Source: Planctomycetales bacterium 10988 (GTDB taxonomy: Bacteria > Planctomycetota > Planctomycetia > Pirellulales > Pb10988). Taken from it: DNA of 64,000 bases. Both the position numbers and the translations under genes were made by a program. Under the pieces are notes generated by a model, which had not been told where the DNA came from, ran no database searches, and saw only the letters and a program-made list of their open reading frames with translations. This document shows positions 1 through 64,000 of the stretch, piece by piece (the stretch's first letter is position 1; each line of letters begins with the position of its first letter). The stretch spans positions 3,996,709 through 4,060,708 of the forward strand of contig CP043547.1 of the NCBI GenBank assembly GCA_009664345.1, in the 5' to 3' direction.

Positions 1-5
1 AAAAC

Positions 6-275
6 CTATTTACGGATATCCAATTTCTGAATGACATCGAGGTATCGTTGGGGGCTGACTCGACGGAGATAGTCGAGCAATCGGCGACGACGGCCGACCA
101 TGCCGAGCAGACCACGACGACTTCCATGGTCTTTTTGATGGATTTTCAGATGTTCAGTCAGTTCATTGATCCGCGTCGTCAGAATGGCAATTTGGACCTC
201 GGGCGAACCGGTGTCCTCGTCATTTCGCTTAAACTGATCGATAAGTTCTTGCTTTTTTTCGTTCGTGATAACCAT
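6..275 (-). CDS. rpsO: 30S ribosomal protein S15
   Basis: This encodes an 89-residue protein of normal S15 length. S15 is a primary binder of 16S rRNA in the small-subunit platform. The sequence has the family signature: an N-terminal helix with the D-x-G-S-P-E-V-Q-I-A segment, the H-x-x-D-H-x-S-R-R-G-L motif, and the L[15 protein letters not shown] segment near the C-terminus. A longer frame begins upstream at a TTG, but the ATG at 275 matches the usual S15 N-terminus. No partner such as pnp is visible because the window ends just beyond the stop codon. A hairpin with a T-rich tail lies about 90 nt upstream in the leader. Confidence 0.97.
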
Positions 276-349
276 TTGAGACCGTGATCCTTCGCCGTAT
301 GTACCTACCTGGCTTGTGCCAAATCCAAGCGTGTGGAGGATTGACATTC

Positions 350-382
350 CTAAAAACAAAGTTGTCTGCCCCTGTGGCAGAC
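350..382 (-). terminator. Hairpin with T-rich tail between the immunity-like gene and rpsO
   Basis: On the minus strand GTCTGCC and GGCAGAC pair around a 5 nt loop (364-382) and are followed by CTTTGTTTTTAGG. It could terminate the upstream immunity-like gene or act as an attenuator in the rpsO leader. S15 is known to autoregulate in many bacteria, but no S15-binding fold was recognised here. Confidence 0.5.
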
Positions 383-513
383 CGTTGAGTCCAATTATTT
401 ACTATCAAGCAATCCACGTATGGTAGCAATTCCTCTAACAATTACAAGCACCCTAATCCAAGTTTTAGGAAAATGGAGGGGAATCGGCCTCGATGGTGCG
501 ACGTGGGAGGAGA

Positions 514-543
514 GGTTTCGGGTTTCAGGGTTCAGGTTTCGGG
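514..543. repeat. GGTTTCGGG/GGTTTCAGG simple repeat, left copy
   Basis: Imperfect tandem units of GGTTTCGGGTTTCAGGGTTCA lie just past the 3' end of the first immunity-like gene. A similar sequence in inverted orientation is at 1470-1500, so the two copies bracket the gene pair. Confidence 0.7.
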
Positions 544-584
544 CTTGGAGTGAATGTTTTCGAAGAAGGGGGCATGCTTGGTTT

Positions 585-974
585 TTAGTCTTCGAAGAAT
601 TCTTGAAAGAATTGAGGATCGTTGAAGCAATCTGGATCGTCATTCAAATTGACTTGAGAGGACCCATCAGGGTAGATGGTAAGTAAAACCCCATGCCAAT
701 GGTCGGTCGGGGAAGTTTCTTTGGCATCACAAAGGTCTAAAATTAAAGGCACTAAGTCGGATCGCTTACTAATATTACCTGTATTTAGATACGCTGATTC
801 TTTAGAGTCATAGATTCTAATTTTGTGTATAGCAGTGCCACTCTCTTCTTCGTAACGAAGGTCTAGGATGGCATATTTCCAATCTTCTATTTCAGAATAC
901 TCAATAACAGTGTAAATCCGCTTTGCCATCTCTTGAAAAATTTCTTCCACTCCAGGCAAATCTGATTGACTCAT
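585..974 (-). CDS. YezG/DUF600-like immunity-type protein (copy A)
   Basis: A 129-residue acidic cytoplasmic protein without signal peptide. The pattern (N-terminal E-I-F-Q-E-M-A helix, a middle W-K-Y-A strand, then WHGVLLTIYPDGS and a D-D-P-D-C-F-N-D-P-Q-F-F ending) resembles the YezG/DUF600 family, which includes antitoxins of polymorphic toxin systems in Firmicutes; this match is from memory. The ATG at 974 has AAGGA about 8 nt upstream. It lies 47 bp downstream of a diverged paralogue on the same strand, so the two probably share a transcript. No toxin gene is visible nearby, so the role as an immunity protein is inference. Confidence 0.6.
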   Translation of the reverse strand: MSQSDLPGVEEIFQEMAKRIYTVIEYSEIEDWKYAILDLRYEEESGTAIHKIRIYDSKESAYLNTGNISKRSDLVPLILDLCDAKETSPTDHWHGVLLTIYPDGSSQVNLNDDPDCFNDPQFFQEFFED

Positions 975-1021
975 GATGCTTCCTTTATCAACGGATTCCC
1001 CTTCCCGTGCAGATTAAAATT

Positions 1022-1399
1022 TCACTCGTCATAGAAAGTCGGGTCTTCGGAGCAGTCAGGATCGTAATCTAATTCAATTTTATTGGTTCCATCGGGGTAA
1101 ACCGTTAGGACAAAACCGTACCACTCCGCCGCCCCTGATGTAGCCTTCAACTCGCATAAATCAGACAAGAGTAGTATATCGTCCAGGTTTAATTGAATTT
1201 CCTTAGTATTCGTAATTAGAGTATCACACATCTTGCGGACTCGAAGTCGCCCACACCACGAACCTCCATCAGGACGATAGCGGATATCGCAGTAAACATA
1301 TTTCCATTCGTCGGAATATTTATAATTTACAATGGAATATAGCCTAGAGGAAAGTTCGCGAAAGATTTCATCACAGCTATTCAATCCACTCTCGGTCAT
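1022..1399 (-). CDS. YezG/DUF600-like immunity-type protein (copy B)
   Basis: A 125-residue paralogue of the downstream gene with the same layout: D-E-I-F-R-E-L-S helix, D-E-W-K-Y-V-Y-C strand, W-Y-G-F-V-L-T-V-Y-P-D-G-T and a D-Y-D-P-D-C-S-E-D-P-T-F ending. The two clearly diverged long ago, since identity is limited to the core. The frame extends to a TTG at 1417, but the ATG at 1399 is preceded by GAAGGGG at a proper distance, which sits inside the longer reading. It is the upstream gene of a two-gene unit. Immunity or antitoxin function is inferred from family resemblance only. Confidence 0.6.
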   Translation of the reverse strand: MTESGLNSCDEIFRELSSRLYSIVNYKYSDEWKYVYCDIRYRPDGGSWCGRLRVRKMCDTLITNTKEIQLNLDDILLLSDLCELKATSGAAEWYGFVLTVYPDGTNKIELDYDPDCSEDPTFYDE

Positions 1400-1469
1400 T
1401 TTTGCCCCTTCGTTCAAAGCTCTTTTCCATGAAGTTTTGAAGCAGCCTCCGGGTTTCTTCGTATTCAGA

Positions 1470-1500
1470 CCTGAATCCTGAAACCCGAACCCTGAAACCT
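1470..1500. repeat. CCTGAAACCCGAACCCTGAAACC simple repeat, right copy
   Basis: Units of CCTGAAACC and CCCGAACC lie directly before the 3' end of the FAH gene. They are the inverse complement of the repeat type at 514-543. Confidence 0.7.
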
Positions 1501-1502
1501 AG

Positions 1503-2363
1503 TTAACCCTGCACCACCGAATTAAAGAGGGTCCCAATCCCATCAATCGTGATGGCGACTTCGTCTTTGGAAAGGAGGGTGAAATCGCTCGGCGGGACGA
1601 TGCCGGTGCCGGTCAGGAGGAAGGCTCCGCAAGGAAAAGAGGAATCGCGGCCCAGGTAATGAATCAGGTCCGCGAAGGTCCGGGCCATTTGGTCGAGGCT
1701 GGTGGTTCCTTCGACGGCGAGTTCGCCATTGCGGAAGATTTCAAGCTGAATGGTGACTTCTTCCAGGTCCGGCATCGAATCGGCCAACGTGATGCACGGG
1801 CCTAGGCTACAGCATTGGTCGTAGACCTTGGCTTGAGGGAGATAGAGGGGATTGTCGCCTTCGATGTCTCGGGCGCTGACATCATTGCCCACGGTATAGC
1901 CGACGAGTTGCAAGCGAGAATTCAAAACGAGGGCCAGCTCCGGCTCCGGGACAGACCATTCGGAATCTTGCCGAATGCGAATCGTGCCCTCGGGGCCGAC
2001 GACGCGATGCGGCTGAGCCTTGAAGAACAGCTCCGGGCGATCCGCTTCATAGACGCGATCGTAGACATCCGCCGAGACTTCCGACTCTTCCATCCGGGCG
2101 ACTTGGCTACGTCGATAGGTTACGCCGGCCGCCCAAACTTCTTGCTGATCGATAGGGGCCAACAACTGCACTTCGTCGATCGAGTAGGTTTTCGAATTGC
2201 GATCCAGGAGAAAATTGACGGTCGAAAGGAGGTCCTCATCTTCGAGAATCTCCGCGAGTGAGCGATATTGACGCCCATCCAAGGCCAAACGGCGAACCTC
2301 GTCTTCTTCCCAAACACCGATCATGGGTTCATTTTCAGCAGTACGAAATTTGACAAGTTTCAT
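1503..2363 (-). CDS. Fumarylacetoacetate hydrolase (FAH) family protein
   Basis: A 286-residue cytosolic protein with the FAH fold in the C-terminal two thirds. Recognisable family features are an E-x-E metal-binding segment (V-P-E-P-E-L-A-L-V-L), the G-N-D-V-S-A-R-D motif, the K-x-x-D-x-C-C-x-L-G-P segment and a terminal G-T-G-x-V-P-P stretch. Members hydrolyse C-C bonds or dehydrate sugar acids (for example 2-keto-3-deoxy-pentonate dehydratases) with a divalent metal. The substrate cannot be read from the sequence. The ATG at 2363 starts a typical FAH N-terminus (MKLVKFRTA); the frame stays open further upstream into rluD without sense. It lies 86 bp downstream of the rluD-type gene, same strand. 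Confidence 0.85.
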   Translation of the reverse strand: MKLVKFRTAENEPMIGVWEEDEVRRLALDGRQYRSLAEILEDEDLLSTVNFLLDRNSKTYSIDEVQLLAPIDQQEVWAAGVTYRRSQVARMEESEVSADVYDRVYEADRPELFFKAQPHRVVGPEGTIRIRQDSEWSVPEPELALVLNSRLQLVGYTVGNDVSARDIEGDNPLYLPQAKVYDQCCSLGPCITLADSMPDLEEVTIQLEIFRNGELAVEGTTSLDQMARTFADLIHYLGRDSSFPCGAFLLTGTGIVPPSDFTLLSKDEVAITIDGIGTLFNSVVQG

Positions 2364-2449
2364 AATGGGGCCTTGATAGAGGAGAAGTTGAGGATTTGCA
2401 CCTTTTGAGATTTTGAAAGTTGTGGACCTGTGAAGTCGCTCTGGTTTCG

Positions 2450-3439
2450 TTAGCCAGCAGACGAGTCTTGGCGAAGGGCTTGGAGGACCGCTTGCATATC
2501 CGCCGGCAAGGGGGCAATATATTCGCAATCGACTTCCGAGCGGGGATGGCGAAAGGCCAAACGGTAGGCGTGCAGGGCTTGCCGCGAGAGCAGCTTTTGA
2601 TCGTCCTTCGCCTTCGGGTCAAGTTCGGAAAGCCAAAGCTCACGACTCGAACCATACAGTCGATCGCAGAGAATCGGACGCTTCAGAGACTCCAAGTGTA
2701 CCCGTATTTGATGGGTTCGGCCTGTTTTTGGCAAGAGCCGCAGATAGGTTATTCTTGAAAACCTTTCGATCACTTCGTAAAAGGTTTCCGCTTCGCGACT
2801 GGCAGGGTGATTGGGGCGAATGGCCATCCGTTCGCGTTGATGCGGATGCGGGGCGATGGCTCCACGAATCCAATCGCGATCCCGGTCGAATCGGCCCAAG
2901 GCCAAGGCCCGGTACTCCTTTTGAATCTTTCGTTCTTGGAAGAGGGCACTTAGTTTCTGGTGCGTTTGATCATCTTTGGCCACCACCATCACGCCGCTGG
3001 TGTCGCGATCGAGACGATGCACGATGCCGGGACGTTGGGCACCACCGACCTCGCTGAGTTGATCGAAATGATATTGCAAGGCACTCGCTAACGTCCCGGA
3101 CCAGTGACCTTTGGCCGGATGCACCACCATGCCGGGCGGTTTGTTGATGACCGCGATGTATTCATCTTCGAACAGCAGATCGAGGGCGATCGGCTCCGGC
3201 TTCGGGCCTTCCGGGATAATTTCCGGGAGGGAATATTGAATCGTTTCCCCTTCGGAAACCTTATGACTTGCCTTGACCGCCTTTTGATTGACGAAGACCT
3301 CCTTGGCCTGAATCCACTTCGTCCACTTCACCCTGCTGATTTCCGCATGAAGCTGCGCAAGGACCTGATCGAGCCGCTGCCCGGATTCTTTTTCGGTGAT
3401 CACGTGCGATTCTGTCGCGGAGGAGGAAACATCTGCCAT
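2450..3439 (-). CDS. rluD: RluD-family 23S rRNA pseudouridine synthase
   Basis: A 329-residue protein with an N-terminal S4-type RNA-binding region (about residues 20-75) and an RsuA/RluA-type catalytic domain. The catalytic motif HRLDRDTSG begins at residue 141, with Asp144 as the predicted nucleophile. Other family marks are N-K-P-P-G-M-V-V-H-P (99-108) and K-T-G-R-T-H-Q-I-R-V-H. RluD makes pseudouridines in helix 69 of 23S rRNA; RluC-type specificity cannot be excluded, so the symbol is tentative. The ATG at 3439 has AAGG upstream; a TTG directly before it in frame is less likely. The next gene upstream on this strand is closed by a terminator. Confidence 0.88.
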   Translation of the reverse strand: MADVSSSATESHVITEKESGQRLDQVLAQLHAEISRVKWTKWIQAKEVFVNQKAVKASHKVSEGETIQYSLPEIIPEGPKPEPIALDLLFEDEYIAVINKPPGMVVHPAKGHWSGTLASALQYHFDQLSEVGGAQRPGIVHRLDRDTSGVMVVAKDDQTHQKLSALFQERKIQKEYRALALGRFDRDRDWIRGAIAPHPHQRERMAIRPNHPASREAETFYEVIERFSRITYLRLLPKTGRTHQIRVHLESLKRPILCDRLYGSSRELWLSELDPKAKDDQKLLSRQALHAYRLAFRHPRSEVDCEYIAPLPADMQAVLQALRQDSSAG

Positions 3440-3494
3440 CAAGGGGCCTTTTGGGTTCTGTTAAATGTAAAGAAGTTCAGGTTATGAATCCGCG

Positions 3495-3527
3495 CATAAA
3501 AAAGGAAGCGAGTGGGTACGCTTCCTT
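3495..3527 (-). terminator. Intrinsic terminator of the TPR membrane protein gene
   Basis: On the minus strand AAGGAAGCG and CGCTTCCTT form a 9 bp stem with an 8 nt loop, followed by a run of T. It sits 29 bp past the stop of the gene at 3556-4557. Confidence 0.85.
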
Positions 3528-3555
3528 AACTATATACAAATGCGAAAGGGAGAGG

Positions 3556-4557
3556 CTATTCGGCACTCTTCTCTTCGCTGGTGGATTCGGTGTCCTCAGA
3601 TTCTTCCGGAGTGGATTCAGTGCTCTCCGTGGAAGGCTCGGCTGATTCGGTTTCAGGCGATTCCGGTTCAGAAGACTCAGGCTTGGATTCTTCCGCAGGT
3701 GCTTTTTCTTCGGTACTTTCCGAGGGTTCGCTCTCGCTGGACTCTTCGGCGGGGGCGTCTTCGGTCATTTCCTCGGATTCAGAACCTTCCGAAGAAGAAG
3801 GGTTGGTGAACTCTTCCAAGGAGGTGCTGGGAGTGAAGGAAGAACCATCCAACAAGTCTTGCAAGTTCGTCGGCGGAGCTTGTCCTGGAACGCCAGGGCC
3901 ATCTTCGGTGGCCGGTGGGGGGGCAGGCGGCTCATAGGCCAACAGCGAACTATAGAAAGACTGCATATTTTGCGATTGCAGATTGGCCAAACGTTGACTG
4001 GCTTCCTGCTGATAAAGACTGTCGCCAGCGGCCAGCATTTCATATTGAGCTTTGGCTTCGTCGATTTTCCCCAGGGATTCCAAGGCTTTTGCCCAGCCGA
4101 TGCGGGCACGATCTTGGACGAGGCCGCGGAAGGCGGAGTCAGTGACTTCTTCATAAATTTCGGCGGCTTCTTCCAGCAACTCTTTCCCTTCGACGGGATT
4201 CGGAAGTTGCGTACGACCGTCACCCAAGAAGGTATTCACCCCTTCGTTGAATTTCTGATCGGCCAGTTGAATCCGGGCGAACTCCGCGGCAAGGGTGCCG
4301 GTGTGATCTTCGGCAACTTTGAAAAGCTGGTCCGGAGCGGCTTCCTGCGAACCTGCCGTCAAGGCGAAGTACGCTTCCCAGGCCTTCGCACGTTGAATGG
4401 CCCACTGTCGATCGAGAAATTGATAGCCAAAATACAGAATCAGCGAAACCACCACGACGCCCAAAACCGGGACGATATAGGGTTTTGCGGATTCGAGAGT
4501 GCGTTCAAAAGGGTCTGCGGGGGCATGGCTTTTGATCGATTGATGCTCCGTCTTCAT
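3556..4557 (-). CDS. Membrane-anchored TPR-like protein with acidic Ser/Glu tail
   Basis: A 333-residue protein. A single hydrophobic segment (about residues 27-47) follows a short N-terminal cytoplasmic stretch, so it is probably a single-pass membrane anchor. Residues 50-210 are helical and resemble the YfgM/TPR_21-type tetratricopeptide module, including a G-x-x-D-E-A-K-A-Q-Y-E-M-L-A repeat. Residues from about 240 to the end are low-complexity, dominated by E, S, P and T, with repeats such as ESSEPE and STEST. The ATG at 4557 has GGGA upstream. YfgM in Escherichia coli assists the Sec translocon; a similar role here is inference. The tail is probably disordered. A terminator follows the gene. 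Confidence 0.75.
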   Translation of the reverse strand: MKTEHQSIKSHAPADPFERTLESAKPYIVPVLGVVVVSLILYFGYQFLDRQWAIQRAKAWEAYFALTAGSQEAAPDQLFKVAEDHTGTLAAEFARIQLADQKFNEGVNTFLGDGRTQLPNPVEGKELLEEAAEIYEEVTDSAFRGLVQDRARIGWAKALESLGKIDEAKAQYEMLAAGDSLYQQEASQRLANLQSQNMQSFYSSLLAYEPPAPPPATEDGPGVPGQAPPTNLQDLLDGSSFTPSTSLEEFTNPSSSEGSESEEMTEDAPAEESSESEPSESTEEKAPAEESKPESSEPESPETESAEPSTESTESTPEESEDTESTSEEKSAE

Positions 4558-5253
4558 GATGTTGTCCCGCTGTCAAAAGCGATCTGAATCTTCATTGATT
4601 CAGCAAAATTAGTGGATAGGGTGAACTTCGAAACTCGGACAAAAACTCCCCGAACCAGGCAGAATCACCCTGGTTTGAGTCGTTGTGCCAAACTTATTTC
4701 GGTTTTGTGAGCGATTTCCGGTGAAAAATCGCTATAGGTGAAACAATTAATATAAAGAGAGCGGCTGAGGGAAGTCAATGGTAACCTCTCCGTGAGTGAG
4801 GAGATTTCGCTACCCATCGGAATCTGACTTCGTCGCTTTCTGTAATACAGAGGAACGAACGAGGATTCTCCTTATTATAGAGCGTATGCGGGGGGAATGA
4901 TTGACCTATTGGGAAAGGATTCTCTCCATTGCTGCTTGCGGGATTCTATTTTCTCAAAATTGTGAAAAAACCACTACATGCATGTGAATTAACTGGCTTG
5001 TCGTTCTTACCAGGATCAGAGGAAATGAGAAAAAAAGAAAGGAAAGCCTACGAAAGAGGGGGATGGATCTCTTTCCAGTTCCCACCGCGGGAGGGGATTG
5101 GAGCTATTTATTCCGAAACATCAGTTTAATACTGACATTTGGCATTCCCTTTGCAATAACTCCTTGCGTCCTGCTTGGAGGTTCCAAAATGGACGAACAT
5201 ATCATGATTACCATCTCTGAGATTTTTTGTTTACTTCCTTGAGCCAGAGCACA
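4558..5253. other. Divergent intergenic region between TPR gene and kinase
   Basis: About 700 bp without a convincing gene. Both flanking genes point away, so it should carry two promoters. A hairpin with a 7 bp stem (AACCAGG/CCTGGTT) lies at 4653-4675 without a T-tract. A 66-codon frame at 4929-5129 has no start signal or recognisable content. Confidence 0.55.
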
Positions 5254-6507
5254 ATGTCAACACAACAACAAAAGCAAAAGATTAGTTTTACCGAAGCACT
5301 GAAGCGAAGCGGATTGGTGAATCTCTCCGATCTCACCCAAATTGAAGCGGAATTGAAGGAGTTGACCGGAGATTCCACCGTTCAGGAACGAGACTTGGCG
5401 GATGCTTTGGAACGAAATCGGTTGATTACCTCTTGGCAGCGAGAATTGCTCGAAGATGGATACTGGGAAGGTTTCTTTCTCGATAAGTACCGTCTCTTGA
5501 AGCCGTTAGGTTCCGGCGGAATGTGCTGTGTCTATCTGGCAAAGCATGAACTGCTGCAACGCAAAGTCGCGATTAAGGTTCTCAAGCCGAAGGGAATTGA
5601 AAAAGAATCGAACCTCAAACGCTTCCAACGAGAAAGCCAAGCCTTGGCCACTTTGGATCATGAGAACGTCGTGAAGGTCTTCGATGGTGGTCAGCAAAAT
5701 GGTTTCCATTACACGGTGATGGAGTATGTCGCTGGGAGTGATTTACGCAATCTCACCATTGATCGAGGCCCTTTGCCCATTAAAGCCGTTGTGCAGTTGA
5801 TGGCCCAAGCCGCCGATGGATTGGCTTGTCTGCATGAAAATCAAGTCATTCACCGCGATATCAAACCGGCGAATCTCTTGGTCGATGGACAAGGCAAGCT
5901 GCGAATTGCGGACCTTGGATTGGCCCTTCCGGTTGATTTGGCCAATGATTCCCCGACGATGGAAAACAACTCCTTGCTCGGAACAGTGGACTATTTGGCT
6001 CCCGAGCAAGCCCGTGATAGCCATTATGTTACCCCGAAAGTCGATATCTATAGCCTGGGCTGTACTTTTTATTATCTCTTGACGGGAGAAGCACCCTTCG
6101 CCCGCGGTTCGCTGACGGATCGCCTTCTGAAACACCAAGTCGATAAGCCGGCCCGTTTGGATCACAAACGCTCCGATGTTCCGCGAGAACTGGCCTGGCT
6201 CTGCAATCAAATGTTGCGAAAGAATCCGGAATTGCGTCCGACCGCCGAAGAAGTTGCCGAACTGATGCGACATTGGCTGCAATTGCATGATGAGAAAGTA
6301 CAACGCCAAAAAGAAGCCGTGCAAGCCGCGAAACGCCAATCTTCCGCCCAACCTTGCACGACTGGCCATGGCTCGACCGTGTGGAACAAAGGCGATACCC
6401 TTTCGCTCAATAAACCAGAACGTGCCACGAAGCGAGACCTACCTGCCATCAGTCAGGAAGAGACGCAAATGAAGACCAACGATTTCCATGTCATGAATGC
6501 GAATTAG
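5254..6507 (+). CDS. Soluble Hanks-type Ser/Thr protein kinase
   Basis: A 417-residue protein kinase. Visible catalytic features are the glycine loop G86-S-G-G, the AIK lysine at 108, the HRD motif at 200-202 followed by IKPANLL, a DLG variant of the DFG motif at 220, and APEQA. Residues 10-80 form a helical module ending in I-T-S-W-Q and G-F-F-L-D-K-Y, which recurs in the kinase at 55304. There is no membrane segment, unlike many planctomycete kinases, so it is likely cytosolic. The last 70 residues are Gln/Lys/Thr-rich and probably flexible. The start is the ATG at 5254; a TTG further upstream is in frame. It is transcribed alone, with large gaps on both sides. Substrate unknown. Confidence 0.92.
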   Translation: MSTQQQKQKISFTEALKRSGLVNLSDLTQIEAELKELTGDSTVQERDLADALERNRLITSWQRELLEDGYWEGFFLDKYRLLKPLGSGGMCCVYLAKHELLQRKVAIKVLKPKGIEKESNLKRFQRESQALATLDHENVVKVFDGGQQNGFHYTVMEYVAGSDLRNLTIDRGPLPIKAVVQLMAQAADGLACLHENQVIHRDIKPANLLVDGQGKLRIADLGLALPVDLANDSPTMENNSLLGTVDYLAPEQARDSHYVTPKVDIYSLGCTFYYLLTGEAPFARGSLTDRLLKHQVDKPARLDHKRSDVPRELAWLCNQMLRKNPELRPTAEEVAELMRHWLQLHDEKVQRQKEAVQAAKRQSSAQPCTTGHGSTVWNKGDTLSLNKPERATKRDLPAISQEETQMKTNDFHVMNAN

Positions 6508-6905
6508 TTTGAACAGCGGACTTTGATTCTTTCCTAAAAAGAAAAAGTCCGAAAAGGGAACCGCTCGCCTAGCACCCAGCTTTGTCACCGACCACAATAG
6601 TAGAGAAAGAAAGGGCAATTTCACAAGAAACGCGACCCAAGAACGAATGGCTTTTTAGAAGCTTGAACAAAAACTCGATCGGTTTTGTCAGAGCTTTTAG
6701 GAAAACTTCGGATCGGATGAACTTTTCTCAGGGGTTTCGCGTTTATAAGAGTTCATGGTCAAAAGTAAGTTGGGAGCCACCTTTTCCAGGTGTTGACCCG
6801 ATTCTAACGGATTTTGGCTACTGGCTCTAAGAAGTGGTCAACCCGTGACGTTTGAAGGAAGCGAACCTTTTTGTTCATTCGCTTCCACAATTTAAAAGGC
6901 GAGCG
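6508..6905. other. Intergenic region between kinase and MCE gene
   Basis: About 400 bp with no gene. It holds an imperfect inverted repeat at about 6524-6553 (CGGACTTT and AAAAGTCCG) without a T-tail, and a TTGACC hexamer near 6792 that could be a -35 element, though no good -10 follows. Confidence 0.5.
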
Positions 6906-8018
6906 ATGAACGAACAGTTATCTCCTCTGCGAGCGATTTTACTAGCCTGTTTTGTCCTGTTGCTAGGAGGAATCGGTCTCGTAGGGCTTTTCTCGGTGGG
7001 GCAACATGAGTGGATGTTTTCCCAAACCTACACGGTCTATGCAGAATTCTCGACCATCTCTGGGATTCAGCCCGGCACCCGCGTCCGTCTGCAAGGGATG
7101 GAAGCAGGGCTGGTCAATGAAATCACGCCACCGAGCAAACCGGGCGAACCGGTCCTTTTAACACTCAAGCTCGATCAATCCTTCCAATCCTTAATCCGCG
7201 AAGATGCGACCGCCACGCTGGCCACACAAGGCGTCATCGGCAGCAAGGTCGTTGAGATTCTGCCTGGAACCACTTCGGAACCTCCTCTTGCGGATCGCGG
7301 CACCATCGCCACGGTGGCCCCGGTCGAGCTCAATCAAGTCCTTTCCGATACCTACGAAGCTGGGCAAGAACTCCGCCAAGTGGGTCAGCGTCTGAATGGG
7401 ATTCTCAGCCGAGTCGAAAATCTCACGGCCCAAGTCGAACGCGGCGAAGGCTCAATGGGCAAGTTTATTACTTCGGAAGAAGCCCACGATTCCGCTCTCC
7501 AGTTGATGGAAACCGGCGAGGAATTGATGACTTCGATGGATGAAACGGTCTTGGCCTTCCGACGCATTTGGCCCTTGCGGGACTATTTCATTCAACAAGG
7601 AATGAACGATCCCGATGATTTGCTCTATCGCCCCGGTGCGAAACGCGAATCGCGGTCTTTTCCCATTGCTCAACTCTTTGACGAAAGTTCGAGCGTCCTC
7701 ACCGCCGATGGCAAGCGTCGTCTCGATCAAGTGGCCGAATGGTTGAAATCCTATTCTCAAACGAATTCGGAAATCATCATCGCCGGGTTCGCGGAAGCCT
7801 CGGATTTACCGGCGGTCCGCACGCAACGATTGACCCAGGAGCAAGCGTCCGCCGTCCGGGAATATTTGGTGAATGAACACTCGGTCAACCGGATTGGTTA
7901 CTTCGGTTCCCGCGACGTGACGGCTGCCGGCTTTGGCCAAAATCAACCGGCGAAAGCTGCGGAAAACCTCCCGGATGCTCGAATTGAAATCCTTCTCTTT
8001 TTACCTCCTTCCGGCTGA
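6906..8018 (+). CDS. MCE/MlaD-type protein with C-terminal OmpA-like domain
   Basis: A 370-residue protein. A membrane anchor covers about residues 10-30. An MCE/MlaD domain follows (about 38-115, with T-V-Y-A-E-F, G-I-Q-P-G-T-R-V-R-L-Q-G and I-G-S-K-V-V-E-I-L-P-G), then a helical linker with V-E-R-G-E-G-S-M-G-K. The last 110 residues (F-D-E-S-S-S-V-L-T-A-D-G onward) look like an OmpA-type peptidoglycan-associating fold. MCE proteins bind lipid and belong to phospholipid transport across the envelope. No MlaE or MlaF partner is next to it, so it is an orphan here. The ATG at 6906 has AAGGCGAG upstream. Periplasmic location with the anchor in the inner membrane is inferred. Confidence 0.83.
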   Translation: MNEQLSPLRAILLACFVLLLGGIGLVGLFSVGQHEWMFSQTYTVYAEFSTISGIQPGTRVRLQGMEAGLVNEITPPSKPGEPVLLTLKLDQSFQSLIREDATATLATQGVIGSKVVEILPGTTSEPPLADRGTIATVAPVELNQVLSDTYEAGQELRQVGQRLNGILSRVENLTAQVERGEGSMGKFITSEEAHDSALQLMETGEELMTSMDETVLAFRRIWPLRDYFIQQGMNDPDDLLYRPGAKRESRSFPIAQLFDESSSVLTADGKRRLDQVAEWLKSYSQTNSEIIIAGFAEASDLPAVRTQRLTQEQASAVREYLVNEHSVNRIGYFGSRDVTAAGFGQNQPAKAAENLPDARIEILLFLPPSG

Positions 8019-8109
8019 ATTCTGCCGCAATCCCACCCAATTGACCGAAAAAAAATGTAACTTTGTTTCAAAAGGCGGTCATCTATTATTACCTTCTGGT
8101 AAAGTTTGT

Positions 8110-8115
8110 TATAAT
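8110..8115 (+). promoter_or_regulatory. Candidate -10 element TATAAT
   Basis: A consensus -10 hexamer in the sequence TTTGTTATAATCTAGG. No good -35 hexamer lies at 16-18 bp upstream. It could start a long leader of the Hsp70-like gene 600 bp away or an unannotated transcript. Confidence 0.35.
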
Positions 8116-8554
8116 CTAGGATCGATGTCGTCCGTGCGGGAATGCTCCGCGGTGGAGTTCTCCTCCGTGCAAAACCGAAAAGGCATTCTCTGCCGTCTGA
8201 CCGGATTTACTGTTAGTTTCCGAAATCTTTCGGTCGTTCGCCAAAGATTTCCTGGAAGAGAGTCTGGTTTCTCCCCCCCTTTATGAGTTATTCTGGTGGA
8301 GAAACCGCATGGAGTTCAAGGCAAACCTCTTCGATTTCACTGCTTATCTTTGTCACCTAGAGTTGTTTCTTGGCGAATGAACGTCGGCTTCCAACATGGC
8401 AAGGCTCAGCGGCGGTTCGAACGAGTGAGGCGGGATGACTTCCCACCCGGCTTTTGAGTAAATGAGGAAAAATAAGGGGCTTGCATCCTTGTAGTTTACA
8501 TATTCTTTGAAGATGCAGGCTATTGGGCATTGTTCCTCGATTGAATAAGGTTTA

Positions 8555-8686
8555 TCAAGAAACGGGTCTCGGGATGAGGCCTTTTCGTAGAGCCGTAAGA
8601 ACCTGGGCAACGCCCTGGTAAGCGTTCTTGGCGGTGGTTTCGCTGGGCCATCCTAAGAGGGTTGCCACGGTCGTCGATTGCCCCTT
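8555..8686 (-). pseudogene. Possible protein-coding remnant
   Basis: Between two in-frame stops on the minus strand a 43-residue reading has protein-like composition: T-T-V-A-T-L-L-G-W-P-S-E-T-T-A-K then N-A-Y-Q-G-V-A-Q-V-L-T-A-L-R-K-G-L. Codon choice (GCC, ACC, CAG, GGC) matches genes in the window. There is no start codon. It could be the C-terminal end of a deleted gene, or chance. Family unknown. Confidence 0.25.
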
Positions 8687-8722
8687 CTAGCTAGAAATTT
8701 CAGTCTTAACGGTAGCACAACG

Positions 8723-10306
8723 ATGAAGTTTGAACCGAATCAAACGGTAGGTATCGACCTAGGGACCACCTTTTCCGCCGTCGCCCATCTGAATGAACGT
8801 GGCGATCCGGTGCCGATTCCCAACGAAGATGGGGAAGAAGAAACGCCTAGTCTGGTGATTTTCGGCGAAAATGGACAGATCATTGTCGGTGCTTCGCGAG
8901 CCCGCGCGGCGATGGAAGACCCGGATCGCGTCGTCGAGCGGATCAAACGCGAAATGGGGAACGCCGACTTTCGTAAGGAGTATGAAGGCCAAGAGCTGAC
9001 GCCGGAATTTATCTCCGCGATGATCTTGAAGAAGGTCAAACAGGACGCCGAAAAGCGGATCGGTCCGATCGGCAATGCCGTGATTACCGTGCCTTATTAC
9101 TTCAATGATGCCCGTCGGAAGGCGACTCAGGATGCCGGTCGGATCGCCGGACTGAATGTCATCGACATCATCAATGAACCGACGGCCGCCACGTTGACTT
9201 ATGCTTGGCATCAAGGACAACTCGGCTATGACGGCAAAGGTTCCTCCAACGTAGCTGCCCGTACCGCCTTGGTTTATGACCTAGGGGGAGGGACCTTCGA
9301 TGTGACCTTGGTGAAATACACCCCGACGCACTTCGAAGTCTTGGCCACCGATGGCGATGTCCACTTGGGCGGGGTTGACTGGACCGATCGCTTGGTCGAT
9401 TTCATTAGTGATGAATTTCTAGAGCAAAATGGCTCCGACCCGCGGGAATCGCCGGCGACCTTGCAAGTTCTGCGAAGTGATTGTGATCAAGCCAAGATCG
9501 CCCTGTCGGATACCGAACAAGTCAACATTTCCTGCCGCCATGAAGGCAAGTCCATCCGGGTGCCTGTCGATCGCGAAGAGTTCGAGGAAATGACCGGGGA
9601 TTTGATTCAACGGACCCTCGACACCACCGAATTGGTTTTGGATATGGCTCGCATGGAGGCCGATCAAGTCGATGCGATTGTCTTAGTCGGGGGCTCGACC
9701 TTGATGCCGAAAGTCCGGCAAGCCCTGGAAGACCTGACTGGCGTCAAGCCTTATGATGGACTTTCCCCACATACCGCGGTTGCTCAAGGGGCCGCCATTC
9801 ACGCAGCGATTCTGGAAGCGAAATTCCGTGGCGATGATAGCCCGCTTTCCGCCCGAATCAAGAAGCGACTCGCCGGCGTGGTTCAAGAGAATGTCAACTC
9901 CCACGGCCTGGGCGTCATCATTCGCGATATCCGAAGTGGGAAGATGAAAAACTATGTGATGATCCCGCGGAATACCAAAATTCCCGTCGAGGTCAAACGT
10001 GTCTTTTCCACCACCGAACCGAATCAACGCCGTGTCAGCGTCCGGGTGGTCGAAGGAGATGCTCCCGATCCCGATGCCTGCTCGTTGATTGGGCAATGCT
10101 CGATTGAGGACCTTCCTTCCAAGCTCCCCAAGGGAGCCCCGATCGAAGTGAGTTATTCCTTTACCTCGGCTGGGCGGGTCGAAGTGAGTGCCAAAGACCG
10201 CACTGGTGGAAAAGAGGCCAAAACCCACATCGAACGCCAAGGTCTTCTGGAAGAAAATCAAGTCGATCGTTATGCTGATCTTGCGGATGGATACTCGGTT
10301 AGTTAA
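8723..10306 (+). CDS. Hsp70/DnaK-like chaperone lacking the C-terminal lid
   Basis: A 527-residue Hsp70 homologue. The nucleotide-binding domain is complete: GIDLGTT at residues 10-16, the phosphate-2 loop in LVYDLGGGTFDV, the V-L-V-G-G-S-T-L-M-P-K adenosine motif and I-N-E-P-T-A-A-T. The beta-sandwich substrate-binding domain follows, but the protein stops shortly after it, about 110 residues shorter than DnaK, so the helical lid is missing. The interdomain linker lacks the typical D-V-L-L-L-D-V run. The ATG at 8723 is used because an upstream extension carries no Hsp70 sequence. The next gene, 69 bp downstream, encodes a J-like domain protein, suggesting a dedicated pair. It is not the housekeeping DnaK. 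Confidence 0.9.
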   Translation: MKFEPNQTVGIDLGTTFSAVAHLNERGDPVPIPNEDGEEETPSLVIFGENGQIIVGASRARAAMEDPDRVVERIKREMGNADFRKEYEGQELTPEFISAMILKKVKQDAEKRIGPIGNAVITVPYYFNDARRKATQDAGRIAGLNVIDIINEPTAATLTYAWHQGQLGYDGKGSSNVAARTALVYDLGGGTFDVTLVKYTPTHFEVLATDGDVHLGGVDWTDRLVDFISDEFLEQNGSDPRESPATLQVLRSDCDQAKIALSDTEQVNISCRHEGKSIRVPVDREEFEEMTGDLIQRTLDTTELVLDMARMEADQVDAIVLVGGSTLMPKVRQALEDLTGVKPYDGLSPHTAVAQGAAIHAAILEAKFRGDDSPLSARIKKRLAGVVQENVNSHGLGVIIRDIRSGKMKNYVMIPRNTKIPVEVKRVFSTTEPNQRRVSVRVVEGDAPDPDACSLIGQCSIEDLPSKLPKGAPIEVSYSFTSAGRVEVSAKDRTGGKEAKTHIERQGLLEENQVDRYADLADGYSVS

Positions 10307-10375
10307 TGGTTCTCTTTGGGAACAATCCTTCCGTGAAATCCGTATCCCTTATTGCTAGTGAGAGATGAACCCCCG

Positions 10376-11389
10376 ATGGCCAACACGCTTGATGTTTACC
10401 GCGATTGGCTCAACATTCCCGACAGCGAACAGCGCCCGCTCAATCATTATCAGCTTCTGCGGTTACCGAAGTTTGAAGATGACACGGCGAAGATCCGGAA
10501 GCATTACCGGAAACTCAACGCTCATGTCCGGAAGTATTCTTCTGGGAAGTATGCCAAAGAATCCCAAAACCTGCTGAACGAGCTGGCCAAGTCGATGCTT
10601 TGCCTGACCGATGCCAAGCGGAAGAAGGATTACGATGAGCAGATGGGGCGGAAAGATGGCAAGTCCGTCCGACTCCGCACGCTGGAAGAATTGCTGGTCA
10701 ATCGTCATTTAATCGAAAGTCCGAAGCTTAAGCGTGCTCAGCACTTAGCGCGAGCTGTCGGGATTGAATTGCATGAGGCATTGATTCAGCAAAAGGCCCT
10801 CGATCCTAGTCGGATTGCCCAAAATTATGCTGAGTCCCTCGGGCTCTCTTATATCGACTTGGGTGATCTGGAACTGACCGAGCGTGTCCTTAAAAAAGTC
10901 CCCGCCTTTTTGGCCCGCCAGCATTCTTGTGTCCCTGTGTTGGTTGACGAAGGACAATTGGTCCTGGCCTCGCCCAAGGTTCTTCGCCCTGAAGTGGAAG
11001 ATCAATTTCGGATCAAGGCCGGAATGCCGGTTCGCTTGGCCATTTGCACGCGACAAAATGTCGACGACGTGATTGAGGATCACTACACCAAAGAGCAGGC
11101 TCAAAAGGAGATGGGGCTCAAAACGAGCATGATGCGGGCCATCCCGGCCGATGGCGAGGGAGATGCCGAGGGTTCCGCGAAGGACACTTTGACCCCTCAA
11201 CAGCGACGCGAGGCCTTCAAGCGACGTGCCCAAGTGGCCTTTGTGGCCTTTGCTGTGACGACCTTTGTTTGCATTGTGGTCCTCAATTTACCCTTCGAGT
11301 ACGGGGCTATGGGGTATGCCATGGGGGTCGGGGCTGGAATCGGCCTCGGTGTTTTGGCCTTTGGTCTCATGACCGTCCTTAAACTTTAA
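10376..11389 (+). CDS. HPD-less J-like / GspE-N domain membrane protein
   Basis: A 337-residue protein with three parts. Residues 22-90 follow the J-domain pattern (H-Y-Q-L-L-R-L-P, then I-R-K-H-Y-R-K-L-N and L-T-D-A-K-R-K-K-D-Y-D-E-Q) but the HPD tripeptide needed to stimulate Hsp70 ATPase is absent; A-H-V-R-K-Y stands in its place. Residues 100-240 resemble the N-terminal domain of GspE/PilB (E-E-L-L-V-N-R-H-L-I to the A-S-P-K-V-L segment). Two hydrophobic segments end the protein (about 287-305 and 312-334). It follows the Hsp70-like gene by 69 bp and is probably co-transcribed. A membrane-tethered adaptor for that Hsp70 is the simplest inference. Confidence 0.72.
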   Translation: MANTLDVYRDWLNIPDSEQRPLNHYQLLRLPKFEDDTAKIRKHYRKLNAHVRKYSSGKYAKESQNLLNELAKSMLCLTDAKRKKDYDEQMGRKDGKSVRLRTLEELLVNRHLIESPKLKRAQHLARAVGIELHEALIQQKALDPSRIAQNYAESLGLSYIDLGDLELTERVLKKVPAFLARQHSCVPVLVDEGQLVLASPKVLRPEVEDQFRIKAGMPVRLAICTRQNVDDVIEDHYTKEQAQKEMGLKTSMMRAIPADGEGDAEGSAKDTLTPQQRREAFKRRAQVAFVAFAVTTFVCIVVLNLPFEYGAMGYAMGVGAGIGLGVLAFGLMTVLKL

Positions 11390-11567
11390 CTTGCTTCGCT
11401 CTGGAAACCTGCAACTTACTTACGATTGAAGGGATTTGCCCAAGGCTAGAAGGTTTTGAAACGTCTGTTGTTGCTACAATTTAGGTACTCTCACGAATCT
11501 TCCATCGATCACAACCCGCTGAGCCTACCTGATTTACCTCCTCTCAACCCCTCTGGATGTCGCATCG

Positions 11568-12788
11568 ATGCGCATTTTGCTCACCAATCATTTACCTTTG
11601 TCCGCAGGCCGCTCTGGAGAGCAAATGGAATTGCTGGCCAAAGGGTTGCTGCGCGAAGGCCATCAGGTGAAATGCTTTGTGATCGATCGGCACGAATCTT
11701 CCAATGGTCCGCTCGGTTATCAGCTTGATCCTGGCCATCTGGAAAGTTTGTTCTTGGGCTATGATCCGCCGACGCTTTGCTCTTCTTCCTTTAGCTCGCA
11801 GCTTTTCTTTGATCTCAGTGATGAGCAGATTGCCCAATATCGGGGGATTTCTCGTCAGTCTCTCAATCGCTTGGTCGATGCGTTCGATCCACAAATCATT
11901 CATACGCAACATCTTTGGGTACAGGGTTCGTTGGTCTTGGAGACAGGTATCCCCTATCTCGTCTCCGCACAACCGGAAGACCTGAGCGGTACCGAATCCG
12001 ATCCCCGTTTTCGACAATGGGCGGATCAAGGGGCCGAAAATGCCGGGCGGATCATCGCCAGCGAGCAGTATCTTGCTTCCGCGGTTCGCCAGCGGTTCTC
12101 GGTCGAACCTTTCCGGGTTGCCTCGATTCCGTTGGGGATTGATCTCAATCGCTTTGCCGAGGCCGATTCCCGAGACAAGACGCGGCAAGAAATGGGACTT
12201 GGAGCGGACGCCCTTCTGCTGCTGATTCATCCCGAACGCATCTATGCGGAGGACCTCTTGGTCTGGGGAGAAGTCGCCGCTTTTCTGCAAGAAGAACTTC
12301 CGCAAGTCCGTATGTTGTTGGCACTTCCGGAAAAGAATATGGCGGAAGCGACCGAGTTGCTGGACCCTTGGCAACAGACCTTGCAGTGTATTTCCGAAGA
12401 TGTTTTTGAGCTGGCGGAGCTTTATAGTTGCGCTGATCTTCTGCTCGTTTCCGAAGCCGCTCATCCGCTGAGTCTCCAGGCATTGAAGGCAGTCGCCGCC
12501 GGGGCTTGGCCGCTTGTCGATTCCTTAGTGCCCTGGCTGGAGTCTTTCCCGGAAGGATTTTCCACAAAGGTGGAACTTCCGCATGATTCCACTGGCAAAG
12601 ACCCGAAGCGGATCGGAAGAGCCTGGGTGAATCAAATCATCGTCCTGCAAAAAACGCTGGCCGAACAACCCTATCAAGAGCGAAAGCAGGCGGCTCACAA
12701 GGCCTTGCTAGAAAACCATAGCCTAGAGAATTGGATCAATCGCCACTGCTATCTCTATCAAGAAATTCTCGACGAACGCTTTGGTTAA
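11568..12788 (+). CDS. GT-B fold glycosyltransferase (group 1/GT4-like)
   Basis: A 406-residue protein with the layout of retaining GT-B glycosyltransferases. The N-terminus MRILLTNHLPLSAGRSGEQM fits the acceptor-side Rossmann fold. I-I-H-T-Q-H-L-W is the mid-domain motif, I-P-L-G-I-D-L-N-R-F marks the domain hinge, and the C-terminal S-C-A-D-L-L-L-V-S-E-A-A-H-P-L-S-L-Q-A-L-K-A segment corresponds to the donor-binding E-x7-E region, although the second Glu of that motif is not obvious. No membrane segment is seen. The sugar and acceptor are not readable. It is 178 bp downstream of the J-like gene, so co-transcription is possible but not shown. Confidence 0.78.
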   Translation: MRILLTNHLPLSAGRSGEQMELLAKGLLREGHQVKCFVIDRHESSNGPLGYQLDPGHLESLFLGYDPPTLCSSSFSSQLFFDLSDEQIAQYRGISRQSLNRLVDAFDPQIIHTQHLWVQGSLVLETGIPYLVSAQPEDLSGTESDPRFRQWADQGAENAGRIIASEQYLASAVRQRFSVEPFRVASIPLGIDLNRFAEADSRDKTRQEMGLGADALLLLIHPERIYAEDLLVWGEVAAFLQEELPQVRMLLALPEKNMAEATELLDPWQQTLQCISEDVFELAELYSCADLLLVSEAAHPLSLQALKAVAAGAWPLVDSLVPWLESFPEGFSTKVELPHDSTGKDPKRIGRAWVNQIIVLQKTLAEQPYQERKQAAHKALLENHSLENWINRHCYLYQEILDERFG

Positions 12789-12832
12789 GGCTCATCAACA
12801 TTCGGCTTGAACCAATCACAATCCATGAGCGC

Positions 12833-12873
12833 ATGAAAAAAGGGAAAGTATCCATCGGGGACGCTTTCCCTTC
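12833..12873 (-). terminator. Intrinsic terminator of the PSD1-DUF1501 pair
   Basis: On the minus strand AAGGGAAAG and CTTTCCCTT form a stem followed by TTTTTT. It lies 26 bp beyond the DUF1501 stop. Confidence 0.85.
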
Positions 12874-12898
12874 TCTATGCTATTTCAATCAAGCTTTG

Positions 12899-14353
12899 CT
12901 AAGCCAAGATATCATGCACGACATGACCATGGACATCAGTCAAGCGGAAGTCACGACCGGCATAACGGTAGGTGAGTTGCTTGTGATCGAAGCCGAGCAG
13001 GTGAAGAATCGTCGCATGCAAGTCATGGACATGGACGCGATTTTCAACCGCTTTAAAGCCGAAATCATCGGTCTTCCCGTAGACAAAGCCTTTCTTGACC
13101 CCGCCGCCTGCCATCCACATGCTAAAGCCGTGGTTGTTATGATCGCGACCAGCGGAGGCTTTCGGGTTGGCCGAGTTGGCTACTTCGACCACCGGGGTTC
13201 GGCCAAACTCCCCACCCCAAATGACCAGGGTATCTTCGAGCATTCCCCGTTGTTTCAGGTCTTTGAGCAAGGCCCCGATCGCTTGATCACATTGCTTGGC
13301 GAGCCGTTCGTGGGATCGTTGCAGATTGTTATGGGAGTCCCAAGGTTGGCCGTTGCCATGATAAACTTGCACGTAGCGGACGCCGCGTTCCAGCAGCCGC
13401 CGGGCGATCATCATCTGTCGCCCTTGCAAATCCTCGCCGTACATTTCACGGATCATTTCCGGTTCTTGAGAGACATCAAAGGCATCGCTCGCTTCCATTT
13501 GCATTCCGAAAGCCAATTCGAAGGATTGAATGCGGGCTTCTAAATTCGGGTCATATTGCCGGGTCGTGCGATGTTCCGCATTGAGCTTCTGAATCAAGTC
13601 CAATTGGGCACGCTGTTGGCGGGCACTTTGGAAAGGATTATTGATATTGGCAATCAGGTCTTCCACCTTGGTTTTTTCGGTGTCGATATGATTCCCTTGA
13701 TAAATCCCCGGCAGGAAGCTACTTCGCCAGTTGCTTGATTCCGCCGTGGGACGACCACCCGGGCAAAGAACGACGTAACCCGGCAGGTTTTGATTTTCCG
13801 TTCCTAAACCATACAGCACCCAAGAACCGACGCTCGGACGAGACAGTCGCGAATCGCCACAGTTCATCATCATGAGGCTCGGCTCATGGTTGGGAACATC
13901 GGTGTGCATCGAACGAATGACGCACAGTTCATCGGCGGATTCGGCAACATTCGGAAAGAGATCACTGACATCGATCCCGGACTTGCCATGCTTGGAAAAC
14001 TTGAACGGAGAACCCATTGCGGCTCCGGTGGCACGCTCCGTTCGTAGCGTGCTATCAGAGGGAAGGGCCTTGCCATTGTATTTGGTCAACATCGGCTTGG
14101 GATCAAAGGTATCGACCTGCGAAGGTCCGCCATTCATAAAGAGATGGACGATCCGTTTAACCCGCGGGGCAAAGTGGGGTGGTTTGGAGCTGAGCGGGTT
14201 CTGCACATCGCTCCCACTGGTGGCTCCGTAAGCAGCGGAGTGAAGAACTCCCTGCTGTTGCAGAAGGCTTGCCAGGGCCAACCCGCCGAATCCCATGCCG
14301 GTGGATTGCAAAATCTGACGGCGGCTCCATTGAGGATGACTCGAAAATGTCAT
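12899..14353 (-). CDS. Tat-exported DUF1501 protein (copy 1)
   Basis: A 484-residue member of the DUF1501 family, related to the alkaline phosphatase/sulfatase superfamily. The N-terminus carries a twin-arginine signal (S-R-R-Q-I-L followed by [13 protein letters not shown]), so it is exported folded. Typical blocks are H-L-F-M-N-G-G-P-S-Q-V-D-T-F-D-P-K-P, S-M-H-T-D-V-P-N-H, G-G-E-F-G-R-T-P, G-R-D-H-N-N-H-G-F and H-V-H-D-L-H-A-T-I-L-H-L-L-G. The activity of the family is not established to my knowledge. The ATG at 14353 has GGAG upstream. It lies 104 bp downstream of a PSD1-type gene, the usual planctomycete pairing, and ends in a terminator. Confidence 0.92.
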   Translation of the reverse strand: MTFSSHPQWSRRQILQSTGMGFGGLALASLLQQQGVLHSAAYGATSGSDVQNPLSSKPPHFAPRVKRIVHLFMNGGPSQVDTFDPKPMLTKYNGKALPSDSTLRTERATGAAMGSPFKFSKHGKSGIDVSDLFPNVAESADELCVIRSMHTDVPNHEPSLMMMNCGDSRLSRPSVGSWVLYGLGTENQNLPGYVVLCPGGRPTAESSNWRSSFLPGIYQGNHIDTEKTKVEDLIANINNPFQSARQQRAQLDLIQKLNAEHRTTRQYDPNLEARIQSFELAFGMQMEASDAFDVSQEPEMIREMYGEDLQGRQMMIARRLLERGVRYVQVYHGNGQPWDSHNNLQRSHERLAKQCDQAIGALLKDLKQRGMLEDTLVIWGGEFGRTPVVEVANSANPKASAGRDHNNHGFSMWMAGGGVKKGFVYGKTDDFGFKAVENRVHVHDLHATILHLLGFDHKQLTYRYAGRDFRLTDVHGHVVHDILA

Positions 14354-14457
14354 GCATGCACTCCGTTGTTGAGGTTCCGCTATTCTATGGATGCGTCCCT
14401 CTCGCGTGGGAAAGGGACGTGATGGATAAATACGATCACCGGCCAAGGGCCAGCGTG

Positions 14458-17400
14458 TTAGTCAATGAACATAAACTCATTCGTCGCCATCAGGGCTTGA
14501 GCATATTGTTGCCAAGGCGTCAGCGGTGTCGGAGGAGGTCCTCGGAAATCGCGTTCCGCCAACCAGCGTTCAGGATAGTATTTCCCGGATTCCGCGGCTT
14601 TTCCCGGCGAAGTCGCGGTCAAAATCTCTTCAACGACCGGTACCCATTCGAAGCGGTCATTGCTGGGTTGGGCATTACAATCAACGACGAAGTTGATCGT
14701 CTCGCCAGCTTTGACTTCGTAGCGAGGAATAATGGTCTCGCGTTGTTGATTGAAGATCGACCAGTCCTTGAGCACGCCGCCACGGCCAGCGACAATCGAA
14801 GCATGAACGCCATCGCCGGCATTTCGCGTATGGGCAAAATGTCCTCCGATGGTGACCGCCATCTCTCGCGGTGCCGTCCATTGCAGGATGGCGGAATGGG
14901 CCTTGTCCCGTCCGGGATGCCAAGCGGTTGCGGAAATGGCCACGTGTCCCAACTTGGAAGGATGCGGGTATTCGGCACCAGCTTGGTACGCTTTTCGTTC
15001 CGGATTCCAATACGGCAGCTTGGTGAACGTCACTTGGCCGTCGGGCAAGATTTCGCCATAGCCGTAATCCCAAACCGATTCAGTCGTCTGCGGCAAGTCG
15101 TCGACTCGGTTCAGAAACCGCTCGGCAATGTCCATTTCTTCCGCGGTGGCCATCCGTTGATAAACTTTGCGATACAGATAATGCACGCGTTCCGGCAAAG
15201 TGGGCGGGGCATCAAGCTCCATCTCTTCCACCAAACTCTTCGCCTGATCGATCATGAATTCACTGTTCAAGGCAAAGAGGGCTTGTTGTGGCACGGTCGT
15301 CACGGTTCGTTGCGAATTGGTTGCATCCGGCGAAGGGAAATCGAAGATCGTATAGAAATCATCGAGATTCACCCGATCGATCATTCCATAGATCGTGCGA
15401 CGTTGCGAGAAAGGCTTTTCAAACAATGGTTCTGGACGCCCGCCGATCGACAAATCAAGTCGGCCGGTGACATCGAGCATGGAATCTCGCATCGCTTCGA
15501 CATCCAATCGGCGGCGATTCATCTTCCAAAGGAGTTTGTTTTCCGCATCGGCGATCATCTTTTCAGAATCACCTTGGCTACTTTGTTGGTACGTATTCGA
15601 AAGTACGATCGCCCGATGAACGTGTTTCAGGGACCAATTCGATTCCATCATCGACGTCGCCAGCCAATCGAGTAGCTCCGGATGCGTAGGTTTCGGGGTT
15701 CGCAAACCGAAATCACTCGGCGTTTCGACCAGCCCGCGACCAAAGTAATGTGCCCAGAGCCGATTCACGACCACGCGGGAAGTGAGCGGATTTTGTTCAT
15801 CGGCAATCGCTTCGGCAAGTTCTTTCCGACCACTCGTTTCTTGATAGGGTTTGTCATCTGCATCGGAAAGCACCGCAAGATAACGGCGATCGATGGTGTC
15901 TCCACGACGGGCAGGGTCTCCACGCAAGAAGACTCGCGGGGTCACAGGTTGTTCGCGTTCCACCACAGTCATGGCTCGGGGCGGAGCACCGGGGTGGGAG
16001 GAGTTCAACTCCTTGATCGCACTTTCCAATTTCGCTCTCTCACGTCGTTGGACCGCACTGATTCCCGTGAGGGCATCGTCGACACTCAAGAAAAAGGGGC
16101 TTTCCGGGTCTTCCAGACGATCGCGGACAATCTTCCACGCTGGGCTGTTCTTTCTCGGCCCCATCGCTTCTTCGAACATCTTGCCATAGATCGCAAACAG
16201 GTCATGTCCGGTCTTCGGAGGTTGCTTGATCAGACGTTGACGCAAAATGGGGTGGAGATTTTTCGCCTGCGGAGACGACATGAATCGTTTCCATCGAGCT
16301 TCAAAACCAGAATCCCCCACGCGAGCTACATCAGTCAGCGGAGCCAAGATGGGATCATTTCGCCAACGTCGATTGTTGGTGAAGCCTTGAATATTTCGAT
16401 AGAAGGTCAGGAAGACATTCGATTGGACGCCCTTCGAAGAGGTATATGCATTAAGGCGTTGGGCACGAGGGTCATAGTCGGCAATCGCTGTCAGGTAGTG
16501 TTCCGCCCGCTTGTTGAAATCATCAAGCGAGGTTTGACGGAGTTCTTCAATCCACTTGTTCATATCCGCTTCACGGGCTGCCATTTTCTCGCTGAAATCT
16601 TTGGCAACCGCAGGCTTCACTTCGGGACCAGGAATCTGAGGATATTCTTCCGGCTCTTCGACACTTGCAAAAATTCCGTGCAGCGAATAATAGTCCTCAA
16701 TCGAAATCGGGTCATATTTATGATCGTGACAACGGGCACAACTCACCGTCAGCCCCAAGAACCCACGCGTGACGACATCGATTCGGTCCGCCAATTGCTC
16801 GTTGGAATTATTACGAAAACGTGGGCCTACCGTTAAGAAACCCAAGGCAGCCAACGAAGGATCGTTGTGGTCTTCGGTCAAAAGATCGGCGGCAAGCTGT
16901 TCGCGAATGAATTGATCATAAGGCTTATCTGCGTTGAACGCCTCAATCACGTAATCTCGATAGGTATAAGCAAAAGGATAGCGGCGATCTTGCTGAGCGA
17001 TGAAGTCGCGGGTGTCCGCATAGCGAGCGACATCCAACCAGCGACGTGCCCAACGTTCTCCAAAGTGCGGGGAACTCAAATAACGCTCGACAATTTCGCG
17101 GTAATGTTCCGGGGAAGGATCGGCTTCAAAGGCTTCGATTGTGGCCGGCTCCGGGGGCAGACCGAGTAAGTCATAACTCAAACGACGGATCAAAGTCCGC
17201 GGATCGGCTTGTGGCGAAGGTTCCCAGCCGCGTTCTTCCAACGTTTGCATCACAAACGCATCGACCGGAGTTTGCACCCAATCGGAATGAGAAACTTGCG
17301 GCACTTCCGGGTCTTGAATCGGTTGGAAGGCCCAGTGTCCTTTGGCCAATTTGTTCAGTGCAACCTGATCTCCCAACGTTGGGGATTCAGGAGCATCATT

Positions 17401-17790
17401 CACCGGCCACGGGGCACCCATGCTGACCCAGCGTTCCAAGATCGTAATTTGCTCTTCGTTGAGAGGTTCACCCGGCGGCATTTCCAAACTTTCATACCGA
17501 ACGGCCTCAATCAGCAGGCTTTCATCCGGCTTGCCAGGAACAATCGATGGACCACAATCTCCCCCTTTGATGAAAAAATCCCGAGCATCAACGCGGAAGC
17601 TTGACTGTTGTAATTCCGGCCCATGGCAATCAATACAGTGATTTGCCAACAGGGGGCGGACTTTTTCTTCAAAGAACGTGAGTTGGGCAGGAGAGAACTT
17701 TTCTTCAGCCGCCACCTGCGCAGGACGAGCCATGCCCAGCATTCCCCAAGCCGCGAAGCTTACCCAAAAAAGTGGGAAGACGTGTCGCAT
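14458..17790 (-). CDS. PSD1-type cytochrome-domain protein, DUF1549/DUF1553 (copy 1)
   Basis: An 1110-residue secreted protein. A signal peptide ends near A-Q-V-A-A-E (residues 24-29). A cytochrome c-type domain with C-I-D-C-H at 52-56 comes first, then the DUF1549 region (F-G-E-R-W-A-R-R-W-L-D-V-A-R-Y-A-D-T) with a second heme-type motif C-A-R-C-H-D-H-K-Y-D-P near residue 348. DUF1553 follows (L-T-S-R-V-V-V-N-R-L-W-A-H-Y-F-G-R-G-L-V to T-V-P-Q-Q-A-L-F-A-L-N). Unlike copy 2, it has an extra beta-rich C-terminal region of about 150 residues before the end. Start: the ATG at 17790 begins the signal peptide; another in-frame ATG at 17847 would add 19 residues. It precedes DUF1501 in an apparent two-gene operon. 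Confidence 0.9.
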   Translation of the reverse strand: MRHVFPLFWVSFAAWGMLGMARPAQVAAEEKFSPAQLTFFEEKVRPLLANHCIDCHGPELQQSSFRVDARDFFIKGGDCGPSIVPGKPDESLLIEAVRYESLEMPPGEPLNEEQITILERWVSMGAPWPVNDAPESPTLGDQVALNKLAKGHWAFQPIQDPEVPQVSHSDWVQTPVDAFVMQTLEERGWEPSPQADPRTLIRRLSYDLLGLPPEPATIEAFEADPSPEHYREIVERYLSSPHFGERWARRWLDVARYADTRDFIAQQDRRYPFAYTYRDYVIEAFNADKPYDQFIREQLAADLLTEDHNDPSLAALGFLTVGPRFRNNSNEQLADRIDVVTRGFLGLTVSCARCHDHKYDPISIEDYYSLHGIFASVEEPEEYPQIPGPEVKPAVAKDFSEKMAAREADMNKWIEELRQTSLDDFNKRAEHYLTAIADYDPRAQRLNAYTSSKGVQSNVFLTFYRNIQGFTNNRRWRNDPILAPLTDVARVGDSGFEARWKRFMSSPQAKNLHPILRQRLIKQPPKTGHDLFAIYGKMFEEAMGPRKNSPAWKIVRDRLEDPESPFFLSVDDALTGISAVQRRERAKLESAIKELNSSHPGAPPRAMTVVEREQPVTPRVFLRGDPARRGDTIDRRYLAVLSDADDKPYQETSGRKELAEAIADEQNPLTSRVVVNRLWAHYFGRGLVETPSDFGLRTPKPTHPELLDWLATSMMESNWSLKHVHRAIVLSNTYQQSSQGDSEKMIADAENKLLWKMNRRRLDVEAMRDSMLDVTGRLDLSIGGRPEPLFEKPFSQRRTIYGMIDRVNLDDFYTIFDFPSPDATNSQRTVTTVPQQALFALNSEFMIDQAKSLVEEMELDAPPTLPERVHYLYRKVYQRMATAEEMDIAERFLNRVDDLPQTTESVWDYGYGEILPDGQVTFTKLPYWNPERKAYQAGAEYPHPSKLGHVAISATAWHPGRDKAHSAILQWTAPREMAVTIGGHFAHTRNAGDGVHASIVAGRGGVLKDWSIFNQQRETIIPRYEVKAGETINFVVDCNAQPSNDRFEWVPVVEEILTATSPGKAAESGKYYPERWLAERDFRGPPPTPLTPWQQYAQALMATNEFMFID

Positions 17791-18333
17791 CGCCGGGGAA
17801 GGGGAGAAAACGTTCGATGTATGGGGAAGGAGTTTACAGAGATCCATGGGGTGATAGAAACTCTCTAATACAAGTGTTCAGAAATGGTGCTTACCAATAC
17901 TTTATTACGTCATCGTCCATCAAAAGGTTCTTATATAATTATATGGTCTGAGATGACGTTTTCTAGTAGGAATCCGTTGCAAAGGACGCCAACCTAGTCA
18001 GAATGAAGGAGGTTTTCCAGTTTGTCGAGAGGAGAACTCCTCAATTAGGAGGGAGAGACATCTAGTATATGTCGTTTTCGTCCAAGCAGTTACGTGAAAA
18101 AAAGAAAAAACGCCCCACATTGACTCAGGCAATTCCAGGGAGAATACTAAGGGGCGACTTGCATTCCACTCCCTTCAGGAGATGCTTGCTCGATTGAAAT
18201 TGTGTAAACGTTTAAATAGAAAGTATTTAGATCATTCTTCCTTAATGCCTTCATTCCGCGATTACAAATGAAGGCCCCTGAAGGTTTTGGATGAGCTTAC
18301 GTGAAATCCCCCTTGGATCGAAGGAGAAATTAC
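17791..18333. other. Divergent intergenic region, PSD1 and sulfatase
   Basis: About 540 bp with no gene. It holds the palindromic A/T sequence TATATAATTATA near 17933-17944, which could serve as -10 on either strand. At about 18103-18158 it holds CGCCCC and GGGGCG repeats that on the minus strand are followed by GTTTTTTC, a terminator-like arrangement with no known gene upstream of it. Confidence 0.5.
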
Positions 18334-19788
18334 ATGCCTACCCCGCTATTCTCACCATCAAGAGCCATCGCTCACCCCTCCGATGCAGGGTTTTCCCTTG
18401 CCGTACTTGGGTTCTTTCTGGTTTCCGCCCTCTGCCTTTCTTTAGATTCCCAGCTAGAAGCAAAACAACCGCCGAACATTATTTATATTATGGCGGACGA
18501 TTTGGGTTATGGAGATTTGGGTTGTTATGGGCAAGAAACGATCCAAACGCCGCACATCGATCAACTTGCCGCGGAAGGAATGAAGTTCACCGATTTCTAT
18601 GCCGGTTCGACCGTGTGTGCTCCTTCCCGTTGTGTTTTGATGACTGGCCTGCATACCGGGCATTGTTTCATTCGCGGAAACGGGAAGGATAACCTCCGCC
18701 CCAGCGATATCACCGTAGCGGAAGTCCTCAAAGACGCTGGCTATACGACGGCCCTTTGTGGCAAGTGGGGCCTAGGCCATGAAGGTTCCGAAGGAGTTCC
18801 CACCAAGCAAGGGTTCGATTTCTTCTTTGGATATCTCGATCAGCACCACGCCCATAACTACTACCCGACCTTCTTGATGAAGAATGAAGAACGGGTACTT
18901 TTGCCGAACATCGTCCCTGGAGGAGGCGAATGGGGGCAAGGCGTCGCCAGTGAGAAAAAAGCTTACAGTCATGAGCTCGTGATGGAGGAAGCCTTGCAAT
19001 TCGTGGAAGCCGCCGGCAAAAAGCCCTTCTTCCTGTATCTCGCCCTAACGATTCCGCATGCCAACAACGAAGCCCGGCAAGAAGGGATGGAAATCCCCGA
19101 CTACGGGCAATACACCGATCGCGATTGGCCCGAGCCGCAAAAAGGCCATGCCGCGATGATCAGTTTGATGGATTCCGATATCGGCCGCTTGATGGATTTG
19201 TTGAAATCGCAAGGCGTGGATGAAAACACCGTGGTGATGTTTACTTCAGATAACGGCCCGCACAAAGAAGGTGGCAATGACCCTTACTATCACGATTCCA
19301 ATGGCGAACTTCGCGGAATCAAGCGGGACCTCTACGAAGGGGGAATCCGCGTGCCGATGATCGTTCGTTGGCCGGGCAAAGTTGAAGCTGGTTCCACGAC
19401 CAATTATGTCGGAAGTTTCATCGATTTCATGCCGACGGCTGCCGAACTTGCTGGAGTTTCTGCACCAGAGGGGCTCGATGGCCTCAGCTTCGTGCCGACA
19501 CTCCTGGGTAAAAAACAACCAAAGCACGATTATCTCTACTGGGCCTTTTACGAACGCGGTTTTAAAGAAGCCGTTCGCAAAGGAAAATGGAAAGCCGTTC
19601 GCATCGGCGGGCCGGAAGGAACCCTTGAACTTTATAATCTTCAAAAGGATATCGGGGAAGAAAACAATATCGCCGATCAACATCCCAAGATTGTAGAAGA
19701 AATGGTTTCAATGATGAAAGAAGCGTATACCCCATCGGAACGCTGGAAGCCAAAAATCGGCGCACAGCAAAACCGAAATCGTCAATAA
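18334..19788 (+). CDS. Secreted sulfatase (arylsulfatase family, formylglycine type)
   Basis: A 484-residue type I sulfatase. A signal peptide with a hydrophobic core ([18 protein letters not shown]) is seen near residues 20-45. The catalytic consensus C-A-P-S-R is at residues 95-99; Cys95 should be converted to formylglycine. The metal-site motif A-D-D-L-G-Y-G-D-L lies just after the signal, and [10 protein letters not shown] and L-Y-E-G-G-I-R-V-P are present. The ATG at 18334 has an excellent AAGGAG; a GTG at 18301 is in frame but less likely. The substrate class cannot be assigned. It is monocistronic, followed by a bidirectional terminator. A candidate maturase is encoded 4 kb away. Confidence 0.95.
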
Positions 19789-19811
19789 CTGTCGATGATT
19801 AGATATTATTT

Positions 19812-19855
19812 AGAAACGCCTTCTTGGAAAAATTCAGGGAGGCGTTTTTTATTTT
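19812..19855 (+). terminator. Intrinsic terminator between convergent sulfatase and HAD genes
   Basis: AAACGCC (19814-19820) pairs with GGCGTTT (19841-19847) and is followed by TTTTATTTTAT. Complementary A residues on the left make it usable for the minus-strand HAD gene too. Confidence 0.8.
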
Positions 19856-19864
19856 ATACAGATT

Positions 19865-20767
19865 CTAGCAAGTGGTTTCTAAACAATCTAAAAGTTGAGG
19901 CCAGTTCGTAACCACTAAATCGGGACAAACCCCTTGCACACGTTCATCCCCTTCTCGCCAACGAAGACTGCGGGCATCGCCGGCAAAAAGAGCCGTGCGA
20001 AAACCAACCTTTGAAGCTGGCGTTATATCATTCAAGAGATCATTACCCACATAGAGAACTTCATGGGGTTGAATGTTGAAATCCTTTAAAATTTCGACAG
20101 CTTGTTCATATAGAAAAGTATCAGGCTTCGCCCGTTTAAATTGATAAGAATAGAATTGTAATTTTGTGTTGAATCCAAAATCTTCCAAGGTGCGATCAAT
20201 CAAGGAGGGGAAAAGTAAAGGAGTAAAGAATTGGGCATTGCTGACAATTCCTAAGGCAATACCTTTCGCTTGAAAGCGTTCCAAACATTCAACCAAATGC
20301 GGCATCGGCCAAGTCGGATTGATACGAAGTTCGTATTGAATCGCCAATAAATCGAAATTTATGCTCTCTTGGATTGGCCAGCCTCCATTCTTCAATTGAG
20401 TTAGACAATCCTTCCAGACGTCACGAATTTCAACTTCAGGATAAGGAATCCCTTCCGCTTTGGACGCAGCATGATGTTGATGAATGGTCTCAAAAAAAAC
20501 TTCCATACCATGTTTGCCATCAAGCGGTTGTTCGTGGGTTTCTTCAATGGCCTTCGCGGCTAAGAGGGCATCGAGAAAAAATTGCCCTCTCCCCAATTCA
20601 CTCACCGTGCCAACTTCGCCACTGGCACTAATTAACATCGTTCCGTAAATGTCAAAGAGTGCCGCTTTGAGTCCACTTAAAGTTTTTAATTGCGGGACGG
20701 TTTCGGTCGGCTGCGGAACCAAGGGACTACTATGCCGCTTTAAAACCGCTTGTAATTCACTCGACAT
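19865..20767 (-). CDS. HAD-superfamily hydrolase with DxY motif I
   Basis: A 300-residue HAD protein. Motif I reads A-L-F-D-I-Y-G-T-M-L: the nucleophile Asp is present, but the second Asp of the phosphatase D-x-D is Tyr, as in L-2-haloacid dehalogenases (D-x-Y-G-T). Motif II is I-V-S-N-A, motif III Lys lies in R-A-K-P-D, and motif IV is Y-V-G-N-D-L-L-N-D. A helical cap is inserted after motif I (C1 type). About 30 residues precede the fold. The ATG at 20767 follows a GTG; either may start. It sits 50 bp downstream of a glycosyltransferase on the same strand and probably shares its transcript, so a role in sugar chemistry is as likely as dehalogenation. Confidence 0.85.
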   Translation of the reverse strand: MSSELQAVLKRHSSPLVPQPTETVPQLKTLSGLKAALFDIYGTMLISASGEVGTVSELGRGQFFLDALLAAKAIEETHEQPLDGKHGMEVFFETIHQHHAASKAEGIPYPEVEIRDVWKDCLTQLKNGGWPIQESINFDLLAIQYELRINPTWPMPHLVECLERFQAKGIALGIVSNAQFFTPLLFPSLIDRTLEDFGFNTKLQFYSYQFKRAKPDTFLYEQAVEILKDFNIQPHEVLYVGNDLLNDITPASKVGFRTALFAGDARSLRWREGDERVQGVCPDLVVTNWPQLLDCLETTC

Positions 20768-20817
20768 CACCTTGGCCTTTATTAATTATTTCAACGGAAT
20801 ATAAATTTTTTAGTTGT

Positions 20818-22377
20818 TTAATTTTCTAGACGAACGGGATACAAGGCTTCAATAGAAAGAAAACAATTCAATAAATCTTTTCCGGCGTCTGTCTCTTCAA
20901 AGTGAGTTGACTTTTTGGAAGACATCACTTTCTGATAAATAGTTAACAAGCGTTCGCCAGAGGCTTGCATGGAATAATGCGATTGAACAACTTGCTTGTT
21001 AGCCTCAATCAAGGCGGTTGGTTTCATTTGGGCAAGCGAAAAACCTGCGGAAATATGTGGGTTTAACGTTAACAAAGTCTCGCGAGCTTCTGGTTCGTGA
21101 AAGAGTTTTTCTAAAATCTTTTCTTGCCACTGACTGTCTAATTTTCCAAAGTCAATACAATGATTTTTGATGAGTTTTTCAATTTCTTTTGTTTGATTGT
21201 TTTCCGAAGAAGGTTGTTGATAAGCTTCAAGAACAGGTCTTAAGTAACTTATTAACATGGATTGGAAATTCTCTTTGCCAAGCCACTCGATGGGAATCCA
21301 GACATGATCGGCCAGGGCATCCAGCTGCAAGCCTGCTTGTTTAAAATCTTGAGTGATGGCTGGAAGATCGCGACCAATTAAAGGTCGAGCCGCGAGCCAA
21401 GCCTCTAAGAAGACCATGCCAAAACCTTCCACCAGACTGGTTGTTAACAAGGCATCGCTCGCAACCAAATTTTCCCCGAATGTCAGTTTTTCTTCGCCTC
21501 CTGTTTCAAAGGCACATCGCAAGTTGTGTTCTTCCGCCCAATTTTTCCATCGTTCGTAATGTGGGATTTCTACAGGGTTTAAAGGCGCAAGTGTCAGACC
21601 GAGCCAACAATTTTCAGGCGAGAGCAATGACCATAACAACCATTCGCCGAGATTTTTTCTACGAATCCCCCGAACTGGATAGAGTAGAAAACTTGCATCT
21701 TCTGGAATATCAAAAAGTGCTTTTAGTTTCTTTCTGGCATATTTACGACTGGGAAGATTGTCAATCGGTAACGCGGGGTTGGGAAGTTGATGAAGGCGTT
21801 CGAGAGGAAACCCGGAATCTTTTAAATAATTTCCATCTCGGCCATTTAACACTGAATAATGTATTTGTGGGGCCTGGGGGTAAAGTTGCTGATGAAAAGG
21901 TTTCGTGCTATCGGTTGTTAAGCCTATTGTTAAACGGTGATAGTTTTCGGGACGATAGTCTTCGGCAAAGTCATGCATTTGCAAAAGCGTCGCATAACCT
22001 CCTTTGGCCAATGCTTGCACCATGAGGGGCCAAGCGGCATTTTTTCCCAACGAATGATTGTGGATATGAAGAAGCGTCTCTTCTTGTTGAAAATCGAGAG
22101 CTTGCAGGCGATTGTGAACTTCTTGAATGAGTCGCACCGGCGGGCATTCGTCCGGCTCGTGATAGTCAAGTAAAGGAATGGCGACGAGTTGAATTTCAAG
22201 GGCTTGAAGTTTGTCGCTGATCTCATCTGGCCAAGCTTGTTTTCTGCCTCCATAAAAGATGGCAACTTTGATAGGTTTCTTTTCTTGTAAACAAGCTTCG
22301 AGAGATCGTAAGTGATTTAAAATCACCTGGGTCACGCCACCACGATTGAGATGATAATGAAAGATTGCCAAATTCAT
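20818..22377 (-). CDS. GT-B fold glycosyltransferase
   Basis: A 519-residue protein with group 1 glycosyltransferase layout. The N-terminus MNLAIFHYHLNRGGVTQVIL is a classic acceptor-domain start with the R-G-G loop. H-I-H-N-H-S-L-G and L-L-Q-M-H-D-F-A-E-D are mid-domain motifs. The donor side shows Y-P-V-R-G-I-R-R-K-N-L-G-E (a phosphate-binding R-x4-K type) and L-V-E-G-F-G-M-V-F-L-E-A-W, the E-G-F-G-M-x2-L-E motif with both glutamates. This is a much clearer GT4-type active site than the gene at 11568. About 150 C-terminal residues are helical. The HAD gene follows after 50 bp. The sugar donor is unknown. Confidence 0.88.
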   Translation of the reverse strand: MNLAIFHYHLNRGGVTQVILNHLRSLEACLQEKKPIKVAIFYGGRKQAWPDEISDKLQALEIQLVAIPLLDYHEPDECPPVRLIQEVHNRLQALDFQQEETLLHIHNHSLGKNAAWPLMVQALAKGGYATLLQMHDFAEDYRPENYHRLTIGLTTDSTKPFHQQLYPQAPQIHYSVLNGRDGNYLKDSGFPLERLHQLPNPALPIDNLPSRKYARKKLKALFDIPEDASFLLYPVRGIRRKNLGEWLLWSLLSPENCWLGLTLAPLNPVEIPHYERWKNWAEEHNLRCAFETGGEEKLTFGENLVASDALLTTSLVEGFGMVFLEAWLAARPLIGRDLPAITQDFKQAGLQLDALADHVWIPIEWLGKENFQSMLISYLRPVLEAYQQPSSENNQTKEIEKLIKNHCIDFGKLDSQWQEKILEKLFHEPEARETLLTLNPHISAGFSLAQMKPTALIEANKQVVQSHYSMQASGERLLTIYQKVMSSKKSTHFEETDAGKDLLNCFLSIEALYPVRLEN

Positions 22378-22463
22378 CGCAGTGAAGCCTTTTTGTTTTT
22401 TAGTTTCTATTTAAAACGTCGAATTCTATTGTAAATAAGAAGTGTTCAATTTTTATTTTTTTG

Positions 22464-23825
22464 CTATCTCGAACGACGTAAGCAACAGGCTTTAAATTTT
22501 TTTCCTGAGCCGCAAGGGCAAGGGTCGTTTCTTTTGGGGCGTGTAGAGGAATTTGTTGAAGCAGCATCGGTTGAATGTGGCTTTCCTTTTAGTTTTTGTT
22601 GTCGTTCCTGTTCGCGAAGGCGGAGCATTACATTCGCGGGGGATCGGCGGGCGCGGAGTTCTATTGCCATCTGTTTCATATAGGGATCGATATGGCGAAA
22701 GAATTTTTTATAACCGGCACAGAGATAATTGAGGGTCGGTTCGCCATTGGAAGCGGGTAGAAAACGATTCTTTGGGCATTCGCCTTGGCAAATAAAGCGG
22801 ACATCACACTCCAGGCAATCGGGGGGCAGCGTGGTTTCTTTCGCTTCGCTAAAGGCTTGTTGCTGCGGAGAGTTCGCCATTTCTAAAATCGGTAACTCTT
22901 TAATATTGCCAAGTTTATGTTCCGGCCTGACAAAATGATCGCAACTGAAGAGATCGCCATTGTGTTCCATCGCCAAGGCCCGGCCGCATTGTTTGCGAAA
23001 GATGCAGAGCGAAGGCTCATGGCCTAGCCAAGCGGCGAGGGCTTCGTCAAAGATCTGCACGAAGATTTGCCCGACGTCGTGGCGGACCCATTCTTCGAAG
23101 ACTCCCATCAGAAAATCGCCCCACTGCTCGGGAGCGACCGAACGTTCACTGACGGCCGGGCCGTTTTGCTCCAGCCTTTCGACAATGGGAATGAATTGAA
23201 TGTACTTGCCGCCGTGGCGTTTGAGAAATTGATAAACCCGCTGGGGATGGCTGCCGTTCATCGCGTTCACGACGGTGAGCAAGTTGTGTTCGACGCCATA
23301 TTTTTTCAAGACTTCCCAGCCTCGCATGACTTGGGCGTGCGTGGGGCGTTTCCCTTTGTCATATCGCCAGGGATCGTGCAAATCGGCGGGGCCGTCAATC
23401 GAAAGCCCGACCAGAAAACGGTGTTCTCGCAGGAAGGCTCCCCACTCTTCGTTCAGAAGTGTCCCGTTCGTTTGCAAAGAATTTCGAGAAGATTTTCCCG
23501 GTGGGCAGAGCTGCTTTTGCAGTTCGACGACCCGGCGGAAAAAGTCGAGGCCGAGGAGCGTCGGTTCGCCTCCTTGCCAGGCAAATTCGATTTCTTGAAC
23601 GTGAGGGGGTTGGGCGGCGAAGTGTTGCTCGATGTAGTTCGCGAGCAAATCGTCCGCCATGCGGAAGCGTTCGCCGCGTGGATAAAGCTGTTCCTTCTCT
23701 AAATAATAGCAGTACGCACAGTCAAGATTGCAGATCGCACCGATCGGCTTCGTCATGATATGCAGGGCCGAAGTCGGCGTCGAAGCCGTAGCGGGCTGCG
23801 GCGAAGAAGATGCAACGTGCGACAT
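22464..23825 (-). CDS. Radical SAM anaerobic-type sulfatase-maturating enzyme with SEC-C tail
   Basis: A 453-residue radical SAM protein of the anSME/SPASM type. The cluster motif C-N-L-D-C-A-Y-C uses Cys32, 36 and 39. The A-W-Q-G-G-E-P-T-L and S-L-Q-T-N-G-T-L-L blocks are typical of the barrel. The C-terminal half has the many cysteines of SPASM auxiliary clusters (C-G-R, C-D-H-F, C-L-E-C-D-V-R-F-I-C-Q-G-E-C-P). Such enzymes oxidise the Cys or Ser of sulfatase C/S-x-P-x-R to formylglycine. After about residue 425 a SEC-C zinc motif is added (N-D-P-C-P-C-G-S-G-K-K-F-K-A-C-C). It may act on the three sulfatase domains in this window. It stands alone, 86 bp upstream of the glycosyltransferase gene. 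Confidence 0.92.
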   Translation of the reverse strand: MSHVASSSPQPATASTPTSALHIMTKPIGAICNLDCAYCYYLEKEQLYPRGERFRMADDLLANYIEQHFAAQPPHVQEIEFAWQGGEPTLLGLDFFRRVVELQKQLCPPGKSSRNSLQTNGTLLNEEWGAFLREHRFLVGLSIDGPADLHDPWRYDKGKRPTHAQVMRGWEVLKKYGVEHNLLTVVNAMNGSHPQRVYQFLKRHGGKYIQFIPIVERLEQNGPAVSERSVAPEQWGDFLMGVFEEWVRHDVGQIFVQIFDEALAAWLGHEPSLCIFRKQCGRALAMEHNGDLFSCDHFVRPEHKLGNIKELPILEMANSPQQQAFSEAKETTLPPDCLECDVRFICQGECPKNRFLPASNGEPTLNYLCAGYKKFFRHIDPYMKQMAIELRARRSPANVMLRLREQERQQKLKGKPHSTDAASTNSSTRPKRNDPCPCGSGKKFKACCLRRSR

Positions 23826-24140
23826 GGTGGTGGGCCAATCGAGGCTAGAGTCGATGGTAGGCGATGCGGCAAACGGCCTACTTTCTGCGGTCTATCGTAG
23901 CAGATTCCCAGGTCGCATGATACCAGTATAACCCGATTTGCGGCGATCTGGGCGAGCAGAAAAGTAAGAGAATCCGGCGGAAAAGCCCTGCCCACCAACG
24001 CAAAAGCGAGTAAACTAAAGCAAGAGATTTAGCCCACATCCATCGTTTTTATTCATAAAGAGACCTTCGTTTCGATCAAATCGAAAATCCGAACGTACTA
24101 CGATCAAGTCTCTTTGCCTATCAGGAGTTAGGAAGTTACG

Positions 24141-24917
24141 TTGAGCGGAGTTGCAGGAGCCTGGCGTATTGCCGACATCGGGGGACATCCCGCCGAGATT
24201 TACGATCCGCCGGAAGTCAAACATCCCCATAGTGCCGTGATGTATTTGCACGGGGTCAAATTGGGCAAACTGACCGACAAGCCGGAGTATCTGCGACGGT
24301 TTGATGAGGCCGGGATGCGTGTGATTGCTCCGCATACGGAACGAAGTTGGTGGACGGATAAAATTTGTCCGGAGTTCGATCCCAAGCTGACCGCCGAACG
24401 GTACTTGCTCGACCATGTCCTGCCTTGGCTGCAGGCGGAAATGAATGTGAAGCCGGGGCTGACGGCACTCTTGGGCATTAGCATGGGGGGGCAAGGGGCG
24501 TTGCGGCTTGCTTTCAAATATCCGCGTCTCTTCCCGATTGCGGCGGCGATCAGCCCGGCGATTGATTATTGGAGATATTTCGAAATCTTTTCGACGCTCC
24601 CGGAGATGTATTCCGATCCGGAGGCCGCACGCCAAGATTCGGCGATCTTGCATCTTCACCCTTTGAATTGGCCTCGGCATCTTTGGTTTTGCTGCGATCC
24701 GAACGATGTGGATTGGGGAGAAAGCTCCGAGCGGCTGCAAATGAAACTCGCCTCGTTGGGCATTCCTCATACTTGTGATTTAGAAACAGAAGCTGGCGGC
24801 CATCACTGGCGGTACTACAATGCCATGGCCGGGCCGGCCTTTCATTTTATTCTTGAGCGGTTGCAGCAAGAAACGCAGCGGCTCGATGCTATCTCTTCAG
24901 AGGAATCCTCCCTATGA
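24141..24917 (+). CDS. Alpha/beta hydrolase, esterase D-like
   Basis: A 258-residue serine hydrolase. The nucleophile elbow is L-L-G-I-S-M-G-G-Q-G-A (G-x-S-x-G), the oxyanion strand is A-V-M-Y-L-H-G, and a C-terminal G-G-H-H-W supplies the catalytic His. The Asp probably lies in C-C-D-P-N-D. The layout resembles esterase D/S-formylglutathione hydrolase and carbohydrate esterases. No signal peptide is seen, so it is cytosolic. The start is a TTG at 24141 preceded by GGAAG at normal spacing; no ATG lies in a plausible place. It overlaps the WD40 gene by 4 bp (ATGA), so the two are translationally coupled. Substrate unknown. Confidence 0.83.
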   Translation: MSGVAGAWRIADIGGHPAEIYDPPEVKHPHSAVMYLHGVKLGKLTDKPEYLRRFDEAGMRVIAPHTERSWWTDKICPEFDPKLTAERYLLDHVLPWLQAEMNVKPGLTALLGISMGGQGALRLAFKYPRLFPIAAAISPAIDYWRYFEIFSTLPEMYSDPEAARQDSAILHLHPLNWPRHLWFCCDPNDVDWGESSERLQMKLASLGIPHTCDLETEAGGHHWRYYNAMAGPAFHFILERLQQETQRLDAISSEESSL

Positions 24918-27661
24918 ATGGACGAATCTTGCTCTGTCGGATGCTCCTCCTTGGTTGCATAAGTTGGGTCGGAAGTCTGCCGGTGAATGCCGAAGAGCTA
25001 CCGCAACAAGCTGAACAGCGGCTTGGAACGCTGGCCTTTCGACACGGTCGGATGATTGAATCCATGACGATCTCCGCTGATGGTTCCCATCTTGCGACCG
25101 GGAGCAATCCGACGCAGTTCTACGAAAAAGGGGCGGAAATTCGAGTTTGGAATCGCAGCACCGGCGAGCAAGTTCAAGCCTTGCAAGCCGAAGGCCCGAT
25201 CGGCGGGATGGCGTTGCTAGCATCCGGGGATCGAATTGTCTTGGTCGGTGGCAATCAAGAAGAGGCCTATCAAATCGTTCAATGTTGGTCGGTCGACGGC
25301 CCGAAGATGCATTGGGAGACCACCCTTGATCAAGGTAGTGGCTACGGAATGCGAGTCGCAGCCTCGCCCGATGATCGTTATGTTGTCGTGATGGCCCCAC
25401 GGTGGGAGGTCGATCACTCCGTCAGTCGTATTTATCTACTGGACCTGGAAACCGGCGAGCAAGTTTGGCAAACCGCGATTGATGTAACCTTGGAAGGGTT
25501 TCAATTTTCCGCGGATGGAAAGCGCATTGTCGGGCATGCGATCGACAACCGGGATTCGATGAACTTCGGCCCTCGCCCTAGTGACTTCCATCACGAGTTG
25601 CATGTGTGGGAGACATCCTCCGGCAAGACGCTGCAATCCCTTCGCTTGAAGAACAAATACATCTATTCTTTTGCCTTGAGTGCGGATGGGACGAAGTTGG
25701 CTGCTTCGCTCACCGAGCGGCCACAACTGCGGCAGGCTCCCCGTTCGAGTTTGCAGGTTTGGGAAGTTGCCTCGGGGAAAGAGAGCCAAACTTGGCAAGT
25801 CGATTTCCTTGATTCGTTGGGTTTCTTCGCTCTGCATTGGGACGAGGAAGGGAAGTCGCTGGTCTCCTTTGCAACCATCGATCGAACAGACCGGGTCGAT
25901 CGATGGACACTCGGCCAAGCGAAGTCGGAGCAACTTATTCAGAGCGAGCTTGCCAAGGTCTATGACTATAGTGTGGCTCATTTTGATCAACGAGGGGAGA
26001 CCTTGGCGATCGTTCGCTCGGAAGAGGCCGTTGTGGATCTCTATGATTTGCAGACGCAAGCTCCGCTTAATCCTCAGCTTGGTCATCGTTCCGGTTTGCG
26101 CCAGGTGATTTTTGCCCCGGGACAGCCGTGGTTGGTTTCGGTGGGAGAACGCGGCGACATGCGGGTGTGGGATGAACGCTTCGGCGAAGTACTGCAAGCT
26201 TCCGATGGCAACTTCTTCCGCGAAGTCGTCGTTGATCCGCTTGGGGAAACCGCGATCGGACTGACGGCCAAGCGGAATGCCTTGCAATTTTGGTCCCTGC
26301 CGGATTGGAAGCAGCAAGGCCGCCTCGATTTGCAAATCCAATGTTATGGAGGGATGGCGATCAATCGATCCGGGCAAGTGGCTCTTGTCGGAGAGGATCA
26401 ATCCTCAGGCGATGCCGTCATCGAGATGTTGCCACTTTCTTTCCCTCTCCAAAGACCTGAATCGAAGGAGCAGCAAGAAGCGGACGTTCTTTCCAAAACC
26501 CAAAAACCACTTTTGAAATATTCAACCGCGAGTCCTTCGAACCTCGTCTCGCTCTCTAGTGATGGCCAGAACTTGGCGGCTGTGAGTGAAGAAGAGATCG
26601 AGGTCATCGACCTGAATCGTCAAGAGGGGCTGTGGAAGAAAGAGTTCGAATCGGGCCTCTCGCAGTCGTCGCTATCGATCTCTCCCGACAATCGTTGGGT
26701 GGCCCTCCGCGGCGTGACCGATGGGGACCTGCACTTCTTGATCCAGCTTTTTGATTTGAAGACTGGCGAAGAAGGGCTTCGCATCCTGACCGAATCGACC
26801 ATGATGCTCTCGACGGCCTTTAGCCCCGATGGGCAGTTTCTCTTGGCCGGCATGTACGATGGTTCCGTTTATTGCTGGGAGATTGCTTCCTGGAAATTGC
26901 TTGGCTCTTGGAAAGCCCACCGCGGCCCGGTCAAAGCCTTGGCCTTTTCCGAAGACTCCCGTTGGTGGGCCTCCGGTTCGGAAGATACTTCGATTGTGTT
27001 GTGGCGAACGCCGGGCATGCCGCCTGCTCCGGTCTTCTGGAATCTTCGCGATCCGACACAGTTAGGGGCGGCGGACTTCGATCCGTTTTCGATCAATGAC
27101 AATCCGTTCGAGCGTTTGACGTTTCAGCAGCATTGGGAAAACATGGCCTCTTCGGAGCTTGAGACTGTCTATCAAACGATGGCGGCGATGCTGGCCACCG
27201 GTCCCGATTGGGTCGAGCAGGTTCGAAGTAAGTTGCCGAGTTCGCGGCCTTCCGACATGATTGTTACCGAACTGATCAGCCGATTGGATAGCGATGCAGC
27301 GGCAAGTCGGCTTTCCGCGAGCAATGATCTTCGACAGCTTGGCGGGATCGCCGCGAAAGAACTGAAAGCCGCGCTCGACTCTCCAAATTCTTCCGCCCAG
27401 CTCAAACATTCGGCCCGCGACTTATTGCGAAATTTGGAATCGCCGCAAATCGATTCGCCCTATGTTCTCCGCTGGGTCCGCCTGGCGGGCGCCCTTCGCA
27501 AAGAAGGTTCGCCGGCGGCCAAAGAGGCGTTGAACGAACTCTTGAAAACGGCGGCGGATACCAGGGCAGTTCCTTATATTCAACTCGCTCTCGATACATG
27601 GCCCGAAGACCAAGCCGCCGAGCCAATGGACCCCGCCTTCCTTCCCGAACCGTTGCGTTAA
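24914..27661 (+). CDS. Secreted WD40-repeat protein with helical C-terminal domain
   Basis: A 915-residue protein. A signal peptide is clear (R-M-L-L-L-G-C-I-S-W-V-G-S-L-P-V-N-A). About residues 40-700 contain many degenerate WD40/beta-propeller blades, with phrases such as I-S-A-D-G-S-H-L-A-T-G, F-S-P-D-G-Q-F-L-L-A-G-M-Y-D-G and F-S-E-D-S-R-W-W-A-S-G-S-E-D-T-S-I-V-L-W. Enough blades are present for two propellers. From about 720 to the end it is helical with HEAT-like spacing (S-N-D-L-R-Q-L-G-G-I-A-A-K-E-L-K-A-A-L). This combination of propeller and helical tail is common in planctomycete exported proteins and suggests a protein-interaction scaffold. The start overlaps the esterase stop; the next gene begins 6 bp after the stop. 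Confidence 0.85.
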   Translation: MNGRILLCRMLLLGCISWVGSLPVNAEELPQQAEQRLGTLAFRHGRMIESMTISADGSHLATGSNPTQFYEKGAEIRVWNRSTGEQVQALQAEGPIGGMALLASGDRIVLVGGNQEEAYQIVQCWSVDGPKMHWETTLDQGSGYGMRVAASPDDRYVVVMAPRWEVDHSVSRIYLLDLETGEQVWQTAIDVTLEGFQFSADGKRIVGHAIDNRDSMNFGPRPSDFHHELHVWETSSGKTLQSLRLKNKYIYSFALSADGTKLAASLTERPQLRQAPRSSLQVWEVASGKESQTWQVDFLDSLGFFALHWDEEGKSLVSFATIDRTDRVDRWTLGQAKSEQLIQSELAKVYDYSVAHFDQRGETLAIVRSEEAVVDLYDLQTQAPLNPQLGHRSGLRQVIFAPGQPWLVSVGERGDMRVWDERFGEVLQASDGNFFREVVVDPLGETAIGLTAKRNALQFWSLPDWKQQGRLDLQIQCYGGMAINRSGQVALVGEDQSSGDAVIEMLPLSFPLQRPESKEQQEADVLSKTQKPLLKYSTASPSNLVSLSSDGQNLAAVSEEEIEVIDLNRQEGLWKKEFESGLSQSSLSISPDNRWVALRGVTDGDLHFLIQLFDLKTGEEGLRILTESTMMLSTAFSPDGQFLLAGMYDGSVYCWEIASWKLLGSWKAHRGPVKALAFSEDSRWWASGSEDTSIVLWRTPGMPPAPVFWNLRDPTQLGAADFDPFSINDNPFERLTFQQHWENMASSELETVYQTMAAMLATGPDWVEQVRSKLPSSRPSDMIVTELISRLDSDAAASRLSASNDLRQLGGIAAKELKAALDSPNSSAQLKHSARDLLRNLESPQIDSPYVLRWVRLAGALRKEGSPAAKEALNELLKTAADTRAVPYIQLALDTWPEDQAAEPMDPAFLPEPLR

Positions 27662-27667
27662 TCATCC

Positions 27668-28588
27668 ATGAGCAATTCCGACACTTTCCCCGCTTCGCCC
27701 GGCGACTATGTGCAAACGATTGAAGTGGGGGAACTCACCCGGCAGTACCGGTTGCATCTCCCTCCGCAATTTCTCCCCGACAGGCCGTGGCCACTGGTGA
27801 TGGCCTTTCACGGCGGTGGCGTCAACGATGGCGATATGCAACGCTTCAGTGGGTTGGATGCCAAGGCCGATGAAGAAGGCTTCGTGGTCGTCTTTCCCAA
27901 TGGCTCCGGCCGGATCGAACGAGCACGCACCTGGAACGCGGGAGGGAATTGCTGCGGATATGCCCGTCGTTACAACATCGATGACGTCGGCTTCGTTCGC
28001 ACGCTCATGGCGGAACTTCAAGCGAAGTTGCCCATTGATGCCGGGCGGATTTTCGCCACTGGAATGAGTAACGGGGCGGCCCTCTGTTATCTTCTGGCCG
28101 ATGAATTAAGCGAGCAGCTGGCCGCGATTGCCCCGGTGGCCGGACCGATGGGGCGGGAGGATTGTTCCCCGAGTCGCCCGGTGCCGATCCTTCATTTCCA
28201 CGGCACGAAGGACGAATTCACTCGCTACGACGGCGGCGTCGGGGCAAAGAGCCTTTCTCGAACGCATTTTCATTCCGTCGAACATACCATCAACAATTGG
28301 GTCCGGGCCAATGGTTGCAATCCGCTGCCGGAAGTGACCCGACTCCCTGGCGAAGACGTCGAGCAGATGTTCATCGAGCGATATCGTTATCCCGATGGCG
28401 ATCAAGGGAGTGAAGTCCTTCTCTACAAAATCCACAACGGCGGACACACCTGGCCCGGCCGCGATTCCGAATATGATTTTCTCGGCCCTAGTACCAAGTT
28501 GATCGATGCCAACGAATTGATTTGGGACTTCTTCGAAAAACATGGAGGGGAGAAGGGGCGAGAGGTTAGGGGCGAGGGGCGAGAGTGA
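27668..28588 (+). CDS. LpqC/PHB-depolymerase-type esterase
   Basis: A 306-residue serine esterase of the LpqC/feruloyl-esterase/polyhydroxybutyrate-depolymerase group. Motifs are P-L-V-M-A-F-H-G-G-G, the D-D-V-G-F-V block, the nucleophile elbow A-T-G-M-S-N-G-A-A, an L-H-F-H-G-T-K-D Asp loop and H-N-G-G-H-T-W-P-G with the catalytic His. Most relatives are secreted, but no signal peptide is seen here. The last residues (G-E-K-G-R-E-V-R-G-E-G-R-E) are encoded by a GGGGCGAG-type repeat and look like a recent extension. It is the third gene of an esterase-WD40-esterase run, starting 6 bp after the WD40 gene. Confidence 0.88.
   Translation: MSNSDTFPASPGDYVQTIEVGELTRQYRLHLPPQFLPDRPWPLVMAFHGGGVNDGDMQRFSGLDAKADEEGFVVVFPNGSGRIERARTWNAGGNCCGYARRYNIDDVGFVRTLMAELQAKLPIDAGRIFATGMSNGAALCYLLADELSEQLAAIAPVAGPMGREDCSPSRPVPILHFHGTKDEFTRYDGGVGAKSLSRTHFHSVEHTINNWVRANGCNPLPEVTRLPGEDVEQMFIERYRYPDGDQGSEVLLYKIHNGGHTWPGRDSEYDFLGPSTKLIDANELIWDFFEKHGGEKGREVRGEGRE
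28546..28586. repeat. GGGGCGAG simple repeat at gene end
   Basis: Imperfect units of GGGGCGAGAGG run through the last codons of the esterase gene, so they add a charged Gly/Arg/Glu tail to the protein. Confidence 0.65.
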
Positions 28589-28676
28589 CGATGGTGAACG
28601 CTTGCTGGCAGGTGAATGTTTTGTTCAACGAGAGAGATTAGAAGGGATAAGTCTCTAAAAGGAAGTTAACGTCGTC

Positions 28677-28705
28677 CCGAACACCGAACACCGAACACCG
28701 AACAC
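28677..28705. repeat. Four-copy CCGAACA tandem repeat
   Basis: The heptamer CCGAACA is repeated four times in the gap between the convergent esterase and RidA genes. It is typical of slippage-prone sequence and codes for nothing. Confidence 0.85.
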
Positions 28706-28757
28706 GATTCATTACCCTGTCTCTTGTGTTGCCCCGTCGGAGCGGGTTTCCCTGCCC

Positions 28758-29219
28758 TTATTCAATCTGAAAAATCGCTTCGATTTCGACGGGGATTTGA
28801 TCGGGAAGCGAACCCATGCCGACTGCACTGCGGGCACCGATGCCGGCCTCTTTGCCGAACACTTCTGCCATGAGTTCGCTGAAGCCATTGATCACCTTCG
28901 GATGATCGGTGAAGTCCGGGGTTGCGTAAACCATGCCGAACGTCTTGACGAGGCGACGCACTCGATTGAGGGTGCCGAGTTGATCCCGCAATGTTGCCAG
29001 GATCGCAAGGCCAGTCTGCCGGGCGGCGGCCTTTCCCTCTTCTAAATCAAGGTCTTTGCCGACGCAGCCCCGCATCAGGGTTTTATCCGGCAGCAGCGGC
29101 CCATGTCCCGAAAGGTAGGCCAAATCCCCAAGAATGACGAGAGGACGATAAACCCCAACGGGTTTGGGAGCAGGGGGAAGGACCAATTGAAGTTGACGGA
29201 AACGATCTTCGGCATTCAT
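28758..29219 (-). CDS. RidA/YjgF/YER057c-family protein
   Basis: A 153-residue protein of the RidA family, which deaminates reactive enamine/imine intermediates of PLP enzymes in many members. Visible marks are G-D-L-A-Y-L-S-G-H-G-P, the Q-T-G-L-A-I-L-A-T-L-R-D helix, and the C-terminal A-R-S-A-V-G-M-G-S-L-P-D-Q-I-P-V-E-I-E-A-I-F block with the family Arg and Glu. At 153 residues it is longer than canonical RidA (about 128) and fits the YjgF-like subgroup with an insertion. The ATG at 29219 has GAGG upstream; earlier in-frame starts lack sense. It lies between a DUF1080-like gene and the repeat-containing gap. Substrate unknown. Confidence 0.88.
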   Translation of the reverse strand: MNAEDRFRQLQLVLPPAPKPVGVYRPLVILGDLAYLSGHGPLLPDKTLMRGCVGKDLDLEEGKAAARQTGLAILATLRDQLGTLNRVRRLVKTFGMVYATPDFTDHPKVINGFSELMAEVFGKEAGIGARSAVGMGSLPDQIPVEIEAIFQIE

Positions 29220-29291
29220 GGGGGACCTCATCCGGCTGGGACGTTCGCCGATCATCCGAGGAAAACGAAAACTACTTTTTGAAAGTCAGGC

Positions 29292-29993
29292 TTATTGGCT
29301 CGGTTGATCGACTTGCACGCCGCGCAAGACGAGATCATCGAAATAGCCGATGTCATCGAAAGAGCCAACGCCGATCTTGCCCCAAGTAAAGGTCTTATCT
29401 TTGGCGACCATGGCGGGCTTTTTCATATCATCAAAGTAGACGCGAATGACACCGTTGTTGGTGCGGCGGACGACGCGGAGATGATGCCATTCATCGGTCC
29501 ACGGAGTGCCTTCGGTGGTCTTCGTAGAAATCTTGGTGCGAGGGGCATCGTTGACGATAAAGATTTGATTGGCGTGATCGTCCATCTCTTTGCCAAAGTG
29601 GACATAATAAAAATGGGAGGGGTCTTGATACCCGAAGAAAAGGCAAAGATCGCGGTGCCCATAATCTTCGATCGTGCTTTTGACTTTCACATCGAGAACG
29701 AACTCGCCGACGATGACATTTTCACGCAGGGCGATCGTATAGGGGCTGCGTTGAGGAGGTTTGTAGCTGCCGCGGCGTTCTTTCAAGTTGTAGACATGGT
29801 TGCCATCTTCCAGCTTGGTGACTTCCCAAACCTTGCTATCGGTCGGCGTCCAATGAGCGGCCCCTTGTTCAAAATCATCTTCAAAGACAACCGGAAGTTT
29901 TTTGCCAGGGTCCGCCGCCGAGACTGTTAGCGTTCCTCCCAAGCAGGCCAACGCGGCACAGCAACTTAGCCACATGCTCATGGTGTTCGACAT
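29292..29993 (-). CDS. Secreted DUF1080/LamG-like lectin-fold protein
   Basis: A 233-residue exported protein. A signal peptide ends at T-V-S-A-A-D. The rest is a single beta-sandwich domain of the concanavalin/DUF1080 type, with F-E-D-D-F-E-Q-G-A-A-H-W near the start, D-L-C-L-F-F-G-Y-Q-D-P-S-H-F-Y-Y-V-H-F-G in the middle and G-K-I-G-V-G-S-F-D-D-I-G-Y-F-D-D-L-V-L-R at the end. This family is abundant in planctomycetes; some members are keto-disaccharide hydrolases, others probably bind glycans. The ATG at 29993 has a strong AGGAGAAAT. The ORF extends to 30050 through a poor start. No genes are tightly linked. Confidence 0.82.
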   Translation of the reverse strand: MSNTMSMWLSCCAALACLGGTLTVSAADPGKKLPVVFEDDFEQGAAHWTPTDSKVWEVTKLEDGNHVYNLKERRGSYKPPQRSPYTIALRENVIVGEFVLDVKVKSTIEDYGHRDLCLFFGYQDPSHFYYVHFGKEMDDHANQIFIVNDAPRTKISTKTTEGTPWTDEWHHLRVVRRTNNGVIRVYFDDMKKPAMVAKDKTFTWGKIGVGSFDDIGYFDDLVLRGVQVDQPSQ

Positions 29994-30180
29994 CGATTTC
30001 TCCTCTATGCTAGAAGTTTTCCCTTGATTCTTGTTTCCAAACGTGCTCACGAAGGGACGTTCTGGAATGATTCAGCGAGAAAACAGCATACTCGACTCGG
30101 AACCGCGAAACCAGAGCAAGGCTCAGAAATCCACTGAAGCCCCTAGCTCGTCTTCTTCCCGAATCGAACAAAGAGAAAGC

Positions 30181-30206
30181 AAAAAACGCTTTTTGAAAGA
30201 AAGCGG
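30181..30206 (-). terminator. Possible terminator of the zinc-ribbon gene
   Basis: On the minus strand AACCGCTTTC can pair with AAAGCGTTTT around a short loop, and a T-run follows. The stem has a bulge, so it is less certain than the others. Confidence 0.5.
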
Positions 30207-30223
30207 TTCCTCACAGCCGAGAC

Positions 30224-30466
30224 TTATTGTCGGCCGATGCAACCGCACTGTCCAGGCGTGGGGCAACCAGGCATGCTTTCCGGTTTGGCTTTGAGGATTT
30301 GAAAGCCTTGCATCACACGTTCGACGGGCGATTCCGGCGGCGTTTCCCCCGGCTCGTTTCCCGTGACCTCGCAAAGCTCTCCCCAATTCGCAAGCGAGTC
30401 GGCCATCGAATGCTTGACTTCGGCGGTGTGCCCATTCGACGGGCAACGATAAGTATAGGTTGGCAT
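30224..30466 (-). CDS. Small FmdB-type zinc-ribbon protein
   Basis: An 80-residue protein with the FmdB-family start MPTYTYRCPSNGH and a C-terminal G-C-P-T-P-G-Q-C-G-C-I-G segment. FmdB proteins normally use two CxxC pairs; here the N-terminal Cys is single and the C-terminal cluster has three cysteines, so the metal site is unusual. The function of the family is not well defined; some are transcriptional regulators. The ATG at 30466 has AGGAAAG upstream. It is monocistronic with an RNA hairpin downstream. Confidence 0.75.
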   Translation of the reverse strand: MPTYTYRCPSNGHTAEVKHSMADSLANWGELCEVTGNEPGETPPESPVERVMQGFQILKAKPESMPGCPTPGQCGCIGRQ

Positions 30467-30560
30467 CGTGGTTTCTTTCCTCTGGATGAATGTTGACTGT
30501 TCTCTTTATTTTAGAAAGTCGATGCTAAAAGCAAAGAGTGCTTTTTGAAAAAACTCGCGA

Positions 30561-32483
30561 TCACGGTTTAGGAACAACACGAATTAACAGTAGGACGCGT
30601 TGCGGCCCCGTGGAAGAGGGGTGGAGATCGTCTACTGATTGAAGTTGTAACTCGACCGCTGGTAGGGGGGTGAAGCCGTTTGCTGCCTGCCCGTCTCCTT
30701 CCTTTTGATCGGATTTTTTCGCCTCCGCTTGCGGACGGTCTTCGAACTCCTCCATTTCTTCCGCGAAGGGTGCCGCATCCATTGCTTGATTTTTTTGGAG
30801 GACGAGCAACTGGCTTTGAAGTTCCGCTTGCTCTTGCGGCAAGAGATTCTGCGGTGAAAGAAACTGAGCGGTTGCCTGCTGAGGTTGTTGCAACTCGGGT
30901 TGCAATTCTTCCGATTCCGCATCGTCCGCGACGTCTTGGCCGACTTCCATCAAATCTCGATTGTCTTCACTTTCGGAAAAAGTCTCGGATTCTTGCGACG
31001 GCGAGCCTTTCCGTTTGGGGGCCTTTGCTTCTCTTTTTCTTTCGCCAGAGGAAGGTTCCGTTTGCACCGGGGCCGTTTCTGAAGTGGGTTCTTCCGCCAA
31101 TCTCGGGGAATGCTGCTTCTTCAACCGTTCGAGTAGACCCTGGATTTGGGGCGAACTTGCTTCGATGTAAAGCATTTGATCGGGGAGTTGGTTAGGAGCC
31201 ATGGGTTCCCTGGCGGTGGCCGGATGACTCTCTAAAGAGCTGCTCTCCGTGGCGTCAGCCTCTTCTTGATAGGCGTCGTTAGGGGTTCCTACCCCGAAAC
31301 TCTCTACTTTCGCGGTTTCTTCAGTCCCTTTTTGGGGAACCTTGTTCTCGCTGCTTGGCTTGGAACCGGCAGGAATCATGCTAGGAAGAGGCAATTCCTC
31401 CGCGACCATCGCTTCGTTCTCTTCGGTGGGTTCCGAGGATTCCGGCAAGGGGCCTTGCCGCGGAGCTTGGGCCACGAGCGAGATCTTCAAAGCGGCAAGC
31501 TCCCGTTCGATCGCTCCCCCCGAGAGCATTTCCGGAGTGATTTCCAAGACGGCCACCATCAGCGGTTCGCCCGTGGGCTGCCCTTCGGTGCGGTTCAGCC
31601 CTCTAAAGAGTTGCAATTGAATCCCATCGCGACGCTCGAATTCCTTCGCAGATTGCCGATCGCCGGAGAATCGAGAGGCTGGCGATCTTTGAAAAGGAAC
31701 CGCCATCGAAGGTCGAGGGGCCATCCGAGATTCCAGCCGGTCCACGCTCTCTGGCTTTGCCGAAGATTTGCTCAAAGGTCGAGGGCTGCTCGAAGGGGAG
31801 GGAGTAAAAGGGGGCGATCGCCGAGGCTCCCTCGGCTGGGTACTCATTTCACTGGACTCAGCGTTGTAATAAAAAGCATCTTCCGCTTCCTCGGAGGAGT
31901 ATTCTCTAGGGGGGGCTTGCTCTTCGTAAAGCTGCTCCAGCATTTCCGGCTCGGCCATTTCCCCGGCTTCATCCGCTTCAAAAGAAGGAGCACTCTCGGA
32001 AGCGGCATCCCCGGAGGACATCGAGACCGCGCGGAAATCGCTTAGTGGATTTTGATAGACTAAGGCAAAACTGAGAAAGACCGCCGCAGCTATGGAGACA
32101 AGGAGGAGTTGAACTTTGCGGAGATTCCATTTTTGCTCTTGCGAAGATTTTTTGCTAACTACTGAATGATAATCGGTTTGTGTCGATCCTCGGCGGACGG
32201 CAACCCGTTCGGAACTCTCGAAATTTTCCTCCAGCGGGGCCTGCACCATGCGGCGTTCGGCGGCTTTGAGGACCGTCTCGGCAAAGTTTTCTTCTAAAGA
32301 TGCAGCCGGGATTGCCGAGAAATCGTTCGAAATCTGCTGCCAAGAATCCAACAGCGGAGCCAATTGCGGATCATCCGACTGGGCATCTTCGGCCAGCAGT
32401 CGTTCCACTTCGGCGGACTCTTCCGGCGAAAGTTCGCCATCGTAGTACGCCATCAGCCGTTCTTGATCCACATCCCCGGTCAC
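30561..32483 (-). CDS. Anti-sigma-like membrane protein with long low-complexity region
   Basis: A 640-residue protein. The N-terminus (D-Q-E-R-L-M-A-Y-Y-D-G-E-L-S-P-E-E, then E-V-E-R-L-L-A-E-D) is the cytoplasmic helical segment typical of anti-sigma factors, without zinc ligands. A single membrane helix covers about residues 124-143. The outer part is more than 450 residues of Ser/Pro/Glu/Gln-rich sequence with two small conserved-looking islands (L-M-V-A-V-L-E-I-T-P-E near 315 and a C-terminal V-L-L-L-I-R-V-V). The start is GTG at 32483 with AGGAAG upstream. No sigma factor gene is next to it, so its target must be elsewhere. It is the only gene between two unrelated units. Confidence 0.72.
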   Translation of the reverse strand: MTGDVDQERLMAYYDGELSPEESAEVERLLAEDAQSDDPQLAPLLDSWQQISNDFSAIPAASLEENFAETVLKAAERRMVQAPLEENFESSERVAVRRGSTQTDYHSVVSKKSSQEQKWNLRKVQLLLVSIAAAVFLSFALVYQNPLSDFRAVSMSSGDAASESAPSFEADEAGEMAEPEMLEQLYEEQAPPREYSSEEAEDAFYYNAESSEMSTQPREPRRSPPFTPSPSSSPRPLSKSSAKPESVDRLESRMAPRPSMAVPFQRSPASRFSGDRQSAKEFERRDGIQLQLFRGLNRTEGQPTGEPLMVAVLEITPEMLSGGAIERELAALKISLVAQAPRQGPLPESSEPTEENEAMVAEELPLPSMIPAGSKPSSENKVPQKGTEETAKVESFGVGTPNDAYQEEADATESSSLESHPATAREPMAPNQLPDQMLYIEASSPQIQGLLERLKKQHSPRLAEEPTSETAPVQTEPSSGERKREAKAPKRKGSPSQESETFSESEDNRDLMEVGQDVADDAESEELQPELQQPQQATAQFLSPQNLLPQEQAELQSQLLVLQKNQAMDAAPFAEEMEEFEDRPQAEAKKSDQKEGDGQAANGFTPLPAVELQLQSVDDLHPSSTGPQRVLLLIRVVPKP

Positions 32484-32712
32484 GTTTCTTCCTCAATCAT
32501 TTAAAAGACAATTTTCGACGGACTTGGCAGGCTTCTACAAGGGTACCTGCAAAGTTCGCCTTTTACTCTATCGCTGCTTCTTCGACGTTGTTCAATAGAA
32601 AAAAGTTCCTTGATGCATTCTTTCTGCGGGAAAATGCCGCTCCGCTTTTTCTGCGATTCACTCAAATCAATCTATCACAATGCTTTACATCGACAAAGAG
32701 TAGTAGTCTTTC

Positions 32713-32743
32713 CATAAAAAAAGGACCCATTGCTGAGTCCTTT
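32713..32743 (-). terminator. Intrinsic terminator of the aldolase gene
   Basis: On the minus strand AAAGGAC pairs with GTCCTTT, followed by TTTTTTTAT, 29 bp beyond the aldolase stop. Confidence 0.85.
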
Positions 32744-32771
32744 CGTATCTCGATCAATTGATTTGAGAAAA

Positions 32772-33764
32772 TTAGGCCGTTTGGGTGATGGCTTCGCGGA
32801 CGCTTTCGAGTTGTCCAGCGGAACCAAGTTTGATGTTTTTGGCCAGAATGAATTCGGCATAAGCCGCCATGAAGGGCTTGCCGGGAGTCCGCGGATCGAA
32901 ATCGTTGGGATTGTCGCGGAAGTTTTCGCGGTACACACCACACCAAATCAAGCGGCCATCGGTATCGATATTGACCTTGGTGACGCCAAGTTTGGCGGCG
33001 GGCAGGTATTGATCTTCATTGACCCCACTGGTTTTCGGCAAAGTACCACCGGCGGCATTGATCCGTTCGACCCAATCTTGGGGAACGCTACTGGAACCGT
33101 GCATGACCAAGGGGAAATTCGGCAGCAAATTTTGAATTTGTTGAATGCGATCGAAGTGTAACCCTTGGCTACCTTGGAACTTATAAGCACCGTGCGAAGT
33201 CCCAATCGCCACGGCCAAGGAATCGCAGCCGCTTCGTTCGACGAATTCCACGGCTTGTTCAGGATCGGTCAAGCAAGCATGTTCTTCGGAAACCTCAATA
33301 TCTTCTTCCACCCCACCGAGCATTCCAAGTTCGGCTTCGACGGAAATACCTTTGTCGTGGGCACGTTCGACCACACGTCGGGTGATTTCGATATTTTTGT
33401 CAAAATCTTCGTGCGAGGCATCGATCATCACGGAAGAATAAAAACCACTATCAATGCAGTCATAGCAAGCTTCTTCAGTTCCATGATCGAGGTGAACCGC
33501 GAAAATGGCTTCGGGGAAGACCTCTTCCGAGGTACGAATCATCGCTTCCAGGTAACGCTTGTCCGTATATTTACGGGCACCGCGAGAGAGCTGAATAATA
33601 AAAGGTGCGGTTTTCGACTTGTCGGACTCTTCTTCGTTGGAATTGATTTTAGCCAAGTTTCCGCGGAAAAGTCCGATCGTTTGTTCGAGATTGTTGATGT
33701 TGTAAGCCCCAACGGCGTACTTTCCGTAAGCTTCTTTGAAAAGTTCCTTAGTCGTGACAATCAT
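32772..33764 (-). CDS. fba: Class II fructose-bisphosphate aldolase
   Basis: A 330-residue zinc-dependent aldolase. It cleaves fructose 1,6-bisphosphate to glyceraldehyde 3-phosphate and dihydroxyacetone phosphate, or acts in reverse. The V-H-L-D-H-G-T-E motif carries the catalytic Asp93 and zinc ligand His94. Further ligands lie in G-T-S-H-G-A-Y-K and V-M-H-G-S-S-S, and N-I-D-T-D-G-R-L binds substrate phosphate. The layout is like the Calvin-type/CbbA class rather than the E. coli FbaA class, because of the G-S-S-S and the extended N-terminus. The ATG at 33764 has AGAGGGTG upstream. It is monocistronic and divergent from the ECF sigma gene. Confidence 0.95.
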   Translation of the reverse strand: MIVTTKELFKEAYGKYAVGAYNINNLEQTIGLFRGNLAKINSNEEESDKSKTAPFIIQLSRGARKYTDKRYLEAMIRTSEEVFPEAIFAVHLDHGTEEACYDCIDSGFYSSVMIDASHEDFDKNIEITRRVVERAHDKGISVEAELGMLGGVEEDIEVSEEHACLTDPEQAVEFVERSGCDSLAVAIGTSHGAYKFQGSQGLHFDRIQQIQNLLPNFPLVMHGSSSVPQDWVERINAAGGTLPKTSGVNEDQYLPAAKLGVTKVNIDTDGRLIWCGVYRENFRDNPNDFDPRTPGKPFMAAYAEFILAKNIKLGSAGQLESVREAITQTA

Positions 33765-34078
33765 CGGCAACACCCTCTAAGAGCCATGGGACAGAAAACA
33801 AGTGAACTCTTGGGAGACACAATAACCCAAAGAGCAGCATACTTTGACTATAACCCTTTTCCCTGCAAGCTTCTAGGAGGGGAAATTTTTTTCATTCAGC
33901 CAATTCAAAAAGAAAAGCGAATCAGCGAGTTAATCGGTCCGGTTTTCGGCGTAGGGTCGATCTTTTGCAGACCCTCCCTATTTGCCGTATCATGAAAAAT
34001 TTGAAAAAATTTCGAAATTCGAGGTTCACAGACCCCCGCGACGAGACATTCATTAGTAGCACGCGATGCGGGAACCCT
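33765..34078. other. Divergent promoter region, aldolase and ECF sigma
   Basis: About 310 bp with no gene. It must hold both the aldolase promoter and the promoter of the sigma-FecR-PSD1-DUF1501 block. An A/T-rich stretch (AAATTTGAAAAAATTTCGAAATTCG) lies near 33999-34022. Confidence 0.5.
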
Positions 34079-34633
34079 ATGACAAACCATGAAGAAACCG
34101 AGCAAAACGCCCAATTGGAGCGTTGCCTGGAGCTGTTCGCAGCCCATCAGCAACGGCTTTTCTTCTTTATTTCCGCGTTGATTCCTTCGCCAGCGGATGC
34201 GGAAGAAGTCCTGCAAGAGACCAATGTGGTGATCTGGAAGCGTTTTGAACAGTTCGATCCCGAGCAACCGGGGAGTGATTTTTTTGCCTGGGCTTCTCGG
34301 ATTGCTTTGAATCAAGCCAGAAATCATTTACGGAAACGTTCGCGTTCGGCCCTGACCTTTAATAGTGAACTCCTGGGACAGTTGGCCGCTCAATGGGAAC
34401 AGCGAGATGGCGAATGGGAAGACCGCCGCTTGGCCTTGCGACGCTGTGTGCAAAAGTTGAGCGACCCTGATCGCGACTTGTTGGAAAAGGTTTATGCTCC
34501 CAACGCCAAAGTTCAGGTGATCGCCGAAGAAGAACAGCGAACCGCCACGAGTATCTATCGATCGCTCCGCCGCATCCGCCGCTGGTTGGCGAATTGTGTG
34601 AAACAGCGATTGCGACTTGACCCGGCTTCCTGA
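34079..34633 (+). CDS. ECF-type RNA polymerase sigma factor
   Basis: A 184-residue sigma-70 family protein of the ECF group. Region 2 shows A-A-H-Q-Q-R-L-F-F-F-I, then D-A-E-E-V-L-Q-E-T-N-V-V-I-W-K-R-F and F-F-A-W-A-S-R-I-A-L-N-Q-A-R-N. Region 4 is weakly conserved: L-S-D-P-D-R-D-L-L-E-K-V-Y-A and T-S-I-Y-R-S-L-R-R-I-R-R-W-L. The ATG at 34079 aligns with usual ECF starts; in-frame ATGs further upstream lack similarity. A FecR-like membrane gene follows by 48 bp, then PSD1 and DUF1501, so it likely controls this locus, possibly its own promoter. Confidence 0.92.
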   Translation: MTNHEETEQNAQLERCLELFAAHQQRLFFFISALIPSPADAEEVLQETNVVIWKRFEQFDPEQPGSDFFAWASRIALNQARNHLRKRSRSALTFNSELLGQLAAQWEQRDGEWEDRRLALRRCVQKLSDPDRDLLEKVYAPNAKVQVIAEEEQRTATSIYRSLRRIRRWLANCVKQRLRLDPAS

Positions 34634-34681
34634 TCGACGGAATCGACCTTTATTCTATATGAAATGCTATCCGAGGTGATT

Positions 34682-36328
34682 GTGAATCCTTCTGCTTCCA
34701 ACCCCGACTTCTCGAATCTTTCTGAGGAGGCCAGCCGTGCGTTGGAAAATTGGATCGAATCCTTACTGGTGGGAACGATCTCGCCGGAGGAATTCGAACA
34801 ACTTGAAAGTATCCTCCAGCAATCTGCTGCCGCCAGAGACCTTTATCTAGAACGGGTTCATCTTCATTCCGCCTTGCAATGGGAACTCGGAGCCCAGGCC
34901 GTGCATGCCGCCTATCGCACGTTGCAAGAGAGTGGCCTTCCCCCGGCAACCGAGCGGCCGGGTCTGATGCAAGAAAATTTGTCGGCCCTCGAAGAAGAAG
35001 TCTTTTCTTTGCAAGAATCCTCAGGCTCAGCTATTTCCAAAAAGCAGTTTTTGGGTTGGGCGATCGCCGCGAGTTTGCTTCTCTGCGGAGGCGTTGTCGC
35101 TTGGCAAACGCTCGATGTAAAAAGTGTTTTTTCGATTCCCTCGACGACTGTGGTTCAAAACGAATCGCCTTCGGTTGAAGTGGAGAAATGGCAAGGCGAA
35201 GAACCTCTGCATATTCCCGAAGTCGAACCGGCCCTCTTTCAACCGAGTTTCGATTTTGCTCACAAGCTGGAAGTCTTACGCCCGGCGATTTGGGAAGCTT
35301 CCCCTGAAGAAGAGGCAACCCGCGTGAAGTTGACGGCGGGACTTGTAAAAATCACTTTTGAGGATGAGCGGTGTATCACGATTCAAGGCCCGGCGGAATT
35401 CTCCCTCCAAGATGAATCGTGTGAATTGTTCTTGGGTCTGCTTTCGGTCTACTTGCCGATTTGGAGCGAAGGTTTTTCCTTCCAAGCCGATGGCCTGCGG
35501 ATTGAAGAACCGGGTGTTTCTTTCGGCGTTTCAAAGGATCATGCCGGTCGGATTCAACTGGCTGTCTTTCGCGGCGAGGTCCATGCTCAGGCCGATGCCC
35601 GCTATTTAGGGATTCCGCAGGTTTTAGAAGTCACTCGCGACGAAGGCCTAGAAATTGAGCCTTCCGGCACGATTACGACTTCGATCATGAATGCTCAACA
35701 CCGCTTTGCCGCGTTGAAAGAGCCGTTTGATTTTACTTTGCCGCTGTTGGCGAACGCGAGCTTTGAATATCCCCGTTCGCTTTTGCAAGCCGATCGTGTC
35801 CCCTCGGGTTGGACACTCGTTTCGCACCCGATTGCCAATGCCGATCGCATGTTGGTCCGAGGCGGAATTTTGTCCCACAACCAGCGACATCTTGAACAGT
35901 TGCCGAAACCGCACGGGAAACAGTGGGCTTTCTTGGAAACGCGGCGTTTCGCCGATGGCCGGGTGACGCATACGAGCCTGCATCAAGCCGCCGGCCTCGT
36001 TGTCGCCGGAGCAACCTATCAACTGCAAGGAACCGTTGGCCGTCCGCATCGACCCGCTAAAGACGAGGAGCCGCTGCATTACTCGATTAGTCTTTTTGCC
36101 GGTTCCGCCGACGAAGGCCCGACCCAACCGTTGCAAGTTTGGAACAGTCCCCAACTGCTCGCTCCCGGCGAGTCGGGTGATTTTTCCTTGGAATATCAAG
36201 TTCCCCCCGATTCGATTCTTGCAGGAGATCAGCTTTTCGTCGTTCTCTCTGCCGCCCCGCTGGATCGCCCCGGCGTGCAACATATTTTATTTGACCAAGT
36301 GCGGCTCGATCGAAAGGCCGTGCCTTAG
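34682..36328 (+). CDS. FecR-like anti-sigma/sensor membrane protein
   Basis: A 548-residue protein. A cytoplasmic helical N-terminus (about 1-120) contains W-I-E-S-L-L-V-G-T-I-S-P-E-E-F-E-Q-L-E and A-R-D-L-Y-L-E-R-V-H-L-H, as in planctomycete FecR/anti-sigma proteins. One membrane helix is at about 123-141. A FecR-type beta domain follows (about 210-325: V-K-L-T-A-G-L-V-K-I-T-F-E, I-Q-G-P-A-E-F-S-L, I-E-E-P-G-V-S-F-G-V). A lectin-like beta domain (A-F-L-E-T-R-R-F-A-D-G) ends the protein. GTG at 34682 with GAGG upstream is favoured; ATG at 34664 has no ribosome site. It is 48 bp after the sigma gene and probably restrains that factor. Confidence 0.87.
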   Translation: MNPSASNPDFSNLSEEASRALENWIESLLVGTISPEEFEQLESILQQSAAARDLYLERVHLHSALQWELGAQAVHAAYRTLQESGLPPATERPGLMQENLSALEEEVFSLQESSGSAISKKQFLGWAIAASLLLCGGVVAWQTLDVKSVFSIPSTTVVQNESPSVEVEKWQGEEPLHIPEVEPALFQPSFDFAHKLEVLRPAIWEASPEEEATRVKLTAGLVKITFEDERCITIQGPAEFSLQDESCELFLGLLSVYLPIWSEGFSFQADGLRIEEPGVSFGVSKDHAGRIQLAVFRGEVHAQADARYLGIPQVLEVTRDEGLEIEPSGTITTSIMNAQHRFAALKEPFDFTLPLLANASFEYPRSLLQADRVPSGWTLVSHPIANADRMLVRGGILSHNQRHLEQLPKPHGKQWAFLETRRFADGRVTHTSLHQAAGLVVAGATYQLQGTVGRPHRPAKDEEPLHYSISLFAGSADEGPTQPLQVWNSPQLLAPGESGDFSLEYQVPPDSILAGDQLFVVLSAAPLDRPGVQHILFDQVRLDRKAVP

Positions 36329-36448
36329 CTATTTGCACCTTATATATAGAGCGAACGTCAAGCCTTGCGTTTCGACCAAGATTAACAAAATATGAAATCC
36401 CCCCGTTCTTCGCCACGAAGCTATCGACACATGGAAAGAGGGTTAAGA

Positions 36449-39400
36449 ATGATCCGAAGACAGCTACCGCGAACGTTTCATCTGCCACGAATGGCAAGCC
36501 TCCTGATTCTGGCAATTCTCGCCGGGTTCACGAGTTCTCTGCAAGCCGAAAAGCTGCCCGCCGTCAATGCGACGGAAGAGGATGCCGGCACCGATCCCAC
36601 GGCCATTTCTTTCGAACATGACATCCAACCGCTGTTGCGTCGGCACTGTTATCGTTGCCATGGCGAGAAAGCAAGCGAAGGCGGCATTCGACTTTCGCAA
36701 AAGGAATCAGCCCTCGGCACCGGGGATTCGGAGATGCCGCTCGTTGTCGCCGGCAAGCCGGATGAAAGCTATTTGCTGACGCGGTTGACCGATGATTCTT
36801 GGGGCGAAGTGATGCCGCTCGATGCCGAACCGCTTTCGAAAGATGAGATTGCCTTGCTGCGAACTTGGATTGATCAAGGGGCGAAGTGGCCGGAATCCCT
36901 GGCGACCGATCGCCACTGGGCCTATACCAAGCCAACCAAGCATGAACCCCCGCAGGTGCAAAAGAAGTCTTGGATTCAAAACCCGATTGATAATTTTGTC
37001 TTGTCCCGTTTGGAAGAAGAAGGCTTGAAACCTTCACCGCAAGCGGACAAGGCCCGGCTGATCCGACGTGCTTCGCTTTCTTTGACCGGCTTGCCGCCTT
37101 CGGTCGAAGAGGTCGAGGCGTTCTTGCAAGACGATTCGCCGGATGCCTATGAAAAGGTCGTTGATCGCTTGCTGAAATCGAAACACTTTGGCGAACGCTG
37201 GGCACGGCACTGGCTGGACTTGGCTCGCTATGCCGATTCCAACGGCTATCAAGCCGATCAACTCCGCGACATCTGGGCCTATCGTGATTGGGTGATTCGA
37301 GCCTTCAACGAAGACCTCCCTTACGATGAGTTCACCATCGAACAACTTGCCGGCGACCTGTTGCCGAATGCGACGGCCCCGCAAAAAATCGCCACCGGTT
37401 TCCATCGCACGACAACTTGTAATGTCGAGGCCGGGGTGCATCCGGAAGAAAATCGCGTCAACCAAGTCTTCGATCGCGTCAACACCACCGGCACCGTCTT
37501 CCTCGGCACGACGATGGAATGTGCCCAGTGCCACGACCATAAATACGATCCTTTCTCGCAAAAAGAGTACTATCAACTCTTTGCCTACTTCAACAACACC
37601 CCGCTAGAGGTGAAGCAAGACGCCGGCGTGCAATACGATTTCGTCGGCCCCTCGATGATGCTCCCTCTCTCGGAAGAGCAGCTTACGACCTACGAAACGC
37701 TTTCGCTCAAGAAAGAAAAGCTTGAAAAGGTTTTGGAGCAGAAGAAAACTTCGCAGATGAAAAACTATGCGAAGTGGCGCGAGGAAGTCACCGCGGCTCT
37801 CAAAACGAATCCCGCAGCTTGGGAAGCGAAAAAGCCCGAGAGTTTTCAATCCAACGGCGGCGAATCGCACAAAATTCTCAAAGATGATTCGGTGCTGATC
37901 TCGGGTTCGTTGCCGGATACTTCGATCTATGAAGTCCGTTTCCCTGGCCCGCTCAAGAGCGTTCTCGGTTTCAAGCTGGAAGCCCTCACGCATCCGGATC
38001 TGCCCGGCACAGGACCTGGCCGAGGCGATGAAGAGCGACCGAACTTCGTCTTGAATGAGTTCACCGTCAAGGTCGAAAACGAAAAGGGAATGGCCGAACC
38101 AGTCGAACTTTTCTCGGCGGAAGCGGATTTCTCCCAGCGAAAATACGACATCTCCCAAGCCATCGATGGCAACCGCCGCACCGCTTGGGCCATCGGTCCG
38201 CAGTTCTTCAAGCCGCACTGGGCCACTTTCCGCACGGAGGAACCGTTCGAAATTGCCGAAGGCGAAACGCTCGTTATTCAGCTTGATCAGAACTTTGGTC
38301 GAGGCCGTACCATTGGCCGCTTCCGACTTTCCTTCTTGCAAGGCAGTCCCATGACCGCTGGGATTTCCGAAGAGGTGAGTAAGCTTCTCGTGAAGAAGAA
38401 AAAGTTGTCCACCAAGCAAGAGAATCAAGTCAAAAAGTTCTACCAAAACTCCAACCCCGAGTTGCGAGACCTCTTTGTTGAGCAAACGCAACTGCAACGC
38501 GAGATGGACGCCATCCAGCCGCCGACGACGCTCGTCATGGTCGAGATGGAGGAATGCCGCAGCACGCAGGTTCTCAATCGTGGAAACTACCTGGATAAAG
38601 GGGATGAGGTCCAGCCGGATACGCCGTCGATCTTGCATTCCCTTGATTCCGATTTGCCGAAAAACCGGCTTGGTTTGGCCAAGTGGCTGACTTCGCCTGA
38701 CAATCCGCTGATCGCCCGCGTCGCGGTCAATCGCTGGTGGGCGGAAATCTTTGGCCAAGGAATTGTCCGCACGCCGGAGGACTTCGGCACCCAGTCCGAA
38801 CCGCCAACGCATCCGGAGTTGCTGGATTGGCTCGCGGTGGACTTTATGGAAAATGACTGGTCCCTAAAAGCGCTTTTGAAGAAAATCGTGATGTCTTCGA
38901 CCTTCCAGCAGTCGTCGCAAGTCACTCCGCAAAAGCTACGCCTCGATCCCGAAAACCGATTATTGAGCCGTGGCCCTCGTTTCCGTCTGCCGGCCGAAGC
39001 CATTCGCGACAACGCCCTGGTGATCTCCGGCTTGTTCTCCGATGAGATGTACGGACCGCCGATCATGCCTTACCAACCCGATGGCATCTGGAAGGCCCTT
39101 GGTCGAAATCAACCGAAGTGGGTCACCGCGATCGACAACGATCGTTTTCGCCGCGGAGTCTATATTGTTTGGAAGCGTGCCGCGCCGTACCCGAGCTTGA
39201 TTAATTTCGATGCTCCCGATCGTGCTTCCTGCACCGTGCAACGCCCTCGAACGAATACCCCGCTGCAAGCCTTGACCCTGTTAAATGATCCGGTCTATGC
39301 CGAAATGGCCTTGGCCTTGGCCCAACGGATGATGCGAGAAGCTCCGGAAGAAACGCAGGAATCGCGAATCATCCGCGGTTTCCAACTCTGCGTTGCCAGA

Positions 39401-39607
39401 AAGCCGACTGCACAAGAGATGGAGATTCTCAAGCAAGTCTTCGCTAACGAGCGTCAGAAACTGGCCAAAAATCCTGAGCTAGTCAAGCAACGGATTCAAA
39501 ACCTTTTGCCCCGCCTGCGAGACCCGGACCTCAGCGAGGAAGAACTCGCTGCTTGGTTCATCGTGGCGAATGTGCTGTTGAATCTCGACGAAGCCATGAA
39601 TTTATAA
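36449..39607 (+). CDS. PSD1-type cytochrome-domain protein, DUF1549/DUF1553 (copy 2)
   Basis: A 1052-residue exported protein. The signal peptide core is A-S-L-L-I-L-A-I-L-A-G-F with cleavage near L-Q-A-E. The heme-type motif C-Y-R-C-H is at 67-71. DUF1549 follows (F-G-E-R-W-A-R-H-W-L-D-L-A-R-Y-A-D-S-N-G) with C-A-Q-C-H at 358-362. A middle coiled or disordered part and a beta domain precede DUF1553 (P-L-I-A-R-V-A-V-N-R-W-W-A-E-I-F-G-Q-G to T-N-T-P-L-Q-A-L-T-L-L-N-D-P). The ATG at 36449 has AGAGGG at good spacing; two upstream in-frame ATGs do not. It follows FecR by 120 bp and precedes DUF1501 by 63 bp. The biochemical role is not established; an envelope electron-transfer or glycan role is proposed. 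Confidence 0.92.
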   Translation: MIRRQLPRTFHLPRMASLLILAILAGFTSSLQAEKLPAVNATEEDAGTDPTAISFEHDIQPLLRRHCYRCHGEKASEGGIRLSQKESALGTGDSEMPLVVAGKPDESYLLTRLTDDSWGEVMPLDAEPLSKDEIALLRTWIDQGAKWPESLATDRHWAYTKPTKHEPPQVQKKSWIQNPIDNFVLSRLEEEGLKPSPQADKARLIRRASLSLTGLPPSVEEVEAFLQDDSPDAYEKVVDRLLKSKHFGERWARHWLDLARYADSNGYQADQLRDIWAYRDWVIRAFNEDLPYDEFTIEQLAGDLLPNATAPQKIATGFHRTTTCNVEAGVHPEENRVNQVFDRVNTTGTVFLGTTMECAQCHDHKYDPFSQKEYYQLFAYFNNTPLEVKQDAGVQYDFVGPSMMLPLSEEQLTTYETLSLKKEKLEKVLEQKKTSQMKNYAKWREEVTAALKTNPAAWEAKKPESFQSNGGESHKILKDDSVLISGSLPDTSIYEVRFPGPLKSVLGFKLEALTHPDLPGTGPGRGDEERPNFVLNEFTVKVENEKGMAEPVELFSAEADFSQRKYDISQAIDGNRRTAWAIGPQFFKPHWATFRTEEPFEIAEGETLVIQLDQNFGRGRTIGRFRLSFLQGSPMTAGISEEVSKLLVKKKKLSTKQENQVKKFYQNSNPELRDLFVEQTQLQREMDAIQPPTTLVMVEMEECRSTQVLNRGNYLDKGDEVQPDTPSILHSLDSDLPKNRLGLAKWLTSPDNPLIARVAVNRWWAEIFGQGIVRTPEDFGTQSEPPTHPELLDWLAVDFMENDWSLKALLKKIVMSSTFQQSSQVTPQKLRLDPENRLLSRGPRFRLPAEAIRDNALVISGLFSDEMYGPPIMPYQPDGIWKALGRNQPKWVTAIDNDRFRRGVYIVWKRAAPYPSLINFDAPDRASCTVQRPRTNTPLQALTLLNDPVYAEMALALAQRMMREAPEETQESRIIRGFQLCVARKPTAQEMEILKQVFANERQKLAKNPELVKQRIQNLLPRLRDPDLSEEELAAWFIVANVLLNLDEAMNL

Positions 39608-39670
39608 ACAGCGGCATCGTTTCTCTTTGATGCTTTCAAAAAACACTTTTTATATTTGTAGGAAACTCTC

Positions 39671-41116
39671 ATGGAACCGACGCATTTGACTCCGATTAGT
39701 CGCCGTCAGCTTTTCCAAAGAACCGGCTACGGCATCGGCGGGTTGGCGCTCGCTTCGCTCTTGCAAGAAGATAGCTTTGGAGCGGAAAAACGCCAGGACC
39801 CTCTGGCTCCGCGACCGACGCATTTTCCGGCAAAAGCAAAAAACGTTATTTATATTCACCTCGTTGGCGGACCTTCGCACCTTGACTTGTATGATTTCAA
39901 GCCTGAATTGCAAAAGCGAAATGGGGAACTCTGCCCCGCCGAACTCTTTGAAGGAAAACGTTTCGCTTTTATCCGTTCGCGACCGAAGTTACTCGGGACG
40001 CCAGACCTCAAAGACTACCGGTTCGAGCAGTCTGGTGACTCGGGTGCGACGATCTCGAATCTGATGCCGCATTTGCAAACAGTCGCCGATGAACTCTGTT
40101 TCATCAAGTCGCTGCATACCGAAGAGTTCAACCATGCCCCGGCCCAGCTTTTTATGCAGACGGGCTTTGGCCGCTTTGGTCGCCCTAGTCTCGGCTCTTG
40201 GGTGAGTTATGGTCTGGGCAGCGAAAACCGGAATCTTCCCAGCTTCGTCGTCTTGATTACCGGTCAGATGCTTGGAGCCGGCAGCGCCGCTTGGGGCAGT
40301 GGTTTCCTCCCGACGATCTATCAAGGGATTGAATTCCGCAGCCAAGGCGACCCGGTCCTTTATCTTTCCAATCCGAAAGGGATCGATGGACATTCGCGCC
40401 GCCGCGTCGTCGATGCCGTCAATCAATTGAATCAAGCGACCTTGGCCGACGTCGGCGATCCCGAAATCGCGACGCGAATCAATCAATACGAGATGGCCTA
40501 TCGCATGCAATCGTCGGTGCCGGAATTGATGGATATCCAAAGCGAGCCGGAAGAGATTCATCAAATGTATGGCACGGAACCGGGCAAGGCGACCTTTGCC
40601 AATAACTGTCTTCTGGCCCGGCGAATGGTCGAACGCGGCGTTCGCTTCGTGCAACTTTTCGATCAAGGTTGGGACACGCACAACAATGTCTTTAACCGTC
40701 TGCCGACCAAGACGAAGCAAGTCGATCAACCGCTGGCCGCCTTGATCAAAGACCTCAAGCAGCGCGGCCTGCTCGATGAAACGCTGGTGGTCTGGTCTTC
40801 CGAATTTGGCCGGACTTCGATGGCCCAAGGCCGCACGAATCTTGACAAGCCGACCAATTCCCCCGGTCGCGATCATCAAAAAGATGCCTTCACCGTTTGG
40901 CTGGCTGGCGGGGGTGTCAAGGGCGGTATGACCGTCGGGGCCTCCGATGAACTCGGTTACAAAGTCGCAGAACGCCCCGTGCATGTGCACGATCTCAACG
41001 CCACGCTTTTGCACCTGTTGGGCATCAATCACGAACGCCTCACCTTCCGGCATCAAGGGCGGCAGTATCGTCTGACCGATGTCGAAGGGCACGTCGTCCG
41101 CGAAATTATCAGCTAA
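39671..41116 (+). CDS. Tat-exported DUF1501 protein (copy 2)
   Basis: A 481-residue DUF1501 protein. The twin-arginine signal is [22 protein letters not shown]. Family blocks are [44 protein letters not shown] and [14 protein letters not shown]. Compared with copy 1 the G-G-E-F-G-R motif reads S-S-E-F-G-R. The ATG at 39671 has AGGAAA. It is the fourth gene of the sigma-FecR-PSD1-DUF1501 block and ends at a strong terminator before the sulfatase/GH2 gene. Confidence 0.93.
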
Positions 41117-41145
41117 AAAGCGGTTTTTGGGTTTGACTAGTTTTG

Positions 41146-41186
41146 AAATCTCCTGGAAGCTCCCCTTTTCCAGGAGATTTTTTGTT
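41146..41186 (+). terminator. Strong intrinsic terminator after DUF1501 copy 2
   Basis: AAATCTCCTGGA (41146-41157) pairs perfectly with TCCAGGAGATTT (41169-41180), followed by TTTGTTT. It separates the sigma-FecR-PSD1-DUF1501 unit from the downstream fusion gene. Confidence 0.93.
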
Positions 41187-41309
41187 TGGGAGGATATTTT
41201 TCGGCAACTCTGGAAGCGGCCAGGTCGTTCATGGTACATTAAATCCTTTGCACTGACAGAAACTGACTTCTTGAAACGAACGATTTTCCCCTTCAGGAGT
41301 TCCCCCACG

Positions 41310-44300
41310 ATGCCCCGTTTCTCCCACATAGTCCCCTGGCTTGGACTCTTTTTCCTCTGCTTCTCTCCTTTCCTTCTGGCTCAAAATCCCGAGCAGCTTC
41401 AAAAGCCGAACTTGGTAATGTTCCTGTCCGATGATCACGGCTACCTCGATTCGACGGTGTACGGCAGCAAGTCCGTTCAAACCCCGAACATGGATCGAAT
41501 GGCCGCCGCCGGGGCAACATTCACGCAGACCTTCGTCGGTTCGCCGTCGTGTGCCCCGTCGCGGGCGATTCTCTTCACCGGCTTGATGTCCGCCCGCAAC
41601 GGCGCGGAAGGGAATCATTCCGGTATTCATCCCGACATCAAAACTTTACCGGCCTATTTAAAGGAGCAAGGGTATCGCGTTGCCCACTTCGGCAAACGCC
41701 ACCTCAATCCGGAAAAGTCGTATGATTTTGAATTCGTTCCCAGCGTCATTCGGAACGGTCCCCTCAACGCGGACCTCGATACGAAGGCCGTGAAGCGGTG
41801 GCTTGCCAAGTACGAAAGGGAGGGCAATTCGCAGCCGGTTTGCCTCTTCGTTTGTTCACACTCGCCGCATGTCTATTGGCCGGAAAATGATGGCTACAAT
41901 CCCGAAGCCGCCGAGCTTCCCCCTTCGTTTGTCGATACGCCGGAGACCCGCCACGACCGCACCAAATATTACACCGATGTCACTCTGATGGATCGGCGGT
42001 TGGGGGATGTCTACGATGCCGTGCAAGAGCATCTCAGCGACAATACTCTCTTTGTTTATAGCAGTGATCATGGGGCACAATGGCCGTTCGGTAAGTGGAA
42101 TCTTTACGATGCCGGGATTCGTGTGCCGATGCTCGCAACTTGGCCGGGCGTCATTCCCGCTGGTTCTCAAGAGGATGCAAAAATCAGTTTTTGTGATTTC
42201 CTGCCGACCTTTGTTGAACTTGCTGGAGGCACCCCACCGGAGTCGATCGATGGCCGCTCTTTTGCAGGAGTCTTACGTGGAACGACCGACGGTCACCGCG
42301 AAGTGATCTTCGCCACGCATTCGGGTGACAAAGAGATGAACGTCGCTCCGATGCGATGTGTCCGTACGACGCGTTATAAATACATTCGCAATCTTTACCC
42401 GGAATTTGCCTATACAACGCACATTGATAAGGGAAAGCCGGAGGACGGGCTTTCGTATTGGAAGTCTTGGGAGGCCGCCGCGAAGAAGGATATCCAAGCC
42501 GCCACGCTCGTCAATCGCTATCATCAACGGCCTGCCGAAGAACTTTACGATCTGGAAAACGATCCCCATGAGTTGAACAATCTCGCAGACGATTCTTCTC
42601 AAAATGCGCTTTTGGGTTCTTTTCGATCACAACTTGATCAATGGATGGAGGAGCAAGAGGATGATCAAAAACTCTTTGGAACCCCGAAACTCTTTGGCTC
42701 CGATGTGACGCTTGCCCAAGTTGAGCCGAAAGAGAAAGAAGCAACAAAGAAGCAAAAAGCGGTTTTGGCTTCTAAAAAGAAAGAACAACGGCAGCCGAAC
42801 GTCGTCATGATTTTTATCGATGACATGGGTTACGGTGACTTGAGTTGCTACGGAAATCAAGAGATTCAAACACCGAATATCGATCGACTGGCAGAAGAAG
42901 GAGCGAAGTTTACGCAGTTTTATGTCGCTTCTCCGATCTGTTCTCCATCGCGGGTGGCGGTCACGACCGGGCATTATCCTTCGCGACACCGCATTCATTC
43001 GTACCTTAATTCCCGACAGAAAAACCGCGAGCGGGATATGGCCGATTTCTTGGATGCGAGCGTGCCGACGATTGCCCGAACCTTTCAGCAAGCGGGCTAT
43101 GCGACGGCACACTTTGGCAAATGGCACATGGGCGGCGGCCGCGACGTTGGGGATGCCCCGTTGCCGAAAGCGTACGGCTTCGATGAATCGCTTGTTTCTT
43201 TCGAAGGGCTTGGCGATCGCTTGTTGTTTCATGGGCATAAGCTTTCGGAACAGAGTGCGGAGCTTGGCCGAGGAAAGATCACCTGGAAGGAAAAGCATGA
43301 GCTAACCGAGCAGTACGTCAATCGCTCGATCGACTTCATCAAGCGAAATCAAAAAAACGCTTTTTACCTCCATCTGTGGCTCAACGACGTGCATGATCCT
43401 TTTCATCCGACCGAAGCGCAGATGAAGAAGTTTTCTGACTTCTCGCACAATCCGTACCTACAGCAATATTATGCGGTCATCGATGCCATGGATCAGCAGG
43501 TCGGTCGCTTGGTTGAAGCAATTGATAAGATGGGGCTTGCGGAAGAGACGATGATCGTGCTGACCAGTGACAATGGCCCAACGGCCTGGCCTCGCTACGA
43601 AAAGGAAGGCTACGACGCTCCGGGATCGACTTCAGGGATGCGAGGTCGCAAGTGGAGTCTTTACGAAGGGGGCATCCGCGAGCCGTTGATCATTCGTTGG
43701 AAGGGCACCATCCAGCAAGGGGTAACGAATACGGAAACACCGCTCAATGCCGTTGATTTCTTTCCGACGTTTTGTAGCCTTGCCGGAATTGATTCTGCCC
43801 AGGCGCTCGCGAAGCAAAACGTGAAGGAAGACCCGACTTCGTACTTCGATGGAATCGACTTCTCAAAAGTACTTTTAGGAAATAAGGAACTCCCCCCCAG
43901 GGCGATGTATTGGGACTATGGTCGAGCCGAATCTTCTCTGCGACCGGCGTTGCCGATTGATCGAAGTCCGAGCTTGGCGGTTCGTTATGATCGCTGGAAG
44001 CTTCTCATGGATGCCGATGAAAGCCGGGTGGAGCTTTATGATCTAAAAAGTAGTTTTGAAGAGTATCATAATGTCGCCGGGGCCTATCCGTTGATCACGA
44101 AGGCCTTGAAGCAAAAGTTGCTTGCTTGGAAGGATTCGCTGCCTAGTTACCAAATGATCAAAAATCCGGTGAAGACCGGGAAGCCGGCGGTGGTTTCACT
44201 CAAACCCGGTGAGTCGCGTCCGACGAACAAATTGCCTTCGGTGGTTGATGCGGATATTCAGGTCGAAGCGTCGCTTACTCCACATAACCAAGATGGCGTG

Positions 44301-46442
44301 ATCGTGGCCCATGGGGGAGCCGTGGCGGGTTACTGCCTTTATCTGCAAGAAGGGCGGCCCCGCTTTACGCTGCGTGTGCGTGGGGAAGAGACCACGGTTT
44401 CCGGGAAGCAATCGCTGTCGGCCGATCAACAAGTCACGATCCGTGCCCATCTTCAGGCCGATCGAACCCTTAAACTTTATCAAGGGAAAAAGCTCTTGGC
44501 TTCGGCGACCGTGCCGAGTTTGATGAATGCTCCACCCGGTGATCCGCTCGATGTCGGTCGCGATACCAAAGGAAACGTCGGCCTTTACGATGGTAATTTT
44601 CCTTTTGAAGGCGAGCTTCAAAACCTAAAAATTACTTTTCGAGAGACGGTCCAACCTCCGGTCCGAGGAACGATGGTCACCCGGTGGGCCGGCGACATGG
44701 ACCCGGATTATCCCTTGAAGGAATATCCTCGTCCGCAGATGCAACGCGACACCTGGGTCAATCTCAACGGCCGCTGGCAATATGCAGTGCGACCCCGCGA
44801 AGCGAAACAGCCGAAGAAGTGGGATGGCCGCATTGTTGTTCCTTTCCCCATCGAATCGCAACTCTCCGGCGTGCAGCGGCCTGTTTCTGAAAAGCAACGG
44901 CTCTGGTATCGGCGAACCTTCATGATTCCCGAAGCGAATAAGCTGGACCGATGGCGATTGCACTTCGGGGCGGTCGATTGGGAGACTCAAGTTTGGGTCA
45001 ATGGCAAGCAAGTCACCGAGGAGCCGCATCGTGGTGGCTTCGATCCGTTCTCCTTTGACATTACTCCTTACTTAGAGAACGGGGGCGAGCAGGAATTGAT
45101 CGTTTCCGTTTGGGACCCGACGAACACCGGGGCACAGCCTCGCGGCAAGCAAACGATCAATCCACGCGGGATTTGGTACACACCAGTGACGGGCATTTGG
45201 CAGACCGTGTGGATGGAGCCGGTCCCGAAGACGGCGATCGACCGCGTGAAGATTATCCCGGAGATTGACCGCAGCCGCGTTTCGCTGACGATCGACCTTT
45301 CGACTTCAGCGGATACCCTTCAGTCTTACCAGCTGATCGCGGAGTTATCGGCGAACGGGAAGGTGGTTTCGCGTTCCAGTGTTCGGGCCGACGAGGAGTC
45401 GCTGACAATGGAACTCATGGTGCCAGAGATGCGGTTGTGGTCGCCGGATGATCCGTTCCTTTATGATCTTTCTTTGAAGCTGAACGAATCCGGTGGCGAT
45501 GAAGTGACTAGCTACGTTGGCATGCGGAAGATCGAATTGCGGAAGGACACCGCTGGCATCGATCGCATCTTCTTGAATAACGAGCCGGTCTTTCAATATG
45601 GAACGCTCGATCAAGGCTGGTGGCCTGATGGGCTTTATACCGCCCCGACCGATGAGGCCCTGCGGTTCGATATCGATTTCACCAAGCAACTCGGCTTCAA
45701 CATGATTCGCAAACATATCAAGGTCGAGCCGGCCCGGTGGTACACGTGGGCGGATCGCCTGGGGATACTTGTCTGGCAAGATATGCCCAGTGGCATGCAG
45801 GGGGAAGCCCGCAGCACGAATCATGTGCTGAAGGGAATGCCTGACTTGAAGCTGCCGCCGAAAGTGGCCGGGCAATTTCAAGCGGAACTCAAGGCGATGA
45901 TGGACGCCCTGTATTCGCATCCTTCGATTGTCGTGTGGGTGCCCTTCAATGAAGGTTGGGGTCAGCACAATACCAACGACGTTTTGCGTTGGACGAAGAA
46001 GTACGACCCGACGCGACTTGTCGATGGGCCGAGTGGTTGGGAGGATCGCGGCTATGGTGACATGATCGACTTGCACCGTTATCCCGGTCCAGATATGTGG
46101 CCGGTGGAAGATGGCCGGGCGAGTGTGTTGGGTGAGTTCGGCGGCCTGGGCTTGCCGGTCGTCGGGCATACTTGGGTCAATCGGAACAACTGGGGCTACC
46201 GTACCTATCAAACGCCGGAGGCTTTGAAAGAAGCCTATGAAGATTTGATTCGGCAGCTTCGTCCTTTAATCGAAAAAGGCTTGAGTGCTGCGGTTTACAC
46301 GCAAACCACCGATGTCGAGGTCGAAGTAAATGGCCTCACGACCTATGATCGGGCCGTGGTGAAATTCGATCCGACGTGGATGTACGAACTTCACCAATCG
46401 CTTTACGAGCCGGTTTCGACAAGTAAGGTAAATACCGAATAG
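41310..46442 (+). CDS. Secreted sulfatase-sulfatase-LamG-GH2 fusion enzyme
   Basis: A 1710-residue exported polypeptide with four parts. After a signal peptide (L-G-L-F-F-L-C-F-S-P-F-L-L-A-Q) comes sulfatase 1 (about 30-470) with C-A-P-S-R at 81-85. Sulfatase 2 (about 492-950) starts Q-P-N-V-V-M-I-F-I-D-D-M-G-Y-G-D and has C-S-P-S-R at 544-548. A LamG/concanavalin-like beta domain spans about 980-1110. A glycoside hydrolase family 2 module fills 1120-1710: sugar-binding domain with W-Y-R-R-T-F, P-F-N-E-G-W-G with predicted acid/base Glu1548, and L-G-E-F-G-G with predicted nucleophile Glu1609. The frame is continuous with no internal stop. The ATG at 41310 has AGGAG at long spacing. Release of sulfated sugars by one chain is inferred; substrate unknown. 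Confidence 0.93.
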   Translation: MPRFSHIVPWLGLFFLCFSPFLLAQNPEQLQKPNLVMFLSDDHGYLDSTVYGSKSVQTPNMDRMAAAGATFTQTFVGSPSCAPSRAILFTGLMSARNGAEGNHSGIHPDIKTLPAYLKEQGYRVAHFGKRHLNPEKSYDFEFVPSVIRNGPLNADLDTKAVKRWLAKYEREGNSQPVCLFVCSHSPHVYWPENDGYNPEAAELPPSFVDTPETRHDRTKYYTDVTLMDRRLGDVYDAVQEHLSDNTLFVYSSDHGAQWPFGKWNLYDAGIRVPMLATWPGVIPAGSQEDAKISFCDFLPTFVELAGGTPPESIDGRSFAGVLRGTTDGHREVIFATHSGDKEMNVAPMRCVRTTRYKYIRNLYPEFAYTTHIDKGKPEDGLSYWKSWEAAAKKDIQAATLVNRYHQRPAEELYDLENDPHELNNLADDSSQNALLGSFRSQLDQWMEEQEDDQKLFGTPKLFGSDVTLAQVEPKEKEATKKQKAVLASKKKEQRQPNVVMIFIDDMGYGDLSCYGNQEIQTPNIDRLAEEGAKFTQFYVASPICSPSRVAVTTGHYPSRHRIHSYLNSRQKNRERDMADFLDASVPTIARTFQQAGYATAHFGKWHMGGGRDVGDAPLPKAYGFDESLVSFEGLGDRLLFHGHKLSEQSAELGRGKITWKEKHELTEQYVNRSIDFIKRNQKNAFYLHLWLNDVHDPFHPTEAQMKKFSDFSHNPYLQQYYAVIDAMDQQVGRLVEAIDKMGLAEETMIVLTSDNGPTAWPRYEKEGYDAPGSTSGMRGRKWSLYEGGIREPLIIRWKGTIQQGVTNTETPLNAVDFFPTFCSLAGIDSAQALAKQNVKEDPTSYFDGIDFSKVLLGNKELPPRAMYWDYGRAESSLRPALPIDRSPSLAVRYDRWKLLMDADESRVELYDLKSSFEEYHNVAGAYPLITKALKQKLLAWKDSLPSYQMIKNPVKTGKPAVVSLKPGESRPTNKLPSVVDADIQVEASLTPHNQDGVIVAHGGAVAGYCLYLQEGRPRFTLRVRGEETTVSGKQSLSADQQVTIRAHLQADRTLKLYQGKKLLASATVPSLMNAPPGDPLDVGRDTKGNVGLYDGNFPFEGELQNLKITFRETVQPPVRGTMVTRWAGDMDPDYPLKEYPRPQMQRDTWVNLNGRWQYAVRPREAKQPKKWDGRIVVPFPIESQLSGVQRPVSEKQRLWYRRTFMIPEANKLDRWRLHFGAVDWETQVWVNGKQVTEEPHRGGFDPFSFDITPYLENGGEQELIVSVWDPTNTGAQPRGKQTINPRGIWYTPVTGIWQTVWMEPVPKTAIDRVKIIPEIDRSRVSLTIDLSTSADTLQSYQLIAELSANGKVVSRSSVRADEESLTMELMVPEMRLWSPDDPFLYDLSLKLNESGGDEVTSYVGMRKIELRKDTAGIDRIFLNNEPVFQYGTLDQGWWPDGLYTAPTDEALRFDIDFTKQLGFNMIRKHIKVEPARWYTWADRLGILVWQDMPSGMQGEARSTNHVLKGMPDLKLPPKVAGQFQAELKAMMDALYSHPSIVVWVPFNEGWGQHNTNDVLRWTKKYDPTRLVDGPSGWEDRGYGDMIDLHRYPGPDMWPVEDGRASVLGEFGGLGLPVVGHTWVNRNNWGYRTYQTPEALKEAYEDLIRQLRPLIEKGLSAAVYTQTTDVEVEVNGLTTYDRAVVKFDPTWMYELHQSLYEPVSTSKVNTE

Positions 46443-46460
46443 GCCCGAACGTCTCTACTA

Positions 46461-46509
46461 AAAAAGAAAACGAGGTCCACCCACTACGGCGTTGACCCCG
46501 TTTTTTCTT
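46461..46509 (+). terminator. Bidirectional terminator between fusion gene and ygfZ
   Basis: AAACG-AGGTC (46467-46477) pairs with GACC-CCGTTT with one mismatch, followed by TTTTTTCTTTT on the plus strand and preceded by A-rich sequence that serves the minus strand. The flanking genes are convergent. Confidence 0.78.
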
Positions 46510-46531
46510 TTGCTAAATCCAAAAAGTGCTT

Positions 46532-47620
46532 TTAAGAATCTTCCGTCATCGGCAAAGGGACGACTTTCACTGGACCACTGGAACTTTCGAAAACCGTGCC
46601 GGGTTCGTGCTTGCCACGACGGGCATAACCGAGGGCCACGTAGCGGCCGCGGAGTTCGGAAAAGGCCGCCGAGGTAATCATGCCGGACTTTCGCCCATCC
46701 GCAACGAGGGTCATGCCTGGCTCGGGGAATTGCACGGTGTCCTGCGATTCGGCGGCGGGATTGAGTTCAAATTCAAAGCCGACCAACAACCGATTGACTT
46801 GGCCGAGGGCGTCGAGCTTGGCGACGGTCTCTTGTCCAAGGTAGCAACCCTTTGTGAAACAGATCGTTCGTTCGATGCGATTGAGTTCTTGCGGCAAGGT
46901 CTTTTCATTGAATTCAAAGCGGAACGACGGCGTCCCTCGCTCGATCCTGGCAACTTGATAAGCCGTTTCGCCGCAAGGTCGGGCCTTGGCTTCAAGCAGG
47001 GCATTCCAACAGTCCGTGACTTGGTCGCGTAGGCAACACAAAACATAGGCCGTCTCCGCTGTCCAATCGACCCGGCGAAGGGAACACGGAATGCTCGCGA
47101 TCTCGACCTTGGTATGAGCATGCAACTCCGCCGGAATTGCTTCGATCCCGATGCTGGAAAGAAAAGAGGTCGTTTGACTTCCCGAAAGAAGCAACTCCGC
47201 CCATGTCTCGGTCCGATCCTCCCAAGTAACTCGGTCTCGAATGAGGTAGTGATCCAAATGCCCCAGGATGGTTTCGGCTTGCCCGGCACTCGTTTCCAGG
47301 ATCATCGAGTCTTCTTCGCAAAAAGCCGTGACATAGGCAATGACGCGACCTTTGACATTGAGAAAGAAGAGTTCGGTCCCTTGGCCGGGCTTCAACGGTC
47401 GGAGATCGTTCGTCGTCAGGCTTTGCAAAAAGCGGAGACGATCTTCGCCGAAGATTTCAATTTGCGTTCGTTGGGTTCGATCCACCATGCCGACTTGATG
47501 TTGTAACGCCAGACGTTCTTCGCGGGCGTTTCCAAAATGCATCGCCGAGCTGGGTGACACGTCGTCGAACACCGCCCCTTGCGCGGCAAGCACTTGTTGT
47601 AAATTCATTGAGGTTGTCAC
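46532..47620 (-). CDS. ygfZ: YgfZ/GcvT-domain tRNA-modifying/Fe-S assembly protein
   Basis: A 362-residue folate-binding protein of the YgfZ/COG0354 family. The hallmark K-G-C-Y-L-G-Q-E-T-V segment is present, with the conserved Cys. The N-terminal half has the GcvT-like block G-E-D-R-L-R-F-L-Q-S-L-T-T-N-D-L and the F-F-L-N-V-K-G-R-V-I strand. YgfZ supports Fe-S enzyme maturation such as MiaB-dependent tRNA modification, with folate as partner. GTG at 47620 has a strong AAGGGGG upstream; ATG at 47608 has none, so GTG is preferred. The C-terminal residues follow the usual barrel. It is monocistronic, ending at a convergent terminator. Confidence 0.92.
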   Translation of the reverse strand: MTTSMNLQQVLAAQGAVFDDVSPSSAMHFGNAREERLALQHQVGMVDRTQRTQIEIFGEDRLRFLQSLTTNDLRPLKPGQGTELFFLNVKGRVIAYVTAFCEEDSMILETSAGQAETILGHLDHYLIRDRVTWEDRTETWAELLLSGSQTTSFLSSIGIEAIPAELHAHTKVEIASIPCSLRRVDWTAETAYVLCCLRDQVTDCWNALLEAKARPCGETAYQVARIERGTPSFRFEFNEKTLPQELNRIERTICFTKGCYLGQETVAKLDALGQVNRLLVGFEFELNPAAESQDTVQFPEPGMTLVADGRKSGMITSAAFSELRGRYVALGYARRGKHEPGTVFESSSGPVKVVPLPMTEDS

Positions 47621-48191
47621 GTCTTTCCCCCTTCCCGGTCAAGCCGCGTTACTAAATAGAGTTCGATGAAATGAATGGAAGTTCCACGTGGGAGTGAGCC
47701 GTTCGCTCGAGTCTCGCCCCGACTCGTTTGCTTTCGTCGCTCGAAAACGGCGTTCTTGCATCCGCTTTCAGCTCCCTCACGCAGCAGCCCAAAAAGTGAT
47801 TTTTGTGTCGAGTTCAAATGATCATTGAAACTTGGAGGACTAACGGTCAAAACCAATCGGATCGATTGAAAATCTGGAAATGAACTCCCTTCCCATTTGC
47901 TTTGACGTTCGATCCTTAGAGCCTACGGTCAAAACGGAACAAAAGCAGAAAGCTTTTGAGTAGAATGACCCTCCGGTAAGTTTTTTCCATACATGATTAA
48001 TATATTCGAGTGGGACAATTGGCACTAGGTGGTAAATCCTGGGGATCGCGAAAAGAGTTTTACCTAGATAATAGGTTTAAGTTCATTCGTGATATTTGTG
48101 ATTTCATTTGCAGCCACCCAGGAAAGAACTAGGATGGAGAAAGCTCTTTCCCTCGACTGAGGCCGTTTTTCTACTGTTGTTGAGTTCATTG
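47621..48191. other. Divergent intergenic region, ygfZ and dprA
   Basis: About 570 bp without a supported gene. It carries one AAAANYRNTTTT site at 47792-47803. Small frames on both strands lack start signals and known features. Confidence 0.5.
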
Positions 48192-49430
48192 ATGAATTTT
48201 CCTCCCGATCCGTTGCTTGATCAGATCGCGTTGGCGCTTGTGCCTGGAATTGGACCCAAGACGCAGGAGAAACTCCTCAACATCTTTGGTTCGGCAAGCA
48301 TGGTCCTCAGGGCTTCCTCTTCAGAGTGGCGAAAAGTTCCCGGCGTCGGCCCCAAGGTCGTCAGCGGCTTGCGGCAGGCACAATCCCACGAGGAAGCCAA
48401 AGCCGAATGGCAACGCTGCGTTGCTGCCGGGGTGCAATTGGTGGCACGAACCGATTCTCAATATCCGGAACTCTTGCGGCAAATCTCCGCACCGCCGAGT
48501 TTTCTGTATTATCAAGGGGCGTTACTTCCAAGAGACCAGCAGGCCATCGCGATCATCGGTTCCCGACATGCGACCACGTATGGACTTCGTCAGGCCGAAC
48601 GGCTTGCCGCCGGTTTAGCCAGGGCGGGGTTCACGATCATCAGCGGATTGGCCCGAGGGATCGATGCCGCCGCTCACCGGGGGGCTTTGGAGGCAGGCGG
48701 TCGTACGATCGCCGTCTTGGGCAATGGTTTGGGACATCTCTATCCTCCCGAACATGGACCGCTTTCAAAAGAAATTGTCCAACAAGGGGCCTTGCTTTCG
48801 GAAAATTCTTTTCTCACGGTTCCGAGCAAGACGACCTTTCCGCAACGCAATCGTATTATCAGTGGCCTCTCTTTAGGTATTTTAGTCGTGGAAGCCCGCA
48901 AGCGAAGTGGAGCTTTGATCACGGCCTGCCATGCGGTAGATCAAAATCGAGAGGTCTTCGCTGTGCCGGGGCCAATTGACCGAGAAGAATCGGAAGGGTG
49001 TCATCAATTGATTCAAGATGGGGCCAAGCTGGTAACGGGCGTCGAGGATATCTTAGCGGAGCTTACGCAATGGGATTTTGTTTCGGAAAGCAACGTTGAG
49101 ACCAACCCCTCACAGCCTGAAGCGGGTTCATTTTCTAAAAGAACGAATGAGGCGGACACTTCGCGTTCTCGACAATCTGCCCCGTCGCGAACAAGATCAA
49201 AACCAGCAGCCCCTTCGACAAAAACAAAGAGTCCACCGATCCCCGCGGATGCCAGTCCGGAAGAGAAAGCGATTTTGCAAGCCGTCGATGGAGAGGCCCT
49301 TTTTATTGATGAATTGCCCCAGAAGACCGGTCTTTCGATGCCGCAGCTCCTCCCGATCCTGAGCATCTTGGAAATCAAACGACAAATCAAAAGAGTCGAT
49401 GGCCAAAAAATTGTCCGCTATCAGGCCTAG
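48192..49430 (+). CDS. dprA: DNA processing protein DprA (Smf)
   Basis: A 412-residue DprA. It loads RecA on incoming single-stranded DNA during natural transformation. A helix-hairpin-helix-like start (L-V-P-G-I-G-P-K-T-Q-E-K and V-P-G-V-G-P-K-V-V) is followed by the Rossmann-type core: A-I-I-G-S-R, the S-G-L-A-R-G-I-D-A-A-A-H motif, A-V-L-G-N-G-L, F-P-Q-R-N-R-I-I-S-G-L and A-V-P-G-P-I. A Ser/Arg/Pro-rich linker (about 300-350) leads to a winged-helix-like C-terminus (E-K-A-I-L-Q-A-V-D-G). The ATG at 48192 is chosen because the N-terminal extension is not family-like; its ribosome site is weak. It is transcribed alone. Confidence 0.95.
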   Translation: MNFPPDPLLDQIALALVPGIGPKTQEKLLNIFGSASMVLRASSSEWRKVPGVGPKVVSGLRQAQSHEEAKAEWQRCVAAGVQLVARTDSQYPELLRQISAPPSFLYYQGALLPRDQQAIAIIGSRHATTYGLRQAERLAAGLARAGFTIISGLARGIDAAAHRGALEAGGRTIAVLGNGLGHLYPPEHGPLSKEIVQQGALLSENSFLTVPSKTTFPQRNRIISGLSLGILVVEARKRSGALITACHAVDQNREVFAVPGPIDREESEGCHQLIQDGAKLVTGVEDILAELTQWDFVSESNVETNPSQPEAGSFSKRTNEADTSRSRQSAPSRTRSKPAAPSTKTKSPPIPADASPEEKAILQAVDGEALFIDELPQKTGLSMPQLLPILSILEIKRQIKRVDGQKIVRYQA

Positions 49431-50960
49431 GATTCTGGCAAAAGCAATGAATAAAAGTGGCTAATATTAGATTTTCTTCTGGAAAGCCTTTGCAATTCAG
49501 CTGAAAGGGGATCACAATGGGGATGGCAAGAAGGAATGATTGGAATAAAGTGAAATTTCTGATTTTCCTAGACTAAGTGTCCGGTAGCGAAAAAAATTTT
49601 GAACGTGTTTCTCCGTATTCCTAGAGGGTGTTACACTGCGATCTTCCAAGGCCCTGTACTAGGGAAAAGGAATTGCCAGAAAGTAGCTTAAATATTGCCT
49701 AGGGAGAGCATTTCGTAAATTTTTCTTCAAGGACCCAACCGCCAAGAGTTCGCAGGAATTCCTAATCTCCTAAGAGAAAGCAGAGAAGAAACCCATTTCT
49801 TTTTTTGCATTCTGAGTCGGGGAATTTATAATAGAAACTCCACGGCCTTTTAGGGCATGAAAAACTCACTTTCAAAGATTCTTGCCGAGAAATTTTTCGG
49901 AGAATTTAGGGGTTCCACCTTTGGGTGGATTTAGGAAAGAAGGGAAAGTTTTACGAAAGTTCCTCGGAAAGAACTGAACCTTCGCCTTAAAACCCTCGTA
50001 TCCGGTAAGACTTGCTCGATTCGCCGCACATTCATTTTCCTGCTTATTTTGAACCGATCTCGAGAGACACCTTCTCTGTTATTTGCACCATCGAATTTCC
50101 TACAGCCTAGAGACGAACGCATGTCCTATCTTGAGAAATGTACGATTACTTTAGAGTACTATCTATTCGGAACGTATGAATTTTTCCTCTGGACCCAAAT
50201 GCGCAACTCCCTAAAATATCCCTCGGTAACACCTTCAGACACTCCTCGAGTGATTGCCGTGGCTTTGCCGACCTTCTCACGTAACTCTAGAAAGGCGCCG
50301 CGTTAAGAAGGCATCGGCTTCGTCTTTTTCGCTGGGAACTTCTCATTGATGAGCCTAAGCAGATTTTTCTGTGAGGAAGACGATGTGCATTAATCTTTAT
50401 TTTATTTTGTTTTCTTCGTATAGTTATTCTTTGGCGCACATGATCCCGACTGAAGAATGGAGCGATCTTTTTTGCAAAGCATTGCCCTATTCCTGGAAGA
50501 ATGTACCCAAAGAGCCTAAGGTTAAAACGATCCTGTATTAGGAGCTGTTTCCAGAATTCTCGAAAGCTTGCAATTTCGAGAATCTACAAACAACGTGTTA
50601 CTTCGATGCCAAGTGACGAATTCAACGAAATGTTCAGGCTGCGGCAAGCTTTCGTTCCGAACTCGTAAGCATCAAAAACCCATGAGCGTCTCGTTTCTGA
50701 TCTTTCTTTCATCCCGAGAAAAGATTAGAGAAGAGGTACAATCCACCTTCAATGATTTTTTGAACTGAGTGCAGAACTTTCCGGTAGGAATCCCGTTTTA
50801 TAAGGAACGGTTGTCGCTTCTGCTCCGATCAAAAAAAGTTGAGTTGACTAGAAAGTCACCTGCCGGCAGCGAACTTCCCAGGTGGTGCTGCTGGTCTGTG
50901 GTGTTTTGGCCGTGCTCTTTCCCACCCTGAATCAAAATAGAGCTCACTAGGAGGGCTGTT
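49431..50960. other. 1.5 kb gene-poor region upstream of the primary sigma factor
   Basis: No gene is supported. It holds a promoter-like TTGCAT-16-TATAAT at 49805-49832, two small hairpins shortly after it (CCGAGAAATTTTTCGG near 49887 and CCACCTTTGGGTGG near 49916), and scattered short frames (50049-50306 and 50568-50768) without ribosome sites. Its stop-rich, A/T-richer content contrasts with neighbouring genes. It may contain a long rpoD leader or small RNAs. Confidence 0.55.
49805..49832 (+). promoter_or_regulatory. Candidate sigma-70 promoter
   Basis: TTGCAT and TATAAT are separated by 16 bp. Transcription would start near 49839 and run toward the primary sigma gene 1.1 kb away, or give a short RNA through the two hairpins that follow. 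Confidence 0.45.
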
Positions 50961-52520
50961 TTGTACGACGCACTGTTGGAATTAGAGGACGAAAGGCCGC
51001 GTTCGGCAGATGATCCCCGCGATGTAGTGGAGAAATCGGAGGACCTCGATGATGAGGTAGACCTCGATTCTCAAGATGATGATAATGGGGACGCCGAAGC
51101 TGACCTCGATACCGATGTTGATTCTATTTTAGAAGAGAGTGAAGAAGGCTCCTGGTCCGATGATCCGGTCCGGATGTATCTCACTCAAATGGGCGAAATT
51201 CCGTTGCTTACCCGGCAGCAAGAAATCTCGCTCGCCAAAGAAATTGAATTGACCCGTCGCCGTTTCCGTCGGCGATTGCTGCAATGCGATTACGTTATCC
51301 GAATCGCTTTTGATGTGCTGCAACGGGTCCACGCCGGCGAATTGCCTTTTGATCGAACGATCCAAGTCTCGGTCACCGACAAACTCGAAAAAGAACAAAT
51401 TCAAGGTCGATTGCCGCATAACTTGCGTACGCTGAAATCGCTGCTCGAACGCAACCGAGAAGATTACCAAATTGCTACCAGCAAAAACTATTCGCAAGAC
51501 GAACGAATGGCCGCTTGGTGCCGTTTGGGTCGCCGTCGTCGTCGAGCGGTTCGTCTGGTGGAAGAACTCGGGCTGCGTACCCAACGCATTGAACAACAAA
51601 TTCAACGCTTGGATGAATTCAGCCGCCGCATCGATCAGTTGAAATCCGATATCGATGCCCACCGTGCCGCGGGTCTTCCCGCCAATGAGCGATATGCCCA
51701 AGTTGTGGAACTCCGCAATTTGCTCTGTGGAACGCAAGAAACGCCTTCGAGCCTCCGCAATCGCGTGCTGTATTTGAAAAAAGTTTACGGCCAATATCAA
51801 CGTGCCAAACGCGGTCTTTCCGAAGGGAACCTCCGCTTGGTCGTCTCGATTGCCAAAAAATACCGTAACCGCGGTTTGAGCTTCTTGGATTTGATTCAAG
51901 AGGGAAACGCCGGTTTGATGCGTGCAGTCGATAAGTTTGAATATCGTCGTGGTTTCAAGTTCTGTACTTATGCCACATGGTGGATTCGTCAAGCGATCAC
52001 CCGAGCCGTCGCGGATCAAAGCCGTACCATTCGGATTCCGGTCCACATGGTCGAAGCGATGTCGAAAGTTCGTAATGTCTCTCGCCAATTGCTGCAAGAG
52101 ATGGGCCGCGAACCTTCCATCGAAGAAACCGCCAAAGCTGCGGAAACCTCGATCGACGAAACCCGCCGCGTGATGGCCATGAACCGCTATCCCATTAGCT
52201 TGGATCGCCCGGTCGGCAACAGCGAAGATAGCCAATTCGGCGACTTGCTCCCTGACGGTGGTGCCGAAAGTCCCTCCTCGGGTGCTGCTTTGGAAATGCT
52301 CCGCGGACGCATTAACAAAGTTCTGAAAACCCTCAGCTATCGTGAACGCGAAATCATCAAATTGCGTTACGGCCTGGGTGACGGATATAGCTACACACTC
52401 GAAGAAGTGGGCCATATCTTCAAAGTCACGCGGGAACGGATTCGTCAAATCGAAGCCAAAGCCGTTCGCAAATTACAACAACCCAGCCGCTCCGCTGAGC
52501 TTTCCGGCTTCCTCGACTAG
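50961..52520 (+). CDS. rpoD: Primary RNA polymerase sigma factor (RpoD/SigA)
   Basis: A 519-residue group 1 sigma factor. About 60 acidic residues form the N-terminus (D/E-rich, shorter than usual region 1.1). Region 1.2 is [18 protein letters not shown] helical non-conserved spacer of about 190 residues separates it from region 2 ([12 protein letters not shown] and [10 protein letters not shown]). Region 4 has [16 protein letters not shown] and [13 protein letters not shown]. The start is TTG at 50961 with a very strong AGGAGGG 7 nt upstream; no in-frame ATG precedes region 1.2. It is monocistronic, ending at a strong terminator. Confidence 0.95.
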
Positions 52521-52552
52521 GAGCTTGAAAATTCAACTTGGTTGACCATACA

Positions 52553-52597
52553 AAAAAGCCCGCACTTCCACCGAGAAATGCGGGCTTTTTTCGTCAA
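52553..52597 (+). terminator. Strong intrinsic terminator after rpoD
   Basis: AAAAAGCCCGCA (52553-52564) pairs with TGCGGGCTTTTT (52580-52591), then TT. It also ends the convergent lipoprotein gene at 52614 when read on the minus strand. Confidence 0.95.
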
Positions 52598-52613
52598 TCC
52601 TCAGAACATCTGC

Positions 52614-53624
52614 CTAATTGAATAGTTGGATCGCACTTTCTAATTGAGAAGCGGGGTTCCTAGGTTGTCGCCGAGGGAAATAATAGCTTGGTGGCAAAAA
52701 TCGTTGAGACGGTAGTATGTTAAGAGGCTCTTGAGTGCCCTGAGGAAGGCTATACGATTCCATGGGACTCGACTTTTGTTCTTTCCTCTTCTGCAAGTCC
52801 TCTATCAATTCATCAATGGTCTTTAAGTCGAAGTCATTGACATTTAGTGCCTTTACAGAGTTCTCCTGTAAGGTCTTATAGTCTTCTATTGGTAATGAAT
52901 AGTTTCCGGTGATTTTTCTAGGTGTGCCCTCGACGATTGCGACAAATTCCTCGATAATTTCGACCGTTTTAGGTGCCGGGCTTAACTTAGCCTCTAATGA
53001 TTCATCAAGAATGGTAGCAATATTGAGAATGGCTAATGTTAGCTTCGAGAGCGACTCGAAATGCTTTGAGGATACAACTACGTACTTTCCACAGTAATGG
53101 CCAAATTTAACGCAGCACTCACTATCATGTGGTTTCTTGTCGGTGACTTTGAAGAAGCATTGTGGTATCGTGCATCCTGCAAAGTTGGGTCCAAAAAATT
53201 GCTGAAGCTTGTAGTGACAGCTATCACACCCCAGTTGATCCGGCCCCCCGGTAGAGTAGCGATAGACGCACTTCATCAGAGCGAGTTTGTCTGGGTTGTT
53301 GACCGGCTCTAGGGTCCAGCTAATTCGAGAGGAGGTTGAACCTTGCGAACCGCTCATTACGCTTGTCAAGGTAGTCGCGTTCCAGCCTAAACCAACATTT
53401 CCATTGATTGAGCGGTCAACGTTCGTTCCACCACCGTTTGCCAATGCGAAGTAGGGGGTCGCTCCTGGATTGACAACGAACATCGCTAAATTGTCCAAGA
53501 CCTGTTGCTCGTATATGTCATTTAACGTGCTGACTTGCTTTGTATAATTTCGCTGCAGCCGAGTATGGGCACAGCCGCTAATCGTTATTGCTAGCAAGCA
53601 GATCCCCAGAATAATTTTACGCAT
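52614..53624 (-). CDS. Cys-rich lipoprotein of unknown function
   Basis: A 336-residue lipoprotein. The signal MRKIILGICLLAITISGC ends in a lipobox with lipidated Cys18. The mature part has two halves. An N-terminal segment (D-N-L-A-M-F-V-V-N-P-G-A-T-P-Y-F-A-L-A-N-G-G-G) resembles planctomycete hypothetical proteins I have seen but cannot name. A cysteine-dense middle (C-D-S-C-H, C-T-I-P-Q-C, C-C-V-K-F-G-H-Y-C-G) carries at least nine cysteines. The C-terminal half is helical and then Pro/Arg-rich. C-D-S-C-H matches the heme c pattern but heme is not assured. The ATG at 53624 has GGAGGG. It is alone on its strand. Location: outer membrane or periplasm, inferred. Confidence 0.75.
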   Translation of the reverse strand: MRKIILGICLLAITISGCAHTRLQRNYTKQVSTLNDIYEQQVLDNLAMFVVNPGATPYFALANGGGTNVDRSINGNVGLGWNATTLTSVMSGSQGSTSSRISWTLEPVNNPDKLALMKCVYRYSTGGPDQLGCDSCHYKLQQFFGPNFAGCTIPQCFFKVTDKKPHDSECCVKFGHYCGKYVVVSSKHFESLSKLTLAILNIATILDESLEAKLSPAPKTVEIIEEFVAIVEGTPRKITGNYSLPIEDYKTLQENSVKALNVNDFDLKTIDELIEDLQKRKEQKSSPMESYSLPQGTQEPLNILPSQRFLPPSYYFPRRQPRNPASQLESAIQLFN

Positions 53625-53848
53625 ATTTCCCTCCATGGAACTGGTTAATTCATTTGACGAATTGCCGTGAAGTTGAGATCGGTAACTCGATATTGCCTCT
53701 GGTAGATAAATTGGTTCGTTTACTAACAATATTATTATGATGCTTTTAAACTATGTGGCTCGTAGCGGTTATGCTTGCCTGTTGAACGATCTATATAATT
53801 TCTATTTAAGCAAATAACTTCCCTAAAAGAGGTAGGGGATAAGTCTTC

Positions 53849-54469
53849 ATGAAGCTTTTACTTTGTAGTGATTTGCATGCGGATTTGGCCGCGGCTCAAG
53901 GGATGGTCGAATTGAGTCAAGAAGCGGATGTGGTTTTGATTGCCGGCGACTTGGGAAATGTCCGCAACATGGCTCAGTTGGAGAAAACAATCGGCGTTCT
54001 TAAAGAAATTTCAATTCCGACGGTGCTCGTTCCGGGAAACGCCGAGAGCGATGAAGAATTGAAATCTGTCTGCCAAGGTTGGGAACCCGCCTATGTCTTG
54101 CATGGAGAGAGTGTTGAAATCTCAGGCGTTCCCTTCTTTGGATTAGGGGGTGGAATTCCCGTAACTCCCTTTGGAAGTTGGAGTTTTGATCTGACCGAGG
54201 ATCAAGCAAGAGAGGCGTTCAAGTCTTTGCCGAAACGGGCCATTCTCGTGACGCACTCGCCTCCGCTCGGAGTTGTTGATCACAATCATGAAGGAAGAAG
54301 CCTTGGGAGCCAGGCCATTCGCGAGGCGATTCTTGAGCAGGTGCCGCTTTTTGCCGTGTGTGGGCACATTCATGCAAGTGCTGGTCAGGAAGAAACTTTG
54401 GGCAAAACCCCTGTCTATAATGCAGGTCCGGCGGCTCGGTTGAGGGAATTGCCACTTCCAGGGGAGTAA
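53849..54469 (+). CDS. Metallophosphoesterase (calcineurin-like)
   Basis: A 206-residue metallophosphoesterase. All five blocks are visible: D-L-H (8-10), G-D-L-G-N, P-G-N-A-E, T-H-S-P-P and G-H-I-H. The short length and the G-N-A-E instead of the common G-N-H-D place it in the YfcE/Icc-like group of small phosphodiesterases. It binds two metals and hydrolyses phosphoesters, but the substrate is unknown. The ATG at 53849 begins MKLLLCSDLH, a usual start for the fold. It is cytosolic. The zinc-finger gene follows after 180 bp. Confidence 0.9.
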   Translation: MKLLLCSDLHADLAAAQGMVELSQEADVVLIAGDLGNVRNMAQLEKTIGVLKEISIPTVLVPGNAESDEELKSVCQGWEPAYVLHGESVEISGVPFFGLGGGIPVTPFGSWSFDLTEDQAREAFKSLPKRAILVTHSPPLGVVDHNHEGRSLGSQAIREAILEQVPLFAVCGHIHASAGQEETLGKTPVYNAGPAARLRELPLPGE

Positions 54470-54648
54470 ATCGAAAAGTTCTTTCAAAAGCTAGAAAAGA
54501 TGCTTGGGTTTTGTTGGTTTTTTGGTAAACTGATTGACCAAGAACCTTGAGAGCGGCCTCAAAACAGGTAGGCGCTCGCCGGGGCATCGATCTTTGCTCC
54601 GGCGAAAGCGAAAAGTGAAGTGGCTCTCAACCAGGAAGCGGGTGTGAT

Positions 54649-54993
54649 TTGTCTCGAAAAGTTGATTTCGATCTGAACTGCCCCCGCTGTGGCTGGTCTG
54701 AACGCTGCGATTCAAGGGCAAAATTGCGTTGGGTTCAACATTTTGGAATGCTCAAACGAGAACTGGACCCTCCCATTACCATTCTCGATGAACTTTTCCG
54801 TTCAAAATTACCGAGCTGTCGCTGTCCCGAATGTGAGCAAACGGGGCTCCGATTAGAAGCTTCTCTGGAAGAGGAGATCGATTGGGGAGAAGGGGCATCC
54901 TGTCAAAGTTGCGGGAAACCCATTCATCCTGAACGTCTCGAAGCGCTGCCAGGAATCAAAGTCTGTGCGGATTGTCAAAGCGAGCAAGAATAA
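54649..54993 (+). CDS. Small zinc-ribbon protein with DksA/TraR-like C-terminus
   Basis: A 114-residue protein with two putative zinc sites. The N-terminal half has C-P-R-C-G-W and C-R-C-P-E-C. The C-terminal half has C-Q-S-C-G-K-P-I-H-P-E-R-L-E-A-L-P and C-A-D-C-Q, close to the DksA/TraR four-Cys finger. DksA-type proteins bind RNA polymerase, but the coiled-coil arm is missing, so this may be another zinc-ribbon regulator. The start is TTG at 54649 with AGGAAG about 12 nt upstream; there is no in-frame ATG upstream of the first Cys pair. It is transcribed in the same direction as its neighbours. Confidence 0.72.
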   Translation: MSRKVDFDLNCPRCGWSERCDSRAKLRWVQHFGMLKRELDPPITILDELFRSKLPSCRCPECEQTGLRLEASLEEEIDWGEGASCQSCGKPIHPERLEALPGIKVCADCQSEQE

Positions 54994-55303
54994 AGATAGT
55001 GGAGTAGAATACGCGGATCTTCCTCAAAAATGATTTTGGGTGAGAGAATCTTGTGTTTATACTGGAATTGTTAAACTTTGTTCTTTGGCGATAGACGATG
55101 ATTTATAGGATTTGAAGAGGAATTTTCCGCCTCGATTTCCGATAGATAGAGCAATGTTTTCTCTAAATCATGACGAAGAACAGGCGAAGCTTGTGCTTTG
55201 ATTGGCACAGAGGCCGTGGAACTTGCCACTGGCAATCCTCAACTCGCGAAGCTTGATCCCTGTTCTTGATTTTTCATTTTATTTCGCCTCCCAACGGTGT
55301 GGA
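54994..55303. other. Intergenic region upstream of the second kinase
   Basis: About 310 bp without a gene. It carries an AAAANYRNTTTT site at 55026-55037 and the leader of the kinase gene. The kinase frame is open further upstream to 55202, but the added residues are not kinase-like. Confidence 0.5.
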
Positions 55304-56896
55304 ATGGCAACTTCACCTTCACAAAAATTTTTATTAGCGGTCGCTAAAAGTAAGCTGATCGATACGCAGACTCTTAAGCGAGCGGTAGAACGATTCCGCC
55401 AGGCTTATGCCGGGAAGCGTCCGAATTTGCAAATGCTGGCTGCCTTTATGGTGCAGCACAAACTCTTGACCACTTGGCAAATTCGCAAAATCTCGCAAGG
55501 CAAATACAAGGGATTTTTCCTTGGCAAGTATAAACTGCTCAATCTCTTGGGATCAGGGGGGATGAGTCAGGTCTATCTGGCCGAGCATGTCGTTATGCGT
55601 CGCCGGGTTGCTTTGAAGATTTTGCCGCAGGATTTGGTCAACGATCCAGAATACTTACAAAAATTTTACGACGAATCGCGGGCGACCGCCGCGTTGGATC
55701 ATCCGAATATCGTGCGGGCCTATGATGTCGACAATGAAGGTAAAGTTCATTACCTGGTGATGGAGTATGTCGAAGGCTCGGACCTCCAGCAAATCGTCGA
55801 AGAAAAAGGGCCAATCGCCCCCAATCTCGCCGCGGATTACATTCGTCAAGCGGCCGATGGTCTTGAACATGCCCATGAGAGAAAAATCGTCCATCGCGAT
55901 ATCAAACCGGCGAATTTGCTCGTAGCCAAAGAGAACGACGCCCTCAAAATTCTCGATATGGGGTTGGCTCTCCTTTCTAATTACGCTGCTGAGAAAGATG
56001 AAGGAGACGATTTCTTCGGCACCACGGACTATCTTTCGCCGGAGCAAGCAACGAATAGCCCCCACCTCGACGGCCGCTCGGATATCTATAGTCTGGGCTG
56101 CACTTTCTATTTCATGCTGACGGGAAGCCCGCCGTTTCCGGATGGGACGATGGCGGAAGTTCTGCTCAAGCATCAAATGTCTGAACCGAAGGCGATCTCG
56201 ACCTTCCGCGATGATGTCAACGACGGCCTGATCGCCATCTGTAGCAAGATGATGGCCAAAGCCCCGGAAGAACGCTATCAATCCGCCCATGAACTTAGTG
56301 AAGAACTCGGGCAGTGGCTGTTGGATAATGACGCTTCCTTTGAAATTGATCCCAGTGTGACCGGGATGAGATCTGAGGAAGATGCCGAGCAGATGAAGGA
56401 CTTCATGGCTCAAGTTCAACGCGACCATCGCGAAACGACCCCGGCGATGGGTTCTGATACACAGCAAGTTCTCATGCAGGAAATCGAAGAGGATGCCCAG
56501 CAAGACCCTGCGGATGAAAGCCTTCAGATTTCCGATTTCTTAGCGAATCTCGAAGGCGGTTCCGGGAGTAATCTCGGGGATTCGGACGCCTCCTCAAAAG
56601 ATACGGCTTCCTTCAAAGGTCAAGAAACGATCAAGCGTGGTGAAGAGAAAGGGTCCTCTTCGACTGGCTCCGGTCCTAATCGCTCGGCTCCGGCCCGCCG
56701 TCCACCTCCGGGCAGTTCACAGCCTCGTCGTCGTCCCCCACCACCGAAAAAGACGAGTAAAGAAAAAGCGAAAGAGAAATCGGGGATGGATACGTTTCTC
56801 AATCAATTGAATGCCGAGCACGATTCTCCCAAGGATGCCGCGAACTCCGACGATCAATTGCAAAGCTTTCTCAAAAATCTCGATACAAATGATTAA
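55304..56896 (+). CDS. Soluble Hanks-type Ser/Thr protein kinase with Pro-rich tail
   Basis: A 530-residue kinase. G83-S-G-G is the glycine loop, R-V-A-L-K the ATP-binding Lys, H197-R-D-I-K-P-A-N-L-L the catalytic loop, D-M-G-L-A the DFG equivalent and S-P-E-Q-A the APE region. The first 80 residues are a helical module ending in L-T-T-W-Q and K-Y-K-G-F-F-L-G-K-Y, shared with the kinase at 5254. After the kinase domain comes an acidic stretch (about 350-440), then a Ser/Pro/Arg-rich segment with P-P-P runs, then a short acidic helix. No membrane segment is found. It lies 51 bp upstream of the helicase gene and may be co-transcribed with it. Substrate unknown. Confidence 0.92.
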   Translation: MATSPSQKFLLAVAKSKLIDTQTLKRAVERFRQAYAGKRPNLQMLAAFMVQHKLLTTWQIRKISQGKYKGFFLGKYKLLNLLGSGGMSQVYLAEHVVMRRRVALKILPQDLVNDPEYLQKFYDESRATAALDHPNIVRAYDVDNEGKVHYLVMEYVEGSDLQQIVEEKGPIAPNLAADYIRQAADGLEHAHERKIVHRDIKPANLLVAKENDALKILDMGLALLSNYAAEKDEGDDFFGTTDYLSPEQATNSPHLDGRSDIYSLGCTFYFMLTGSPPFPDGTMAEVLLKHQMSEPKAISTFRDDVNDGLIAICSKMMAKAPEERYQSAHELSEELGQWLLDNDASFEIDPSVTGMRSEEDAEQMKDFMAQVQRDHRETTPAMGSDTQQVLMQEIEEDAQQDPADESLQISDFLANLEGGSGSNLGDSDASSKDTASFKGQETIKRGEEKGSSSTGSGPNRSAPARRPPPGSSQPRRRPPPPKKTSKEKAKEKSGMDTFLNQLNAEHDSPKDAANSDDQLQSFLKNLDTND

Positions 56897-56947
56897 GCGA
56901 TCGCTTTTCATTTTTCCTCCTTGTTTAGACGGATTAGACTTCCCTGA

Positions 56948-59113
56948 ATGACGCTGCTTTTTTTAGATGCTCTGCCGCCTCGGACCCGTCGAGGGACGAT
57001 TGTGCGGCTGCTCATTCAAGTAGGAAAGTTGACCCGTCAGCAAGTCGGTCGCATCGAGATTCAAGGACGCCGTGCCACGATTGAGGTTCCCAGCCGTCAC
57101 GCGGAACGCCTGGTTCGGCTGTTGGATGGAAGTTCGCTGGCGAATCAATTCGTGCGCGCTTCTTTGCAACGCGAACGCAACTCCGCCGATGGCGAAGAGA
57201 CCCACTTCGATAAATTCGTCCGCCTTCTGGAACTAGAAGGAGAAGCCGAGGCCCGTCAGGCTTGGCTCCGTGCCCGCAAGCTCGCCCCCGAAGAAGCCGA
57301 ACGCCGGGGGCATACCCTTCTCAATCTGCGTTTGCGGGAGGAAGAAAGTGGCTTGGGGGGCCGATGGTTGATGACCTTCGGCAAGGCGAATCGGGAAGAA
57401 TCCCTCCCTTGGACTCGGTTGACGGTTGGTTCTCCGGTGGTCCTTTCCAATCAAGAATCTGAAGATTGGGCCGTTCGCGGGGTTGTTTCTCAGCGAGAAT
57501 CCCACGCCGTTCAAATCGCCCTCGAATCGCCACCGGATTCCCCGGACGAAGTTCATCGCTTCCGTCTTGATCAAGCCAATGATGAAATTGCCCTCCAACG
57601 CCAACGCGAAGCGATGGAGCGGGCCGAGAATGCCACCGATGAACGACTGGTAGAAATTCGAAAAGTACTTTTAGGGGAAGTCGCCCCGCAGTTCGCTACG
57701 CCGGAACCGCTGGACTCGATCGACTTCTTTGATCCTTCACTGAACGATTCTCAAAAAAATGCCGTACAACTTGCCCTCTCGGCTGAAGACGTTGCCCTCA
57801 TTCATGGTCCGCCAGGAACCGGGAAGACCACGACGGTCGTGGAACTCATTCGCCAGGCCGTTCGCCGCAAGCAAATGGTTCTTGCCACGGCCCCCAGTAA
57901 TATCGCCGTTGATAATCTTTTCGAACGCCTTCTGAATGCAGGTGAGCGGGTCGTCCGGTTGGGGCATCCTGCTCGGGTTTTGCCGGAATTGCGAGAACAT
58001 ACTCTCGACCTGATTGTGGAATCGCACGACGATGTCCGCCTCGCTCGCGAACTTTATAAAGAAGCGGAAGCACTCCAGCAGCGAACCAACCGCCGTTCGC
58101 GATCGGCGGCCAATCAGTATCTTTATCAACGCGAACTCCGCCAAGAGGTCAAGCGACTCCGGGCCGATGCCCGCCGCTTGGAGGCTCAGGCCGTTCAGCA
58201 AGTGATCAATTCCGCCGATATCCTTTGTGTCACCACCACCGGGATGGATGCCGAACTCCTGGGCAAACGTACCTTTGATCTGGCGGTCGTCGATGAAGCC
58301 TGTCAGTCGGTCGAGCCGGGTTGTTGGATTCCGCTGCTGCGGGCGAATAAATTGATCTTGGCCGGCGATCCTTGTCAACTTCCGCCGACGATTGTTTCCG
58401 ATGAAGCCCAACGCGAAGGTTTCGGGATCAGCCTACCCGAGCGGCTGCTTTCAGAGCATGGCACGAAAATTTCGCAGCTTTTGGAAGTTCAATATCGGAT
58501 GCACGAGTCGATCATGGCCTTCTCTTCGCGGGAGTTTTATGAAGATCGTCTGCAAGCCGCCGAAGGAGTCGGTCAGTGGGTGCTGGCGGATTTGGCTCAT
58601 GTCGAGCGGAATGAATGGACGACGCAGCCCCTGTTGTTCATCGATACGGTGGGGGCTGGCTATGATGAGGAGATCGAGCCGGAGGGCGAAAGCAAGCTCA
58701 ATCCGCAAGAAGCCCAGCTTGTGAAATCGCAAGTGGAGAAGCTACTCGCGGCCGGTTTGCTTCCGGCGGAACTCGCGGTCATTGCCCCGTATGCAGCCCA
58801 AGTTCGTTATCTGCGAAATCTCTTGGGTTCGGAACTTCGCGATGCTGGGTTGGAGATCGATAGCATCGACGGCTTTCAAGGTCGGGAAAAAGAGGCCATC
58901 GTCCTCACTTGCGTCCGTTCCAACAAAGATGGCGAAATCGGCTTTCTCAAAGATGCTCGCCGGATGAATGTCGCCCTCACGCGGGCACGCCGCAAGCTGA
59001 TCGTCATCGGCGACAGCGGAACCCTCGGCGGCAATCCTTTCTATCAACGCCTGCTCGAATCCTTCGAAGCACAACACGCTTATCATTCCGTCTGGGAAGA
59101 AATTTCTTACTAG
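56948..59113 (+). CDS. UPF1/IGHMBP2-like superfamily 1 helicase with DbpA-type N-terminal domain
   Basis: A 721-residue SF1B helicase. The Walker A motif G-P-P-G-T-G-K-T is at 287-294, Walker B D-E-A-C at 449-452, and C-terminal motifs V-Q-Y-R-M-H, D-S-I-D-G-F-Q-G-R-E-K-E and N-V-A-L-T-R-A-R are present. The first 50 residues (T-I-V-R-L-L-I-Q-V-G-K-L, then V-G-R-I-E-I and A-T-I-E-V-P) match the DbpA RNA-binding fold used by DEAD-box proteins. A long helical arm is inserted between the RecA lobes. The stop codon TAG (59111-59113) lies within the 4 bp duplication of the inserted IS. Activity on RNA is inferred. It follows the kinase by 51 bp. Confidence 0.88.
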   Translation: MTLLFLDALPPRTRRGTIVRLLIQVGKLTRQQVGRIEIQGRRATIEVPSRHAERLVRLLDGSSLANQFVRASLQRERNSADGEETHFDKFVRLLELEGEAEARQAWLRARKLAPEEAERRGHTLLNLRLREEESGLGGRWLMTFGKANREESLPWTRLTVGSPVVLSNQESEDWAVRGVVSQRESHAVQIALESPPDSPDEVHRFRLDQANDEIALQRQREAMERAENATDERLVEIRKVLLGEVAPQFATPEPLDSIDFFDPSLNDSQKNAVQLALSAEDVALIHGPPGTGKTTTVVELIRQAVRRKQMVLATAPSNIAVDNLFERLLNAGERVVRLGHPARVLPELREHTLDLIVESHDDVRLARELYKEAEALQQRTNRRSRSAANQYLYQRELRQEVKRLRADARRLEAQAVQQVINSADILCVTTTGMDAELLGKRTFDLAVVDEACQSVEPGCWIPLLRANKLILAGDPCQLPPTIVSDEAQREGFGISLPERLLSEHGTKISQLLEVQYRMHESIMAFSSREFYEDRLQAAEGVGQWVLADLAHVERNEWTTQPLLFIDTVGAGYDEEIEPEGESKLNPQEAQLVKSQVEKLLAAGLLPAELAVIAPYAAQVRYLRNLLGSELRDAGLEIDSIDGFQGREKEAIVLTCVRSNKDGEIGFLKDARRMNVALTRARRKLIVIGDSGTLGGNPFYQRLLESFEAQHAYHSVWEEISY
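59110..59113. repeat. Target-site duplication CTAG, left
   Basis: Left copy of the 4 bp duplication flanking the IS; it overlaps the TAG stop codon of the helicase. Confidence 0.88.
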
Positions 59114-60507
59114 TACTACAGTTGTAGATTCTTTTTTAGTACCATTCGCTTCTTCCTCGGTAAGGAGAAAGGGCGATGAATCATGAAGGGATCGAAGTGT
59201 CCACGGCGGCGATGGAGGCGGAACTGGAGCGGGTCGGAAGCTTGCTGCGGCCGCTGTTTGCCCGGGGCGAAGCCTGGCAGCGTGCCCGGCGGTATCTGCG
59301 GGGGCTGACCTCGGAAGTCCGGCGGAAGAACTCCTTGCAATTGGCCAAACAGCTCGGCGATGCCACGCCGTATGGGATTCAACATTTGCTGGGTCGGGCC
59401 TCGTGGTCGGCCGATGCCTTGCCGGACAGTTTGCGGAGCTACGCTTGCGAAGCCCTTGCCGATTCGCAGGCGGTTTTGATCTTGGACGAGACCGGGTTTC
59501 TCAAGAAGGGGACCAAAAGTGCCGGGGTCGCTCGGAGGTACTCGGGCACCGCCGGACGCCTCGAGAACTGCCAGATCGGCGTTTTCTTGGCGTATGCAAG
59601 TTCGCAAGGCTGTGCCTTGATCGACCGCGAACTCTATCTGCCGAAGGCGTGGATCGAGGACCGCCCGCGGTGTCGGGAAGCGGGAATCCCCGAGAATCGC
59701 GGCTTTTCCACCAAGCTCGAACGGGCTCAGGCGATGCTGGCCCGAGCGATCCAAGCCGGCGTTCCCTTCGCGTGGGTCACCGGCGATGAGGTTTACGGGG
59801 CCTCGACGCTTCGTCGTTTTTTGGAGGAGCACGGCAAGAACTACGTCCTGGCGGTGAGCCGAACGCTCAAGCTGAGCCGAGGCTTTTCGCAGCGGACGGC
59901 GGAACGATTGGCCGACGAAATCCCTGCCTCGCGTTGGCGAACGATCGACCTCGGCCCCGGCAGCAAAGGCGACCGGCGATCCCGCTTTGCCCGCTTGGAG
60001 ATCAATCACGACCTGCAACCGAAGCGAAATCGCTGGCTCCTCGTGCGGGAAAGTTTGGAGGAAGACCGAGCCCGCTCTTACTACGTGGCCGGGGCTCCGA
60101 GCCGCACGAGACTGCGGAAACTCGCCGAACTCGCCAGGAGCCGCTGGCGAGTCGAGCAAGCCTTCGAGGAGGCGAAAGGGGAAGTCGGCTTGGATGAATA
60201 CGAGGTGCGAAGTTTCGAGGGGTGGCAGCGTCACGTCACCCTGAGCCTGTTGGCCCATGCAATGCTGATCGTGCTGCCGACTCGCCCCGCGAGCCGCACG
60301 AGGCCGCGAAAAAAACGGCGGATTGATTCGCCTGAGTACTCCCGAGTTGAAACGCTTGCTTCTGAGCTATTTGAACCACGGCGAGCTGCTCGCCTCGGTG
60401 TTTCAAGCGAGCCTCTGGCGCTGCAGCCATCAGCACTATGCCCGTCAGTCCCACCACCGCTCCAGACAACCAAAACCACCCCCGGCGAACGATCTACAAC
60501 TGTAGTT
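59114..60507 (+). mobile_element. IS701-family insertion sequence
   Basis: A 1394 bp element. The terminal inverted repeats share ACTACAGTTGTAGAT (59115-59129 and its inverse 60492-60506). The flanks are CTAG on both sides (59110-59113 and 60508-60511), a 4 bp target duplication of the YTAR type known for IS701. It inserted exactly after the helicase stop codon, and the TAG of that stop is part of the duplicated target. Only one transposase gene is carried, and it is frameshifted. Intact ends and duplication point to a fairly recent insertion. Confidence 0.93.
59176..60505 (+). pseudogene. IS701-family DDE transposase with frameshift at an A7 tract
   Basis: The first frame codes 377 residues with the catalytic triad visible as Asp104 (L-D-E-T-G-F), Asp204 (V-T-G-D-E-V-Y-G) and Glu327 (W-R-V-E-Q-A-F). 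At 60309-60315 there is a run of seven A. The first frame then reads a non-family tail and runs out of the IS into flanking DNA. The frame that restores family sequence, with S-T-P-E-L-K-R-L-L-L then S-L-W-R-C-S-H-Q-H-Y-A-R-Q, ends inside the right inverted repeat at 60503-60505. One A fewer would join them, giving about 440 residues, the normal length. This is either an inactivating indel or a slippage signal. The ATG at 59176 follows AAGGAGAAAGGG. Confidence 0.88.
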
Positions 60508-60511
60508 CTAG
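60508..60511. repeat. Target-site duplication CTAG, right
   Basis: Right copy of the 4 bp duplication flanking the IS. Confidence 0.88.
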
Positions 60512-60750
60512 GAAGGAATAAGATAGTGCGGATATATTTTTTATATGCATTTAATTAAATGGATACTTCAATTTAAGCGTGTAGTCATTGGCAAAAAGTC
60601 AAAGTTTTTTGAAAGATTTCGGCAATGGACAGTCTGGAATTGATTATGAAACATGTAGAGAATTGACTGTGGTCGAGAATCATTTCTTGGGTCTGACAAA
60701 GACTCGACTCTATGAAGTGGTCTGTTTATCTAGATATTGGGAAAATTGAG

Positions 60751-61545
60751 ATGAGTTTACAACCTGTATACCCTAAAGAATTAACGGAAGCCGCCTGGAA
60801 GAGTAACGTGAGCACCGCCTACAAGATGGCCAAAGGAAAGGCCGGCATCAGTGAGGCTCTGCGACAGTGCGAAAAGGCGTTTAAAAGTATCGATTGGGCC
60901 CTCACCGATGCGAAAATGCAATGTAAAGACTGTATGTATTCCCCCGACTTTGATGAGAAGAAAATCGCGGCACTGAAGTATCATTCCGGCGTGATTCAGA
61001 AGAAGCTGGTAAAAGCAATTAAAGACGTACAAATCGCGGCGGAGAAAGCCATTCAAATTTGTAAAGGGAGTAAACTCATTCCCAAATCGACCACGGCCTA
61101 TCTGACGAAGGTCAAAAAAGAAGCGATCGACTTTGAAGAAACGTGTGGGGGTACGCTCGTTCGGCAGATATCGGAGTGGTATAACGAAGTTAAAAAGCGA
61201 CAACTTAAAAACATTGGGATGGCGGCTCAAAAGCTTATTAACTACGCAACCAACTTTGAGACAAACCTAAACAAAATGTTAAAAGCAGTTGAGAAAGAAA
61301 ACGAGGAGAAGGCAAAAATAAGTCACTTCACAAGTTTTCGTACGGAACATATCCGTGGGATAGGAACGGCCCTTCCTTTCTTTAGGAAGGATAACGACTT
61401 CAAGCCGGCGCTCTCTTTTTGGAAAACCGCATCGAGCGATGGTTATAATCCAAAAGAATCAAATGAAATCGATGGAAAAGCACGACAGATGACGATCGAG
61501 GTCAAGAAACTTCTTCAGATCATGAAATCGAAACAGTTAATTTAG
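60751..61545 (+). CDS. Unknown-family protein, tandem paralogue 1 of 3
   Basis: A 264-residue protein I do not recognise. It is rich in Lys, Ala and Glu and predicted helical, with no signal or membrane segment, so probably cytosolic. It shares with the two downstream genes the blocks A-Y-K-M-A-K-G-K-A-G (23-32), C-M-Y (61-63, preceded by C-K-D), I-P-K-S-T (110-114) and near the C-terminus F-R-T-E-H-I-R-G with L-P-F-F-R-K-D-N-D-F-K-P. The start ATG at 60751 aligns with the starts of the other two copies; an upstream frame to 60712 is not conserved. A terminator-like hairpin follows. No function is proposed from sequence. Confidence 0.85.
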   Translation: MSLQPVYPKELTEAAWKSNVSTAYKMAKGKAGISEALRQCEKAFKSIDWALTDAKMQCKDCMYSPDFDEKKIAALKYHSGVIQKKLVKAIKDVQIAAEKAIQICKGSKLIPKSTTAYLTKVKKEAIDFEETCGGTLVRQISEWYNEVKKRQLKNIGMAAQKLINYATNFETNLNKMLKAVEKENEEKAKISHFTSFRTEHIRGIGTALPFFRKDNDFKPALSFWKTASSDGYNPKESNEIDGKARQMTIEVKKLLQIMKSKQLI

Positions 61546-61961
61546 CAATAAATAAGCAAACAAAGCTCTATTTTCAATCTAGCCAGCTCTCGGAATTTCT
61601 CTATAGAGGATTTTCGGTGCTGGCTTTTGTTATTGTTAAGTCTGACGAATGCCTTCCTTTCTTCTCTCAATCACTTTGAACGCTTCCATCAAAGTCATAT
61701 CAAACAAAGAACTCCTTCTCTATTCTAAAAATTTTCATTTCTCTGAAAGATCGCTGCAATCTAGAGATCGCCTTCTTTTCTGTAGGCCGTTCTTTGATTT
61801 CCCCGAAATGAGGGGAGTTAAAAACCTTCCTGAAAAAAAGTTGAAAAAAAATTCTCCCACCTGTTACCATTTCAGAATCCTTTCCGTTACTAGATCCTAC
61901 AGGCATCGTTATGATGCGAATTTTATCTCTCTATTTTCTCCTTACGAAAAGGAACTGAAAC
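61546..61961. other. Intergenic region between paralogues 1 and 2
   Basis: About 415 bp without a gene. After the terminator-like hairpin at 61581-61628 the remaining 330 bp should hold the promoter of paralogue 2. Small frames here have no start signals. Confidence 0.55.
61581..61628 (+). terminator. Terminator-like hairpin after paralogue 1
   Basis: AGCCAGC (61581-61587) pairs with GCTGGCT (61619-61625), followed by TTT. The loop is long (31 nt) and itself partly paired, so strength is uncertain. Confidence 0.6.
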
Positions 61962-62756
61962 ATGCCCGTAAAACCTACTTACGACAAACTCTTGACGGCC
62001 GCTGACTGGAAAAGCAACATGGGGAACGCCTATAAAATGGCCAAAGGGAAGGCCGGCTTGAGTTCATCGCTACGGACCTGTGAAGCAGGATTCGAGCGGC
62101 TCGAATGGAATAAAATGGATGAAGTAGAAATGACAAAAGATTGTATGTATGAATTTGAATTTGATGCAGCAAAGCAGGAAGCACTCAATTACCATGCTCG
62201 GTTTGTTAAAAATGGCTATGTAAAAATTGTCAAAAATGTTTCCGCAGCTTGTGACGTTGCAAGTAAGGAAATTGCGGACAGTAAAGTGATTCCGAAATCT
62301 ACCGGGGTTCATGTAGCAAAAATTAAAAAAGAGGCTGTACGGTTTATGAAAGAATTGAATGAACTCAACAAAAGTATCGTCAAAGCCTTTGATAATCGTC
62401 GAAATAGCCGCATCAAGGGGTTAAACATGGCCAAGAAAAAGCTTGTTGAAACAACTGCCAAATTTGATGCTGCCGTTAAGAAAATGGTAAAGGAAGCCGC
62501 GGGAAAACACCCTGACGAACAAGCCCAACTTACCGTCTTTGATAACTTCCGCCGGGAGAATGTTCGCGGGATTGCGACCACTTTGCCATTCTTCAAGAAA
62601 GATAAAGACTTTGTCCCTTCGCATACGTTCTTCAAAAAAGCTGCCAGCGATGGCTATCAACCCAAAAAGGCAAAAGAGGTTGCCGGGAAAGCAAGGGAGC
62701 TGATGAGTGAAAATAAAAAGCTTCAATCGGTCATGAAAGCGAAGAAGCTTGTCTAA
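61962..62756 (+). CDS. Unknown-family protein, tandem paralogue 2 of 3
   Basis: A 264-residue paralogue of exactly the same length as copy 1. A-Y-K-M-A-K-G-K-A-G is identical at 23-32. The C-x-x-C pair before Met-Tyr is reduced to a single Cys (T-K-D-C-M-Y), I-P-K-S-T is kept, and the C-terminal block reads F-R-R-E-N-V-R-G-I-A-T-T-L-P-F-F-K-K-D-K-D-F. Between blocks the sequence has diverged strongly, so the copies are old rather than recent duplications. The ATG at 61962 has AAGGAAC at good spacing. It has its own leader and a strong terminator, so it is a separate transcription unit. Function unknown. Confidence 0.87.
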   Translation: MPVKPTYDKLLTAADWKSNMGNAYKMAKGKAGLSSSLRTCEAGFERLEWNKMDEVEMTKDCMYEFEFDAAKQEALNYHARFVKNGYVKIVKNVSAACDVASKEIADSKVIPKSTGVHVAKIKKEAVRFMKELNELNKSIVKAFDNRRNSRIKGLNMAKKKLVETTAKFDAAVKKMVKEAAGKHPDEQAQLTVFDNFRRENVRGIATTLPFFKKDKDFVPSHTFFKKAASDGYQPKKAKEVAGKARELMSENKKLQSVMKAKKLV

Positions 62757-63189
62757 TGAAGAGTTCCTTCATTTCTGACAATTAGAAAAGCCCTCCGCAA
62801 ATTTATTGCCGGGGGCTTTTTTACTTCATATCTTTTCAATTTTTAACGGAGGAGTGTTTAAAAGACTTGCTTTTTCATATCAATATTTCATACAAGCGAT
62901 TTTTGACACTTCGTTGCATTTTAAATAGAGAAACGTTTTCCTCATGCTCTATTGAAGAAAATTGCCAGCGATTACCTGATGTATTCGAGGTGTTGATTCT
63001 TCTTCATATTCTCAAAAAAACTTGTAATTACGTGTTATATTTGTCATGGTAGGCTTAGTCCGAGAGGATTGCCCAGGAATATTTCCGAAGAGAAGTACCG
63101 TTCCTGGTGTGAAGTGGTGTTCTTTGAGAAGGATGTTTTTTGCGAGATGCAAATTCTTTATTTTAATTTCTATTGAAAGGAAATTTTCG
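62757..63189. other. Intergenic region between paralogues 2 and 3
   Basis: About 430 bp. After the terminator the rest is A/T-rich with no supported gene and should hold the promoter of paralogue 3. An open frame upstream of the paralogue 3 start (from 63046) is not conserved in the other copies. Confidence 0.55.
62786..62823 (+). terminator. Intrinsic terminator after paralogue 2
   Basis: AAAAGCCC pairs with GGGCTTTT (62813-62820) with additional inner GC pairs, followed by TT. It lies about 30 bp past the stop codon. Confidence 0.85.
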
Positions 63190-63978
63190 ATGCCGATGCC
63201 ACCCGAGTATCCGAAGTTGTTGACGGCCGCCGATTGGAAAGACAATATGGGGCTCGCTTACAAAATGGCAAAAGGAAAAGCAGGGCTAAGCAAATCGCTT
63301 CGACAGGCGGAACAATCGTACAATAAAGTTGATTGGAAAATGTTTCAGCCGATGGATCAATGTAAAACTTGCATGTATGCAGCGGATTATGAAGCGAAAA
63401 AGAAAGAAGCGATCACCTATCATACGGTTGCGGTCGGCACGCTTTATAAAATCGTAGGTTTGATCGACGGCCCTTGTAAGATTGCCATCAAGGAAATCAA
63501 AGAAAGTAGATTGATTCCCAAATCCACCCGAGAGCATGTGGCGAAGATTCAAGCCGAAGTGAAGAAATTTCAAAAGCGGCTAGAACGATTCCTGATTCAA
63601 ATTGATAAGGATTATACAAACTACGCGGCATCAAGATTGAAAAGTCTCAATGTCGCAGGTGGAATTCTAAAATCCTATGTCTCTAAGTTTGATGCGGCTC
63701 TCAAAAAGATGGTCAAGGAGGCAAGCAAGGAAAAGGAAGAAGCTAAAAAGATCAGTGTGTATGATAGCTTTCGTACAGAATATATCCGTGGCTTTGCGAC
63801 GTCCCTCCCTTTCTTTCGAAAAGATAGTGACTTCAAGCCCGCGGTATCTTGGTGGAAGACCGCCGCTCAGGATAGCGGCAATCCGAAGTCAGGCGCCGAG
63901 TTGGACAAGAAAGCGAAAGAACTGGCGAATCAGTTTAAAAAGCTGAAGGTCCTTGTTGATACCAAGTTGAAAGCTTAG
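63190..63978 (+). CDS. Unknown-family protein, tandem paralogue 3 of 3
   Basis: A 262-residue paralogue. The start reads Y-P-K-L-L-T-A-A-D-W-K-D-N-M, A-Y-K-M-A-K-G-K-A-G is identical at 23-32, C-K-T-C-M-Y keeps both cysteines, I-P-K-S-T is kept, and the C-terminal block is F-R-T-E-Y-I-R-G-F-A-T-S-L-P-F-F-R-K-D-S-D-F-K-P, closer to copy 1 than to copy 2. The ATG at 63190 has AAAGGAAA at good spacing; an upstream frame is not conserved. It ends 22 bp before the window end, so further copies to the right are possible. Function unknown; predicted helical and cytosolic. Confidence 0.87.
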   Translation: MPMPPEYPKLLTAADWKDNMGLAYKMAKGKAGLSKSLRQAEQSYNKVDWKMFQPMDQCKTCMYAADYEAKKKEAITYHTVAVGTLYKIVGLIDGPCKIAIKEIKESRLIPKSTREHVAKIQAEVKKFQKRLERFLIQIDKDYTNYAASRLKSLNVAGGILKSYVSKFDAALKKMVKEASKEKEEAKKISVYDSFRTEYIRGFATSLPFFRKDSDFKPAVSWWKTAAQDSGNPKSGAELDKKAKELANQFKKLKVLVDTKLKA

Positions 63979-64000
63979 AGGGTTTTTCGTCAATGACGAT

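Follow-up and report, generated by a model that had tools for sequence, protein, structure and literature searches.

Three genes in a row on the plus strand at the right end of the window, by which we mean the whole 64,000-nucleotide stretch of Planctomycetales bacterium 10988 analysed here, raise the question of which protein family they encode and in what process that family takes part. A sequence-only reading had described them as tandem paralogues of an unrecognised family, and the open reading frames (Table 1), together with pairwise protein identities of 43–48%, bear this description out. Sequence alignment revealed that every shared block listed in that reading is present in all three proteins: AYKMAKGKAG at residues 23–32, (C)xxCMY, IPKST, and FRxExxRG...LPFFxKDxDF. 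For copy 1, a start at the in-frame ATG at 60712 would lengthen the protein by 13 aa, which are not conserved, and the alignment likewise gave no support to a longer ORF from 63046 for copy 3.

Table 1. Features of the array in the window and of the dispersed fourth copy
Feature	Position	Strand	Remarks
Transposase gene, DDE_5	59176..60558	+	E 1e-45; directly upstream of copy 1; context only, outside the family
Copy 1 (P0001)	60751..61545	+	264 aa ORF
Terminator-like hairpin and U-run, 3' of copy 1	61581..61625	+	-23.6 kcal/mol, z -4.2
Copy 2 (P0002)	61962..62756	+	264 aa ORF
Terminator-like hairpin and U-run, 3' of copy 2	62783..62823	+	-22.3 kcal/mol, z -4.5
Copy 3 (P0003)	63190..63978	+	262 aa ORF
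Fourth copy (P0004)	G000:C1:4976775-4977572		266 aa; ~0.9 Mb from the array

The gaps between the array copies are AT-rich, measure 416 and 433 bp (about 420 bp had been stated), and contain no gene. In addition to the two hairpins in Table 1, which agree with the terminators already proposed after copies 1 and 2, a hairpin with a U-run follows copy 3 just past the window edge (z -3.4), and the fourth copy has its own (z -6.5). A terminator-like hairpin behind each copy supports the proposal of separate transcription units. Comparison of the upstream regions found no sequence common to the copies, and a promoter scan was uninformative, with 6 predicted promoters against 5.4 expected. The IS noted beside the array is represented by the DDE_5 transposase gene. 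To the right, outside the window, the array is followed by hisC and hisD on the minus strand (gene names by eye), and the fourth copy is dispersed within the single 6.65-Mb contig of the host genome (G000), where its neighbours, likewise named by eye, are a sensor-kinase-like and a rimO-like gene; the array is complete at three copies, and the suggestion that it might be longer was not upheld. Over positions 60000–64000, the array genes have a G+C content of 43–45% and the gaps one of 35–37%, both below the 51% of the whole window.

Synonymous divergence between the three copies was saturated (pS 0.78–0.84) while pN was 0.37–0.39, which indicates old duplications and purifying selection on the copies. 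Together with the predicted structure described below, these values agree with the conserved fold under selection that had been postulated. Gene dosage, one of two explanations offered for the array, is unlikely because the copies are so diverged, whereas the other, differential use, or a diversified specificity, fits better.

Searches of Pfam, NCBIfam, and PADLOC revealed no family match for the window proteins, and PHROG gave only weak, single, and inconsistent matches of one paralogue to unnamed or fibrous families, so that the family is indeed unrecognised and is undescribed in every library checked. Weak Pfam matches to Death_3, HBL enterotoxin, REC1, and DUF2139 (E 0.003–0.07) differed by paralogue and were set aside as chance helical similarity. 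The same Pfam and NCBIfam scans found no toxin or enzyme motif, Pfam found no SH2 domain in the window proteins, and a sequence search of the PDB gave no match. Phages, plasmids, and viral contigs yielded no relatives at the sensitivity used; nor did public contigs (queries A2 and the SH2 protein described below) or viral contigs (queries P0002 and A2) give a confirmed relative, in collections that may omit the host and near genomes.

AlphaFold, supplied with the three window sequences, modelled copy 1 as all helical (pLDDT 89.7, pTM 0.75), with helices at residues 64–105 and 112–167 and the IPKST turn between them; copy 3 was modelled less confidently (pLDDT 76, pTM 0.54), with a near-identical succession of helices. 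The window proteins are thus predicted to be all-helical, with a pair of very long helices that meet at the conserved IPKST turn. Fold comparison, which the earlier reading had named as a check, gave no match: the best PDB hit, 5nl6, shares long antiparallel helices of the spectrin-like repeat type, at E 0.17 and a TM-score of about 0.3, which is no real match, and the best hit among viral structure models had E 0.16. A pore-forming toxin was considered and rejected, the fold matches to ClyA and NheA reaching only E 3–5.

A search of 58 related genomes returned weak matches in two genomes of another family, and none of the relatives returned came from other genomes of the host's own family. 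These remote matches share with the window copies a common skeleton of YP(K/D)..L....W, KxG(L/I)...L...E, and, ~60–80 residues later, S-K-L-(I/V)-P-K. Iteration with an N-terminal profile added 8 secure members from six further genomes (three in G051 and one each in G042, G321, G015, G213, and G503), as well as a borderline tandem pair in G683 (E about 9e-4). In these searches the family came to light only in some planctomycetes. For a non-circular test, a profile was built from six foreign N-termini only (the three of G051 and those of G042, G321, and G015). Against this profile, the four host copies scored 1e-9 to 4e-15 and the G503 and G213 members, which were not in it, 2e-12 and 4e-6, while none of 5,136 decoy ORFs did better than E 2.2. 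Judged by this test, homology of the family members is secure, and the full-length alignment weakly suggests that the short members may have the C-terminal part in common as well. Profile matches in G244 and G348 were dropped as unrelated or opposite-strand frames, and a G666 match covering only a C-terminal stretch (E 9e-4) was left uncounted. The members are basic (pI mostly 9–10) and lysine-rich. The distant G503 member (L072:1414-2298, +) has a signal-peptide-like N-terminus, unlike all others, and appears to be Sec-exported, since its sole in-frame start leaves no alternative.

Gene neighbourhoods in two genomes pointed to the type VI secretion system (T6SS). The G321 member is the last gene in the order TssF-TssG-TssH-member on one strand (TssG Pfam E 2e-106; TssH is a ClpB-type AAA protein; TssF and TssH were identified by eye and domain), and a G051 member lies 3' of an IcmF/TssM-like gene (E 8.5e-12) on the same strand. 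The chance probability of two independent positions in T6SS clusters is about 0.003–0.03, assuming 1–2% of genes. Because of these positions, we tested the sheath gene across genomes, using VipB/TssC (PF05943) as the marker. VipB was present in 8/8 carriers (G000, G015, G042, G051, G321, G213, G503, and G683; 7/7 when restricted to secure carriers) compared with 36/146 non-carriers (25/84 in one part and 11/62 in the other), giving a Fisher P of 2.7e-5 with G683 included and kinship ignored. The control genomes were picked by handle number, the genomes are related, and the statistics take no account of kinship. Within the order, the values were 6/6 carriers versus 24/83 non-carriers (P 0.001, kinship ignored), and with the order restricted to genomes of 5 Mb or more they were 6/6 versus 21/53 (P 0.007, kinship ignored). 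Inside one family, VipB was found in 2/2 carriers versus 0/5 non-carriers. A divergent second type of sheath (<250 bits) also occurs in the carriers, with a stronger association (P 3e-4), a post hoc observation. The tie between the family and the T6SS is statistical and positional.

The host genome has T6SS clusters of its own, with TssB, TssC, TssF, TssG, TssH, TssK, TssL, ImpE, Hcp, and VgrG. Two members (L030, L032) lie beside T6SS genes, and the others, including the host's four copies, are not near any. A role as a T6SS core component was rejected, since many VipB-positive genomes have no member and none turned up in those T6SS regions of non-carriers that we examined. The members are mostly dispersed and patchy, outnumber T6SS clusters, and are missing from many T6SS genomes, as expected of cargo rather than of a core part. 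No fusion to Hcp, VgrG, or PAAR was found, and no immunity gene lies between the copies.

The G015 member (L031:104-3028, -) is a 975-aa protein that carries the N-terminal module, four SH2 repeats (Pfam SH2 E 9e-20, with the W[LM]LR[FY] arginine kept), and a separate C-terminal domain. This last domain matched nothing in Pfam, and a possible resemblance to plant IQM proteins was set aside. To our knowledge, SH2 domains are very rare in bacteria and have been reported almost only from Legionellales. Their position behind the N-terminal module in G015 hints at eukaryotic targets, for example in protists.

Taken together, these results describe an undescribed planctomycete family tied to the T6SS, whose members are, as our leading though still tentative reading, putative cargo or co-secreted adaptors. 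The array copies and the fourth gene are diversified paralogues of ~265 aa, basic, lysine-rich, predicted to be all-helical, and devoid of a signal peptide, with a probable order of an N-terminal module (YP..L....W), two long helices meeting at the IPKST turn, and a C-terminal module. We infer that each copy would be expressed from its own transcription unit and then loaded and injected by the T6SS, presumably the host's own in the case of its four copies. Several paralogues may provide several specificities, which could be the reason for the paralogy, and the SH2-bearing relative may reach eukaryotic targets such as a protist. The main doubts about cargo are the small number of secure carriers (seven), the orphan loci, and the signal-like N-terminus in G503. 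That these helical proteins, as standalone cargo or adaptors present several times per genome, form a new planctomycete T6SS delivery module and cargo family together with a fused version whose phosphotyrosine-reading SH2 repeats reach eukaryotic prey or hosts is a more speculative step, which we regard as doubtful though conceivable.

The family might instead be T6SS-linked without being injected, acting in the cytosol as a chaperone for loading, an adaptor, or an accessory protein for particular effectors, with the G015 protein a chaperone-effector fusion. Positions after TssH and after the IcmF-related gene, the presence of one to several copies per genome, and the absence of both a toxin motif and an immunity gene would suit such a role; yet most members have no adjacent effector or VgrG gene, the usual site of specific loading factors, and the signal-like start of the G503 member is at odds with it, so that we consider it rather unlikely. 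A somewhat stronger competitor, although still improbable, is a lineage-specific family independent of the T6SS, whose helical proteins could, for instance, be cytoskeletal or associate with membranes or nucleic acids, and whose association with VipB would reflect genome size and shared ancestry. It would account for the orphan loci of most members, the weakening of the association to P 0.007 upon size matching, the basic, lysine-rich helical proteins, and the few carriers, but not readily for the within-family co-occurrence (2/2 versus 0/5) or for two independent T6SS-cluster positions (P about 0.003–0.03). Movement or amplification of the genes by the neighbouring transposase is highly improbable: the transposase gene directly 5' of copy 1 and the AT-rich block suggest it, but phages, plasmids, and viral contigs had no relatives at the sensitivity used, the ORFs examined around the fourth copy included no obvious transposase, and the synonymous saturation makes the copies far older than a recent insertion.

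Cargo or a co-secreted adaptor would have parallels in described systems. As outlined in PMC12135965 and the papers cited there, MIX, RIX, PIX, FIX, and WHIX likewise combine a conserved N-terminal module with differing continuations, a likeness of working only, and RIX is reported from effectors as well as from secreted adaptors. In contrast to these, compared by description only, most members here are full-length helical proteins with no variable toxic domains. Tce1 of Pseudomonas aeruginosa (PMC13323088) is similarly a standalone cargo of the Hcp tube with no VgrG/PAAR fusion, an established T6SS type, but is a putative cysteine protease, whereas the window proteins show no enzyme motif. 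The G015 relative resembles the Legionella SH2 effectors (PMC6208348) in having SH2 repeats that keep the arginine of WLLR[FY]; the window proteins differ in having no SH2 domain, and the Legionella system is the Dot/Icm type IV system. A literature search found no paper describing T6SS cargo in Planctomycetota, and the family, if the reading is true, would possibly be the earliest class of T6SS cargo to be defined for this phylum. A family that tracks the sheath gene across the phylum, and one of whose members bears SH2 repeats, provides named candidates for T6SS delivery and its recipients, and its profile can be used to find further members.

Some further arrangements were observed. In G051, a member and a second uncharacterised, apparently helical protein stand in tandem (L015:371-1096 and 1221-2525, -), and the borderline G683 pair lies at L080, about 9589-11866 (+); tandem arrangement may be recurrent in the family. 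hisD adjoins the G213 member (L083:1449-3724) in another arrangement than in the host, where the array lies beside hisC/hisD (L005:10764-13289, -), and the hisD neighbourhood in both genomes is either a coincidence or a common insertion site. The host genome also encodes a 1517-aa protein (L046:12547-17097, -) that joins VipA, VipB, and ImpA_N domains in a single polypeptide, apparently a TssB-TssC-TssA fusion of the second, divergent sheath type.
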